From Bacteroidia bacterium (lineage in GTDB: Bacteria > Bacteroidota > Bacteroidia > UBA4408), in NCBI GenBank assembly GCA_023262495.1, contig JALRAS010000004.1, positions 1 to 40,634 on the forward strand: 40,634 bases of DNA, in the 5' to 3' direction. The translations under genes were made by a program, and so were the position numbers. Below, piece after piece: positions 1 through 40,634 of the stretch. A model generated the notes under the pieces. The model made no database searches. It was not told the origin of the DNA and worked only from the letters and a program-made list of their open reading frames with translations. How positions within the stretch are numbered: position 1 is the first letter of the stretch; every line of letters starts with the position of its first letter.

Positions 1-1
1 A

Positions 2-1795
2 GGAGTTGATGATGGCATAAAGAACTCTTTTCAGGCAGTATGGCTTGACTACGACAAAGACAATTGGCCCGACCTATACGTAATCAATGACAAGTATGAT
101 TATTACAATAGTTTGTACAAAAACAATACTGATGGCACCTTTACAGATGTTACGCTTCAAAGTGGCACTGCAGATACCATTGCCAGCCCTATGACCAATA
201 GTATTGCAGACTTTGATGAAGATGGAGATTTAGATATTTTTATGACCAATTTAGCTGTACCTGATTCTTGCCGATTACTTGTTAACAATGGCAACGGCAC
301 TTTTACAGATAAGGCAGCGCTTTATGGATTACAAAACAGCGAATTTACATGGGGGGCTTGCTGGTTTGATGCCGAAAATGATGGTGATTTAGATATACTT
401 GTTTCATCCGACATCACCACCCAAGACCCACGAAATTACCTTTATATTAATACCGGGGTGCAACTTTTTTTGGAAGCACCTCAAAACCTTCAGAGTAACT
501 ACGTAGCTTCGAGCAGATCGGTTGCCGTTGGCGATATTGGAAATGATGGCAAGGCCGACATCATCGTGAGTAACACCGATGGCTACCTATCATTTTTATG
601 GGAAAACAATGGTCCAAACATCAACAATTATATAAAAATTACCCTGCATGGCAATACCTCCAACAGAATGGCTATTGGATCATGGTTAGATATATATTTT
701 GGCAGCAAACACCTCACTCATTACACTCTTTGCGGAGAAAACTATATGGGACAAAATTCCCAACATCAAATCTTTGGTTTAGGGCAGGCAAGCCTTGTTG
801 ACTCAATAGTGATTCACTTTCCGAGTGGAGTGGTAGATAAATACTATCAACTTGCAGTTAATCAAAGCTATGATTTTACAGAAAGTGATTTAGACATCAT
901 AAACATTAGCTATTCATCTCCATTAATATTTTGCAGTGGTGATTCAGTGCTTTTAGATGCAGGAAATTTTGATTCATTTTTATGGAGCACGGGGGCCAAC
1001 AGCAGATACTTAACAGTATACCAGAGTGGGTATTACTGGGTTGATGTGATAAGTTCATTGGGAATGCTATTGCACAGCGATACCCTTTATGTAGAGGTGA
1101 TACCTCAGCCACAGATAAGCATTTATGCTGAAGACATCAGCTGCTCAGGCATGAATGATGGAAGTATCTACCTTGACATTGTTAATCAGACAAATAACTA
1201 CAGCATTACTTGGAATATGGGTTTAATGGGCGACACTATATTAAACCTGGGTGCGGGCGATTACGCTTTTAACTACAGCGATGAATTTGGCTGCACGTAT
1301 ACAGATTCAATCAGCATTCAGAGCCCATACCCAATGGTTGTTTACACACAAGTAATTGGGTATTCTAGCAGCGGCCCCGGCTCCATCAGTGTGATTGTAA
1401 ATGGCGGCACAGCTCCCTACGAGATATTCCTTGATGGTATTTTACAAGGAAACTACATTGACAGTTTGTTGCCAGGCAACTATTTTTTTGAAGCTATTGA
1501 TGCGCAAGGTTGTATTTTTACTTCAAACATTGAGATAATCGACTACACTGTAACGGGAGGCCTTATGGTTGGTGAAGATTTTTGTTATATTGAAAATCCC
1601 TTTAAAGGATATCAAGTACCGCTGTTTTGCAAAAATAAAATAGATGAAATTGGAGTTTTTGATATTTTGGGTAATACCTTGCCGTTTTATACGGAGCATG
1701 ACAAATTCTTTATTGAGAGCGAATACAAAGGGCTTATTTTATTAAAAATCAGAATAGGAGATAGCGTAAGGTTTTACAAATTGGTGAAAGAATGA
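2..1795 (+). CDS. Secreted FG-GAP/VCBS and ASPIC/UnbV repeat protein, 5' end outside window
   Basis: The frame is open from the first bases of the window, so this is the C-terminal ~598 residues of a larger protein. The visible N-terminal part carries repeated Asp-rich calcium-binding motifs of the FG-GAP/VCBS type (for example DYDKDNWPDLYV, DFDEDGDLDIFM, DAENDGDLDILV). These are followed by an ASPIC/UnbV domain (IKITLHG through HFPSGVVDKYY), as in CRTAC1-like proteins. Next come Ig-like/SprB-type segments with GGTAPYE and GNYFFEAIDAQGC signatures. The last ~70 residues (IGVFDILGN, ending FYKLVKE) resemble a type IX secretion C-terminal sorting domain. The known role of such proteins is export to the cell surface, often in adhesion or polymer contact; the ligand cannot be inferred. 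The domain assignment is firm, the type IX tail less so. Confidence 0.85.
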   Translation, partial: GVDDGIKNSFQAVWLDYDKDNWPDLYVINDKYDYYNSLYKNNTDGTFTDVTLQSGTADTIASPMTNSIADFDEDGDLDIFMTNLAVPDSCRLLVNNGNGTFTDKAALYGLQNSEFTWGACWFDAENDGDLDILVSSDITTQDPRNYLYINTGVQLFLEAPQNLQSNYVASSRSVAVGDIGNDGKADIIVSNTDGYLSFLWENNGPNINNYIKITLHGNTSNRMAIGSWLDIYFGSKHLTHYTLCGENYMGQNSQHQIFGLGQASLVDSIVIHFPSGVVDKYYQLAVNQSYDFTESDLDIINISYSSPLIFCSGDSVLLDAGNFDSFLWSTGANSRYLTVYQSGYYWVDVISSLGMLLHSDTLYVEVIPQPQISIYAEDISCSGMNDGSIYLDIVNQTNNYSITWNMGLMGDTILNLGAGDYAFNYSDEFGCTYTDSISIQSPYPMVVYTQVIGYSSSGPGSISVIVNGGTAPYEIFLDGILQGNYIDSLLPGNYFFEAIDAQGCIFTSNIEIIDYTVTGGLMVGEDFCYIENPFKGYQVPLFCKNKIDEIGVFDILGNTLPFYTEHDKFFIESEYKGLILLKIRIGDSVRFYKLVKE

Positions 1796-2098
1796 TTAAA
1801 GAAAACTCCACTTTGGAAGTACTCCAATGATGCTCTGTGCCTAATTAATTAGCTGATGTGATGATTAGCTGATTCCCCCGCCCACATTTTTAATTGTGAA
1901 TGGTGAATGGTGAATGTTTTAATTGTGAATGGCCCCGCCCCCATTTTTCAATGTGCCAATTTGCCAAGCGCGCTCGCTCGCGTCTCGCGAGTGAGGTTAC
2001 CATCAGGCCTCCGGCCTGTGCGTGTAGTTATGTTTACGAACAGTTTCCAATTTTGAATGGTGAATGCCCCACCCCCCATTTTAATTGTGAATTGTGCA
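1796..2098. repeat. Intergenic repeat cluster: GGTGAAT heptads, C-rich tracts and GC-rich hairpins
   Basis: This gap lies between two convergent genes and shows no credible gene. It holds a direct repeat of ATTAGCTGAT (near 1847 and 1864). Heptad arrays of GGTGAAT occur at 1902-1915 and again near 2056-2065, each beside C-rich tracts (CCCCCGCCC near 1875, CCCCGCCCCC near 1933, CCCCACCCCCC near 2067). It also holds two GC-rich inverted repeats: 1973-1982 with 1986-1995 (10-base arms, one mismatch, loop TCT) and 2004-2009 with 2013-2018 (CAGGCC/GGCCTG, loop TCC). The same heptad plus C-rich module recurs at 8606-8728 and, shorter, at 3157-3180. Confidence 0.75.
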
Positions 2099-3142
2099 TT
2101 AGGGGAGGTAGATGGTGCCTCCTGTGCTGTTTTTGGTGGCGCCAGTGACGCTGCTTAAACAGTTTACCTGCTCCTTTACACGCAACAAACCTAAAAAAGC
2201 AAAAATTAGGGCTTCCTTAAAATCAATGATGTTGCTGTCGGGGACGATTATATTGGCCTGGGTTTTCTCAACGATACAGTGTAACAAAAATTTATTTCTT
2301 GCTCCTCCGCCTGTTAACAATACTTTTCCTTGCTTATTCACCTCGGCTGCAATTTGCCCGGCAATGAACTCGCAGCACGTTCTTAACTTATCAACTACAC
2401 TTATTTGTGTTGCATCTAACAGCGGTTTAAGGTTGGCTGTATACCACTCGTACCCAAGCGATTGTTTATGTTGATGATGCTCATGCGCCACCAACCACAG
2501 CTTTTGTAATAAATCGGCATTCACTTGTCCGCTTTGGGCCAACATACCATCTTTATCATAAGGCATATTCATGCGCTGTGCCAAATCGTTTAAAGCCATA
2601 TTGCATATGCCAATATCAAAAGCTTTTCTAATGCCTCCTGCTTGAAATGAAATATTGCTGATGCCACCCAAATTTAAACAATAGGCATATTCAGGAAACA
2701 AAAGCTCATCGCCAATTGGCACGAGTGGTGCACCTTGCCCGCCATGAGCTACATCGGTAGTTCTGAAATCGCAAATGGTTTTAATTCCGGAAACAGCAGC
2801 AATATCTGCTCCATGCCCCAATTGAAAGGTAAATCCGCTGCCCGGCTGATGAAAAATGGTATGTCCGTGTGAGGATATGTAATCGGGCGTGAGTGCATTC
2901 TTCTCGCAAAATTGTTTAACGTGCTGACCTATAATTTTACCATATTGATGATGCCACGCGATAAGCTGCATACCCGATAAATGAAAAGCATTTTTAAGCT
3001 GTTGGGCTTCATGAGAGGTGTAGGGTTGTGTTTGAGCACAAAGGATTGTATAATGCCACCGATTGCTTTCTAGCCAAAACTTACAAGCAGCGATGTCTAA
3101 ACCATCTAAAGAAGTGCCGCTCATTAATCCGATGATAATCAT
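2099..3142 (-). CDS. anmK: Anhydro-N-acetylmuramic acid kinase AnmK
   Basis: AnmK phosphorylates and opens 1,6-anhydro-MurNAc to MurNAc-6-phosphate, an entry step of peptidoglycan recycling in the cytoplasm. The protein is 347 residues, slightly shorter than the E. coli enzyme. It begins with the diagnostic MSGTSLDGLD nucleotide-binding motif (residues 7-16). It also carries SSHGHTIFHQP, DFRTTDVAHGGQGAPLVP and LLTGGGARN, all typical of the family. The ATG is the first codon of the conserved N-terminus, so the start is secure. A three-unit GGTGAAT array sits 15 bases upstream of the start, and I found no consensus promoter there. It is transcribed separately from the acyl-CoA dehydrogenase gene, whose terminator lies between them. 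Confidence 0.95.
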   Translation of the reverse strand: MIIIGLMSGTSLDGLDIAACKFWLESNRWHYTILCAQTQPYTSHEAQQLKNAFHLSGMQLIAWHHQYGKIIGQHVKQFCEKNALTPDYISSHGHTIFHQPGSGFTFQLGHGADIAAVSGIKTICDFRTTDVAHGGQGAPLVPIGDELLFPEYAYCLNLGGISNISFQAGGIRKAFDIGICNMALNDLAQRMNMPYDKDGMLAQSGQVNADLLQKLWLVAHEHHQHKQSLGYEWYTANLKPLLDATQISVVDKLRTCCEFIAGQIAAEVNKQGKVLLTGGGARNKFLLHCIVEKTQANIIVPDSNIIDFKEALIFAFLGLLRVKEQVNCLSSVTGATKNSTGGTIYLP

Positions 3143-3156
3143 TTTACATTTGTTTT

Positions 3157-3180
3157 AATGGTGAATGGTGAATGGTGAAT
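3157..3180. repeat. Three-unit GGTGAAT heptad array
   Basis: Three perfect GGTGAAT units (3160-3166, 3167-3173, 3174-3180), preceded by TTTTAAT, lie between the anmK start and the upstream terminator. The unit matches the arrays at 1902-1915 and 8610-8726 but lacks the C-rich partner. Confidence 0.8.
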
Positions 3181-3192
3181 ATATTTTTGGTT

Positions 3193-3226
3193 AAAAAAAA
3201 AAGCTGCCAAATAAATTTGACAACTT
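3193..3226 (-). terminator. Rho-independent terminator after the acyl-CoA dehydrogenase gene
   Basis: On the minus strand the arms AAGTTGTCAAAT (3226-3215) and ATTTGGCAGCTT (3212-3201) pair along 12 positions with two G-U wobbles and a short loop. A run of T residues (3200-3193) follows. The two mismatches become wobbles only in the minus-strand RNA, which supports that orientation. It lies 27 bases past the stop codon of the dehydrogenase gene. Confidence 0.8.
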
Positions 3227-3252
3227 TTTTCTTTGATCATTTTGATGTTTTT

Positions 3253-4392
3253 TTAGCTTAAAATAGCCCTTGAAATCACTATCTTTTGAACCTCGGTAGT
3301 GCCTTCGTAAATTTGTGTAATCTTGGCATCGCGCATCAAACGCTCAACGTGGTACTCTTTCACATATCCGTATCCTCCATGCACCTGCACCGCTTCGGTG
3401 GTCACCCACATCGCCACACGAGAAGCATATACCTTGGCCATTGCGCTGGCTGTAGCATAATCACCATGACTGTCTTTTAAGGCAGCTGCTTTCAAACACA
3501 ATAAACGCGCGGCTTCAATTTCGGTGGCCATATCGGCCAACTTAAACTGTATGGCCTGATGCTCAGAAATTAATTTTTTAAATGCTTTTCTTTCTTTTGA
3601 ATAAGCTAATGCCAACTCATAAGCACCACTTGCAATGCCCAAGGCCTGCGCAGCAATACCTATACGCCCTCCGCTCAATGTTTTCATGGCAAACTTAAAG
3701 CCAAAACCTTCTTCGCCAATGCGGTTCGCCTTTGGTACTTTTACATCGGTAAACAACAATGAGTGTGTATCGGAACCTCTGATGCCCATTTTGTTTTCTT
3801 TTGCGCCTACCTGAAAACCCGGCATCCCACGCTCCACAATCAAGCAGTTAATACCCTTGTGACCCTTAGCCACATCGGTTTGTGCCATTACCAAATATAC
3901 CGAGGCAGAGCTTCCGTTGGTAATCCAATTTTTAGTACCATTCAACAGGTAATGATCACCCATATCAATGGCGGTTGTTTTTTGAGAAGTAGCATCAGAG
4001 CCAGCCTCAGGTTCGCTCAAACAAAAGGCACCTATGATTTCGCCTTTGGCAAGTGGTACAAGATATTTTTGCTTTTGCTCTTCGTTACCAAACTGTTCAA
4101 TACCCCAACAAACTAGTGAGTTGTTTACACTCATTACCACACTGGCAGAGGCATCAACTTTGGAGATTTCTTCCATGGCTAATACATAGGAAATGGTATC
4201 TAATCCGCCACCTCCATACTTTGGATCCACCATCATACCCATAAATCCAAGTGCTCCCATTTGTTTGATTTCTTCGGCAGGGAATTTTTGTGTTTCATCA
4301 CGCTCAATCACACCGGGCTTCAAAACCTCATTGGCAAAGTCGCGCGCGGCTTTTTGTATCATCAACTGTTCTTCAGTAAGTTCGAAATGCAT
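3253..4392 (-). CDS. Acyl-CoA dehydrogenase, short-chain (butyryl-CoA) type
   Basis: This is an FAD-dependent flavoenzyme that oxidises acyl-CoA to trans-2-enoyl-CoA in beta-oxidation or branched amino acid breakdown. Its 379 residues are the normal length for short-chain members. All parts of the family are visible: the helical N-terminal domain, the FAD/substrate motif FCLSEPEAGSD, WITNG in the middle beta domain, LSGGRIGIAAQALG, and the C-terminal QVHGGYGYVKEY and IYEGTTEVQK. The Glu of IYEGT is the position of the catalytic base in short- and medium-chain enzymes. The ATG fits the usual MxFxLTEEQ start. It appears monocistronic, with its own promoter (4423-4453) and terminator (3193-3226). 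Chain-length preference cannot be told from sequence alone. Confidence 0.93.
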   Translation of the reverse strand: MHFELTEEQLMIQKAARDFANEVLKPGVIERDETQKFPAEEIKQMGALGFMGMMVDPKYGGGGLDTISYVLAMEEISKVDASASVVMSVNNSLVCWGIEQFGNEEQKQKYLVPLAKGEIIGAFCLSEPEAGSDATSQKTTAIDMGDHYLLNGTKNWITNGSSASVYLVMAQTDVAKGHKGINCLIVERGMPGFQVGAKENKMGIRGSDTHSLLFTDVKVPKANRIGEEGFGFKFAMKTLSGGRIGIAAQALGIASGAYELALAYSKERKAFKKLISEHQAIQFKLADMATEIEAARLLCLKAAALKDSHGDYATASAMAKVYASRVAMWVTTEAVQVHGGYGYVKEYHVERLMRDAKITQIYEGTTEVQKIVISRAILS

Positions 4393-4422
4393 AGCTTTAT
4401 TGTGTTAGTTTTTTTAAGGTAA

Positions 4423-4453
4423 CAAACGTAGCTATTTTTAGTTTAACTGCAAA
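4423..4453 (-). promoter_or_regulatory. Bacteroidota-type promoter of the acyl-CoA dehydrogenase gene
   Basis: On the minus strand TTTG (4453-4450), 19 bases, then TACGTTTG (4430-4423). This matches exactly the TTTG-N19-TAnnTTTG consensus of the primary sigma factor in this phylum. A start of transcription near 4416 would give a leader of about 24 bases before the ATG at 4392. Confidence 0.7.
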
Positions 4454-4455
4454 AT

Positions 4456-4617
4456 AAGGTAGTGGTTTGCAGGGTTAAGGATGGGTTGCGAGGGCGGAGA
4501 AGGTTTGAGAGCTTGAGTAGGTTTGAGGGGACGCAAACCTTGGACAGAAGGTAGTGGTTTGCAGGGTTAGGGATGGGTTGCGAGTAAGGATGGAGATGGT
4601 TTGCGAGGGCGCAAACC
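4456..4617. repeat. 37-base direct repeat pair with adjoining hairpins
   Basis: A 37-base unit beginning AAGGTAGTGGTTTGCAGGG occurs at 4456-4492 and again at 4548-4584 with one mismatch. Between and after the copies lie two inverted repeats built on the same GGTTTG/CAAACC word: AGGTTTG 4519-4525 with CAAACCT 4534-4540, and GGTTTGCG 4598-4605 with CGCAAACC 4610-4617 (loop AGGG). The second hairpin lies 11 bases past the stop of the thioesterase gene and might end its transcript, but it lacks a T-run. No gene is seen in the gap. Confidence 0.75.
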
Positions 4618-4628
4618 TCGGAATGTAA

Positions 4629-5036
4629 TTACCACTCCTTGCCGGTGCGGTATACAAGGCCTTTGAAGATAGCCACCACTGTATGATTTTGATTGGTGAT
4701 ATTGATGAAGTAAAGCGCGGTTCGGGAGGTACTATTTTTTTCTTCGGTGGTAGCTGTGAGGATGTCGTTGAGCGCTACCTTGCTTAGATGATTGATAGAT
4801 GTTTCGATGCTTACACTTTGTATACCTTTGGCATTAGAGGCGAAGGCTAAAGCACTATCGGCCAAAGCATAGGTAATGCCGCCATGGGCAATACCAAATC
4901 CGTTGAGCATTTGCTCAGTTACCTGCATATGAAGTTTACAGTAACCATCTGTTATTTCAATCAATTTCATACCCAACAGCTTGCTGAATGGATCATTGTT
5001 ATACATTAATTCAAAAATCTGCTGCGGTGTTTTCAT
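4629..5036 (-). CDS. PaaI-family hotdog thioesterase
   Basis: Members hydrolyse aromatic or short acyl-CoA thioesters in the cytoplasm; PaaI itself acts on ring-hydroxylated phenylacetyl-CoA. The 135-residue protein is a single hotdog domain. It carries NGFGIAHGGITYALADSALAFASN, split here as the HGG motif and the LADSA segment with the catalytic-type Asp, as in PaaI. It lies 21 bases downstream of dprA on the same strand and probably shares its transcript. No other phenylacetate-pathway gene is present, so the true substrate is unknown. Confidence 0.82.
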   Translation of the reverse strand: MKTPQQIFELMYNNDPFSKLLGMKLIEITDGYCKLHMQVTEQMLNGFGIAHGGITYALADSALAFASNAKGIQSVSIETSINHLSKVALNDILTATTEEKNSTSRTALYFINITNQNHTVVAIFKGLVYRTGKEW

Positions 5037-5057
5037 AATTTTAGTTTTACTTGCTGC

Positions 5058-6155
5058 TTACATGAGTTGATAAATTTTGCCTGGCAACGATTTTACCACA
5101 CCACTGAACTCAAGGTTCAAAAGCAAAGCGGCTGCCTTGCTCATGCTTAGTCCCGAGGTATAGCATAATTCATCAATAGGCATTTGCCCATTTTCCTTCA
5201 GGTATTCCACAATTTTCAATTCTTCATCCGTTAAATCTAACCACAATTTTGCCTGCTTGGCGGCCTTTACTTCTTCTTGTTGCCATCCCAATAAATAAGA
5301 GATATCGGCATACGATTCAATGAGGGCGGCTTTATTGATTTTGATAAGTTTGTTGCACCCTGCCGAATACGGATCACCTATGCGGCCCGGCAACGCAAAT
5401 ACATCACGACTGTAGGAGTTGGCAATTTCTGCAGTAATCAGCGCGCCACCAGTAATGCCGGCTTCCACCACAACAATAGCATCACACATGCCTGCAACAA
5501 TTCTGTTACGTTTTGGAAAATTTTCTCTATCAGGATTGGTCTCACTCAGGTAATCGCTCAACAGCCCACCATGCTGTAACATTTTATCGGCAGTGCTGCG
5601 ATGTTGTGAAGGATATAAATCATCTAAGCCGTGTGCTAAAACACCTACTGTTTCCATGTTGTGCTTTACACTTTCGCGATGGGCACAAATATCAATCCCA
5701 TATGCCATGCCACTTACAATTAAGGGCTGATGTACTTGCAGATGTTTGATGAGCTCCGCACAAAACTGTTTTCCATAATCGGTTGCTTTGCGTGTGCCCA
5801 CCATACCAATCACCTTTCTGTTGTTGAGATCGGCAGTGCCTTTGTAATATAACATGACAGGACTATCGGCACATTGCTTTAGCCGCTGCGGATATTTTTT
5901 ATCGGTATAAAAGAGCGCTTGAATATGATTTTTTTCGATAAATTTAATTTCCTTTTCAGCTCTGCTCAGCACGTTTTGTTTGATTACAGCATCTGCAATG
6001 TACTCTCCTACTCCTTCAATTTTTAGGAGTTGATGTTTTTTTGATTTAAATACCTCCTCAGCGCCTCCGCATGCAGCAATGAGCTTTTTGGCATTGATAT
6101 CACCCACTCCTGAAATGAGCGTGATTCCAATTTTATACAATAAATCGTTTTGCAT
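5058..6155 (-). CDS. dprA: DNA-processing protein DprA (Smf)
   Basis: DprA binds incoming single-stranded DNA during natural transformation and loads RecA. The 365 residues show three parts. A helical N-terminal region has a helix-hairpin-helix-like segment (LISGVGDINAKKLI, IEGVGEYIADAV). The Rossmann-like core carries GMVGTRKATDYG, VSGMAYGIDICAHR, GVLAHGLDDLYP, FPKRNRIVAGM and GGALITAEIA. A C-terminal winged-helix domain contains GQMPIDELCYTSGLSMSKAAALL. All key motifs are intact, so the protein should be functional. It is divergent from the TonB-receptor gene and leads the thioesterase gene. DprA is widespread even in bacteria not known to be competent, so it is not proof of competence. Confidence 0.95.
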   Translation of the reverse strand: MQNDLLYKIGITLISGVGDINAKKLIAACGGAEEVFKSKKHQLLKIEGVGEYIADAVIKQNVLSRAEKEIKFIEKNHIQALFYTDKKYPQRLKQCADSPVMLYYKGTADLNNRKVIGMVGTRKATDYGKQFCAELIKHLQVHQPLIVSGMAYGIDICAHRESVKHNMETVGVLAHGLDDLYPSQHRSTADKMLQHGGLLSDYLSETNPDRENFPKRNRIVAGMCDAIVVVEAGITGGALITAEIANSYSRDVFALPGRIGDPYSAGCNKLIKINKAALIESYADISYLLGWQQEEVKAAKQAKLWLDLTDEELKIVEYLKENGQMPIDELCYTSGLSMSKAAALLLNLEFSGVVKSLPGKIYQLM

Positions 6156-6218
6156 TTTATAAAAAAACTTACATTCGCTTCGCGCTGATTTATCAAAATA
6201 GGTAAATCTGCTACACCA

Positions 6219-6226
6219 TAATTTTG
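6219..6226 (+). promoter_or_regulatory. Possible -7 element of the TonB-receptor gene
   Basis: TAATTTTG matches the TAnnTTTG consensus ten bases before the ATG at 6236. No TTTG is seen at the -33 spacing. If used, the transcript would start almost at the ATG, so this is tentative. Confidence 0.35.
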
Positions 6227-6235
6227 TACAATTCT

Positions 6236-8608
6236 ATGAAAAAAATTACACTGATTCTATTTTTATTTCAAAGTTTATTTGCTCAATTAAAAGCACAGGA
6301 AATTACTGTAAAAGGCAAGGTAAGTGACGCTTCAAACGGAGAGATGATGATAGGTGCTATTGTCAATTTTGGAAAAAACAAAGCAACTAACACCAATCTT
6401 GATGGGGAATTTAGTATCAGTTTGCCTGAAGGTAGATACAGTGTGACAGTGAGTTTGATGGGGTACAAAACATTAGCCGACAGTTTACAAGTTAATGCCA
6501 ATACCAAAGTACTCAACTACAAGTTAGAGAAGAGTGTGCGCGAGCTCGATCAGGTTGTGATATCGGCCGGAAAGTATGAGCAAAAATTGAGTGAGATTAC
6601 GGTATCTATGGATGTTATTAAACCAAAAATTGTAGAGAATAAAAACACTGTAAATCTTGAAACGATTGCCGATCAGGTGCCGGGAGTAACTGTTACCGAT
6701 GGTCAGGTAAGTATACGAGGTGGCAGTGGTTTTAGCTATGGTGCTGGCAGTAGGGTGTTGATGTGTGTTGATGAAATGCCTATGTTGGCGGCAGATGCAG
6801 GCGACATCAAATGGACCTACTTGCCTATTGAAAATCTTGATCAGATAGAAGTCATTAAGGGTGCGAGCAGTGCTTTGTTTGGCTCATCGGCCCTGAATGG
6901 TGTAATAAATGTACGCACCGCCTATCCCAAAGAGAAGCCCGAAACAAAGATTACATTTTTTGCAGGTATTTATGATAATCCTATGCGCAGCAATTTGAAG
7001 TGGTGGAACAGCAATCCTACGACAAGTGGTTCAAGTTTTTATCACGGACAAAAATCCGGAAATTTCGATTTGGTGGCCTCAGGAAACGTATTTAATGATG
7101 AAGGATACAGAGAGGGGGAATCGGAGTTGCGCGGAAGATTTAATTTGAATGTGAAGTATAATTTTAAGAAGGTAAAAGGCCTTTCGATAGGTCTCAACAG
7201 CAATGCCATGCAAACTACCGGAGGACTTTTTATATTATGGCAAGATGCCGACTCTGGTGGCTATCGTCCGCAAGCGGGAACGCTCAGCAACTATGTTACT
7301 ACACGCAGCAATTACGATCCTTTTGTTACCTATTTCAGTAAAAATGGCGATAAGCATATTTTAAGAACAAGGTATTTCAATACCACTAATCGTAACAATA
7401 CCAATCAGGAATCAACGGCTGAGTTGTATTATAGCGAGTATCAGTATCGTCATCTGTTAAAGAAAAGCGGTGCCATCAATTTAGGCGCTGTTGCCACGCG
7501 TTCGGTTATTTTATCTGACTCCTTGTATGGTTTCCACGATGGCGCTAACTACGCTTTGTATGCACAAATTGACAAACGTTTCTTCAATCGTTTGTCTGTA
7601 TCGCTGGGTGTGCGTGGTGAATATTTTAAAATTGATGATGAAGAAAGCATCACTGATGTAAATTGGTATACTAAAACAGATACCATCACTTTGTTGAAGG
7701 CAGTGAAGATGCGCCCTGTAATGCGCTTTGGTTTAAACTATCAAGCATTTGAGTACACCTATATCCGCGCCTCCTTTGGTCAAGGTTATCGTTTCCCTTC
7801 GGTAGCGGAAAAATATGTGCAAACAAGTGTTGGTGCATTAACCATTTTTCCAAATCAACAATTACAACCTGAGACCGGAACGAGCGCTGAAATTGGGATT
7901 AAACAAGGGTTTAAAATTTTAAATTGGAATGGTTTTATTGATGTAGCCGCCTTCAGTACCACCTACAGAAATATGATGGAATTTGCCTTTGGTATTTACT
8001 TCCCCGATACTACTTCTGTTGAGTATCAACAATATCTTGGCAACAAGTTGAAGTATTTAGGATTTAAGTCGATTAATATTAGCAACGCCCGCATTACAGG
8101 TATTGAAGCTAGCGTAGCGGGTAACGGTAAATTAGGTCCGCTAGAAGTAAGTTTATTTGCGGGGTATACTTATACCAATCCCATCAACCTCAACTACAAT
8201 CCTAATTTAGACACCAATAAAACTGCTAATGCCAATGTGCTTAAATATCGTTTTTTTCATAACGTGAAAGGCGATATTCAAATTGATTACAAGAAATTTT
8301 TTGTAGGATTGAGCAGTCGTTACAACAGTCATATCATTAATATTGATGATAGTTTTCAGAAGCCGGTATTTAGCTTTATCATACCGGGTGCCAACTTTGG
8401 TCCTACAATTTTGCCTGGCCTTGAAACCTACAGAAACATTCATAACACTGGTAATTTATTTTTTGATTTACGTTTGGGTTATCAGATTAATACCAGCAAT
8501 AAAGTTTCGCTGATTGTAAACAACATGATGAACGCTGAAAACATGGGCCGTCCGGGCGATATGCAAGCACCAAGATTATGGATGTTACAATTTGTTACTA
8601 AGTTTTAA
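6236..8608 (+). CDS. TonB-dependent outer membrane receptor with carboxypeptidase-regulatory N-terminus
   Basis: This is an outer-membrane gated channel that imports a bound ligand using TonB energy. The start at ATG 6236 gives a standard signal peptide (MKKITLILFLFQSLFAQLKAQ). A TTG four codons earlier would only add residues before it. After the signal comes a carboxypeptidase-regulatory-like beta sandwich (about residues 22-105, VKGKVSDASNGEMMIGAIV). The plug domain follows (about 135-230), with QVPGVTV, VSIRGGSGFSYG and the TonB-box-distal IEVIKGASSALFGSSALNGVINV. The remainder is a ~22-strand barrel ending in an aromatic-terminated strand (MLQFVTKF). Its 790 residues suit a siderophore/vitamin-size receptor rather than the ~1000-residue SusC class. 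No SusD partner follows, and the ligand is unknown. Confidence 0.92.
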   Translation: MKKITLILFLFQSLFAQLKAQEITVKGKVSDASNGEMMIGAIVNFGKNKATNTNLDGEFSISLPEGRYSVTVSLMGYKTLADSLQVNANTKVLNYKLEKSVRELDQVVISAGKYEQKLSEITVSMDVIKPKIVENKNTVNLETIADQVPGVTVTDGQVSIRGGSGFSYGAGSRVLMCVDEMPMLAADAGDIKWTYLPIENLDQIEVIKGASSALFGSSALNGVINVRTAYPKEKPETKITFFAGIYDNPMRSNLKWWNSNPTTSGSSFYHGQKSGNFDLVASGNVFNDEGYREGESELRGRFNLNVKYNFKKVKGLSIGLNSNAMQTTGGLFILWQDADSGGYRPQAGTLSNYVTTRSNYDPFVTYFSKNGDKHILRTRYFNTTNRNNTNQESTAELYYSEYQYRHLLKKSGAINLGAVATRSVILSDSLYGFHDGANYALYAQIDKRFFNRLSVSLGVRGEYFKIDDEESITDVNWYTKTDTITLLKAVKMRPVMRFGLNYQAFEYTYIRASFGQGYRFPSVAEKYVQTSVGALTIFPNQQLQPETGTSAEIGIKQGFKILNWNGFIDVAAFSTTYRNMMEFAFGIYFPDTTSVEYQQYLGNKLKYLGFKSINISNARITGIEASVAGNGKLGPLEVSLFAGYTYTNPINLNYNPNLDTNKTANANVLKYRFFHNVKGDIQIDYKKFFVGLSSRYNSHIINIDDSFQKPVFSFIIPGANFGPTILPGLETYRNIHNTGNLFFDLRLGYQINTSNKVSLIVNNMMNAENMGRPGDMQAPRLWMLQFVTKF

Positions 8609-8728
8609 TGGTGAATTGTGAATGGTGAATGACCCCGCCCCCCTTTTTAATTGTGAATGGTGAATGGTGAATGGTGAATTCCCCCGCCCCCCCTTAATTG
8701 TGAATGGTTAATGGTGAATGGTGAATGG
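8606..8728. repeat. Composite GGTGAAT heptad / C-rich repeat array
   Basis: The array begins at the stop codon of the TonB-receptor gene. It has three blocks of 7-base units: 8610-8630 (three units, the middle one TGTGAAT), 8652-8679 (TGTGAAT then three GGTGAAT) and 8699-8726 (TGTGAAT, GGTTAAT, two GGTGAAT). The blocks are separated by two C-rich tracts (ACCCCGCCCCCC near 8632 and CCCCCGCCCCCCC near 8681), each followed by TTAATTG or TTTTTAATTG. It fills most of the gap to the next convergent gene. Confidence 0.85.
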
Positions 8729-8759
8729 CTGGGGTGTGCGGATATATGATTGTGGGTTA

Positions 8760-9221
8760 CTACTGAAATTTGAGTACTCCGTATTGCCAATAATTTTGAG
8801 AGGAGGCAATTTTTAATTGCTGGGCGATGAGAAATTCAAAAATATAATCATCAAACTTTTTTTCTTGGGTTGCTTCAAATCCATCAAGCGCATATAAATA
8901 GGCAGCAATCTTACCATCGCTGTTAAAATAAATGCGATTGTAACATGAAGCATTTGCACTGACTTTAATCCCTTTTTGCTGCATGTAATGATTCAAATCG
9001 ATTAAGAGACCAGTCCAACAGTTTTTGAATGCCTCTTCTCTGCCTTTAAATACATAATTTTCTGATGTCATGTTGCTGAAGGCCAAAGCATAGCCGTTTT
9101 TCATGAATTCGGCATCAATGGCACAAAGATTTTGATCGGGCAATTTTTTGATCAATACTTGCGCCTGCAACTGACCGACAAAGGTTATCATGATACCTAG
9201 GAGCAAACAAGTACGAATCAT
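8760..9221 (-). CDS. Small exported protein of unknown function
   Basis: I do not recognise the family. The 153 residues begin with a signal peptide (MIRTCLLLGIMITFVGQLQA, cleavage probably after QAQ). A mature domain of ~130 residues follows, with three Cys (CAIDAEF, NCWTG, SCYNR) and a YFNSDGKIAAYLY stretch vaguely like the C-terminal fold of TonB-type partners. That likeness is not strong enough to name it. It lies 70 bases downstream of the His-rich exported protein gene on the same strand but behind that gene's terminator, so it may depend on read-through. Confidence 0.7.
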   Translation of the reverse strand: MIRTCLLLGIMITFVGQLQAQVLIKKLPDQNLCAIDAEFMKNGYALAFSNMTSENYVFKGREEAFKNCWTGLLIDLNHYMQQKGIKVSANASCYNRIYFNSDGKIAAYLYALDGFEATQEKKFDDYIFEFLIAQQLKIASSQNYWQYGVLKFQ

Positions 9222-9240
9222 TCAGCTTTATGGTGATGAT

Positions 9241-9275
9241 AAAAAAATGGATTGACCTTTTTTTCGATCAATCCA
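9241..9275 (-). terminator. Rho-independent terminator of the His-rich protein gene
   Basis: On the minus strand TGGATTGA (9275-9268) pairs with TCAATCCA (9255-9248) across a 12-base loop, followed by seven T residues (9247-9241). It starts 17 bases past the stop of the upstream gene. Confidence 0.8.
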
Positions 9276-9291
9276 CTTCAATTAAATTTTA

Positions 9292-9726
9292 TTAATGTTT
9301 GTGTCCGTCATGTTCATCATGTCCATGTCCTTTGTGATCATCGTGCCCCGGGCGACATAAGCCAACGATGGTGTGAAATACATCGTGCAAGGCAGTAATT
9401 GATTTTTTAATTTCTTCATCACTTGCTTTTGCTTTAATTTGCTTGTCTAAATTTTTTGAGCCATCAACCAACTTGTTAAGCGTTTCTTGAATGTCTTTTA
9501 CATTTTTGTAATCAGCAGGGATGGCTGATTTTTTCCATGCTTCGGCTGCTTTTACCATTTCGGCACTTCGTTCACGAATAGGTTTTAAATTACCTTCTTC
9601 GGCAGGATGAAATGTTTGCGACATTACAGTATGAAAATCTTTGAGCTCTTTCCATTCTGCTTTATTTTGAGCGATAGCAAAAGTTGTACTTAATGCAATG
9701 ATTGCGGTGTAGATGAATTTTTTCAT
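9292..9726 (-). CDS. Exported helical protein with His-rich metal-binding tail
   Basis: I do not recognise a named family. The 144-residue protein has a signal peptide (MKKFIYTAIIALSTTFAIAQ) and then a ~105-residue, almost wholly helical body with repeated K/E/A pattern, like a four-helix bundle. It ends in a tail of about 20 residues in which seven are His, alternating with Asp and Gly (GHDDHKGHGHDEHDGHKH). Such tails bind Zn, Ni, Cu or Co in known metal chaperones. The body carries further His (HTVMSQTFH, LHDVFHTIVGLC). Likely a periplasmic metal buffer or a cytochrome b562-like fold; the metal is an inference. It has its own terminator and a possible promoter near 9775-9782. Confidence 0.75.
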   Translation of the reverse strand: MKKFIYTAIIALSTTFAIAQNKAEWKELKDFHTVMSQTFHPAEEGNLKPIRERSAEMVKAAEAWKKSAIPADYKNVKDIQETLNKLVDGSKNLDKQIKAKASDEEIKKSITALHDVFHTIVGLCRPGHDDHKGHGHDEHDGHKH

Positions 9727-9774
9727 TTGTTAGTGTTTTGGTTAGATACGATGATTCGTTTTTAAATTTTAGGC

Positions 9775-9782
9775 CAAAGTTA
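9775..9782 (-). promoter_or_regulatory. Possible -7 element of the His-rich protein gene
   Basis: TAACTTTG on the minus strand (9782-9775) matches TAnnTTTG, about 50 bases upstream of the ATG at 9726. No exact TTTG is present at the expected -33 spacing. Confidence 0.4.
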
Positions 9783-9992
9783 ATTTTTAATCCACAATAG
9801 GCATTATACCAATGTGAAATTAGCCTATCAGAACACACTTAAGAATTTACAATTAATTTTTATGCTTAAATGAATAAAAATACCTGCTAACAACTTACTA
9901 TCAATGCGCATGTGTTGATTAATATAAAATAAACCTGAACAAAATCATCTTAAAATTATCATCCATTGTTTTACTTTGCATAAAATTTTACC

Positions 9993-10922
9993 ATGAACAA
10001 GCCCATAACCATCATTGGTGCAGGAGGTGCCATCGCCAATTGCCTAGCTCCTTACCTCATAGAAAAAAATGAGCCTATACGCTTACTGTCACGCAGAGGT
10101 ATAAGTATGCCCGGTGCGCAAGGCATAGCTGTTGACGTAAGCAATCAGAAGGCAATCATCCAAGCTACAAAAGATTCAAAAGTTGTGCTTATGCTGATAG
10201 GCATTGAATACAGAACAGCTACTTGGCAGGATCGTTGGCCTGTGATGATTGATCATTGCATCAATGCGTGTATTGAAAACAATGTGCCGCTCATATTTTT
10301 TGATAACGTTTACATGTATGGGCAAGTGGAAGGAGAAATGACTGAACAAACACCATTTAATCCGTGTAGTAAAAAAGGTGAGGTAAGGGCTAAAATTGCC
10401 TCTTATTTATTACAGCAAATCAAGAAAAATAATATCAGAGCAAGCATTGCACGCGCAGCTGATTTTTACGGTCCGCATGCACAAGAAAAAAGTTTTTTTC
10501 ATCAATTGGTATTGAATCCCATGATGGCCGGTAAAAAAGCGCAGTGGCTTGTTAACTCACAACAACCACACTCTATGAGCTATACCAAGGATATGGCGCA
10601 TGGTTTGTATTTACTCACACAAGATGAACGCACACTTAATCAAACATGGCATTTGCCTACTGCTTCACCTGCGCTATCCGGTGTTGAGTTAATAGAAATC
10701 ATCAATCGTATACAAGGCAGTAATTTAGCTTGCATGAATTTAAATAAGTTGATGATAAAGGCCTTTGGTTTATTTAATGCTGATGTGCGCGAGTCGGTAG
10801 AGATGCTCTATCAATACCAATTTCCATATCATTTCAGCTCAGCCAAGTTTGAAAAGTATTTTAATTACCAACCTATGAGTTATGCAGCAGGGCTCGAGGA
10901 GACAATCAAATTCTACAAATAG
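9993..10922 (+). CDS. NAD-dependent epimerase/dehydratase-family protein (atypical SDR)
   Basis: The 309 residues form a Rossmann-type short-chain dehydrogenase of the extended/atypical class. A glycine-rich loop lies at the N-terminus (IIGAGGAIANCLAPYL, residues 7-22). An acidic/basic turn follows (LLSRRG), then a DVS segment, a central VVLMLIG strand and FFDNVYMYG, where the extended SDRs place their active-site Tyr. The usual YxxxK pair is not evident, so catalysis may be altered. The C-terminal half has the RAADFYGP substrate-loop signature. Relatives act on nucleotide sugars or serve as NmrA-like sensors; the substrate here is unknown. It is a lone plus-strand gene between minus-strand blocks. 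Confidence 0.82.
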   Translation: MNKPITIIGAGGAIANCLAPYLIEKNEPIRLLSRRGISMPGAQGIAVDVSNQKAIIQATKDSKVVLMLIGIEYRTATWQDRWPVMIDHCINACIENNVPLIFFDNVYMYGQVEGEMTEQTPFNPCSKKGEVRAKIASYLLQQIKKNNIRASIARAADFYGPHAQEKSFFHQLVLNPMMAGKKAQWLVNSQQPHSMSYTKDMAHGLYLLTQDERTLNQTWHLPTASPALSGVELIEIINRIQGSNLACMNLNKLMIKAFGLFNADVRESVEMLYQYQFPYHFSSAKFEKYFNYQPMSYAAGLEETIKFYK

Positions 10923-11004
10923 TACCGCTATGATTCACATTGGTATTATTTATTAGTTGGACAAAAAATAAATGCAATTGGATAATTTGAGCGCCAAAAA
11001 GGTT

Positions 11005-11760
11005 TTAAACCTCATTCAACCAATCAAATAGTTTAGCATGGGTAAGGGTTGATTTTTCCTGAGCAGCAATATCTTTTTCAACCTTACCGGCTTTCATCAT
11101 CAACAACCTGTTGCCGTAATTTACAGCTTCGCGCATGTTGTGTGTAACCATGATGGCCGTATGTTTTTTTTCTTGAATAATTTTGGCAGCATTATCCATT
11201 AAACTAAGTGCCGATTTTGGGTCAAGCGCTGAAGTAGGTTCATCCATGAGCAATACATCGGCATCGCACAAAGTTGCCATTACCAATGTGAGTGCCTGTC
11301 GTTGCCCGCCCGACAAGGTGCCCATTTTTTGCGCTATTTTATTTTCGAGACCTAAATCAAGCTGCGCAATGCGCTGTTTTACCATTGCTATAAATTGATT
11401 ATTGATGCCAAGCTTAAGCCCTTTATGTGTATTGCGCAGGGAAGCAAGACGCATGTTTTCGATTACAGTTAGTTCCGCCACAGATCCTTGTAAGGGATTT
11501 TGAAAAATGCGTGCTACATATTTGCTGCGCTGATCCACATTTAAATGCTGAACTTCGTTTTGATTGATGAATACCTTCCCTTGATTGGGAATTGTGAGTC
11601 CTGCAATGATGTTTAAGAGCGTAGATTTACCACTGCCATTGGCACCAATGATATTGGTAAAACTTCCCGCTTCAAAAGTAATATCAAGGTTATTGAACAG
11701 CTGATTGACTTGTCCGGCATCATCTTCAAAGGAATGGCTGATTTGCTTTAGTGTTACCAT
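11005..11760 (-). CDS. ABC transporter ATP-binding protein (TrpZ-like)
   Basis: This is the cytoplasmic ATPase of a three-gene importer. Its 251 residues show Walker A GANGSGKST (39-47), Q-loop near FQNP (87-90), signature LSGGQ (149-153), Walker B VLLMDEP (169-175) and switch His in MVTHNMRE. It lies four bases after the permease gene and is last in the operon. The partner genes belong to the ABC_sub_bind (PF04392) type, so the set resembles TrpXYZ-like importers of aromatic amino acids or similar small solutes. A weak hairpin (AGGT/ACCT, then five T on the minus strand) overlaps its stop codon. Confidence 0.9.
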   Translation of the reverse strand: MVTLKQISHSFEDDAGQVNQLFNNLDITFEAGSFTNIIGANGSGKSTLLNIIAGLTIPNQGKVFINQNEVQHLNVDQRSKYVARIFQNPLQGSVAELTVIENMRLASLRNTHKGLKLGINNQFIAMVKQRIAQLDLGLENKIAQKMGTLSGGQRQALTLVMATLCDADVLLMDEPTSALDPKSALSLMDNAAKIIQEKKHTAIMVTHNMREAVNYGNRLLMMKAGKVEKDIAAQEKSTLTHAKLFDWLNEV

Positions 11761-11764
11761 GCCA

Positions 11765-12628
11765 TTATTTTTTGATAAAATTAATTTTAGTGATCCCTAT
11801 AAACAACAGTACCAACAGGGCAGAGAATAACTTTACATACACTTGTTCTATGCCTTGAGCAAGGATAAATGCTATACACAACCTAAAAATTACAGCGGCC
11901 GTGACCACCATCAACAAAGGCATTAACAGGGTAGTGCGTTGCAACCTGCGACTTACCGACTCGCCCATCATCACACTTGCCAATCCGGCAATAACAATTC
12001 CTATTCCCATGTTGATATCAGCAAAGCCCTGCATTTGTGTAACCAAACAACCACTCAACGCAACAAGTGCATTGCTAATGGCAAGTCCAATCATTTTTAT
12101 GCGATTGGTATTTACACCATTAGCCTCAATCATATTTTCATTGCTACCTGCAGCCCGCATAGCCAAACCAAAATCGGTTTTAAGCAACCACAGCAGTATT
12201 GAGGTGATTATTGTTACCAAAATACCAGCAATAGCAATATTGATCAACAGGTTATCTGGATTACTGATTTCGACAAACAAGGAGGGAGTTCCCAATAAGG
12301 GAATATTACTTCTTTCCATGATGAGTAAATTCACCGAGTATAGAGCAGTCATGACCAATATTCCGGCTAAGAGCGCATTCATTTTTAGCTTGGTGTGTAT
12401 AATGCCGGTTACTGCGCCTGCTGCAGCGCCTGCAGGCATCACTAATAAGGAGGCCATTAATGGGTGCATATTACTAAGCATACAAACTGCGAACACTGCT
12501 GCGCCTAATGTATAGCTACCATCGGTGGTGATATCAGGGATATTAAATACTTTTGCAGAGAGAAATATACCCAACGCCAGTGGAACAAATGCTAGTCCTT
12601 GTAACAATGCGAGAGCATAAAAATCCAT
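11765..12628 (-). CDS. ABC transporter permease (TrpY-like)
   Basis: This inner-membrane channel subunit has 287 residues and about eight or nine hydrophobic helices. The segment ANGVNTNRIKMIGLAISNALVAL and the FGLAMRAAGSNENMIEA loop are typical of the LivH/TrpY-like permease class. It begins with FNIPDITTDGSYTLGAAV near residues 28-45, a hallmark of this subfamily. It lies 34 bases downstream of the substrate-binding lipoprotein gene and four bases upstream of the ATPase gene. The specificity is set by the binding protein and is not known. Confidence 0.88.
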   Translation of the reverse strand: MDFYALALLQGLAFVPLALGIFLSAKVFNIPDITTDGSYTLGAAVFAVCMLSNMHPLMASLLVMPAGAAAGAVTGIIHTKLKMNALLAGILVMTALYSVNLLIMERSNIPLLGTPSLFVEISNPDNLLINIAIAGILVTIITSILLWLLKTDFGLAMRAAGSNENMIEANGVNTNRIKMIGLAISNALVALSGCLVTQMQGFADINMGIGIVIAGLASVMMGESVSRRLQRTTLLMPLLMVVTAAVIFRLCIAFILAQGIEQVYVKLFSALLVLLFIGITKINFIKK

Positions 12629-12662
12629 GTTTGATGTTGTGTTTTAAAAGATGATTTTTTTG

Positions 12663-13643
12663 TTAGATGATAGTGAAGCCATTTTGATTGGTTTGAATGC
12701 CTAATTCTTTGGCTTTTTTTGCATTGATGAGTCGATTTCTTTTTAGCACTATTTCGGGTTGAGGAATCACTTTTTTATGGCTATTTAAAAACTTAACAGC
12801 TTGCATGCCTGCTTGGTATCCCCAAGCAAACATATCGGCACCGTAGGCGCACAACGCACCACGCTTCACCAATCCTGCCTCGCTGGTAAATACAGGTATT
12901 TTTTTTGCATCGCAGGCCGCTGCAATTACTTCAAATGAAGCAAATATGTTATTGTCGGGCATGGCAAAAAAACAATCAATCCCTTTACCAATCAAACTTT
13001 GAATGGCTAATTGGGTTTCTGATGAATTGCTGACCGAAACCACGGATAATTTCAACTTGAGCTTATCGGCAGCCGTTTGAATATGCGATAGGGCGCTCAC
13101 CGATTGCGGCTCGGCCTGATTGTAAATAACACCCAAATGCTTGGATTGAGGTGATAAATATTTGATGAGTGTAACCGAAGTATCAATGTAAGCCAATGTT
13201 TCATAAACACCAAACAAATTGCTCGGGGCTTTACCCTGCGGATTGGTAAGTCCGGCATTTTCAGGACTTGGTGACACCATCATGCAAATAGGAATTTGTT
13301 TTGTTTTTTGCACAGCTGTAATGGTGCTTAAGGTGGCATTGCTGGCAATCAGATCAACCTGCTGACTGATAAAATAATCACACGCTTGCGTAAGTGCAGG
13401 GATATCACCTTGTGCATTACGATATAAAATGGTGATTCCCGTATCGTTTTGTGGGTAGCCATGCTCAGAGAGCGCTGCATAAAAACCTTGCTTGGCCTGA
13501 TCTATTGTTTCATCCACAAATGCATCGAGAAAACCGATTACAGCTTTTTGCTTTTCCTTGGTTGGTGTTTGATTTTTACATGCGCTTAAGATGCAGCATA
13601 ACATGATGGTGAGGGCAAAAAGTGCTGTAGAATATTTTGACAT
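12663..13643 (-). CDS. ABC transporter substrate-binding lipoprotein (TrpX-like, ABC_sub_bind family)
   Basis: This is the ligand-binding subunit. The 326 residues begin with a lipoprotein signal whose lipobox is LSAC (Cys at residue 22). The mature part is a two-lobed periplasmic binding fold: AVIGFLDAFVDETIDQAKQG, IDLIASNATLS-like QQVDLIASN, GVIYNQAEPQS, PVFTSEAGLVKRGALCAYGAD. The last block, with GADMF..GYQAG, is diagnostic of PF04392 proteins such as TrpX. First gene of the three-gene operon. The ligand could be Trp or another small molecule; no T-box or riboswitch is seen in the 37 bases between this gene and the secG terminator. Confidence 0.88.
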   Translation of the reverse strand: MSKYSTALFALTIMLCCILSACKNQTPTKEKQKAVIGFLDAFVDETIDQAKQGFYAALSEHGYPQNDTGITILYRNAQGDIPALTQACDYFISQQVDLIASNATLSTITAVQKTKQIPICMMVSPSPENAGLTNPQGKAPSNLFGVYETLAYIDTSVTLIKYLSPQSKHLGVIYNQAEPQSVSALSHIQTAADKLKLKLSVVSVSNSSETQLAIQSLIGKGIDCFFAMPDNNIFASFEVIAAACDAKKIPVFTSEAGLVKRGALCAYGADMFAWGYQAGMQAVKFLNSHKKVIPQPEIVLKRNRLINAKKAKELGIQTNQNGFTII

Positions 13644-13673
13644 GTAGGTAAGATTGAAAGTTGTAAAGGTATG

Positions 13674-13706
13674 AAAACAAAAAACGTCCGAAATAGCGGA
13701 CGTTTT
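13674..13706 (-). terminator. Strong Rho-independent terminator of the miaB-secG operon
   Basis: The arms AAAACGTCCG (13681-13690) and CGGACGTTTT (13697-13706) pair perfectly over ten positions with a six-base loop. On the minus strand a T-rich tail (13684-13674) follows. It lies just past the secG stop and before the ABC transporter operon. Confidence 0.9.
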
Positions 13707-13729
13707 TATAAAGTTAATGCATTGAAATA

Positions 13730-14104
13730 TTATTCTGCGGGCTGAGGAGCGGCTGCAGGTTGCTCAGCAGCTGCAGGTTGTGCCGCAGCAGGAGCTGGTG
13801 CAGGTTTTGTAGCTGTAGGTGTTGCTGTATTATTAATTCTATCGCGCAATTCAGTATCTTTGGCTGTGCCCGTTCCTGTGCTTGATTTAATGACAAAAGA
13901 TAATGAGATGCACAATACAAATAGTGCCACTACAAGTCCCCAGGTAACTTTCTCAATTAGCTCTGAAGTTTTTTGAACGCCCATCACTTGGTTAGACGCT
14001 GAAAAGTTAGAGGCAAGTCCTCCACCTTTGCTGTTTTGAATTAAGACCACCAAAATTAACAAGATGGCTACCAATACGATTAAAAATGTCAATAATCCGC
14101 TCAT
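13730..14104 (-). CDS. secG: Preprotein translocase subunit SecG
   Basis: SecG is the small membrane subunit of the SecYEG channel. The 124 residues show two transmembrane helices (about 3-21 and 53-72). They flank the conserved cytosolic loop VVLIQNSKGGGLASNF, the family signature. A C-terminal extension after residue 80 is rich in Ala, Pro and Gln (repeated PAPA/QPAAA), low-complexity and probably disordered; such tails are common in Bacteroidota SecG. It overlaps the upstream TPR-protein gene by four bases and is last in the five-gene operon, followed by a strong terminator. Confidence 0.93.
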   Translation of the reverse strand: MSGLLTFLIVLVAILLILVVLIQNSKGGGLASNFSASNQVMGVQKTSELIEKVTWGLVVALFVLCISLSFVIKSSTGTGTAKDTELRDRINNTATPTATKPAPAPAAAQPAAAEQPAAAPQPAE

Positions 14105-15180
14105 TTCCCTGATTTATTAAGTAATTGTTCTTTTAAAATTTTAATTTGGGTTGCGAAGATAGCATTCTTTTCGGGATTTTTCAAACTTAAATTTTGATAT
14201 ACCTTGATTGCCTTCGATAAATTACCTTGTTTGATGTATATTTTTGCCAGTGTTTCGGTTACAAAATAATCGTTATCTGTTACACTTTGTTTGGCCATGT
14301 TTACGGGCTTATAAAACTCTTGCTTAACAGGTTTTACGCGCTCTACGGGCTTATCAATAAATTTATCAATCAAAGTTTCTTCCTGTTTTTCTTGCGGTAG
14401 AATTTCTTTTTCGGGTGCAGTTGGCTGATTGGCTTGAAAATGTTTGAGCCAAGCCACAAAATCAGTTTGAGGAGCAGCTAACTTTTCGGGCTCAGGTTGG
14501 TTTGTTTCGGCTTGAGTATTTTCAGGATATGCTATTTCTTCTTCTCCGTGCTGTGCTTTGCTGGAATGATCAGCTACTGCAACAGATTGCTCATCGGCAC
14601 TAATCTTATTTTCCAGCTCTTGCAACAATATCGATTCTGCTGCAGCCAAATTAATCTCTTTATCAAGCATCAAATCAATTTCATCCTTTGCCGGAACATT
14701 ATCTTCATCAATTTGTGCAGGCAGAGCAATTTCTGTTGTTGCACCTATGTTTTCGCTGATAGGATTCAAATCCTCTTGAACAGATTGAATTTCTGACTCA
14801 AGTTGATTTGTTTGGGATAGGCTTTGCTCAATATTAACTTCATCTTGCTGCTTTTCGGGCTTTATAATTTGTGGCTGCAGCGGCTGAATTATTTCTTCGG
14901 TAATTTCATGAGCGAGATGCTGTTCCTTCGCAAAAGGTTCAGGCATCTTATAATGCTCAATTAACTCATATAATATTTTCCGATTGGTGATGTGTGCCGC
15001 AGCAATTTTAATTTGCTTTTGCAGATAAATACTATCGGTAACTTTGTAACATCTTGCAGCAAGTAGATGCGCAGTTTGGAAATAGGGGTATTCTTTGATG
15101 ATTTCTTCGAGCAGCTGTGTATCCTCTGCTTTCAAGAGCCCCGGATTTTTAACGAGTGATATAAATCTTTCTCTATTCAT
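14101..15180 (-). CDS. Conserved Bacteroidota protein with C-terminal TPR-like helix pair
   Basis: The 359-residue protein has no firm functional name. The N-terminal ~85 residues are helical and TPR-like (EEIIKEYPYFQTAHLLAARCY). The middle ~170 residues are rich in Glu, Gln and Ile and look disordered. The C-terminus (TETLAKIYIKQGNLSKAIKVY, split here as ETLAKIYIKQG and NLSKAIKVYQNL) is a clear TPR unit, ending in KILKEQL. It lies one base after lptE and overlaps secG by four bases. Its fixed place between an LPS-assembly lipoprotein and a translocon subunit suggests an envelope or protein-interaction role, but that is inference. Confidence 0.8.
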   Translation of the reverse strand: MNRERFISLVKNPGLLKAEDTQLLEEIIKEYPYFQTAHLLAARCYKVTDSIYLQKQIKIAAAHITNRKILYELIEHYKMPEPFAKEQHLAHEITEEIIQPLQPQIIKPEKQQDEVNIEQSLSQTNQLESEIQSVQEDLNPISENIGATTEIALPAQIDEDNVPAKDEIDLMLDKEINLAAAESILLQELENKISADEQSVAVADHSSKAQHGEEEIAYPENTQAETNQPEPEKLAAPQTDFVAWLKHFQANQPTAPEKEILPQEKQEETLIDKFIDKPVERVKPVKQEFYKPVNMAKQSVTDNDYFVTETLAKIYIKQGNLSKAIKVYQNLSLKNPEKNAIFATQIKILKEQLLNKSGK

Positions 15181-15181
15181 C

Positions 15182-15712
15182 CTACCAATTGATTACCGCT
15201 TTATTAAAAATGTCCTGTACAAGTTGGTTATTGATTTCCTTAATCAATCGGTCTTCTTCGGCCGCAAGGGCAGTTGTTGAGGGAAAATCAGCAAATCGCG
15301 TAAAGGTTGTTTCAAAATTTTGTTTATCGTCTTTGTTGTTTACAAACTTTACTTTAACGGTAATCGATAGTCTGTTTTGTGCTGCTTGATTCAATCCGTT
15401 TGCACCTGTTCCTTGAATGGCAATTGGTGCTGCATTGTATGCAGTAACCGCACCTTCAAACTGGAGATCACCATTTTTTTGCACAAAAGATAAGTTGGTT
15501 TGCGACAAGAAAATATCTCTTAGCGCTTCGGTAAAAACCTGGCTATAAGTTGGCTTGGCAAGTGGTGCAAAACTTGAAAAATATTGTATGGAAACAGTTT
15601 TAACATCGGGCGCAATTGAAGCTCCTGTAAAAGAATAATTGACCTTGCATGAGGGTGGAATTATCAGGCAAGCCATTAAACACAAAAGCAATATGCACCT
15701 TGTTGTTTTCAA
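15182..15712 (-). CDS. lptE: LptE-like LPS-assembly lipoprotein, TTG start
   Basis: LptE plugs the LptD barrel that inserts lipopolysaccharide in the outer membrane. The 176-residue protein has a lipoprotein signal with Cys at residue 22 (CLIIPPSC). Right after it comes VNYSFTGASI, the typical Bacteroidota LptE entry motif. TVSIQYFSSFAPLAKP and TEALRDIFLSQTNL follow. The start is taken at TTG 15712-15710 because it alone supplies the basic n-region (MKTTR); the next in-frame ATG is codon 13 and would leave no proper signal. The gap to the upstream regulator is two bases, so the gene is probably translationally coupled. Confidence 0.87.
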   Translation of the reverse strand: MKTTRCILLLCLMACLIIPPSCKVNYSFTGASIAPDVKTVSIQYFSSFAPLAKPTYSQVFTEALRDIFLSQTNLSFVQKNGDLQFEGAVTAYNAAPIAIQGTGANGLNQAAQNRLSITVKVKFVNNKDDKQNFETTFTRFADFPSTTALAAEEDRLIKEINNQLVQDIFNKAVINW

Positions 15713-15714
15713 AT

Positions 15715-16959
15715 TTATTTTTTGATGTTATACTCGTTAATTTTTCGGTAAAGTGTACGTTCAGAAATACCTAATTCACGTGCAGCATTTTTACGTTTCC
15801 CTTTACTTTTTTCTAACGCTTTATTGATCAATTCAATTTCTCTTTCTTCAAGTGACAATGACTCTTCAACAGGCAGCGTTATGGGTTGTTGTACGGTTGG
15901 TTGTGCCGATGGTTTAGGAATATTTTGGATGATAGCCGTTTCACTCATACCAGGTTGATTAACCTCGCTATAAATTTGTTGCAGATATCGTTCATTTTCT
16001 CCGGCAAAACCGGCAGGCAAGTGTCCATCATGTTGTATGATATTGACCACCAATTTTTTCAATTCCGACAGGTCTCTTTTCATGTCGAAAAGCACCTTGT
16101 AGAGCAGATCTCTTTCTGAAAAATCGCTTCCTGTATGCTCACCTTTGAGTACCATGGGCAGGTTGGAGCTTGTCGAAGGCATATCGGGCAAATACCTCAC
16201 CAAGGTTTCGGCATCAATTTCTCTTTTTCTTTCAATGACAGAAATTTGCTCGGTGATATTTTTCAATTGTCTAACATTACCTTGCCAATAATAGTTCACC
16301 AACACTTGCTCGGCATCGGGCGTAAGCTTAATTACCGGCATGCGATACTTGGCGGCAAAATCGGCAGCAAACTTACGCATGAGCAAAAATATATCTTGCT
16401 TACGTTCTCTTAACGGAGGCACGGCAATGGGGACCGTATTTAGACGGTAGTATAAATCTTCGCGAAACTTGTTTTTCTCGATGGCTTGAGGAATGTTTAC
16501 ATTAGTAGCTGCTACCACACGCACATCTGTTTTCAATACTTTTGACGCACCTACTTTGATGAATTCACCGCTTTCGAGCACACGCAGCAAACGGGCTTGT
16601 GTGGCCATAGGCATTTCGGCAACTTCATCTAAAAAAATGGTTCCTCCATTGGCAACTTCAAAATAACCTTTGCGGGCCTCATGCGCACCGGTAAATGAAC
16701 CTTTTTCATGTCCGAATAATTCAGAGTCGATGGTACCTTCGGGAATAGCGCCACAGTTCACAGCTATATATGGGCCATGTTTGCGTGCACCCAGCGTATG
16801 TATAATTTGTGGAAACACCTCTTTACCCGATCCACTTTCACCGGTGATGAGCACGCTTAAATCAGTTGAGGCAACTTGCGCGGCAATATCAATTGCCCGG
16901 TCTAATGAAGGCGAGCTGCCTATGATGCCAAACCTGTTTTTAATTTCCTGTATTGTCAT
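15715..16959 (-). CDS. Sigma-54 activator (AAA+ / Fis-type), no sensor domain
   Basis: This bacterial enhancer-binding protein remodels sigma-54 RNA polymerase with ATP. From ATG 16959 (a TTG lies two codons earlier) it has 414 residues. The AAA+ domain is nearly N-terminal: Walker A GESGSGKE (40-47), the sigma-54 contact loop GSFTGA (87-92, usually GAFTGA), Walker B GGTIFLDE (105-112), then VRVVAATN and an arginine-finger region near FREDLYYRLN. After a linker of about 100 residues comes a Fis-type helix-turn-helix (NAARELGISERTLYRKI). No receiver, PAS or GAF domain precedes the AAA+ domain, so control is likely by level or by a partner. It is coupled to miaB and lptE. Confidence 0.92.
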   Translation of the reverse strand: MTIQEIKNRFGIIGSSPSLDRAIDIAAQVASTDLSVLITGESGSGKEVFPQIIHTLGARKHGPYIAVNCGAIPEGTIDSELFGHEKGSFTGAHEARKGYFEVANGGTIFLDEVAEMPMATQARLLRVLESGEFIKVGASKVLKTDVRVVAATNVNIPQAIEKNKFREDLYYRLNTVPIAVPPLRERKQDIFLLMRKFAADFAAKYRMPVIKLTPDAEQVLVNYYWQGNVRQLKNITEQISVIERKREIDAETLVRYLPDMPSTSSNLPMVLKGEHTGSDFSERDLLYKVLFDMKRDLSELKKLVVNIIQHDGHLPAGFAGENERYLQQIYSEVNQPGMSETAIIQNIPKPSAQPTVQQPITLPVEESLSLEEREIELINKALEKSKGKRKNAARELGISERTLYRKINEYNIKK

Positions 16960-16972
16960 TTTCAATCATCAA

Positions 16973-18397
16973 TTATACAGCTTCACCAATAAGGGTTGCC
17001 GTAGTACAGCTTGTGGCGAGCACGTTGGCATATTGTCCGGGTTGATAATTCCCTTTTGGAAAAACTACAGTTGTATTTTGTGAATTTCTTCCGAAAAAAT
17101 GCTCGGCCGATTTTTTGGAGGTGCCCTCAATAAGCACTTTATGCACCTTGCCAACGCCTTCAGCAGTTCTGATAGCGGAATGTTTTTGTTGCAAATCAAC
17201 AATTTCCTGCAATCTTTTCTTTTTCACCTCTTCGGGAACATCATCTTTGTACTTTCTTTCGGCCAAGGTTTTGGGACGCTCGCTGTAAGCAAACATGTAT
17301 GCAAAATCATATTTTACCAACTCCATTAAGCTCAGTGTATCTTGATGTTCCTCTTCGGTTTCAGAGCAAAAGCCCGAGATGGTGTCGGTAGAAATTCCGC
17401 AGTCGGGAATAATGCGTTTGATGGCTTGAATTCGTTCGATATACCATTCGCGTGTGTAACCACGATTCATCATTTCGAGCATGCGTGAGCTGCCCGATTG
17501 TACCGGCAAATGTATGTAGTTGCAAATATTTTCGTAGCGCGCCATTGTGTGCAGCACGTCATCTGTCATATCTTTAGGATGAGAGGTACTGAATCGCACA
17601 CGCAAATCGGGATGTACAAGTGCTACCTTTTCTAACAACTGAGCAAACGAAGTGGCATCCTTCATTTCTTCGGGAGAAGGATTTTCTTTTTTTAGTCCAC
17701 CGCCTGTCCATAAATAAGAGTCCACATTTTGTCCAAGCAAGGTGACCTCACGATAGCCCTGTTGAAAAAGCTCTGTGGCCTCATTCACTATTGTTTGAGG
17801 ATCTCTGCTTCTTTCGCGACCGCGTGTAAACGGAACCACACAAAAAGCACACATATTATCGCAACCGCGCGTAATGCTAATGAAGGCATTGATGCCATTA
17901 CTTTGCAAACGCACAGGAGAAATATCGGCATAAGTCTCTTCCTTGGAGAGTATCACATTTACAGCTTTTTTACCGTCTTGAGCTGTATCGAGCAAATTGG
18001 GTAAATCACGGTACGCATCGGGGCCTACCACAATATCAACCAACTTTTCTTCTTCTAAAAATTTTGCTTTCAAGCGTTCAGCCATACAACCAAGTACGCC
18101 AATTATCATTTCAGGTTTTGAACGTTTGGCTTTGCGATAATCGTTTAAGCGTTGACGCACCCTTTGCTCGGCATTATCACGAATAGCACATGTATTCACA
18201 AAAATTACATCGGCCTCATTCATGTTGTTAGTGGTAGTGTATCCTTTGTCTTTAAGGATAGAGGCCACAATTTCACTGTCTGAGAAATTCATCGCACAAC
18301 CGTAACTCTCGAGGAAAAGTTTTTTGGAGCCCTGTGTATTGTTGGGCAAATCTAAAACCTCTCCCTGCCTGCTTTCGTCAATTATTTTATTTTCCAT
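16973..18397 (-). CDS. miaB: tRNA-2-methylthio-N6-dimethylallyladenosine synthase MiaB
   Basis: MiaB is a radical-SAM enzyme that adds the methylthio group to i6A37 of tRNAs. The start is taken at ATG 18397, giving 474 residues; a longer form from ATG 18484 is possible but would lie upstream of the predicted transcription start. Visible features are the N-terminal cluster cysteines (34, 70, 104), the radical-SAM CxxxCxxC (179, 183, 186 in [10 protein letters not shown]), [10 protein letters not shown], and [18 protein letters not shown]-terminal TRAM domain ends near [18 protein letters not shown] and VFPKG. It is first in the five-gene operon that ends with secG, with a well-matched promoter at 18430-18461. 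Confidence 0.95.
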
Positions 18398-18429
18398 TAT
18401 GTTGAGGCAACTTTTTGTTGCTGAACTTG

Positions 18430-18461
18430 CAAAATTAAGGATTTTATTGTTTACTGACAAA
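18430..18461 (-). promoter_or_regulatory. Bacteroidota-type promoter of the miaB-secG operon
   Basis: On the minus strand TTTG (18461-18458), 20 bases, then TAATTTTG (18437-18430). Transcription should start near 18423. This leaves a 26-base leader before ATG 18397 and places the alternative ATG at 18484 outside the transcript. Confidence 0.7.
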
Positions 18462-18583
18462 TTGACACGCGTGTATTCGTACATGTTTAACTATTTTTAG
18501 TGGCTGATAATTTTCATTCATCCACCAATCACATTAACTTGCACGTGCAGATTGTTTGAAATGCTGCAAATCGTAAACCTTCA

Positions 18584-20962
18584 ATGCCACGTTATCTAAA
18601 ACGCATATTAATTGCAGCCACCCTTTTCTTAATGGGCTACATGCTGTTAAGCACCTACGTTGACCATTTACTGAAAAAGTTGATTGAAACACAGGTGGAG
18701 AAATTTTCCTATGCAAACTACCGACTTGAGATTGCAGATATTGAAACAAGTTTATGGGCATTCAATGCGGTGATTAAAGATATGCGTATCACCAAAGTAA
18801 AACATCAACACTTGCCCAATGAGCGCTATTATTTTACATTGAGTGCTTCGAGGGTATATGTGAAACAAATTAATCCGATAGATTTATTTTTCAATCATAA
18901 CTTACAGCTTCGTGAATTGCTCATTGAAGAGCCCGATATTACTTTTGATTACAATGACACTATCAATACGCCCATTGAAAAAGACAGTAGTTTGATTAAA
19001 CTTTATTACGAGCTCAAGAAGGTGGTGCTCAAGAATGCCGGTATACATGTCAACAAAAGATCGGGAGAAAAATTTACACTTGGTGTGCATCAATTATCAT
19101 ACTCGCTTAAAGAAAAATATTTATTGATCGATAGCATCAAAATTAAAGGCCTCAATAGCGTTTACCATGGATTCGATTATGATTGTAAGATTGAACATGC
19201 ACAGCTTTATGGATTAGATTTAAATGCATTGCTGAATCGAATGGAGTTTGGCTACAGCAGCTGTCGTATAGGTGCTTTAAAAATGCAAATGAAAGCACAT
19301 AGTTTGCTTAAAAAAAGACCTGTACTCAATTCATCTCAACTGACTCCTATACAATCAATTTCAGGTGGTAAAATAAACCCTCTGCGTATTGATTATTTAT
19401 TGATATCCTATCAATCGAAACAAGATTTTGTTGAAGTTGCTGCCAAACAATTTTTTTATGCCTCAAAACAGTTGAGCATGCATCAAATTGATTTGAAGTT
19501 AAACCAAAAACATCATACCACTTCAAACATTGATAAAGTTGTGATCACCGGCTTTGATGCCGACCGATTGATTCATGAAAAACATATTTCCATTAGTCGA
19601 TTAATCATTGAGCACCCTATTATTAAGAGCAGTTTAAAAGTGCACGAAAATTATGTGAAAGCGCTCCCCAATACTGCAGATCATATTGGCTACAGCGTTG
19701 ACTGCATTAAAGAATTGGTGATACACAACGGAGTTTTACAATTGAGCAATAAGCGTAAACCGCATCTGCTCTTTGATGCACAGCATATAGTGTTGCAGGT
19801 TAAAAATTTAGATCCTCAATATTTATATCGGCCCAATGAAACATCTATACCAGATTACATCATGATGACAAGCGGAAAAGTGCACATCAACTTTCCAAAT
19901 AATATTTATCACCTGCATATGCAAGCCACTGCCTATAATAGCCATGAAAAAAGATTGCAAATTGACAGTTTAAAAATACAGAGTAACTATAATAAGAAAA
20001 CCTTTTACACACATGTAAAAAAACAAGTATCGCGCATCGATTTAAAGGTGCATCAATTAGGTCTAAATGGCTTTGATTTTTATCGTCTATTTAATAACAA
20101 TCAGTTGACGGCAAGTTCATTGGATGCCGATTGGCTTTCTGCAAATTTTTACAAGAACAAGCAAGTCCCGCTTGGTGCTAATGACTATATGCTGTTTCCT
20201 CAGCAACTCATTGATAACATCCCCTATCCTATTTTCATTAAGCAAGTGAACATTAAAGGAGGACAAATAAAAAGCGAGATTCTAAATCAAGGTGCAAGCA
20301 GAGCAGGCGTCATTATCATTGATCAGTTAAAGGCACGATTTGAAAATATTGACAATCGTGATTATCAAGGCAATATCATGAAAGCATCCTTGACAGGCAG
20401 ATTAGCGGGTTCGGGCAAGATGAGGGTGAATGCTATATTTGATATGTTTGCTAAGGATTATAAACATCAGGTACGTGCAGAAATTGGTAGTATGCCCTTT
20501 CAGCAATTGAACAGTTTTATGCTGGATTTTGCCTCCATTGAAATCATGAGTGGGCAGCTTAACGAAGCCATCATTGATATATCAGGTAACAATCAAAAGC
20601 TTGATTGTAATTTGTATTTAGGATACAATAATTTATCGATGAATCTGCTTAAAAATCAAAATAAAAAACACAAGCGCTACCGCAACATTGCCTCTGCATT
20701 AGCCAACACTTTAATTTATAAAAATAATCCCGAACCTGGCAAAAGGGTTAGATTAACCAATACTGTTTATACTTATGAACCCCGTAAATTTATTGTTGGC
20801 AATTGGATTACAGCAAGTTTTAATGCTTTGCTGATAACAACTGCACCGAAGGCAGCCGCTGCACTTGAGATTGTTGGTGCCCATCAACAACATGATAGTT
20901 TGACCCAAAGAAGAACTCCAAAATGGTTACAAAGATTATTGAAGAAAAGTCGACTAAAATAG
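18584..20962 (+). CDS. Large AsmA-like envelope protein, membrane-anchored
   Basis: The 792-residue protein has one N-terminal transmembrane helix (about residues 8-25, LIAATLFLMGYMLLSTYV) and a long periplasmic region. Short alternating beta segments of the kind seen in AsmA/DUF748/TamB relatives repeat through it: LEIADIETSLWAFNAVIKD, LREL-LIEEPDITFDYN, IDSIKIKGLNS, INGGQIKSEIL-like VNIKGGQIKSEIL. Near the C-terminus (MDFASIEIMSGQLNEAIIDISG region) it matches the typical closing block of AsmA-like domains. Such proteins are thought to form hydrophobic grooves that move lipids between membranes. The family is assigned by pattern only. It stands alone, divergent from miaB. Confidence 0.7.
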   Translation: MPRYLKRILIAATLFLMGYMLLSTYVDHLLKKLIETQVEKFSYANYRLEIADIETSLWAFNAVIKDMRITKVKHQHLPNERYYFTLSASRVYVKQINPIDLFFNHNLQLRELLIEEPDITFDYNDTINTPIEKDSSLIKLYYELKKVVLKNAGIHVNKRSGEKFTLGVHQLSYSLKEKYLLIDSIKIKGLNSVYHGFDYDCKIEHAQLYGLDLNALLNRMEFGYSSCRIGALKMQMKAHSLLKKRPVLNSSQLTPIQSISGGKINPLRIDYLLISYQSKQDFVEVAAKQFFYASKQLSMHQIDLKLNQKHHTTSNIDKVVITGFDADRLIHEKHISISRLIIEHPIIKSSLKVHENYVKALPNTADHIGYSVDCIKELVIHNGVLQLSNKRKPHLLFDAQHIVLQVKNLDPQYLYRPNETSIPDYIMMTSGKVHINFPNNIYHLHMQATAYNSHEKRLQIDSLKIQSNYNKKTFYTHVKKQVSRIDLKVHQLGLNGFDFYRLFNNNQLTASSLDADWLSANFYKNKQVPLGANDYMLFPQQLIDNIPYPIFIKQVNIKGGQIKSEILNQGASRAGVIIIDQLKARFENIDNRDYQGNIMKASLTGRLAGSGKMRVNAIFDMFAKDYKHQVRAEIGSMPFQQLNSFMLDFASIEIMSGQLNEAIIDISGNNQKLDCNLYLGYNNLSMNLLKNQNKKHKRYRNIASALANTLIYKNNPEPGKRVRLTNTVYTYEPRKFIVGNWITASFNALLITTAPKAAAALEIVGAHQQHDSLTQRRTPKWLQRLLKKSRLK

Positions 20963-21004
20963 TTTTGGCAACATATTTGTAATCGTTTCATTAAAATAAT
21001 TAAT

Positions 21005-21748
21005 ATGAAAAAAACAGGTCTCCTCATAGCTGTTATCAGCATAGGAATTTTAAATGTACAAGCACAAATCAAATTGCCTGCCAACAAGTTAGAAAACACA
21101 ATTAGCAACACGGGCAAAAATATCAAGGGAAGCAAGGGCGGCTCTCTCAGCGAATCAGATATAGCAAGTGGGCTCAAGGAAGCACTCGACATAGGAACAA
21201 AGAATGCAGTACGTTATGTTTCTAAAACCGATGGTTATTTGAAAAATCCTAAGGTTAAAATTCCATTTCCACCTGAGGTAACAAAAGTTGAAACAGCAGT
21301 GCGCAAGGTAGGTATGAATAAGCAAGCAGACGACTTTATAGCCTCTATGAATAGGGCTGCTGAAGATGCCGCTAAAAGCGCCATTCCGGTTTTTTCTGAT
21401 GCCATTAAAACTATGTCCTTATCAGATGCCAAATCTATTTTAAATGGCAATGAAACAGCTGCAACCAATTATTTTAAAGGCAAAACAAGTACAGAACTTG
21501 CCGCTAAATTTAAACCCATTGTTACACAAAGCATGGAAAAAGTAAACGTGACCAAATACTGGGAGACCATTTCAACCGGCTACAACAAATTACCAATGAC
21601 ACAAAAAGTAAATCCCAACCTTGAGCAATATGTTACGGATAAAGCCATAGAGGGACTATTTAAAATGATTGCCGAAGAAGAAATTAAAATTAGGAAAGAT
21701 CCTGCCGCACGTGTGTCTGATTTACTCAAAAGTGTATTCGGTTCTTAA
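21005..21748 (+). CDS. DUF4197-family exported protein
   Basis: The 247-residue protein has a signal peptide (MKKTGLLIAVISIGILNVQAQ) and then the DUF4197 body. It shows SESDIASGLKEALDIGTKNAV, DGYLKNPKVKIPFPPEV, FIASMNRAAEDAAKSAIPVF, TNYFKGKTSTELAAKFKPIV and a C-terminal DPAARVSDLLKSVFG. The protein is largely helical. Family members are exported proteins found in many Gram-negatives and have no established function. It lies 20 bases before the ArsC-like gene on the same strand, and both may share a transcript. A near-consensus -7 (CATATTTG, 20972-20979) precedes it. Confidence 0.88.
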   Translation: MKKTGLLIAVISIGILNVQAQIKLPANKLENTISNTGKNIKGSKGGSLSESDIASGLKEALDIGTKNAVRYVSKTDGYLKNPKVKIPFPPEVTKVETAVRKVGMNKQADDFIASMNRAAEDAAKSAIPVFSDAIKTMSLSDAKSILNGNETAATNYFKGKTSTELAAKFKPIVTQSMEKVNVTKYWETISTGYNKLPMTQKVNPNLEQYVTDKAIEGLFKMIAEEEIKIRKDPAARVSDLLKSVFGS

Positions 21749-21768
21749 CTTTAAAACTTCTTTTAACC

Positions 21769-22116
21769 ATGATTACCATCTACCATAAATCTAGCTGCAG
21801 CACCAGTAATAAAGTATTAGGAATGCTCAAAGAATCGGAAAAAAAATACAAGGTGATTGAATATATTAAAACACCACTTAATGCCGAAGAAATAAAGCAA
21901 TTGCTTGTTAAATTGGGACTACCCGCTGAAGCCATAATCAGGAAAAAAGAAGTATTGTATAAAGAACAATACGCACACAAAAAACTGACTGAGGAAGCTT
22001 GTATTCAAATGCTGGTTGAGCATCCAAATTTGATTGAAAGGCCTATTCTTGTAAAGCGTAGCAAAGGCATTGTTGGACGCCCACCTGAAAAGGCCTTGGA
22101 GTGGATCAACAGCTAA
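21769..22116 (+). CDS. ArsC/Spx-family thioredoxin-fold protein (arsenate reductase-like)
   Basis: The 115 residues form one ArsC-type thioredoxin fold. The N-terminal motif CSTSNK has the nucleophile Cys at residue 10, followed by KVIEYIKTPLNAEEIKQLL. The segment HPNLIERPILVKRSKGIVGRP contains the conserved RP turn and the Arg used by glutaredoxin-coupled reductases. The first CxxS, rather than CxxC, excludes an Spx redox switch of the Bacillus type. No arsenic-resistance neighbours are present, so many such proteins may have another thiol role. Its last four bases overlap the 3' end of the convergent AI-2E-type gene. Confidence 0.82.
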   Translation: MITIYHKSSCSTSNKVLGMLKESEKKYKVIEYIKTPLNAEEIKQLLVKLGLPAEAIIRKKEVLYKEQYAHKKLTEEACIQMLVEHPNLIERPILVKRSKGIVGRPPEKALEWINS

Positions 22117-23186
22117 GCGGGTGGCTGATCAATTTGTTTCTCTGTTTGTTCATCATCATCAATGATATTGGGGATGTGATGTATGAATTGTTCTTTATAG
22201 ATATTTGCCAACAGCAAAAAATATGAAATAAGCAAAGGGCCAAAAATGATACCCGGCAGCCCAAACAATTTGAGACCCAAGATAACACCCATCACTGTAA
22301 TTAACGGATGCACATCGGCAAACTTTTTTTGAAATGCAAAACGAAAAATATTATCAATCATTGAAATGATAAGTACTCCGTATACTATGAGCGCTAATGA
22401 CTGGTATTGCTTGCCTGTAGTAAATAAATAAATGGCAGAGGGCAACCAAATAAGTGCACCGCCAACCATAGGAATAAAGGAAAACAGACCCGTAATTACG
22501 CCCCAAAAAAGCGGTTCACTCAAATCAAAAAACCAATAACCTAACGCAGCTACAAGACCTTGCAAAGCAGCCAATACCGGTGCGCCTAATACATTACTAA
22601 ATGTTTGCGCCTTTAACTCTGTGGTAAATTTGTCAATGTCTGATTTTTTCATGGGCAAGAAATCGATCACGGCTTTTTCTATAATGCCGGTATTGCTGAT
22701 CATAAAATATAGAAATAGCAACATGATGCCAATATCGCCAAGAATATTTATCGACTGACCAAGAAAAGATTTGATGTAATTGGCGGCTTCGCTTTGTAGC
22801 ATTTTAATATTTTCGGGATTCATCAAACGCTGTCCTGTGAGCTCAAAGAGCTGCTGATCGAGCTTTTGAACGGTATGTGTAATCACGCTTGAATCGGCAA
22901 ATAAAAACTGCAACTTTGGAATAAACATGTTGAAGAGTAATGTAAATACAAACACTACTACCACCAACGTAACTAATATCATGATGATAGATGTTAACCC
23001 TCTTCTCCATCGTTTTTTTTCAATCAAGTATTTGGTGATAGGGCGATAAAGTACATACAAAATCAAAGCCCCCAAAAAATCGGCAAAGAAATCGATGAGC
23101 GAAAAAAATATGATGCTCCCAACAAGGATGATACAGGCCAATAACATCCATTGTTTGAGTTGTGCAGAGCTGAGTTTTTTTAGCAT
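22113..23186 (-). CDS. AI-2E/PerM-family membrane protein
   Basis: The 357 residues contain about eight hydrophobic helices. The arrangement is typical of the family: two helices at the N-terminus, a long soluble stretch near residues 85-150, then LFLYFMISNTGIIEKAVIDFLPM. The C-terminal bundle has GVITGLFSFIPMVGGALIWLP and ITVMGVILGLKLFGLPGIIFGPLL. Members include exporters of autoinducer-2 (TqsA) and Na+/H+ antiporters, so the transported species is unknown. It ends in an acidic, Gln-rich tail. The 3' end overlaps the ArsC-like gene by four bases in convergent orientation. Confidence 0.88.
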   Translation of the reverse strand: MLKKLSSAQLKQWMLLACIILVGSIIFFSLIDFFADFLGALILYVLYRPITKYLIEKKRWRRGLTSIIMILVTLVVVVFVFTLLFNMFIPKLQFLFADSSVITHTVQKLDQQLFELTGQRLMNPENIKMLQSEAANYIKSFLGQSINILGDIGIMLLFLYFMISNTGIIEKAVIDFLPMKKSDIDKFTTELKAQTFSNVLGAPVLAALQGLVAALGYWFFDLSEPLFWGVITGLFSFIPMVGGALIWLPSAIYLFTTGKQYQSLALIVYGVLIISMIDNIFRFAFQKKFADVHPLITVMGVILGLKLFGLPGIIFGPLLISYFLLLANIYKEQFIHHIPNIIDDDEQTEKQIDQPPA

Positions 23187-23242
23187 GAGATAACTGATGA
23201 ATACAGCGTATAAAAATAACTATTTATGATTGCAATAATTTT

Positions 23243-23704
23243 TTAACTGCGTTTATTCTTAAAAAAATCAGTAATTAACATTTTACATTCCTCGGCCATG
23301 ATACCACTTTCTATAACTGTTTTTGGATGCAAAATTTGATTGCCTAAGCGTTGATATCCTCTTTTTTCATCTGCGGCAGCGAACACAATTTTTTTTATTT
23401 GTGCCCAATGCAAGGCACCTGCACACATGACACAAGGTTCAAGTGTAACATAAAGGGTACACTCATTTAAGTACTTTCCTCCAAGGTAATTGGCTGCAGC
23501 TGTAATAGCTTGCATTTCAGCATGTGCTGTAACATCATTCAATCGTTGAGTAAGATTGTGCGCGCGGGCAATAATTTGATTGTTGCATACAACCACTGCG
23601 CCAACAGGAACCTCATCTTCTGCAAGTGCCTTCTGTGCTTCTTTGTATGCCTCACGCATAAAATGCGCATCGGAATAAATACTTAAGGTAAGCTCTGTTT
23701 CCAT
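23243..23704 (-). CDS. tadA: tRNA-specific adenosine deaminase TadA
   Basis: TadA converts adenosine 34 to inosine in the tRNA-Arg(ACG) anticodon. The 153-residue protein has the zinc deaminase motifs HAE (His 61, Glu 63) and PCVMC (Cys 91 and Cys 94). It also has MREAYKEAQKA, EVPVGAVVV and LHWAQIKKIVFAA, which fit TadA. The C-terminal helix (EECKMLITDFFKNKR) is also typical of TadA and helps exclude guanine deaminase. It starts six bases after the stop of the upstream DUF4910-type gene, so the two are probably co-transcribed. Confidence 0.9.
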   Translation of the reverse strand: METELTLSIYSDAHFMREAYKEAQKALAEDEVPVGAVVVCNNQIIARAHNLTQRLNDVTAHAEMQAITAAANYLGGKYLNECTLYVTLEPCVMCAGALHWAQIKKIVFAAADEKRGYQRLGNQILHPKTVIESGIMAEECKMLITDFFKNKRS

Positions 23705-23710
23705 GGCAAC

Positions 23711-24994
23711 TTAATTGTTTTTATAAATAACCAATCCTTCGCGCAAAGCAATTTGTAACGCTTGATGCAATTGCAAAATATTTACCTGAAGTCTGTCAGC
23801 AATTTCTAGTGGTGTATCTTGTATCTCACTCATAGTGATTATACTTAGCAGGAACATGAGATCATGGCTCATGATTCCTGCTCCACCTTTTTCGGGATAT
23901 AAATTTCTTTTTCCTAACATTGGCTCGCCATAATGATGACCGGGCGCAATTGCTTGGTTCATCTCTAACCCTTTGCATATATCCACTAACAGCATGACTA
24001 CCTCTTTCAATGATTCAAAACACATGATTGATTTATTGTCGTAACTGGTATGATACTGCGGGTATAACTTGTAAGGTGTTCGCATGATGGTGCCCACAGG
24101 AAAATTAAATCCGGGCGAGCAGTATTGTCTTTCATCGCTCCCTCCTACTTGAAAATCTCTGACTATGCTATTGGTGTATGAAGTTCTCAAAAAATGAGTC
24201 ATCATTTTATCGGCAACAGTGTTGGCGCTTTTGCTTGTTTGATAGGTTATTTTTCCTGCATCGCCACAACATGTTAATACATACCCCGCCTTAATTTTTG
24301 ATTTAAGCTCCAACCCATGTTGTGCAAGAAAAGCAATAACACCAATGGTTTCAGGAGCCAAAATAAAACGATAAGTGTAATACCTGTTTTCAGTTTTACA
24401 TAACTGCTGATATAAAAAAGCAAGCGCTAATGGGCCTGAAAGTTCGTTGTTGGCCAAACTTGGATGACACAAGTAGGATGAAAATAAAATCTCTTCATTG
24501 CTGCTTCCTTTCAATACACATTGACCATAGGTGAGCGCGCCATCTGTCAGTGTAGAGTCAATGACCACTTGATAATTACCCTCTTTTGGGAGCGTTAAAA
24601 ATTCATTATGTGTTAAACAAAATCCCCACGTTTGCTTGTAGTAGGTGGTGAGATAAGGGATGGCATCGGGCTTCTCGGGAAGTGTGTTCAAATGTGGCAA
24701 CAGTTGGTCATAAGTGAACTGTTGATTAACAGGTATGCTGTAATTGATGACATGTAAATTATTCACTTTAAAATCAGCAATCTTTCTTCCGTCAGGACAC
24801 AGGATGTATGCATCACTGATGTTCCATTCTTTTGGTATTACCCAGTCGAGCACTTGCGTACCAGTTTTTACTTCGGTAAGCTCAAATGGGATAATTTCAT
24901 TTAAAATTTGAAAACTTTCGCGCAGGCCATTACCGCTGATGCTACGACATATTGGCCACAGTTTATCGAAATACTTTTCTAAGTCTTTCTCCAT
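23711..24994 (-). CDS. DUF4910-type aminopeptidase-like metalloprotein
   Basis: The 427 residues match the DUF2172/DUF4910/winged-helix layout of an M28-like peptidase group often found in polysaccharide loci. The N-terminal block is LWPICRSISGNGLRES. An inserted PA-like beta domain (about 60-130) carries VLDWVIPKEW. Metal-site candidates are His in YLCHPSLANNELSGP, Glu in LAPETIG, Asp in GGSDERQYCSPG and His in QYHTSYDN. A C-terminal ~65-residue winged-helix-like domain follows (TPLEIADRLQVNILQL). The substrate is not established. It leads the tadA gene and has a -7-like element at 25018-25025. Confidence 0.8.
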   Translation of the reverse strand: MEKDLEKYFDKLWPICRSISGNGLRESFQILNEIIPFELTEVKTGTQVLDWVIPKEWNISDAYILCPDGRKIADFKVNNLHVINYSIPVNQQFTYDQLLPHLNTLPEKPDAIPYLTTYYKQTWGFCLTHNEFLTLPKEGNYQVVIDSTLTDGALTYGQCVLKGSSNEEILFSSYLCHPSLANNELSGPLALAFLYQQLCKTENRYYTYRFILAPETIGVIAFLAQHGLELKSKIKAGYVLTCCGDAGKITYQTSKSANTVADKMMTHFLRTSYTNSIVRDFQVGGSDERQYCSPGFNFPVGTIMRTPYKLYPQYHTSYDNKSIMCFESLKEVVMLLVDICKGLEMNQAIAPGHHYGEPMLGKRNLYPEKGGAGIMSHDLMFLLSIITMSEIQDTPLEIADRLQVNILQLHQALQIALREGLVIYKNN

Positions 24995-25017
24995 CTTATT
25001 ATCTGCAATTAGTTGTG

Positions 25018-25025
25018 CAAATATA
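25018..25025 (-). promoter_or_regulatory. Possible -7 element of the DUF4910-type gene
   Basis: TATATTTG on the minus strand (25025-25018) matches TAnnTTTG and would place transcription start near 25011, about 17 bases before the ATG at 24994. No -33 TTTG is seen. Confidence 0.45.
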
Positions 25026-25045
25026 AGTTTAAAAGAACATGATGT

Positions 25046-25801
25046 TTACCACGTGTAAATGTATCCTAATGATAATCCGCTTCCCCAAAGCAACACCTTT
25101 TTATTGGTTGCTTTTACCGAAGCATAACTCCTTTGCACGGCAGCATGAAATCTTATTTGTGTGCTTCTGTTGAGTATGTATTTCATTCCTGCTCCCCAAT
25201 CGGATGAGGTAAAAATTGTTTTATAATCTAAGTTTTTTGTGACTAGTGTTTTAGATACTCGATTATTGTTAACCAATTCTATCTCTTCTTGATAAATATT
25301 GTAGCAAATGGTTTGATTGATTCCTGCATAGCTGAAGAATTTCAATCGCCCTTTTCCGGCAGTGAATACAGCTCTTATGGGAATATCAATGGCATTGAAA
25401 AATGTATGATAATACATGATGTTGCTGCTCTTGTTAACTTCACTTACCATGGGTATCAAAAGACTTCCAGGAAAATCAACCATCATTTCTTTTCGACTAA
25501 TTCCAACTCCTGTTTCAAATCCCCAATGATTATTTTTTTGCCATCCAATCAATTGGGTGATTCTATACCCCTGTTGTAATTTTTGATTGACATAATATTG
25601 CTCCCAATTGTGCGTTTTGCCTGACTCCTGCTGTCGCAACTTTACAGTTATAAAACAAAATTCTGGTTCCATAGCTGTAACCGTATACCTATTACTCGCG
25701 TGTTTTGTCATTAAAGAGTCGGCACCAACAACCTTGGCATTACTTGGCAAAGAATTTAAAACAATCAATAAAAATAAGGTACTCTGTAAAATAAATTTCA
25801 T
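25046..25801 (-). CDS. Probable outer-membrane beta-barrel protein of unknown function
   Basis: From ATG 25801 the protein has 251 residues (a TTG four codons upstream is less likely). A signal peptide (MKFILQSTLFLLIVLNSLPS, cleavage probably after NAK) is followed by alternating hydrophobic/polar strands rich in Tyr and Gly. Examples are GFETGVGISRKEMMVDF, SSDWGAGMKYILNRSTQIRFHA and a final GSGLSLGYIYTW ending in an aromatic residue, the usual signal for barrel assembly. This fits the small 8-10-strand barrels abundant in Bacteroidota. No family or ligand can be named. Confidence 0.65.
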   Translation of the reverse strand: MKFILQSTLFLLIVLNSLPSNAKVVGADSLMTKHASNRYTVTAMEPEFCFITVKLRQQESGKTHNWEQYYVNQKLQQGYRITQLIGWQKNNHWGFETGVGISRKEMMVDFPGSLLIPMVSEVNKSSNIMYYHTFFNAIDIPIRAVFTAGKGRLKFFSYAGINQTICYNIYQEEIELVNNNRVSKTLVTKNLDYKTIFTSSDWGAGMKYILNRSTQIRFHAAVQRSYASVKATNKKVLLWGSGLSLGYIYTW

Positions 25802-25910
25802 AGCCCAAAGCAATGAAAATAGTTGACACCTTCAAAATATATGAGGTTGTTTTGATAGGAAGATTACAGAAAAGTTGGTTTATTTAAGCCACCACAAACT
25901 CTTCATACAA

Positions 25911-27812
25911 TTAGTAGGCACGTACATTTTTACCTTCCATGTAATTGATGAAGGCTTGGTTTACTACTTTGTTACCGCCCGGTGTAGGATAGTTGCCGGT
26001 GAAATACCAATCGCCATTATTATTCGGACAAGCAGCATGCAAACCCTCAATGGTTTGATATACGATATTGACCTCAGCCTTTGTTCCGGCAGGAGTAAGC
26101 AATTGCGCTACTTTTAAACTAATTTGTTCGGGAGTAAATGGCTTGTATACTTCTTTTACCACATTTACAATTTGCTCGGCAGGTAATGTTGATTGCGCCT
26201 TTGCCTTTTCGTACACACTATCTAAAATATGACCTTGCGCTGTTTCTTTCAACAATTCTACCGCTGCTTGAAAGGCAATAAAATCGCCTAGTTTGGCCAT
26301 ATCTATACCATAGCAATCAGGATATCTGATTTGTGGTGCAGATGAAACAATGATTAATTTTTTGGGTCCAAGTCGGTCGAGCATTTTAATAATACTCTGC
26401 CTGAGTGTGGTACCACGCACGATAGAATCATCGATAATTACCAAAGTATCTACATCCTTTTGAATAGTTCCGTAGGTGATGTCGTAAACGTGTGCCACCA
26501 TATCACCGCGGTTTGCATCATCGGTGATAAAGGTGCGTAACTTGGCATCTTTGATGGCAATTTTTTCTGCTCGTGGTCTGAAGTTAAGAATGCGCTCTAA
26601 TTCTTGTTCAGTAATTCCCGGGCCTGCCTCTATAATCTTTCGCTTTTTAACGGTGTTGATGTAATCTTCGAGTCCTTTCATTAATCCGTAAAAAGAAATC
26701 TCTGCCGTATTTGGTATGTATGAGAAAACGGTATTTTTTAAATCGTGATGAATGGCTGGAAGAATAAGTGGGCAGAGTTGCTGACCGAGTTGTTTTCTTT
26801 CGTTGTATATATCGGCATCGCTTCCGCGAGAAAAATAGATGCGTTCAAATGAACATGCTTTTCTGTCACCGGGTGAATTGATATTTACCTCTTCTACGTG
26901 TCCGTCTTTTCGAATGATTAATGCATTTCCCGGACCAAGTTCCTGAACAGCTTCATACGATACATTGAAGGCCGTTTGAATCACCGGACGTTCTGAACAA
27001 ACTACAGCAACCTCCTCATCAACATAATAAAATGCAGGTCTGATACCATTAGGATCGCGCAATACAAAGCTATCGCCATTGCCAATGATTCCCGCCATAG
27101 CATAACCACCATCCCATTTTTTACTTGAATCTTTGAGTATTTTAGTGATGTTTAGATGCTGCGAAATTTTTTCTGAAATTTCGATATTGGTATGCCCTTT
27201 TTGTTTGAATTCTTTGAAGAGTCGTTCGTTTTCTTTGTCTAAAAAATGTCCGATACGCTCCATAACAGTTACTGTATCGGCCTTTTCTTTAGGATGCTGT
27301 CCCAATTCCACCAACTGATTAAACAACTCATCAACATTGGTCAAATTGAAATTACCGGCCACGGCTAAATTTCTTGTTTGCCAGTTATTGATTCGCAAAA
27401 ATGGATGACAGTTTTCAATACCATTATTTCCAAAAGTTCCATATCGTAGGTGACCTAAAAAGACCTCTCCTGTGAACGGTAAGTTTTTCTTTAACCAATT
27501 AGGTTGCTTTAATTTCTCGGGATCTGTTTGCTGTAGTTCAATGAATCTGCTATTCACCTTGGCAAATATTTCTTTAAGCGGAGTGCTATGATTACTTCGA
27601 TACCTGCTGATGTAACGTTTACCAGGTTCAGCATCTAGTTTTATGTTAACCAATCCCGCACCATCTTGTCCCCTATTGTGTTGCTTTTCCATCAACAAAT
27701 ACATTTTATTTAATCCATAAAATGATGTACCGTATTTGTCGAAATAGTATTGAAGCGGCAACCTGAGTCTGATAAAGGCAATACCACACTCGTGCTTGAT
27801 GTAATCACTCAT
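25911..27812 (-). CDS. Amidophosphoribosyltransferase-like class II glutamine amidotransferase (PurF paralogue)
   Basis: PurF forms phosphoribosylamine from PRPP and glutamine, the first step of purine synthesis. The protein is 633 residues, well above the ~470-510 of standard PurF. The N-terminal nucleophile domain has Cys 9 after an eight-residue leader (HECGIAF), NRGQDGAGL (47-55), GHLRYGTFG (120-128) and GNFNLTN. RDPNGIRP (252-259) closes that half. The phosphoribosyl domain carries the PRPP loop VIIDDSIVRGTTL (458-470). Compared with PurF there is an insertion of ~60 residues around 160-230 and a C-terminal addition with HAACPNNNGDWYFTGNYPTPGG. It may be the main enzyme or a second, diverged form; a -7-like element (27840-27847) precedes it. 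Confidence 0.85.
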   Translation of the reverse strand: MSDYIKHECGIAFIRLRLPLQYYFDKYGTSFYGLNKMYLLMEKQHNRGQDGAGLVNIKLDAEPGKRYISRYRSNHSTPLKEIFAKVNSRFIELQQTDPEKLKQPNWLKKNLPFTGEVFLGHLRYGTFGNNGIENCHPFLRINNWQTRNLAVAGNFNLTNVDELFNQLVELGQHPKEKADTVTVMERIGHFLDKENERLFKEFKQKGHTNIEISEKISQHLNITKILKDSSKKWDGGYAMAGIIGNGDSFVLRDPNGIRPAFYYVDEEVAVVCSERPVIQTAFNVSYEAVQELGPGNALIIRKDGHVEEVNINSPGDRKACSFERIYFSRGSDADIYNERKQLGQQLCPLILPAIHHDLKNTVFSYIPNTAEISFYGLMKGLEDYINTVKKRKIIEAGPGITEQELERILNFRPRAEKIAIKDAKLRTFITDDANRGDMVAHVYDITYGTIQKDVDTLVIIDDSIVRGTTLRQSIIKMLDRLGPKKLIIVSSAPQIRYPDCYGIDMAKLGDFIAFQAAVELLKETAQGHILDSVYEKAKAQSTLPAEQIVNVVKEVYKPFTPEQISLKVAQLLTPAGTKAEVNIVYQTIEGLHAACPNNNGDWYFTGNYPTPGGNKVVNQAFINYMEGKNVRAY

Positions 27813-27839
27813 AATAGGTCAAAGATTTTTTTTGCGTGC

Positions 27840-27847
27840 CAAAATTA
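27840..27847 (-). promoter_or_regulatory. Possible -7 element of the PurF-like gene
   Basis: TAATTTTG on the minus strand (27847-27840) matches TAnnTTTG and would start transcription near 27833, about 20 bases before the ATG at 27812. The -33 region is weak. It lies back to back with the promoter at 27872-27900. Confidence 0.45.
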
Positions 27848-27871
27848 ATGATTAATAACGATTGTAAGACG

Positions 27872-27900
27872 ATTGACACTAACTTAATTTAATATATTTG
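27872..27900 (+). promoter_or_regulatory. Probable promoter of the exported charged-protein gene
   Basis: TATATTTG (27893-27900) is a full TAnnTTTG match, preceded by ATTG (27872-27875) at 17-base spacing. Transcription would start near 27907, about ten bases before the ATG at 27917. Confidence 0.5.
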
Positions 27901-27916
27901 ACAACAAGAAAATTTC

Positions 27917-28849
27917 ATGTTAAGCAACAAAGCTTTTTTTAGGATTCTTTTGCTTGTATTTTTATGCAAGTGTATAGGAAACACTATGCTGTACGGTCAA
28001 AACAACTGGACATTTTCTCTAAGTGTGATTACAAAAGATCTTGAAACAAAGAAGCAGATTTCCGGAGCGCAGTTAATTATCATCGATAAAAACACCAATG
28101 TTAGGGTACATTCAGCTTTAAGCAGTGCTGAACAACAAATCAAACTAAATCTTGAGCCCGGAAAAGATTACATATTGCGTATTTCCAAAGATGGCTACGT
28201 AAATAAAAACATTTCAGTGAGCACCAAAAACGTTCCTTATAATGATAAATCTACTCCGAGCTATATATTCGAGGTAACTACCGATATTTTCACAGAAGAA
28301 CCGGATGAAGATTACAGTGCTTTCAGACCTGCTTTTGGTATGATATTGTATAACCAAACAAAAAAAGATTTTGTTTGGATGCCCAACGAGGATGCGAAAA
28401 AGAAAGAAGAAGAAATAAAGAAGCGCAGAAAAGACAAGCGCAATGATGAGGATAATAATGAGAAAAAAAATCCTAAAGAAGCGGGTAAGAAGCAGCTTGA
28501 AAATTTGAATAGTAATAAATCTGAGGCTATGAAAAAAGCCATAGATAATGATAAACGTAGGCGAGAAATGGAAGAATACCGCAAGTTTTTAAAAGAAGAG
28601 TCTATGTCATCTTTAAAGTTAGATTTCAATGAGCCCAAACTAATTTACGTGAATTTGATACAAACCGAAACCATTGAACACAGAAATCATATTGTTACTG
28701 AAACTAAAGTTACATTTGATGCCGGCAAGAAAGTAGTTTACCGGAAAATAGTTTTTGAATGGGGCGGAACATATTATAAACAAGATGAACACGACCTTAC
28801 CGATGTTACCTATGATTTATTAATGCGCATCATTGTGCCCAAACAATGA
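27917..28849 (+). CDS. Exported protein with carboxypeptidase-regulatory-like domain and charged helical region
   Basis: I do not recognise a named family. The 310-residue protein has an export signal (residues 1-28, ending LYGQ). A beta-sandwich of the carboxypeptidase-regulatory/PEGA type follows (about 32-122, KQISGAQLIIIDKN, LEPGKDYILRISKDGY). A very charged, probably helical or disordered stretch covers about 158-228 (KKKEEEIKKRRKDKRNDED). A C-terminal beta-rich ~80 residues contains ETKVTFDAGKKVVYRKIVFEWGG. The order resembles exported Bacteroidota proteins of the gliding/type IX environment, but there is no direct evidence for that. It stands alone between the PurF-like gene and the dcw regulatory gap. 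Confidence 0.7.
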   Translation: MLSNKAFFRILLLVFLCKCIGNTMLYGQNNWTFSLSVITKDLETKKQISGAQLIIIDKNTNVRVHSALSSAEQQIKLNLEPGKDYILRISKDGYVNKNISVSTKNVPYNDKSTPSYIFEVTTDIFTEEPDEDYSAFRPAFGMILYNQTKKDFVWMPNEDAKKKEEEIKKRRKDKRNDEDNNEKKNPKEAGKKQLENLNSNKSEAMKKAIDNDKRRREMEEYRKFLKEESMSSLKLDFNEPKLIYVNLIQTETIEHRNHIVTETKVTFDAGKKVVYRKIVFEWGGTYYKQDEHDLTDVTYDLLMRIIVPKQ

Positions 28850-28862
28850 GCTTGTTTTTTTT
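28841..28862 (+). terminator. Weak terminator overlapping the stop codon of the exported protein gene
   Basis: AAACAA (28841-28846) pairs with TTGTTT (28852-28857), loop TGAGC, followed by an uninterrupted T-run to 28862. The stem is short and A-T rich, so it is tentative. Confidence 0.4.
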
Positions 28863-29265
28863 ATTTACAAAGTTGATTTATTTCATTTTTCTCTGGTCAA
28901 TTAATCTATTGATCTACTTTCAAAATATTTGATCAAAAACGCCATCAATTTAATCAGAGTATTACCATTTGCACTGTCAATTACACCCATGTGTTAAATT
29001 GCTTACAACAGTATCCCTACTACAATTTTAATTCAGTCCAATAAAGGCATACGCTAAATACACTGAATTTAATCTGAATAAATCTGTGTAAGTTAAGGAT
29101 GTAATGCATTTGTGATTTTCACTGTGTATGCGCTCATAGCAAACGTTTACAAAAGATTCAAGGAATAGATTAATTAAAGCTGTTTCAGCGATTCCGCAAT
29201 TTCTTGTGCGAATTTAGGGCAGTACAATTTTTTAGCCCCTCTGAAACCCCAACGAAGTTAGTTTT

Positions 29266-29300
29266 TCCCACCTGCCAAATTTTTCATCCATTATTTCCCA
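29266..29300 (-). promoter_or_regulatory. Second, inverted MraZ-box-like cluster
   Basis: On the minus strand TGGGA (29300-29296), TGGAT (29290-29286), ATTTG (29280-29276) and TGGGA (29270-29266) fall on an exact ten-base grid. The outer two are perfect boxes. The orientation is opposite to the main cluster, whose nearest box starts about 120 bases downstream. Confidence 0.45.
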
Positions 29301-29420
29301 CAACAGACAAAATCAGGTCAATTTTTCTTAAAAACATGGTTGCAAGGGCGTTTTATAACCCCTTAAGCTCCAAAAAAACTAATCGCAAACAGCTGTAAAT
29401 CAAAAAGTTTTCAACAAAAG

Positions 29421-29445
29421 TGGGAAATAATGGTAAAATGTGGGA
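29421..29445 (+). promoter_or_regulatory. Probable MraZ operator: three ten-base-phased TGGGA-type boxes
   Basis: TGGGA (29421-29425), TGGTA (29431-29435) and TGGGA (29441-29445) are each separated by exactly five bases. This is the architecture bound by MraZ in E. coli (TGGGN repeats with N5 spacing). The last box lies 40 bases before the mraZ start, so autoregulation of the dcw cluster is likely. The boxes lie upstream of the weak -7-like TAATTTTA at 29456. Confidence 0.7.
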
Positions 29446-29485
29446 AATATTTCCATAATTTTACCGCGATCAAAAAAAACAGGCC

Positions 29486-29965
29486 TTGTACCAACTTTTA
29501 GGAACATACGAATGCACAGTTGATGCGAAAGGAAGAGCGATGCTTCCTGTTGCATTCAAGAAAGCATTGACTGCTGTTCTCGACAAAGGATTTGTATTGA
29601 AGCGCAGTGTATTTGGGTCATGCCTTGAATTGTACACCATGGATGATTGGCAGCGCACGAAGAAAGATGTGGACAGACTCAATCGATTTAAAAAAGAAAA
29701 CATAGAGTTTATCAGAGCTTTTTCTGCAGGATTAAAGTCCATAGAAATTGATGCAAGTGGAAGATTGTTGCTACCAAAAGATTTGATGGCTTTTGCAGGT
29801 ATTACCAAAGATGTTGTGATGAGTGTAACCTCCAACAACATCATTGAAATATGGGATAAGAAGAAGTATGAAGATGCTGTGAATATTCCTAACGAAGACT
29901 TTGAGAATTTGGCAGAAAGGGTAATGGGAAGTTTAGGAAATAAAGAGGAAGGTGATGTATCATAA
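29486..29965 (+). CDS. mraZ: Transcriptional regulator MraZ, TTG start
   Basis: MraZ is a ring-forming DNA-binding protein that represses its own dcw operon. The 159 residues hold two AbrB/SpoVT-like halves, with the DAKGR (13-17) and DASGR (89-93) motifs each followed by LP-type ends (RAMLP, RLLLP). The start is TTG 29486. An in-frame stop at 29456 and no other start codon between them leaves this as the only way to keep the conserved GTYECTVDAKGR strand; the next ATG (29542) would cut it off. Three phased boxes lie just upstream. It overlaps rsmH by 11 bases. Confidence 0.92.
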   Translation: MYQLLGTYECTVDAKGRAMLPVAFKKALTAVLDKGFVLKRSVFGSCLELYTMDDWQRTKKDVDRLNRFKKENIEFIRAFSAGLKSIEIDASGRLLLPKDLMAFAGITKDVVMSVTSNNIIEIWDKKKYEDAVNIPNEDFENLAERVMGSLGNKEEGDVS

Positions 29966-30848
29966 TCCTGTGCTGCTGAAAGAAAGTGTGGAGGGATTAA
30001 ACATCAAAAGCGATGGCCTTTATGTAGATGTAACTTATGGAGGCGGTGGTCATTCGAGGGAGATTTTAAAGCATTTGACTACAGGAAAACTATATGCTTT
30101 TGATCAAGATGATGATGCTTTTGCCAATAGAATAACTGATGAAAAACTAATACTGATTAAACAAAACTTTAGGTACATGAAAAACTTTTTGAAGATGTAT
30201 AACGCACTACCGGTTGATGGCATTCTTGCCGATTTGGGCGTTTCATCTCATCAGTTTGATGAAGGTACTAGAGGATTCAGTACCAGGTTTGAAGGTGTGT
30301 TGGATATGCGTATGGATCAGTCGGGAAAAGAAACCGCAGCAGATATCATCAATCATTATGAGGAACAAGCACTCATTAAAATTTTTAGTGAATACGGAGA
30401 GGTTGAAAATAGCAAACGCCTTGCTGCCTGTATTGTAAAAGAAAGAGCAGTAAAGCCAATAAAAACCACGGAAGAATTAAAGCAAGCAATCATCAGTTGC
30501 ACACCTAAAATGAAGCCACAACAATACTTGGCAAAAGTGTTTCAAGCGCTTCGTATTGCGGTTAATCGCGAGCTCGATGTACTTCAAGAATTTTTAATGC
30601 AATGCACAGAAGTGTTGAAACCCAGTGGTCGTTTAGCTGTGATTTCTTACCACTCATTGGAAGATCGCTTGGTAAAAAATTTCATTCGCTCAGGAAACTT
30701 CGAAGGCAAAGTAGAACAGGATTTTTATGGTAATAAGTTGGTCAACTTTAAAGCAGTAAACAGGCAAATTATTACACCTAGTGAAGCAGAGCTGACAGAC
30801 AACAGTAGGTCGCGCAGCGCCAAATTACGCATAGCAGAAAAACTATAA
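29955..30848 (+). CDS. rsmH: 16S rRNA m4C1402 methyltransferase RsmH (MraW)
   Basis: RsmH methylates N4 of C1402 in 16S rRNA. From ATG 29955 it has 297 residues (GTG 29952 is an alternative). It begins MYHNPVLLKESV and shows the SAM-binding VDVTYGGGGHSREIL, FDQDDDA, ILADLGVSSHQFDEGTRGFS, ALRIAVNRELDVL and ISYHSLEDRLVKNF, all family hallmarks. A purine-rich AGAGGAAGG (near 29944-29952) precedes the start, which overlaps the end of mraZ by 11 bases, so translation is probably coupled. Confidence 0.95.
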   Translation: MYHNPVLLKESVEGLNIKSDGLYVDVTYGGGGHSREILKHLTTGKLYAFDQDDDAFANRITDEKLILIKQNFRYMKNFLKMYNALPVDGILADLGVSSHQFDEGTRGFSTRFEGVLDMRMDQSGKETAADIINHYEEQALIKIFSEYGEVENSKRLAACIVKERAVKPIKTTEELKQAIISCTPKMKPQQYLAKVFQALRIAVNRELDVLQEFLMQCTEVLKPSGRLAVISYHSLEDRLVKNFIRSGNFEGKVEQDFYGNKLVNFKAVNRQIITPSEAELTDNSRSRSAKLRIAEKL

Positions 30849-30851
30849 CAA

Positions 30852-31259
30852 ATGGCAGAAAAAGAAATCAATCAGCAGCAGGGTGAAGCGGTAAATAATA
30901 ACGCAGGTGCAAAGGTGCGTGAAAAAAAACCGGCCGGAAAATTGGTTGCACGCTCGCTTGTTGACATTATCAACGGCAATATTCTTACCAATAAATATAG
31001 TCTTAAGCAAGTACCATTTATGATGTTTATCACAGGCATTACACTGCTCTACATCGCCAATAGCTATTATGCCGAGAAAAAAATAAGACAGATTAGCAAG
31101 GTAACAAATGAGTTAAAAGAGTTGCGCTCTGAATACATCACATCAATGTCGAAACTCATGTTTGTAAGTAAGCAGAGTGAGGTTGCAAAAACAGCTGAAG
31201 AAATGGGTCTTCTAATAAAAGAAAGCACCAATCCACCGGGTAAAATAATCATCAAATAA
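30852..31259 (+). CDS. FtsL-like divisome protein
   Basis: Between rsmH and the PBP gene, where ftsL normally sits, is this 135-residue single-pass protein. Its N-terminal ~50 residues are cytosolic, rich in Gln, Asn, Ala and Lys. One transmembrane helix follows (about 54-72, VPFMMFITGITLLYIANS). A periplasmic coiled-coil with heptad pattern (about 74-115, EKKIRQISKVTNELKELRSEY) comes next, and then EEMGLLIKESTNPPGKIIIK. This fits FtsL, which with FtsB and FtsQ activates FtsWI, although sequence identity in the family is always low. The start lies three bases after the rsmH stop. Confidence 0.82.
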   Translation: MAEKEINQQQGEAVNNNAGAKVREKKPAGKLVARSLVDIINGNILTNKYSLKQVPFMMFITGITLLYIANSYYAEKKIRQISKVTNELKELRSEYITSMSKLMFVSKQSEVAKTAEEMGLLIKESTNPPGKIIIK

Positions 31260-31279
31260 TCAAATAGCCTATTAACAAA

Positions 31280-33406
31280 ATGGCCGAAAAAAGAGATATC
31301 AAAAAAGACTTTCTGTGGCGCATCTACTTGATGTATGCCTTGATTGCTGTTTTTGGCTTCGCTGTGTTGCTGAAAGTTTTTACTATTCAATTTGCTGAAG
31401 GAGAACATTGGCGAAAAAAAGAGCAAGAACTTACCATGAAGTATATTGATATAGAAGCTTCACGCGGTAATATCTACTCATCAGATGGCAGTCTGATAGC
31501 TACCTCTGTTCCCATCTTTGAATTGAGAATGGATGTGGTATCAGAACCTGTTACCGATAAAATATTCTATGAGCAAGTAGACTCATTAAGTTATTGTTTA
31601 TCGAAAACATTCAAGCATAAAACATACAATGATTGGCGCACAGATTTAAAAAATGCAAGAAAGAGAAAAAATCGTTACTACCTGATTGCACGGAAGGTGG
31701 AATATGCCACCTTGAAAAAGGTACGCAGATTTCCAATATTCAGACTTGGTAAATACAAAGGCGGTTTAATTGTATTGCAAAAAAGCAGAAGAGAATTACC
31801 ATTCAAAAAGCTTGCTCAACGCACGATAGGTTATGACCGCAATTCAAAAAAACCACTTGGTATTGAGGGAGCTTTCAACAAGGATTTACAGGGTGTTAGC
31901 GGCAAACGCTTGGTGCAAAAAATTGCAGGCGACATTTACAAACCCATCAATCAGGACAATGAAATTGAACCAAAAGATGGGAACGACATCATTACAACCA
32001 TAGATGCAAATATTCAAGATGTGGCACATCACGCACTTGAAAAACAGTTGAAGGCACAAAATGCTCATCATGGCTGCGCAGTATTAATGGAAGTAAAAAC
32101 CGGTGCCATTAAAGCTATGGTGAATCTTTCAAGAGTTGATACAGGTGACTATGTTGAAACATTCAATTATGCTATTGGAGAAGGAACAGAGCCGGGTTCT
32201 ACCTTCAAGCTTGTATCCCTGATGGCTGCTTTTGAGGATGGCTACACCGATTTGGATGAGATGGTGAATATCGAAGGTGGAAGAAAAGCTTATGCAGGAG
32301 GCTATATCATGAGAGACTCTCACGAAGGTGATTATGGGCAATATTCGGTGAAACAAGTTTTTGAAAAATCATCCAATGTAGGCACGTCCAACATTATCAT
32401 GAAATACTACAAAAAACAACCACAAAAATTTATCGACAGAGTTTATTCATTCGGACTTCATCAACCGCTCGGAATTGCCCTTCCTGGAGAGGCTAAGCCA
32501 TACATTAAAGATACCAAATCAAAGTTGTGGAGCGCTTTATCACTTCCGTTGATGAGCATCGGCTATGAAGAGAAATTGACTCCACTGCAAACACTTAATT
32601 TTTACAACACTGTAGCTAACAATGGAAAGATGATGCGTCCGCAGTTTGTACAGGAAATCAGAAGCAAAGGCAAACTCATTAAATCATTTGCTCCGGAGAT
32701 CATCAATCCCGCTATATGTTCGCAAGCTACCATCGACAAAGCTAAAGCAATGATGGAAGGTGTGGTAAGAGAAGGTACTGCTACCAACTTGAGAACAGCA
32801 CCTTATCAAATTGCCGCCAAAACCGGTACTGCTCAAATTGCTATTGGCAACAAGGGTTACAGTATTGATGGCAAGAAATCATATATGGCATCATTATGCG
32901 GATACTTCCCAGCTAAAGATCCGTTATACTCTATCATCATTGTAGTATATGCTCCATCTAAAGCGGCCTATTACGGAAATGAAGTAGCAGGCCCAGTATT
33001 CAGAGAAATTGCCGATAAGGTATATAGCAATAGCATGGTAATTATTAAACCATTACAAAAAGACACCTCTCGATTTGTGATGCATGTGCCTGCAGTAAAG
33101 GGTGGAAAAAAACTTGATATCGATCGAGTTGCAAAAGAGCTCTCCTTAAAAACAGCGATTGATGATGTTGAGGCCAATTATGTGTGGGCGCAACCCGATA
33201 ATAAAATTATTCGCATGAAGGTGAATCCTACCAAAGAATTGGAAGTCCCTCAACTCGTTGGGATGGGTTTACGTGATGCACTTAGCATTTTAGAAAATCA
33301 AAAATTATTGGTAAAAGTAGTTGGCCGAGGAGTAATCAGAAAACAATCTCTTGTACCAGGGACTAAAGTTGTAAAAGGTTCCACAATAACCATTGAATTA
33401 TCATAA
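31280..33406 (+). CDS. ftsI: Division-type penicillin-binding protein (FtsI/PBP3) with C-terminal PASTA domain
   Basis: This is a septal D,D-transpeptidase that cross-links peptidoglycan with FtsW. Of 708 residues, one N-terminal membrane helix lies near 15-33. The pedestal (PBP dimer) domain follows, with IEASRGNIYSSDGSLIATSVP and GIEGAFNKDLQG. The transpeptidase domain has the catalytic STFK (Ser 307, Lys 310), SSN (364-366) and KTGTAQ (514-519). A single PASTA repeat closes the protein (VPQLVGMGLRDALSILENQ through KGSTITIELS). The PASTA tail resembles SpoVD/PBP2x and is common in Bacteroidota. The murE ATG follows after one base. Confidence 0.95.
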   Translation: MAEKRDIKKDFLWRIYLMYALIAVFGFAVLLKVFTIQFAEGEHWRKKEQELTMKYIDIEASRGNIYSSDGSLIATSVPIFELRMDVVSEPVTDKIFYEQVDSLSYCLSKTFKHKTYNDWRTDLKNARKRKNRYYLIARKVEYATLKKVRRFPIFRLGKYKGGLIVLQKSRRELPFKKLAQRTIGYDRNSKKPLGIEGAFNKDLQGVSGKRLVQKIAGDIYKPINQDNEIEPKDGNDIITTIDANIQDVAHHALEKQLKAQNAHHGCAVLMEVKTGAIKAMVNLSRVDTGDYVETFNYAIGEGTEPGSTFKLVSLMAAFEDGYTDLDEMVNIEGGRKAYAGGYIMRDSHEGDYGQYSVKQVFEKSSNVGTSNIIMKYYKKQPQKFIDRVYSFGLHQPLGIALPGEAKPYIKDTKSKLWSALSLPLMSIGYEEKLTPLQTLNFYNTVANNGKMMRPQFVQEIRSKGKLIKSFAPEIINPAICSQATIDKAKAMMEGVVREGTATNLRTAPYQIAAKTGTAQIAIGNKGYSIDGKKSYMASLCGYFPAKDPLYSIIIVVYAPSKAAYYGNEVAGPVFREIADKVYSNSMVIIKPLQKDTSRFVMHVPAVKGGKKLDIDRVAKELSLKTAIDDVEANYVWAQPDNKIIRMKVNPTKELEVPQLVGMGLRDALSILENQKLLVKVVGRGVIRKQSLVPGTKVVKGSTITIELS

Positions 33407-33407
33407 T

Positions 33408-34871
33408 ATGAAATTACTGAGTGATATCATATATAAAGCAGGAATTGAAGAAGTAATTGGGGCAACGCATGTCGCTGTTGAAGGTATTTGCTTCGATTCA
33501 CGCAAAGTGCACAAATTAAGTTTATTTGTTGCTGTAAAGGGCGTTAATAGTGACGGACACGCGTTTATTACTAAAGCCATAGAAGATGGGGCAGTAGCTA
33601 TTATTTGCAGCACAATACCTGTTACACTCGATAGTGATGTCACCTACATTCGTGTTAAAGATACTTCCTACGCACTTGGCATCATTGCTTCTAACTACTA
33701 CGATAACCCTTCCTCTAAATTAAAATTGGTTGGTGTTACCGGCACAAATGGTAAAACCACTACGGTTACTCTATTATATCATTTATTTAAATTCTTAGGT
33801 TATAAAACCGGCTTAATATCTACTGTAAAAAATTACATTGATACCACAGAATATGTTGCCACACACACCACTCCCGATGCTGTTCAGCTCAATGAATTGC
33901 TTGCAAAAATGGTTGATAGTGGTGTCAGCTACTGCTTCATGGAAGTTAGCTCACATAGTGTGGTTCAACATAGAATTACAGGACTTCAATTTGCCGGTGC
34001 AGGGTTCAGTAACATAACGCACGACCACCTCGATTATCATGGCACTTTTGATAATTACCTCGCAGCAAAAAAAGGGTTCTTTGATCAACTTCATTCCGAT
34101 GCTTTTGCCATCGTAAATAAAGATGACAGACACTTTGCAGTGATGATGCAAAACACGAAGGCCACTAAAAAAACCTGTTCCATTAATCAACAGGCAGACT
34201 TCAAAGCCAAGATTGTTGAGAATCATTTTGCTGGATTACAATTACAACTCGATGGCACCGAAGTTTGGACAAAATTGATCGGTAGTTTCAATGCCTACAA
34301 TATTTTAATGGTGTATGCCATAGCCATTAGTTTAAAGCAAGATAGGACCAATGTACTTACGGCAATAAGCAGCTTGAACCCTGTTGATGGCCGCTTTCAA
34401 TTTATTAGATCGAGCAATGGTATTACAGGTATTGTTGATTACGCGCACACACCCGATGCACTTATCAATGTATTAAAAACAATACACGACATCAGAACAG
34501 GCAATGAAAACATCATTGTAGTGGTAGGATGCGGAGGCGACAGAGATGCTGCCAAGCGACCTGTTATGGCTGAAATAGCATGTAAGATGGGCAATAAAGT
34601 AATCCTCACCTCCGACAATCCACGCAGTGAAAATGCAGATGAAATAATCAATCAAATGATGAAAGGTGTAGATGCCGTAGCCAAGAAAAAAGTACTGTGC
34701 ATAACCGATAGAAGGCAGGCCATTAAAACAGCTTGTGCACTTGCCAACAGCAATGATATTATACTGATTGCGGGTAAAGGACATGAAAAGTACCAAGAAA
34801 TAAATGGAGTTAAACATCCGTTCGATGATATGCACGAATTGAGTGAGCAATTACAAACAGAAAAAATTTAA
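33408..34871 (+). CDS. murE: UDP-MurNAc-L-Ala-D-Glu:meso-diaminopimelate ligase MurE
   Basis: MurE adds the third residue of the stem peptide. From ATG 33408 (a TTG five codons earlier lies inside the PBP gene) it has 487 residues. Visible are GVTGTNGKTTT (109-119), THTTPDAVQLNELL, FMEVSSHSVVQHR, THDHLDYHGTFDNYLAAKK and VDYAHTPDAL. DNPR (403-406) is the signature that contacts meso-diaminopimelate; lysine-adding enzymes lack this Arg. The cell wall is therefore probably of the meso-DAP type. The gene starts one base after the PBP stop (TAATATG). Confidence 0.96.
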   Translation: MKLLSDIIYKAGIEEVIGATHVAVEGICFDSRKVHKLSLFVAVKGVNSDGHAFITKAIEDGAVAIICSTIPVTLDSDVTYIRVKDTSYALGIIASNYYDNPSSKLKLVGVTGTNGKTTTVTLLYHLFKFLGYKTGLISTVKNYIDTTEYVATHTTPDAVQLNELLAKMVDSGVSYCFMEVSSHSVVQHRITGLQFAGAGFSNITHDHLDYHGTFDNYLAAKKGFFDQLHSDAFAIVNKDDRHFAVMMQNTKATKKTCSINQQADFKAKIVENHFAGLQLQLDGTEVWTKLIGSFNAYNILMVYAIAISLKQDRTNVLTAISSLNPVDGRFQFIRSSNGITGIVDYAHTPDALINVLKTIHDIRTGNENIIVVVGCGGDRDAAKRPVMAEIACKMGNKVILTSDNPRSENADEIINQMMKGVDAVAKKKVLCITDRRQAIKTACALANSNDIILIAGKGHEKYQEINGVKHPFDDMHELSEQLQTEKI

Positions 34872-34892
34872 CCCTAACACCCAAAGAAAAAA

Positions 34893-36158
34893 ATGCTTTA
34901 TTACCTATTCGATTTTCTTGATAAACGCTTCGATTTTCCGGGTGCAGGCGTATTTCAATATATCTCTTTCCGCGCTTCTTTAGCCATTATTACTTCTCTT
35001 GTTATTTCAATGATTTTCGGCAAGAGAATTATTAACTACCTACGCAAAAAACAAGTTGGAGAAACTGTAAGAGACTTAGGACTTGAAGGACAAATTCAAA
35101 AGCAAGGAACACCAACTATGGGCGGCTTGATTATACTTAGCGCCATTTTAATACCTACACTACTATTTGCAAAACTTCATAATGTATATATCATATTGAT
35201 GATTTGTTCAACTGTTTGGTTAGGTTTAATAGGATTCTTAGATGACTATATCAAAGTATTCAAAAAAGACAAACAAGGCCTCAAAGGTACTTTTAAAATT
35301 ATCGGGCAGGTAGGATTAGGCCTCATTGTAGGATGTACATTATACTTCAATGACAGTGTTGTAATAAAGGAAAAAATAAAAAACAGAGAAGAGGTAGTTA
35401 TTGACGGACATGTATTTGAAGGCAGCATCGACTCTAAAAATCTTCCTAAATATTCAGCGCAACATAAATCAACCAAAACAACTATTCCATTCATTAAGGA
35501 TAATGAATTTGACTATGCCTCAGTACTTAAATTTTTAGGAGATAACTACCGCGATTGGGCATGGTTAATTTTCGTTCCAATGGTGATTTTAATTATCACT
35601 GCTGTATCGAACGGAGCAAATATGACTGATGGTTTAGACGGACTTGCCACAGGCACATCAGCTATTATTGGAGCAACACTTGGGGTATTTGCCTACGTAT
35701 CGGGTAACACCGTATTCGCCAACTACCTCAACATCATGTATATTCCAAACTCAGGTGAGTTGGTAATTTATATTGGTGCTTTTGTTGGTGCATGTGTTGG
35801 CTTCATGTGGTACAACTCATTTCCTGCACAAGTATTTATGGGCGATACCGGAAGTTTAGCTCTGGGTGGTATTATTGCTGTATTTGCATTAGCTATCCGC
35901 AAAGAGTTGTTGATTCCCATTTTGTGCGGCATTTTCCTTGTTGAAAATTTATCGGTGATGCTTCAAGTAGGATATTTTAAATATCAGAAAAAGAAGCATG
36001 GAATAGATTATGCCAAGGCCAACCGCCTATTCAAAATGGCCCCACTGCATCATCACTATCAAAAGAGCGGCTTTCATGAAGCCAAGATAGTTACACGCTT
36101 TTGGATTGTGGGGGTGATGCTTGCCATCCTAACATTCGTAACCCTCAAGCTTAGATAA
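34893..36158 (+). CDS. mraY: Phospho-MurNAc-pentapeptide translocase MraY, long form
   Basis: MraY makes lipid I from UDP-MurNAc-pentapeptide and undecaprenyl phosphate in the inner membrane. The 421 residues are about 60 longer than E. coli MraY. All catalytic segments are present: [51 protein letters not shown] and [11 protein letters not shown]. The extra length lies between helices, near residues 150-215 ([20 protein letters not shown] through [19 protein letters not shown]), a hydrophilic loop also seen in other Bacteroidota MraY. The start lies 21 bases after the murE stop. Confidence 0.96.
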
Positions 36159-36164
36159 TCAAAC

Positions 36165-37508
36165 ATGTCTCAAACTCCCAAAATAGCCATATTAGGAGCC
36201 GGTGAAAGCGGTGTGGGAAGTGCTGTGCTTGCAGCATCTAAAGGATATGATGTGCTTGTTAGTGATTTGGGTACGATAAAACCTAAATACAAACAAATGT
36301 TGATTGACAGAAGAATCAACTTTGAAGAAAATAAACATGATGAAGCATGGATACTCAGCGCAGAGGAAGTGATTAAAAGCCCGGGAATACCTGACAAAGC
36401 TCCATTGATTATAAAGTTGCGCGAAAAAGGAATACCGGTTATTTCAGAAATAGAATTTGCCGCACGCTACACCAAGGCCACACTTATTGGCATTAGCGGT
36501 ACAAACGGCAAAACAACAACCACTTTGCTTACTTACCACTTACTAAAAAAAGGTGGACTAAATGTTGGATTGGCAGGAAATGTAGGAAAGAGTTTTGCCC
36601 TGCAGGTAGCCGAAAATGACTTCGATTATTATGTACTCGAACTGAGCAGTTTTCAATTAGACGGCATGTATCATGTAAGGTTGAATATTGCTGTTTTACT
36701 AAATATTACGCCCGATCATCTTGACCGATACAACTATGAGTTGCAGCATTATGTAAATGCTAAATTTAGAATCATTCAGAATCAAACTGAGGCCGATTGC
36801 TTTATTTACTGTCATGATGATGAGTTGCTGATGAAACACTTCAACAGCTTTCACACTGCTGCTAAACTGCTGCCATTTAGTTTACAAACCCACTTTGATG
36901 AAGGCGGTTACATCGAAAACGAAAATTTAATTATTAACTATAACCATAATACATTCTCTATGTCAATCCACGACCTCGCCTTACAAGGCAAACACAATCA
37001 GTACAACTCAATGGCTGCAAGTCTATCTGCCCGTGTACTTGAAGTACGAAAAGAAATCATTCGCGAAAGCTTAGAAGACTTTGTGAATGTTGAACACCGT
37101 TTAGAATTTGTTGCCAAAGTGCACGGCATCGAATTTATCAACGATTCAAAAGCTACCAACGTAAACTCTACTTGGTATGCCCTTGAGAGCATGAATAATC
37201 CTGTTGTTTGGATTGTTGGTGGGCAAGACAAAGGTAATGATTACAGCATGTTGATGGCCCTTGTGAAAGACAAAGTGAAAGCGATTGTTTGCCTTGGTAA
37301 AGACAACACAAAAATTCACCAAGCATTTAAGGGAGTTGTTACCTTAATTGAAGATGCGAGTACAGCCGAAGAAGCCGTTAAAAAAGCTTACCGCTTGGGT
37401 AAGAAAGGCGATATCGTGCTATTGTCTCCGGCATGCGCAAGTTTTGACTTGTTTGAAAACTACGAAGATCGTGGACATCAATTCAAACAAGCAGTAAGAT
37501 CATTATAA
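36165..37508 (+). CDS. murD: UDP-MurNAc-L-alanine:D-glutamate ligase MurD
   Basis: MurD adds D-Glu to UDP-MurNAc-L-Ala. The 447 residues hold all three Mur-ligase domains. The N-terminal UMAG-binding Rossmann fold starts IAILGAGESGVG. The central ATPase has GISGTNGKTTTTLL (109-122), YVLELSSFQLD and NITPDHLDRY. The C-terminal domain carries EHRLEFV, NDSKATN (326-332, with Lys 329 and Thr 331), GGQDKGND (Lys 356) and SPACASFDLFENYEDRG. These are the residues known to hold ATP and D-Glu, so the enzyme looks fully active. It is followed after 23 bases by a paralogue of its own C-terminal domain. Confidence 0.96.
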   Translation: MSQTPKIAILGAGESGVGSAVLAASKGYDVLVSDLGTIKPKYKQMLIDRRINFEENKHDEAWILSAEEVIKSPGIPDKAPLIIKLREKGIPVISEIEFAARYTKATLIGISGTNGKTTTTLLTYHLLKKGGLNVGLAGNVGKSFALQVAENDFDYYVLELSSFQLDGMYHVRLNIAVLLNITPDHLDRYNYELQHYVNAKFRIIQNQTEADCFIYCHDDELLMKHFNSFHTAAKLLPFSLQTHFDEGGYIENENLIINYNHNTFSMSIHDLALQGKHNQYNSMAASLSARVLEVRKEIIRESLEDFVNVEHRLEFVAKVHGIEFINDSKATNVNSTWYALESMNNPVVWIVGGQDKGNDYSMLMALVKDKVKAIVCLGKDNTKIHQAFKGVVTLIEDASTAEEAVKKAYRLGKKGDIVLLSPACASFDLFENYEDRGHQFKQAVRSL

Positions 37509-37531
37509 TTATTATTTGCCGATAAACAATA

Positions 37532-38104
37532 ATGGAAAAGTCTCAGAGCAGCAGCAGAAGCACCATGAAGGCAACTTCAATGGACCGATTAATTAAAATC
37601 AGAAGAGATTTTATTAAGGACCGATTGAACAATATGCAAGTTGAAGAACACAACTTTGAAATAGTTCAAGAGGTTAAAGGAGTAACTTATATCAACCATT
37701 CGGCTTCTACTGACGTGGACAGTACTTGGCTGGCATTAGAAAAGGTTGATAAAAATATCATTTGGATTGTAGGTGGTGTCGACCGAGGTAATGATTACTC
37801 CATGCTGAAAGATCTTGTAAAAGATAAGGTTGTACACATTGTTTGTTTGGGCAATTACATCACAAAAATTTTTAAAGCATTCAGTCAATTCGAAGAAAAA
37901 TTAATCGTTAATGCCAGCAGTGCTGACGAAGCAGTGCATCATGCTGCTACGCTCGCAAAAGCCGGTGATACTGTTTTATTTTCGCCTACCTGTGCCAGCT
38001 ATGATTTATTCGAAAATGTGGAGGCAAGAGGCAATGAATTTAAACGTGCTGTTAATGATTTATTGAATAACACCTTGCATCTAAGATATCCATCATCAAA
38101 TTAA
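37532..38104 (+). CDS. Freestanding MurD C-terminal-domain paralogue, probably non-catalytic
   Basis: The 190-residue protein aligns without gaps, over most of its length, to the last part of the neighbouring MurD. The match begins at the helix before EHRLEFV (here EEHNFEIV, about residue 40) and runs through the whole D-Glu-binding domain; by eye roughly half the residues are identical. It has no N-terminal or ATPase domain. Key positions differ: MurD NDSKATN is NHSASTD (55-61), so the Asp and Lys are lost. GGQDKGND is GGVDRGND (Lys to Arg 85). SPACASFDLFEN is almost kept as SPTCASYDLFEN. The first ~20 residues are Ser/Lys-rich and unique. The frame is intact, so this is not an obvious relic. 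A regulatory or scaffolding role toward MurD or the divisome is inference. Confidence 0.88.
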   Translation: MEKSQSSSRSTMKATSMDRLIKIRRDFIKDRLNNMQVEEHNFEIVQEVKGVTYINHSASTDVDSTWLALEKVDKNIIWIVGGVDRGNDYSMLKDLVKDKVVHIVCLGNYITKIFKAFSQFEEKLIVNASSADEAVHHAATLAKAGDTVLFSPTCASYDLFENVEARGNEFKRAVNDLLNNTLHLRYPSSN

Positions 38105-38119
38105 AATTAATGCGAATCA

Positions 38120-39307
38120 ATGAACAGTTTAACAAACATCAAGCTTAAAGGAGACCGTGTTATATGGGCTGTTGTGGTTATACTTTCAGTAATTTCTTTA
38201 CTGGTGGTATACAGTTCAACGGGTACTTTGGCTTACAAATTTCAATCGGGAAATACCGAGTATTATTTGTTTAAACATGGATTCATTTTATTGTTTGGTT
38301 TGGGTTTGATGTATATGACTCATAACATTAAGTACACCTACTTTTCGGGGATTTCACTCATTGCTATTTTTCTTGCTATCCCACTCTTGCTGTTGACCTT
38401 GATGAAAGGTAGTAACCTGAATGAAGCTAGTCGTTGGTTGGCACTTCCAGGAACATCTCTCACCTTTCAAACATCGGATTTTGCAAAGCTTGCACTCATC
38501 ATGTACGTATCGCGTGTGCTTTCGCAAAAACAAGAAAAAATTGAAAGTTTGAAGGAGGCATTTATTCCAGTTGTTTTACCGGTAGTAATTGTATGTGCTT
38601 TGATTTTACCTGCCAACTTCTCGACTGCTGCAGTATTATTTACCACCTGTTTTGTAATGATGTTTATTGGCCGTATTAGTTATAAACATTTACTTTCTTT
38701 GATGGGTATGGGATTGGTGGCAGTATTACTCATACTGGCTGTAGGAAAGTTAGCACCAAAAGTATTCCCACGTTTTGGAACATGGATGAAAAGGATAGAA
38801 AATTTCAGCAGTAATGAAAAGGATGCGAAAGGTAATTTTCAAGTTGAACAATCAAAAATTGCTATTGCTACAGGAGGAATTATTGGCAAAGGGCCCGGCA
38901 AAAGTTCGCAAAGAAATTTTTTACCTCATCCATATTCCGATTTTATTTATGCCATCATCATTGAAGAGTATGGTTTATTTGCGGCACTCGTGATACTCTT
39001 ACTATACCTGATATTGTTGTTCAGAGGAACTCGTATTGCCACTAAAAGCCCGCGTATGTTTGGTTCATTACTCGCCTTTGGATGCGCATTTAGTTTGGTC
39101 TTTCAGGCCATGATCAATATGGCGGTAGCAACCAACTTATTCCCTGTTACAGGTCAACCATTACCAATGCTCAGTATGGGAGGAACATCCATTTGGTTTA
39201 CTAGCATAGGGATTGGAATTATACTGAGCGTGAGTGCCGGAGAAGCTGAGAAAACAACATCAAAAGAAGATCAACTTTCATCAGAACAGGAGGTATCAAT
39301 TGCTTAA
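38120..39307 (+). CDS. ftsW: Septal peptidoglycan polymerase FtsW
   Basis: FtsW is the SEDS glycosyltransferase that polymerises lipid II at the division site with its PBP partner. The 395 residues contain about ten transmembrane helices. SEDS signatures are visible: LLVVYSSTGTLA near the start, EASRWLALPGTSLTFQTSDFAKLALI, QVEQSKIAIATGGIIGKGPGKSSQRNFLP split here as QSKIAIATGGIIGKGPGKS and RNFLPHPYSDFIYAIIIEEYG, and PVTGQPLPMLSMGGTS. A charged ~20-residue tail ends the protein. Its last bases carry the murG ribosome-binding site and start, an 8-base overlap. Confidence 0.95.
   Translation: MNSLTNIKLKGDRVIWAVVVILSVISLLVVYSSTGTLAYKFQSGNTEYYLFKHGFILLFGLGLMYMTHNIKYTYFSGISLIAIFLAIPLLLLTLMKGSNLNEASRWLALPGTSLTFQTSDFAKLALIMYVSRVLSQKQEKIESLKEAFIPVVLPVVIVCALILPANFSTAAVLFTTCFVMMFIGRISYKHLLSLMGMGLVAVLLILAVGKLAPKVFPRFGTWMKRIENFSSNEKDAKGNFQVEQSKIAIATGGIIGKGPGKSSQRNFLPHPYSDFIYAIIIEEYGLFAALVILLLYLILLFRGTRIATKSPRMFGSLLAFGCAFSLVFQAMINMAVATNLFPVTGQPLPMLSMGGTSIWFTSIGIGIILSVSAGEAEKTTSKEDQLSSEQEVSIA
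39288..39293 (+). promoter_or_regulatory. Shine-Dalgarno AGGAGG fixing the murG TTG start
   Basis: AGGAGG, six bases before TTG 39300. Strong Shine-Dalgarno sites are uncommon in this phylum, and this one lies inside the end of ftsW. Confidence 0.75.
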
Positions 39308-40412
39308 AGTAATCATCAGCGGTGGAGGCACAGGTGGCCATATTTTTCCTGCCATAGCAATCGCTAATGCATTAAAGGAAAAATACAAACTGGTAGATAT
39401 ACTATTTGTTGGGGCATTAGGTAAAATGGAAATGGAAAAGGTACCTGCTGCCGGTTATCCAATCGAAGGACTCAATATTAGTGGTTTGCAAAGAAGTTTA
39501 TCTCTCAGCAACTTGGCATTCCCATTTAAATTATTTCAGAGCATCAGACGCTCTAAACAAATTATCAAATCATTTAAACCCGATGTTGTGGTTGGTGTAG
39601 GTGGGTTTGCTAGCGGTCCCCTGTTGTATGCCGCATCCAAAATGAAAATCCCTGCGCTTATTCATGAGGCCAATTCTTATCCCGGCATTACCAATAAACT
39701 TTTAGGTAATTGGGTGCAAACTATTTGCGTGGCTTACGACAACATGGAAAAATATTTTCCGAAGGAAAAACTTATTCTAACAGGAAATCCTGTACGCAGT
39801 GACATTCTTAATTTAAATGGTAAAAGAGAAAGAGGTTTAGAATATTTCAAATTGAAAGACCAACAAAAAACGCTCTTTGTTACCGGTGGAAGTCTTGGTT
39901 CGAAAACCATCAATGAAAGTATTTTAAAAAATCTTGAATTGATTGCTTCTCAAAATATTCAACTGATTTGGCAAACTGGAAAATCATTTTTCAGTACCGC
40001 TGAAGCTGCAGTTAAACCATATGAAAACAAAGGTATATATGCGTATGAATTTATTTCTAAGATGGATTATGCCTACGCTGTTGCTGATTTGGTTGTATCG
40101 CGTGCAGGTGCAGGTGCAGTTGCCGAATTAAGTTTGGTTACAAAAGCAGCAGTGCTAATCCCCTACCCGCTCGCTGCGGAAGATCATCAAACAAAAAACG
40201 CATTAGCACTTGTCAACCACAACGCTGCTGTATTGATTAAAGATGCAGAGGCAAGAGAGAAATTAGGAACAGTGATTACAGAACTCATGAGTAATGATGA
40301 AAAAAGAATGAAACTCGAACATCAAATTACTCAGTTAGCCATTAGAGATTCGGCTGAAGTTATTGCCTCGGAAGTTTACAGATTAGGAACACAAAATAAA
40401 AAGAACAAGTGA
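39300..40412 (+). CDS. murG: UDP-GlcNAc:lipid I N-acetylglucosaminyltransferase MurG, TTG start
   Basis: MurG converts lipid I to lipid II at the inner face of the membrane. From TTG 39300 it has 370 residues and begins LLKVIISGGGTGGHIFPA (TTG read as Met), the GGGTGGH motif near residues 9-15 being diagnostic. VVGVGGFASGPLLYAA, IHEANSYPGITNKLL, TGNPVRSDIL, VTGGSLGSKTINE, VVSRAGAGAVAEL and PYPLAAEDHQTKNA complete the GT28 pattern. A longer reading from 39234 exists but would lack this start site and has no family similarity. It overlaps the end of ftsW by eight bases and murC by four (GTGA). Confidence 0.94.
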   Translation: MLKVIISGGGTGGHIFPAIAIANALKEKYKLVDILFVGALGKMEMEKVPAAGYPIEGLNISGLQRSLSLSNLAFPFKLFQSIRRSKQIIKSFKPDVVVGVGGFASGPLLYAASKMKIPALIHEANSYPGITNKLLGNWVQTICVAYDNMEKYFPKEKLILTGNPVRSDILNLNGKRERGLEYFKLKDQQKTLFVTGGSLGSKTINESILKNLELIASQNIQLIWQTGKSFFSTAEAAVKPYENKGIYAYEFISKMDYAYAVADLVVSRAGAGAVAELSLVTKAAVLIPYPLAAEDHQTKNALALVNHNAAVLIKDAEAREKLGTVITELMSNDEKRMKLEHQITQLAIRDSAEVIASEVYRLGTQNKKNK

Positions 40413-40634
40413 TTCAGCATCTCAAATATGCATATTTCATTGGCATTGGCGGTATAGGTATGAGCGCTATTGCACGCTATTTTCAATCCATAGGAATTGC
40501 TGTTTCAGGATATGATAAAACACCAACTTCTCTCACTGATTCATTAATTAAAGAAGGCATTCAGGTACATTTTGACGATGACATCAATTCAATTACTAGT
40601 GACTTAATACAAGGAAATAAAAATGAAGTGCTCA
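40409..40634 (+). CDS. murC: UDP-MurNAc:L-alanine ligase MurC, 3' end outside window
   Basis: MurC adds the first amino acid of the stem peptide. Only about 75 residues are in the window, from GTG 40409, which overlaps the murG stop (GTGA). They include the N-terminal UDP-MurNAc-binding motif YFIGIGGIGMSAIARYF and GIAVSGYDKTPTSLTDSL, which clearly fit MurC rather than MurD or MurE. The order murG-murC matches the dcw cluster; ftsQ, ftsA and ftsZ would be expected further right. Confidence 0.92.
   Translation, partial: MIQHLKYAYFIGIGGIGMSAIARYFQSIGIAVSGYDKTPTSLTDSLIKEGIQVHFDDDINSITSDLIQGNKNEVL

Follow-up and report, generated by a model that had tools for sequence, protein, structure and literature searches.

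Upstream of mraZ, with which the division and cell wall operon begins, the bacterium analysed here carries two rows of MraZ-type boxes that face in opposite directions. The pair of rows recurs across the Bacteroidia, and the distance between the rows changes in helical steps. We consider it probable that the row facing away from mraZ (the opposed row) is an auxiliary MraZ operator, which would form, together with the row next to the gene (the sense row), a helically phased repression loop of the lac and gal kind. From the sequences we infer three things: binding of both rows by MraZ, formation of a loop by the complex, and repression by looping. Positions are those of the window, i.e. the whole stretch of 40,634 nucleotides that was analysed.

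The mraZ locus and its sense row

The gene adjoining the sense row encodes MraZ (29486..29965, + strand, with a TTG start; PF02381, E 2.7e-22). It heads the division and cell wall operon and is followed by rsmH/mraW as the second gene (29952..30848, +; PF01795, E 9.1e-98), an FtsL-like gene and a PBP gene, which is the usual order. On its 5' side, and separated from it by a long gap of ~640 bp, lies a gene (27917-28849) for a secreted-looking protein of 310 amino acids with a lysine/glutamate-rich middle and no Pfam match.

The sense row, GTGGGAAATAATGGTAAAATGTGGGAA, occupies 29420..29443 on the + strand and consists of three boxes with a 10-bp period: GTGG at 29420, ATGG at 29430 and GTGG at 29440. 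A preliminary description of this DNA had placed three TGGGA-type boxes on a ten-base grid before mraZ, and these are indeed there, as TGGGA at 29421 and 29441 and TGGTA at 29431. TGGGA is not enriched in the window (45 occurrences against 63.9 expected), so single TGGGA boxes carry no weight and it is the row that counts as evidence. Direct GTGG boxes at 10-bp steps just 5' of mraZ are widespread: a pair at spacing 10 is found in 133 of the 159 loci described below, and a three-box row in most of them. Across the four genomes of the genus the sense row is nearly identical, and the flanks past the operator hardly align. The probable -7 element of the proximal promoter, TAATTTTA (29456..29463, +), lies 36 bp past the first base of the row; the commonest position of TAnnTTT in the 159 loci is likewise +35/+36 from the sense row.

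The opposed row in the window and its genus

The candidate opposed row lies at 29284..29303 on the - strand, with inner boxes CCAC (29298-29301) and CCAT (29288-29291). GTGGGAAATAATGGATG starts at 29301 on the - strand and reads away from mraZ; another TGGGA lies at 29270. The distance between the rows, D, measured from the inner CCAC of the opposed row (29298) to the first GTGG of the sense row (29420), is 122 bp, in keeping with the inverted cluster some 120 bases upstream that had been described; on this geometry the DNA between the rows, 29302..29419, would form the loop.

The preliminary description had drawn a - strand grid of four positions, with two perfect TGGGA boxes and one near match. 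TGGGA is present at 29296-29300 and 29266-29270 and TGGAT at 29290-29286, and there is no box at 29280. The opposed row thus exists, and it is really a row of two boxes, since only the inner ones recur in relatives. The outer TGGGA box (29266..29271, -), at the fourth grid position, is possibly incidental, because relatives conserve no third or fourth box.

With a matrix trained on sense rows, the opposed row of the window scores 14.5; in a far-upstream control region, only 2 of 155 loci score 10 or more. The observation is confirmed as real and beyond chance. Within the genus, opposed rows occur at D = 122 in the window and at 121 and 122 in L004 and L006; one of the three congeners, L005, has none. 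Conservation of the upstream cluster, by which the preliminary description had proposed to judge it, is partial within the genus: the opposed row is kept in two of three congeners and the sense row is near invariant.

Recurrence across the Bacteroidia

Our sample comprised 159 loci, made up of the mraZ upstream DNA of 151 genomes of the class (7 from the small order of the window genome and 144 others) and 8 named loci. Of 184 genomes with an mraZ match, 150 were used, plus one from a separate collection, and orientation was set by the MraZ N-terminus. Eight of twelve named loci were used: L007-L009 were dropped as their upstream DNA is the same as that of L004-L006, and L016 as it had too little. 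The loci carry 56 family labels, each of the eight named loci being counted as its own label. An opposed row was called where the matrix learned from sense rows scored at least 10 at 60-320 bp upstream.

An opposed row reached this score in 65 of 158 loci; far upstream the figure was 2 of 155, and for a second row facing the same way as the sense row it was 1 of 158. The motif thus has a second, distant copy in 65 of the 159 loci, and these span 29 of the 56 family labels; the other 94 lack one by matrix score, including whole families (e.g. f20 and f52). When the matrix was applied at wrong spacings, 14-21 loci reached the score, matches that we think come from one strong opposed box lifting the score. 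Between -420 and -85, 52 of 159 loci have a CCAC pair at spacing 10, and pairs at spacings 6-9, 11, 12 and 14-21 are found in 0-5 loci each; spacing 13, found in 12 loci, is tentatively attributed to rows that end in CCACCAC. A same-orientation GTGG pair at spacing 10 occurs in 1 of 159 loci in that region, and spacing-10 CCAC pairs in 3 loci between -1250 and -500. The preliminary description had proposed looking for the pair of clusters in related genomes, and many do have it: it occurs under 29 of the 56 family labels and also in a second class.

The opposed row has exactly two boxes, not three or four, compared with three in the sense row, which suggests a weaker, auxiliary site. In the 159-locus set there is no -7 element at the sense-row spacing on the opposed row's own strand, where the sense row has its TAnnTTT at +35/+36. 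The letter that follows GTGG (+4; G or T) covaries between the two rows (rho 0.54 over 55 loci; rho 0.53, p 0.006, over 25 families), pointing to one reader protein for both, and base composition could contribute to this covariation.

Two further readings of the boxes were rejected. For a hairpin or cruciform, the rows of the window have 14 bases in common, but at other loci the boxes are preserved and the spacers between them vary. Spacer identity between rows is 0.71 within species and 0.61 when permuted, a residual similarity of the kind that shared composition and a common reader protein would produce. As for additional MraZ rows in the window's own genome, there are four exact matches to the sense pattern, with AT-rich spacers only at mraZ; a reversed control pattern matches as often, so we claim no wider MraZ regulon.

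Distance between the rows

In the Bacteroidia, D peaks near 64, 75, 87, 98 and 120, in steps of ~11 bp, with 108 found in another class. When D is anchored on the three-box matrix, the values cluster at 73-77, 85-88 and 96-100 with almost none in between; a cruder anchoring gave spurious values of 107-114 in family f19. For the phase statistic each family contributed each of its distances once (n=29, D 60-131). At a period of 11.4-11.45 bp the mean resultant R was 0.69, against 0.54 at 10.5 and 0.36 at 10.0, and with the period left free p stood at the simulation floor (2.5e-4 under a uniform null, 2e-4 under a smoothed one). The fitted period, 11.3-11.6, is above 10.5. We rejected an artefact of the 10-bp box grid as the source of the phase, because R is only 0.36 at 10.0 against 0.69 at 11.4; choosing another box would shift D by 10, not 11.

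A second set of loci came from a phase-blind scan of 396 genomes of the class for an opposed pair together with a sense row. This gave 43 matches: 22 already in the first set, 13 new mraZ loci and 8 that we left out of the mraZ count (seven had no MraZ start downstream, and G167:C13 was judged by its likeness to G210). Twelve of the 13 new loci pass the score, with D of 99, 100, 98, 97, 88, 75, 98, 98, 120, 97, 64 and 120; G203 was dropped (score 6.3, D 106). With period and phase preset from the first set, the mean cosine over the 12 loci was 0.87, 0.87 and 0.86 at 11.0, 11.2 and 11.4 bp (p ~5e-6 or less at 11.0-11.4) and 0.73 at 10.5. Three of these 12 distances were corrected by hand for mraZ lying on the opposite strand, and p was 1e-5 before the correction. 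Seven of the twelve have a D already seen in their family; the other five, with a new family or a new distance, give p of 4e-4, 5e-4 and 2e-3 at 11.0, 11.2 and 11.4.

Over both sets, 30 of 34 deduplicated D values fall within lattice windows of 4-5 bp that were drawn after seeing the data, and 102, 104, 112 and 130 lie off the lattice. Distances also shift by ~11 within families (f10, 87/96; f9, 87/97-98; f3, 75/85; f11, 86/97/120), which is the pattern predicted if only indels of whole turns survive. The helical phasing that a looping operator should have is thus found at D up to 131 bp and is weak beyond. Larger values (138, 139, 146, 149, 168, 178, 198, 200, 214, 263, 294 and 297) are not clearly phased, and R drops to 0.53 over 60-330 bp.

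A draw of 198 genomes of the phylum, mostly from other classes, yielded one further family (f88) with the pair of rows. Its five genomes (L202-L206) all have D = 108, before an MraZ start and in phase. Between their opposed and sense rows lie a TTGACA element and TGTGGAAAACTTTTT, and the f88 promoter seems to lie before the sense row. Since TTGACA precedes the sense row there, the lattice would hold relative to the row despite a different placement of the promoter, in this one lineage.

Elements between and beside the rows

Where an opposed row is present at D of at most 131, 12 of 51 loci (7 of 19 families) have the motif TAnnTTTG, which we take to be the -7 consensus of the Bacteroidota, at -62 to -20 of the sense row; of the loci that lack an opposed row, 0 of 81 (0 of 32 families) have it. 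The contrast, which omits 13 loci with middling scores, has p 4.4e-4 by family, and shuffles expect ~2 in each group. Loci with the element between the rows include L004, L031, L034, L036, L045, L060, L091, L132 and L139, among others. Because it occurs there only in loci with an opposed row, loops may serve to silence two promoters in some species. The second start site far upstream that had been suggested would fit such relatives; the window genome itself has no TAnnTTTG at -62 to -20 of the sense row, and its congener L004 has one.

Directly 5' of the sense row of the window lies a DnaA-box-like element, TTTTCAACA (29408..29416, +). TTWTNMACA is found within 22 bp of the sense row, in either orientation, at 128 of the 159 loci, whereas background windows give 2.5 on average. 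At least one TTWTNMACA is present in 9 of 26 usable dnaA upstream regions, and looser matches number 14 in 9.8 kb of dnaA upstream DNA compared with 11 in 32 kb of coding DNA.

Alternative explanations

The opposed row might be the operator of a divergent upstream gene, with MraZ controlling both neighbours. The upstream gene in Bacteroidia is often divergent, and its promoter would have room: a crude ORF caller gave 128 divergent and 29 co-directional neighbours in 157 called loci (of the latter, L067, L118 and L149 look spurious, and the genus of the window, L020, L035, L039 and L109 look sound). On these crude calls, however, the opposed row is no commoner with divergent neighbours (52 of 128) than with co-directional ones (13 of 29). 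The divergent neighbours are, by eye, unrelated and vary by family (hydrolase, RuvB, GTPase, aminotransferase), TAnnTTTG on the opposed strand mostly lies 77-129 bp from the inner box and not 35, and the upstream gene of the window is co-directional and ends ~400 bp away. With no link to a divergent gene and no -7 element in register, we regard this reading as unlikely. On the sequence evidence the opposed row goes with mraZ and not with the neighbour, because there is no divergent excess, the neighbours are varied and TAnnTTTG is out of register.

MraZ on the opposed row could instead work independently of the sense row, activating or silencing through contact with RNA polymerase, in which case the phase would be relative to the promoter. 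The -7 element is nearly fixed after the sense row, so the phases of row and promoter are inseparable within the Bacteroidia; outside them, the lineage of f88, from another class, has its TTGACA before the sense row and yet its D of 108 fits the row-to-row lattice. The opposed row is also far upstream for direct contact with polymerase, and we think this explanation unlikely. It is very improbable, in our judgement, that the kind exists elsewhere and the row of the window is a chance or decayed match to it. The degenerate second box (ATGGAT) and the loss of the row in L005 speak for such a match; the rarity of a score of 10 in the background and the two congeners with D = 121 and 122 speak against it.

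Proposed mechanism

In the repression loop that we favour, MraZ on the three-box sense row, a row that overlaps the mraZ promoter, would cover the stretch 5' of the -7 element and repress mraZ. The same MraZ would also hold the two-box opposed row, 64 to ~122 bp upstream, and the DNA between the rows would be bent into a small loop of ~6-11 turns. Through the loop the opposed row would raise local concentration, and looping would strengthen the operon's autorepression; a second promoter might also be enclosed in some species. Ring oligomers could bridge two rows, and a two-fold symmetric bridge would favour the opposed orientation. Looping had been raised in the preliminary description, and the ~11-bp helical phase between the rows supports it; looping itself we infer.

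More tentatively, and with slightly less than even confidence, we propose that MraZ may be a looping repressor across the Bacteroidota, in which a ring or a pair of rings bridges the rows and indels between them have been retained only as whole helical turns. A second promoter would be trapped inside the loop in some species, and the DnaA-box-like element next to the sense row could link the switch to replication.

Relation to known systems

The auxiliary looping operators of lac, gal and ara are alike in having two sites for one oligomer, at operator distances near 90-210 bp. They differ in that MraZ has another protein fold, each MraZ site is a row of 10-bp repeats and the target is the division operon. 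In vivo, lac loops are reported to oscillate with a helical period of ~10.9 bp (PMC1831498), close to the 11.0-11.5 of the mraZ loci.

Repression by MraZ is reported in E. coli and M. genitalium (PMC8475190). The E. coli mraZ operator (MraZ boxes; Eraso 2014) likewise has a row of boxes in 10-bp steps ahead of mraZ; in K-12 they stand at -43, -33 and -23. Unlike the window genome, K-12 is without an opposed row, because no CCCA occurs in the ~600 bp of mraZ upstream/intergenic DNA. The Mollicutes site, (AAAGTGKN3)3 (Fisunov 2016), shares direct repeats with a GTG core at 10 bp, and octamer binding is reported; in the accessible part of the paper (PMC5282649) it is a single row, and an opposed auxiliary row goes unmentioned. 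In Burkholderia cenocepacia the site has four direct repeats with a 10-bp period, in one row 3' of the -10 box, and again the portion available mentions no opposed row (PMC7761207). MraZ structures have been solved (1n0e, 1n0f, 1n0g, 9qlg, 9r4j, 9sx6, 9sz7 and 9qlr). The titles and opening lines of abstracts returned by searches of the open-licence literature describe no second or opposed MraZ row and no MraZ looping. Auxiliary looping operators are a known kind; one that serves MraZ and the division operon appears to be new within the open-licence literature searched.

Significance

The ring form of MraZ has been puzzling, as one short row could satisfy one ring. With a second row at a phased distance, the ring would have a function, that of bridging DNA. 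The lattice of distances is a natural experiment on loop geometry, with a period close to that of lac loops in vivo. If the proposal is true, regulation of the division operon across a whole phylum would be a looping switch.

Follow-up and report, generated by a model that had tools for sequence, protein, structure and literature searches.

A stand-alone, non-catalytic MurD C-terminal domain encoded beside ftsW in the dcw cluster of Bacteroidia

Between murD and ftsW, the dcw cluster of a bacterium of the class Bacteroidia carries an additional gene (37532..38104, + strand) encoding a freestanding, 190-residue paralogue of the MurD C-terminal domain. The product is a non-catalytic, stand-alone MurD C-terminal domain that cannot ligate, and it belongs to a real, conserved family of this class, found beside ftsW in the dcw cluster. 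The window, i.e. the whole stretch of DNA analysed, is 40,634 nucleotides long (contig JALRAS010000004.1). The cluster around the copy is compact, in the order ftsI-murE-mraY-murD-copy-ftsW-murG, with all genes on the + strand: murE at 33393..34871, mraY at 34893..36158, murD at 36165..37508, ftsW, a near-constant neighbour of the copy family, at 38120..39307, and the murG ORF at 39301..40412, its presumed start being a TTG near 39301. Gaps of 23 bp and 15 bp separate the copy from murD and from ftsW, respectively. The neighbouring murD is full length, with the catalytic residues of its C-terminal domain intact, and matches the NCBIfam murD profile (TIGR01087) with 414.8 bits against a cut-off of 211.95.

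The copy is an intact frame of 190 codons, open from its ATG to its TAA. BLASTP aligns its product with the adjacent MurD over 175 residues, with 49% identity and 68% positives (E 3e-54); the homologous part of MurD, residues 274-447, is encoded at 36984..37505 (+). The copy spans the last helix of the MurD central domain and the whole C-terminal domain, as had been described in an earlier note made from the DNA letters. Since homology begins at MurD residue 274, both the UDP-binding N-terminal domain and the central ATPase domain are absent, which bears out the earlier deduction that the protein cannot ligate alone. Pfam Mur_ligase_C (PF02875) recognizes the copy with 37.7 bits (E 4.3e-9; gathering cut-off 28.4), while TIGR01087 gives 146.7 bits, over profile positions 278-440 only, and thus below its curated cut-off of 211.95. 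A structure model predicted from 22 family members has a pLDDT of 85.5, with a core above 90, and the solved structures closest to it in Foldseek are MurD C-terminal domains (E 4.8e-14, TM 0.69 on the query), placing the protein in the Mur-ligase C-terminal fold. The first ten residues (37532..37561, +) form a lineage-specific tail of low confidence (pLDDT ~49) that varies in the alignment. A predicted helix follows at residues 9-33 (37556..37630, +) and corresponds to the final helix of MurD's central domain. At the other end, a tail of 13 residues (38063..38101, +) extends past the end of MurD, and its last part is found only in this genus.

Residues are given here in E. coli MurD numbering, taken from the alignment. 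The MurD motifs NDSKATN, GGQDKG and SPACASFDLFEN read NHSASTD, GGVDRG and SPTCASYDLFEN in the copy, exactly as the earlier note had it. In NHSASTD (37694..37714, +) D317 and K319 are lost and T321 is kept, and in GGVDRG (37772..37789, +) K348 is replaced by Arg. The FSPTCASYDLFEN loop (37979..38017, +) keeps S410, P411 and S415 and has the family-typical change of L409 to Phe. The complete set of changes is R302N, D317H, K319A, N322D, K348R and F422V, of which R302N and F422V are additional to those listed earlier, and H301, E304, N316, T321, S410, P411, S415, R425 and G426 are retained. At the six catalytic and substrate positions of MurD (R302, D317, K319, T321, K348 and S415), the copy therefore has N, H, A, T, R and S. 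In MurD, the carboxylates of D-Glu, or of its mimics, are contacted by K348, T321, S415 and F422 (PMC3527612), and R302 serves as the handle of the hinge on which the C-terminal domain swings, touching the alpha-phosphate of ADP (PMC4816537). Across the family, near-invariance (family-weighted frequencies) is found at H301 (0.99), E304 (0.99), N316 (0.98), P411 (1.0), R425 (0.97), G426 (0.99) and F430 (0.99). Lys is rare at position 348 (0.15, family-weighted), and N322 and the GGxDKGN loop are likewise lost in most families. R302 is missing in about one third of the families, that of the window included; from the glutamate site, S415 and T321 persist in the window copy and in many families. 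Residues that contact glutamate and the nucleotide have been lost in most families. Two residues are specific to the copies, A329S (77%) and L409F (71%), and are nil or nearly nil in MurD (family-weighted). Judging from these sequences, what is constrained in the copies is the fold together with the hinge-side His and Glu, and glutamate binding in general is not.

A freestanding copy occurs in ~80 of 396 Bacteroidia genomes, under ~18 family codes (f1, f4, f5, f9, f10, f12, f13, part of f21, f25, f29, f31, f37, part of f41, f42, f44, f46, f55 and f74), nearly always in the order murD-copy-ftsW. With its length and its position on the same strand as its neighbours, the window copy is typical of this proposed family of ~155-200 residue proteins. 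The other three genomes of its genus all have it, with identities of 78, 69 and 63%, as do three of the four other genomes of its family, G005 being the one that lacks it. Carriers bearing names come from environmental assemblies, with the labels Sediminibacterium, Chitinophaga, Flavobacteriales or simply Bacteroidetes. Of the 85 copies, 76 have their start no more than 150 bp from the murD stop, and 75 have their end no more than 300 bp from the start of ftsW; the gaps to the neighbours are mostly shorter than 40 bp and some genes overlap. Those off this position are chiefly second-locus copies in f4, f42 and f46. The copy of G048 is still beside ftsW although murD is on a different contig there. 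Most Bacteroidia are without the copy, which shows that it is not generally needed, and in many genomes ftsW directly follows murD. No clear copy was found among ~185 genomes of other Bacteroidota classes, two of which gave two weak matches.

Several loci depart from the common arrangement. G005 (L218) has a gene for an MBOAT acyltransferase and one for an AlgX-like protein between murD and ftsW in place of the copy, while G288 (L080) has two tandem freestanding copies there. A second, divergent MurD C-domain paralogue lies far from the dcw cluster at L049, L109, L110 and L111 (f4), L048 (f46) and L045 (f42); it adjoins an aldehyde dehydrogenase gene in f4 and f46 and, in f4, also an ORF with an LEA_2 domain. 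G335 encodes, outside dcw, a MurD C-domain paralogue whose N-terminus is extended by a CxxC zinc-ribbon-like segment (L078:2170-2766); this may be a contaminant.

The copy family is under purifying selection, with dN/dS far below 1. By the NG86 method, dN and dS are 0.011 and 0.40 for the pair G010/G119, 0.047 and 0.64 for G334/G317, and 0.005 and 0.34 for G096/G150; within the genus of the window they are 0.165 and 1.64, this dS being near saturation. In a neutral simulation, fewer than 1% of 570-bp ORFs were still open at 0.25 substitutions per site. The copy is thus almost certainly functional. The earlier note had suggested that it was retained by selection and had named absence from relatives, neutral dN/dS and frameshifts as marks of a relic; all three came out against a relic. 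Nevertheless, the evolution of the copy is in most families 2-7 times faster than that of the corresponding domain of MurD, an unusual pace for a core scaffold.

In a tree of 57 copies and 49 MurD C-terminal domains, a single branch with support of 98/95 parts the copies from MurD. The copies thus form a clade of their own, in the comparison that the earlier note had called for, and those of the window's group side with the other copies rather than with the neighbouring MurD. This separation points to an ancient duplication followed by many losses, although long branches and the f12 family call for caution. In a second tree, to which the free-domain-only sequences described below were added, the window copies keep their place (97/88), f12 shifts to the MurD side and the support for a single clade is weakened. 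A single origin of all copies, well supported at first, is accordingly less certain, and there would have been one or two origins.

Two families stand apart. In f12 (L036, L065, L066, L071, L072, L082, L084 and L085), MurD evolves unusually fast and the free copy slowly, with its catalytic residues complete: R302, D317, K319, T321, N322, K348 and S415 are kept in all eight copies, and dN is 0.005 for the copy versus 0.073 for MurD's own domain. A purely structural role leaves this unexplained. Met266 of MurD, a site where Met is otherwise common, is lost throughout f12 (8/8). Between copy and ftsW, f12 loci also contain an ORF of 71-92 residues with one apparent membrane helix (L036:3601-3879 and L072:2688-2903); the one that was tested had no Pfam match. 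In f33 (L020:2001-2372, L112, L113 and L116), ORFs of only 99-123 residues lie between murD and ftsW. These are probably strongly eroded members of the copy family, as suggested by an hhalign comparison with the family (65% probability, E 6e-5 for a single comparison) and supported by their position.

The free domain was also reached by a second route, in Bacteroidales that trimmed murD itself; neither this nor the class-wide extent of the family had been anticipated in the earlier note. In G260, the gene order is mraY-[177-residue MurD C-domain]-ftsW; elsewhere in the genome, MurL and MurD are encoded as a fusion. A survey of 60 genomes of the same order, one per family, revealed ten more with this arrangement, nine of them with a domain of ~176-185 residues and G612 with one of 170, and with no full murD there. 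MurL was found in 22 of the 60 genomes. Of the 20 MurL-positive genomes with a readable dcw cluster, ten have the free domain only and ten a full murD; the corresponding numbers among 37 MurL-negative genomes are one (G612) and 36. The association of free-domain-only clusters (11 families, ten with MurL) with MurL is significant (Fisher p 4e-5), although the families are not wholly independent of one another. A MurD2-like ligase, matching in its own C-domain region or over its full length, is also present in eight of the ten genomes that are free-domain-only and MurL-positive; of the other two, G648 yielded MurL alone and G652 a MurD2 match that runs off its contig. A MurD C-domain stands next to ftsW in all readable MurL-positive genomes, including those that no longer have the canonical ligase. 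The majority of the free-domain-only sequences fall with MurD and not with the copies (95/91; G598 and G648 are uncertain), meaning that these genes derive from MurD rather than from the family of the window, and six of the 11 have Phe or Tyr at L409, as copies do. They mostly begin at or near a Met equivalent to MurD residue 266. An internal translation start at this Met was considered, but the Met is no special evidence for it, as it is also common there in other classes (15/20). In the genome of the window, MurL was not detected at E 1e-12.

Other features of these Bacteroidales were recorded along the way. Genes for MurL and MurD2 are adjacent or fused in many families (L217, L245-L260), while the taxon list quoted from PMC8788868 does not include Bacteroidota. 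One named example of a free-domain-only cluster, L208, is labelled uncultured Bacteroidales. The free domain in the dcw cluster of G612 (L238) is very divergent, and neither MurL, MurD2 nor a full MurD was found in this genome (98% complete).

The maintenance of the C-terminal domain beside ftsW where the canonical ligase has gone suggests that this domain would hold a second, non-catalytic role beside ligation. We propose, at a little less than an even chance, that MurD of Bacteroidia has two jobs, and that a non-catalytic function of its C-terminal domain, on the dcw/FtsW side, was uncoupled from ligation at least twice: by duplication in the lineage of the window (~18 families), where this job would have passed to the duplicate, and by stripping of murD in lineages that acquired MurD2 and MurL, where murD itself would have been cut down to that domain. 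As to what the job is, binding of Mur ligases to MurG and MreB is known from other bacteria, with MurD, MurE and MurF of Thermotoga maritima as the example (PMC4816537, PMC6420597). On this ground we tentatively favour a subunit that would dock or scaffold precursor synthesis on its membrane side. The free copy, relieved of the constraints of catalysis, would have kept a binding surface. Among the earlier guesses, docking near FtsW would fit best, judging from gene position only. Evolutionary-rate correlation of the copy with MurD, FtsW, MurG and MraY pointed to no clear partner, nor did the structure model described below, built from only 8 sequences, place the copy confidently against MurD.

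The copy might instead regulate MurD, the free domain competing with the enzyme's own mobile C-domain for the ATPase domain and so tuning or inhibiting D-Glu ligation. The two genes are adjacent and probably co-translated, the N-terminal helix of the copy corresponds to the last helix of the MurD central domain, and the C-domain of MurD swings on a hinge with R302 as its handle (PMC4816537). However, about a third of the families, including the window's, have lost R302, the copy of G048 stays with ftsW while murD is elsewhere, and an AlphaFold2 model of a read-through MurD+copy protein from the same genus (L003, stop read as Gly; 8 sequences) reached a pTM of 0.55 with no confident arrangement or MurD contact. 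Persistence of the free domain in lineages without canonical full-length MurD disfavours in particular the strict regulatory subunit envisaged earlier, and we regard regulation as unlikely. It is very unlikely that the copy is a spare or exchangeable catalytic domain working in trans for MurD or another Mur ligase: the intact, slowly evolving f12 copies would suit such a role, at least in that family, but every MurD examined has a complete C-terminal domain and nearly all other copy families, including that of the window, have lost catalytic residues. A sensor of D-Glu or UDP-MurNAc-L-Ala, also put forward in the earlier note, could make use of the S415 and T321 that many copies retain; it is disfavoured, and has a slim chance at best, because most families have lost K348 and N322, the GGxDKGN loop around K348 is degenerate, the N-terminal UDP-sugar domain is absent and the locus is still held by members eroded to 99-123 residues.

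One may also ask whether the protein matters at all. If the DNA or the open frame alone were useful, as a promoter, an mRNA element or a leader for translational coupling of ftsW in a duplicated murD 3' end, the nearly constant place just upstream of ftsW, the small gaps and the trimming of murD from its 5' side in other lineages would follow easily. The strong constraint at the amino-acid level, the conservation of the fold, the extra copies far from ftsW in f4, f42 and f46 and the many genomes where ftsW directly follows murD without such an element make this highly improbable. Fast evolution in many families, the eroded versions of f33 and the loss in G005 are what a functionless, decaying relic of tandem duplication might show. 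With intact copies in ~80 genomes, low dN/dS and conserved family-specific residues, this reading has hardly any likelihood left; synteny, dN/dS and ORF survival all contradict it.

The copy can be compared with several known systems. MurD, homologous to it over 175 residues, has the same predicted fold and an adjacent gene, and differs by its N-terminal and central domains and by the six residues changed in the copy. MurD2 of the MurD2/MurL pathway of Xanthomonas (PMC8788868) shares Arg at K348 with the window copy, and Pro at A414 with many other family members, but is a full-length ligase; the link to MurL lies in the Bacteroidales lineages that cut canonical murD down to the free domain. 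MurT/GatD is a two-protein system in which one of the subunits is a relative of Mur ligases, but MurT has an ATPase domain and a glutaminase partner, whereas the copy has no ATPase domain and is flanked by murD and ftsW, with no adjacent glutaminase. PAP11, a MurE-like subunit of the plastid RNA polymerase whose structure is a weak fold match to the model of the copy, exemplifies a Mur-ligase fold in a large complex outside the ligase role, with, however, a full Mur ligase architecture and in an unrelated complex. Mur ligases docking on membrane-side factors are known from the MurG/MreB scaffolding of Thermotoga and Bordetella (PMC6420597, PMC4816537), where no stand-alone ligase domain has been described. 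No protein of this kind is described in the literature searched, mainly open-access, and the curated families searched contain no stand-alone, non-catalytic MurD C-domain family; the fold itself is known.

Work on MurD, a textbook enzyme and drug target, has dealt almost exclusively with ligation. That a conserved, free C-terminal domain has outlived the canonical ligase in some lineages hints that MurD may have a hidden structural or regulatory role. For the Mur ligases themselves, evidence of a complex is lacking according to PMC4816537. The copy, a small soluble protein, would lend itself to finding the partner of the MurD C-terminal domain, and it bears on the continuing debate over a physical complex of the Mur enzymes with MraY, MurG and FtsW.
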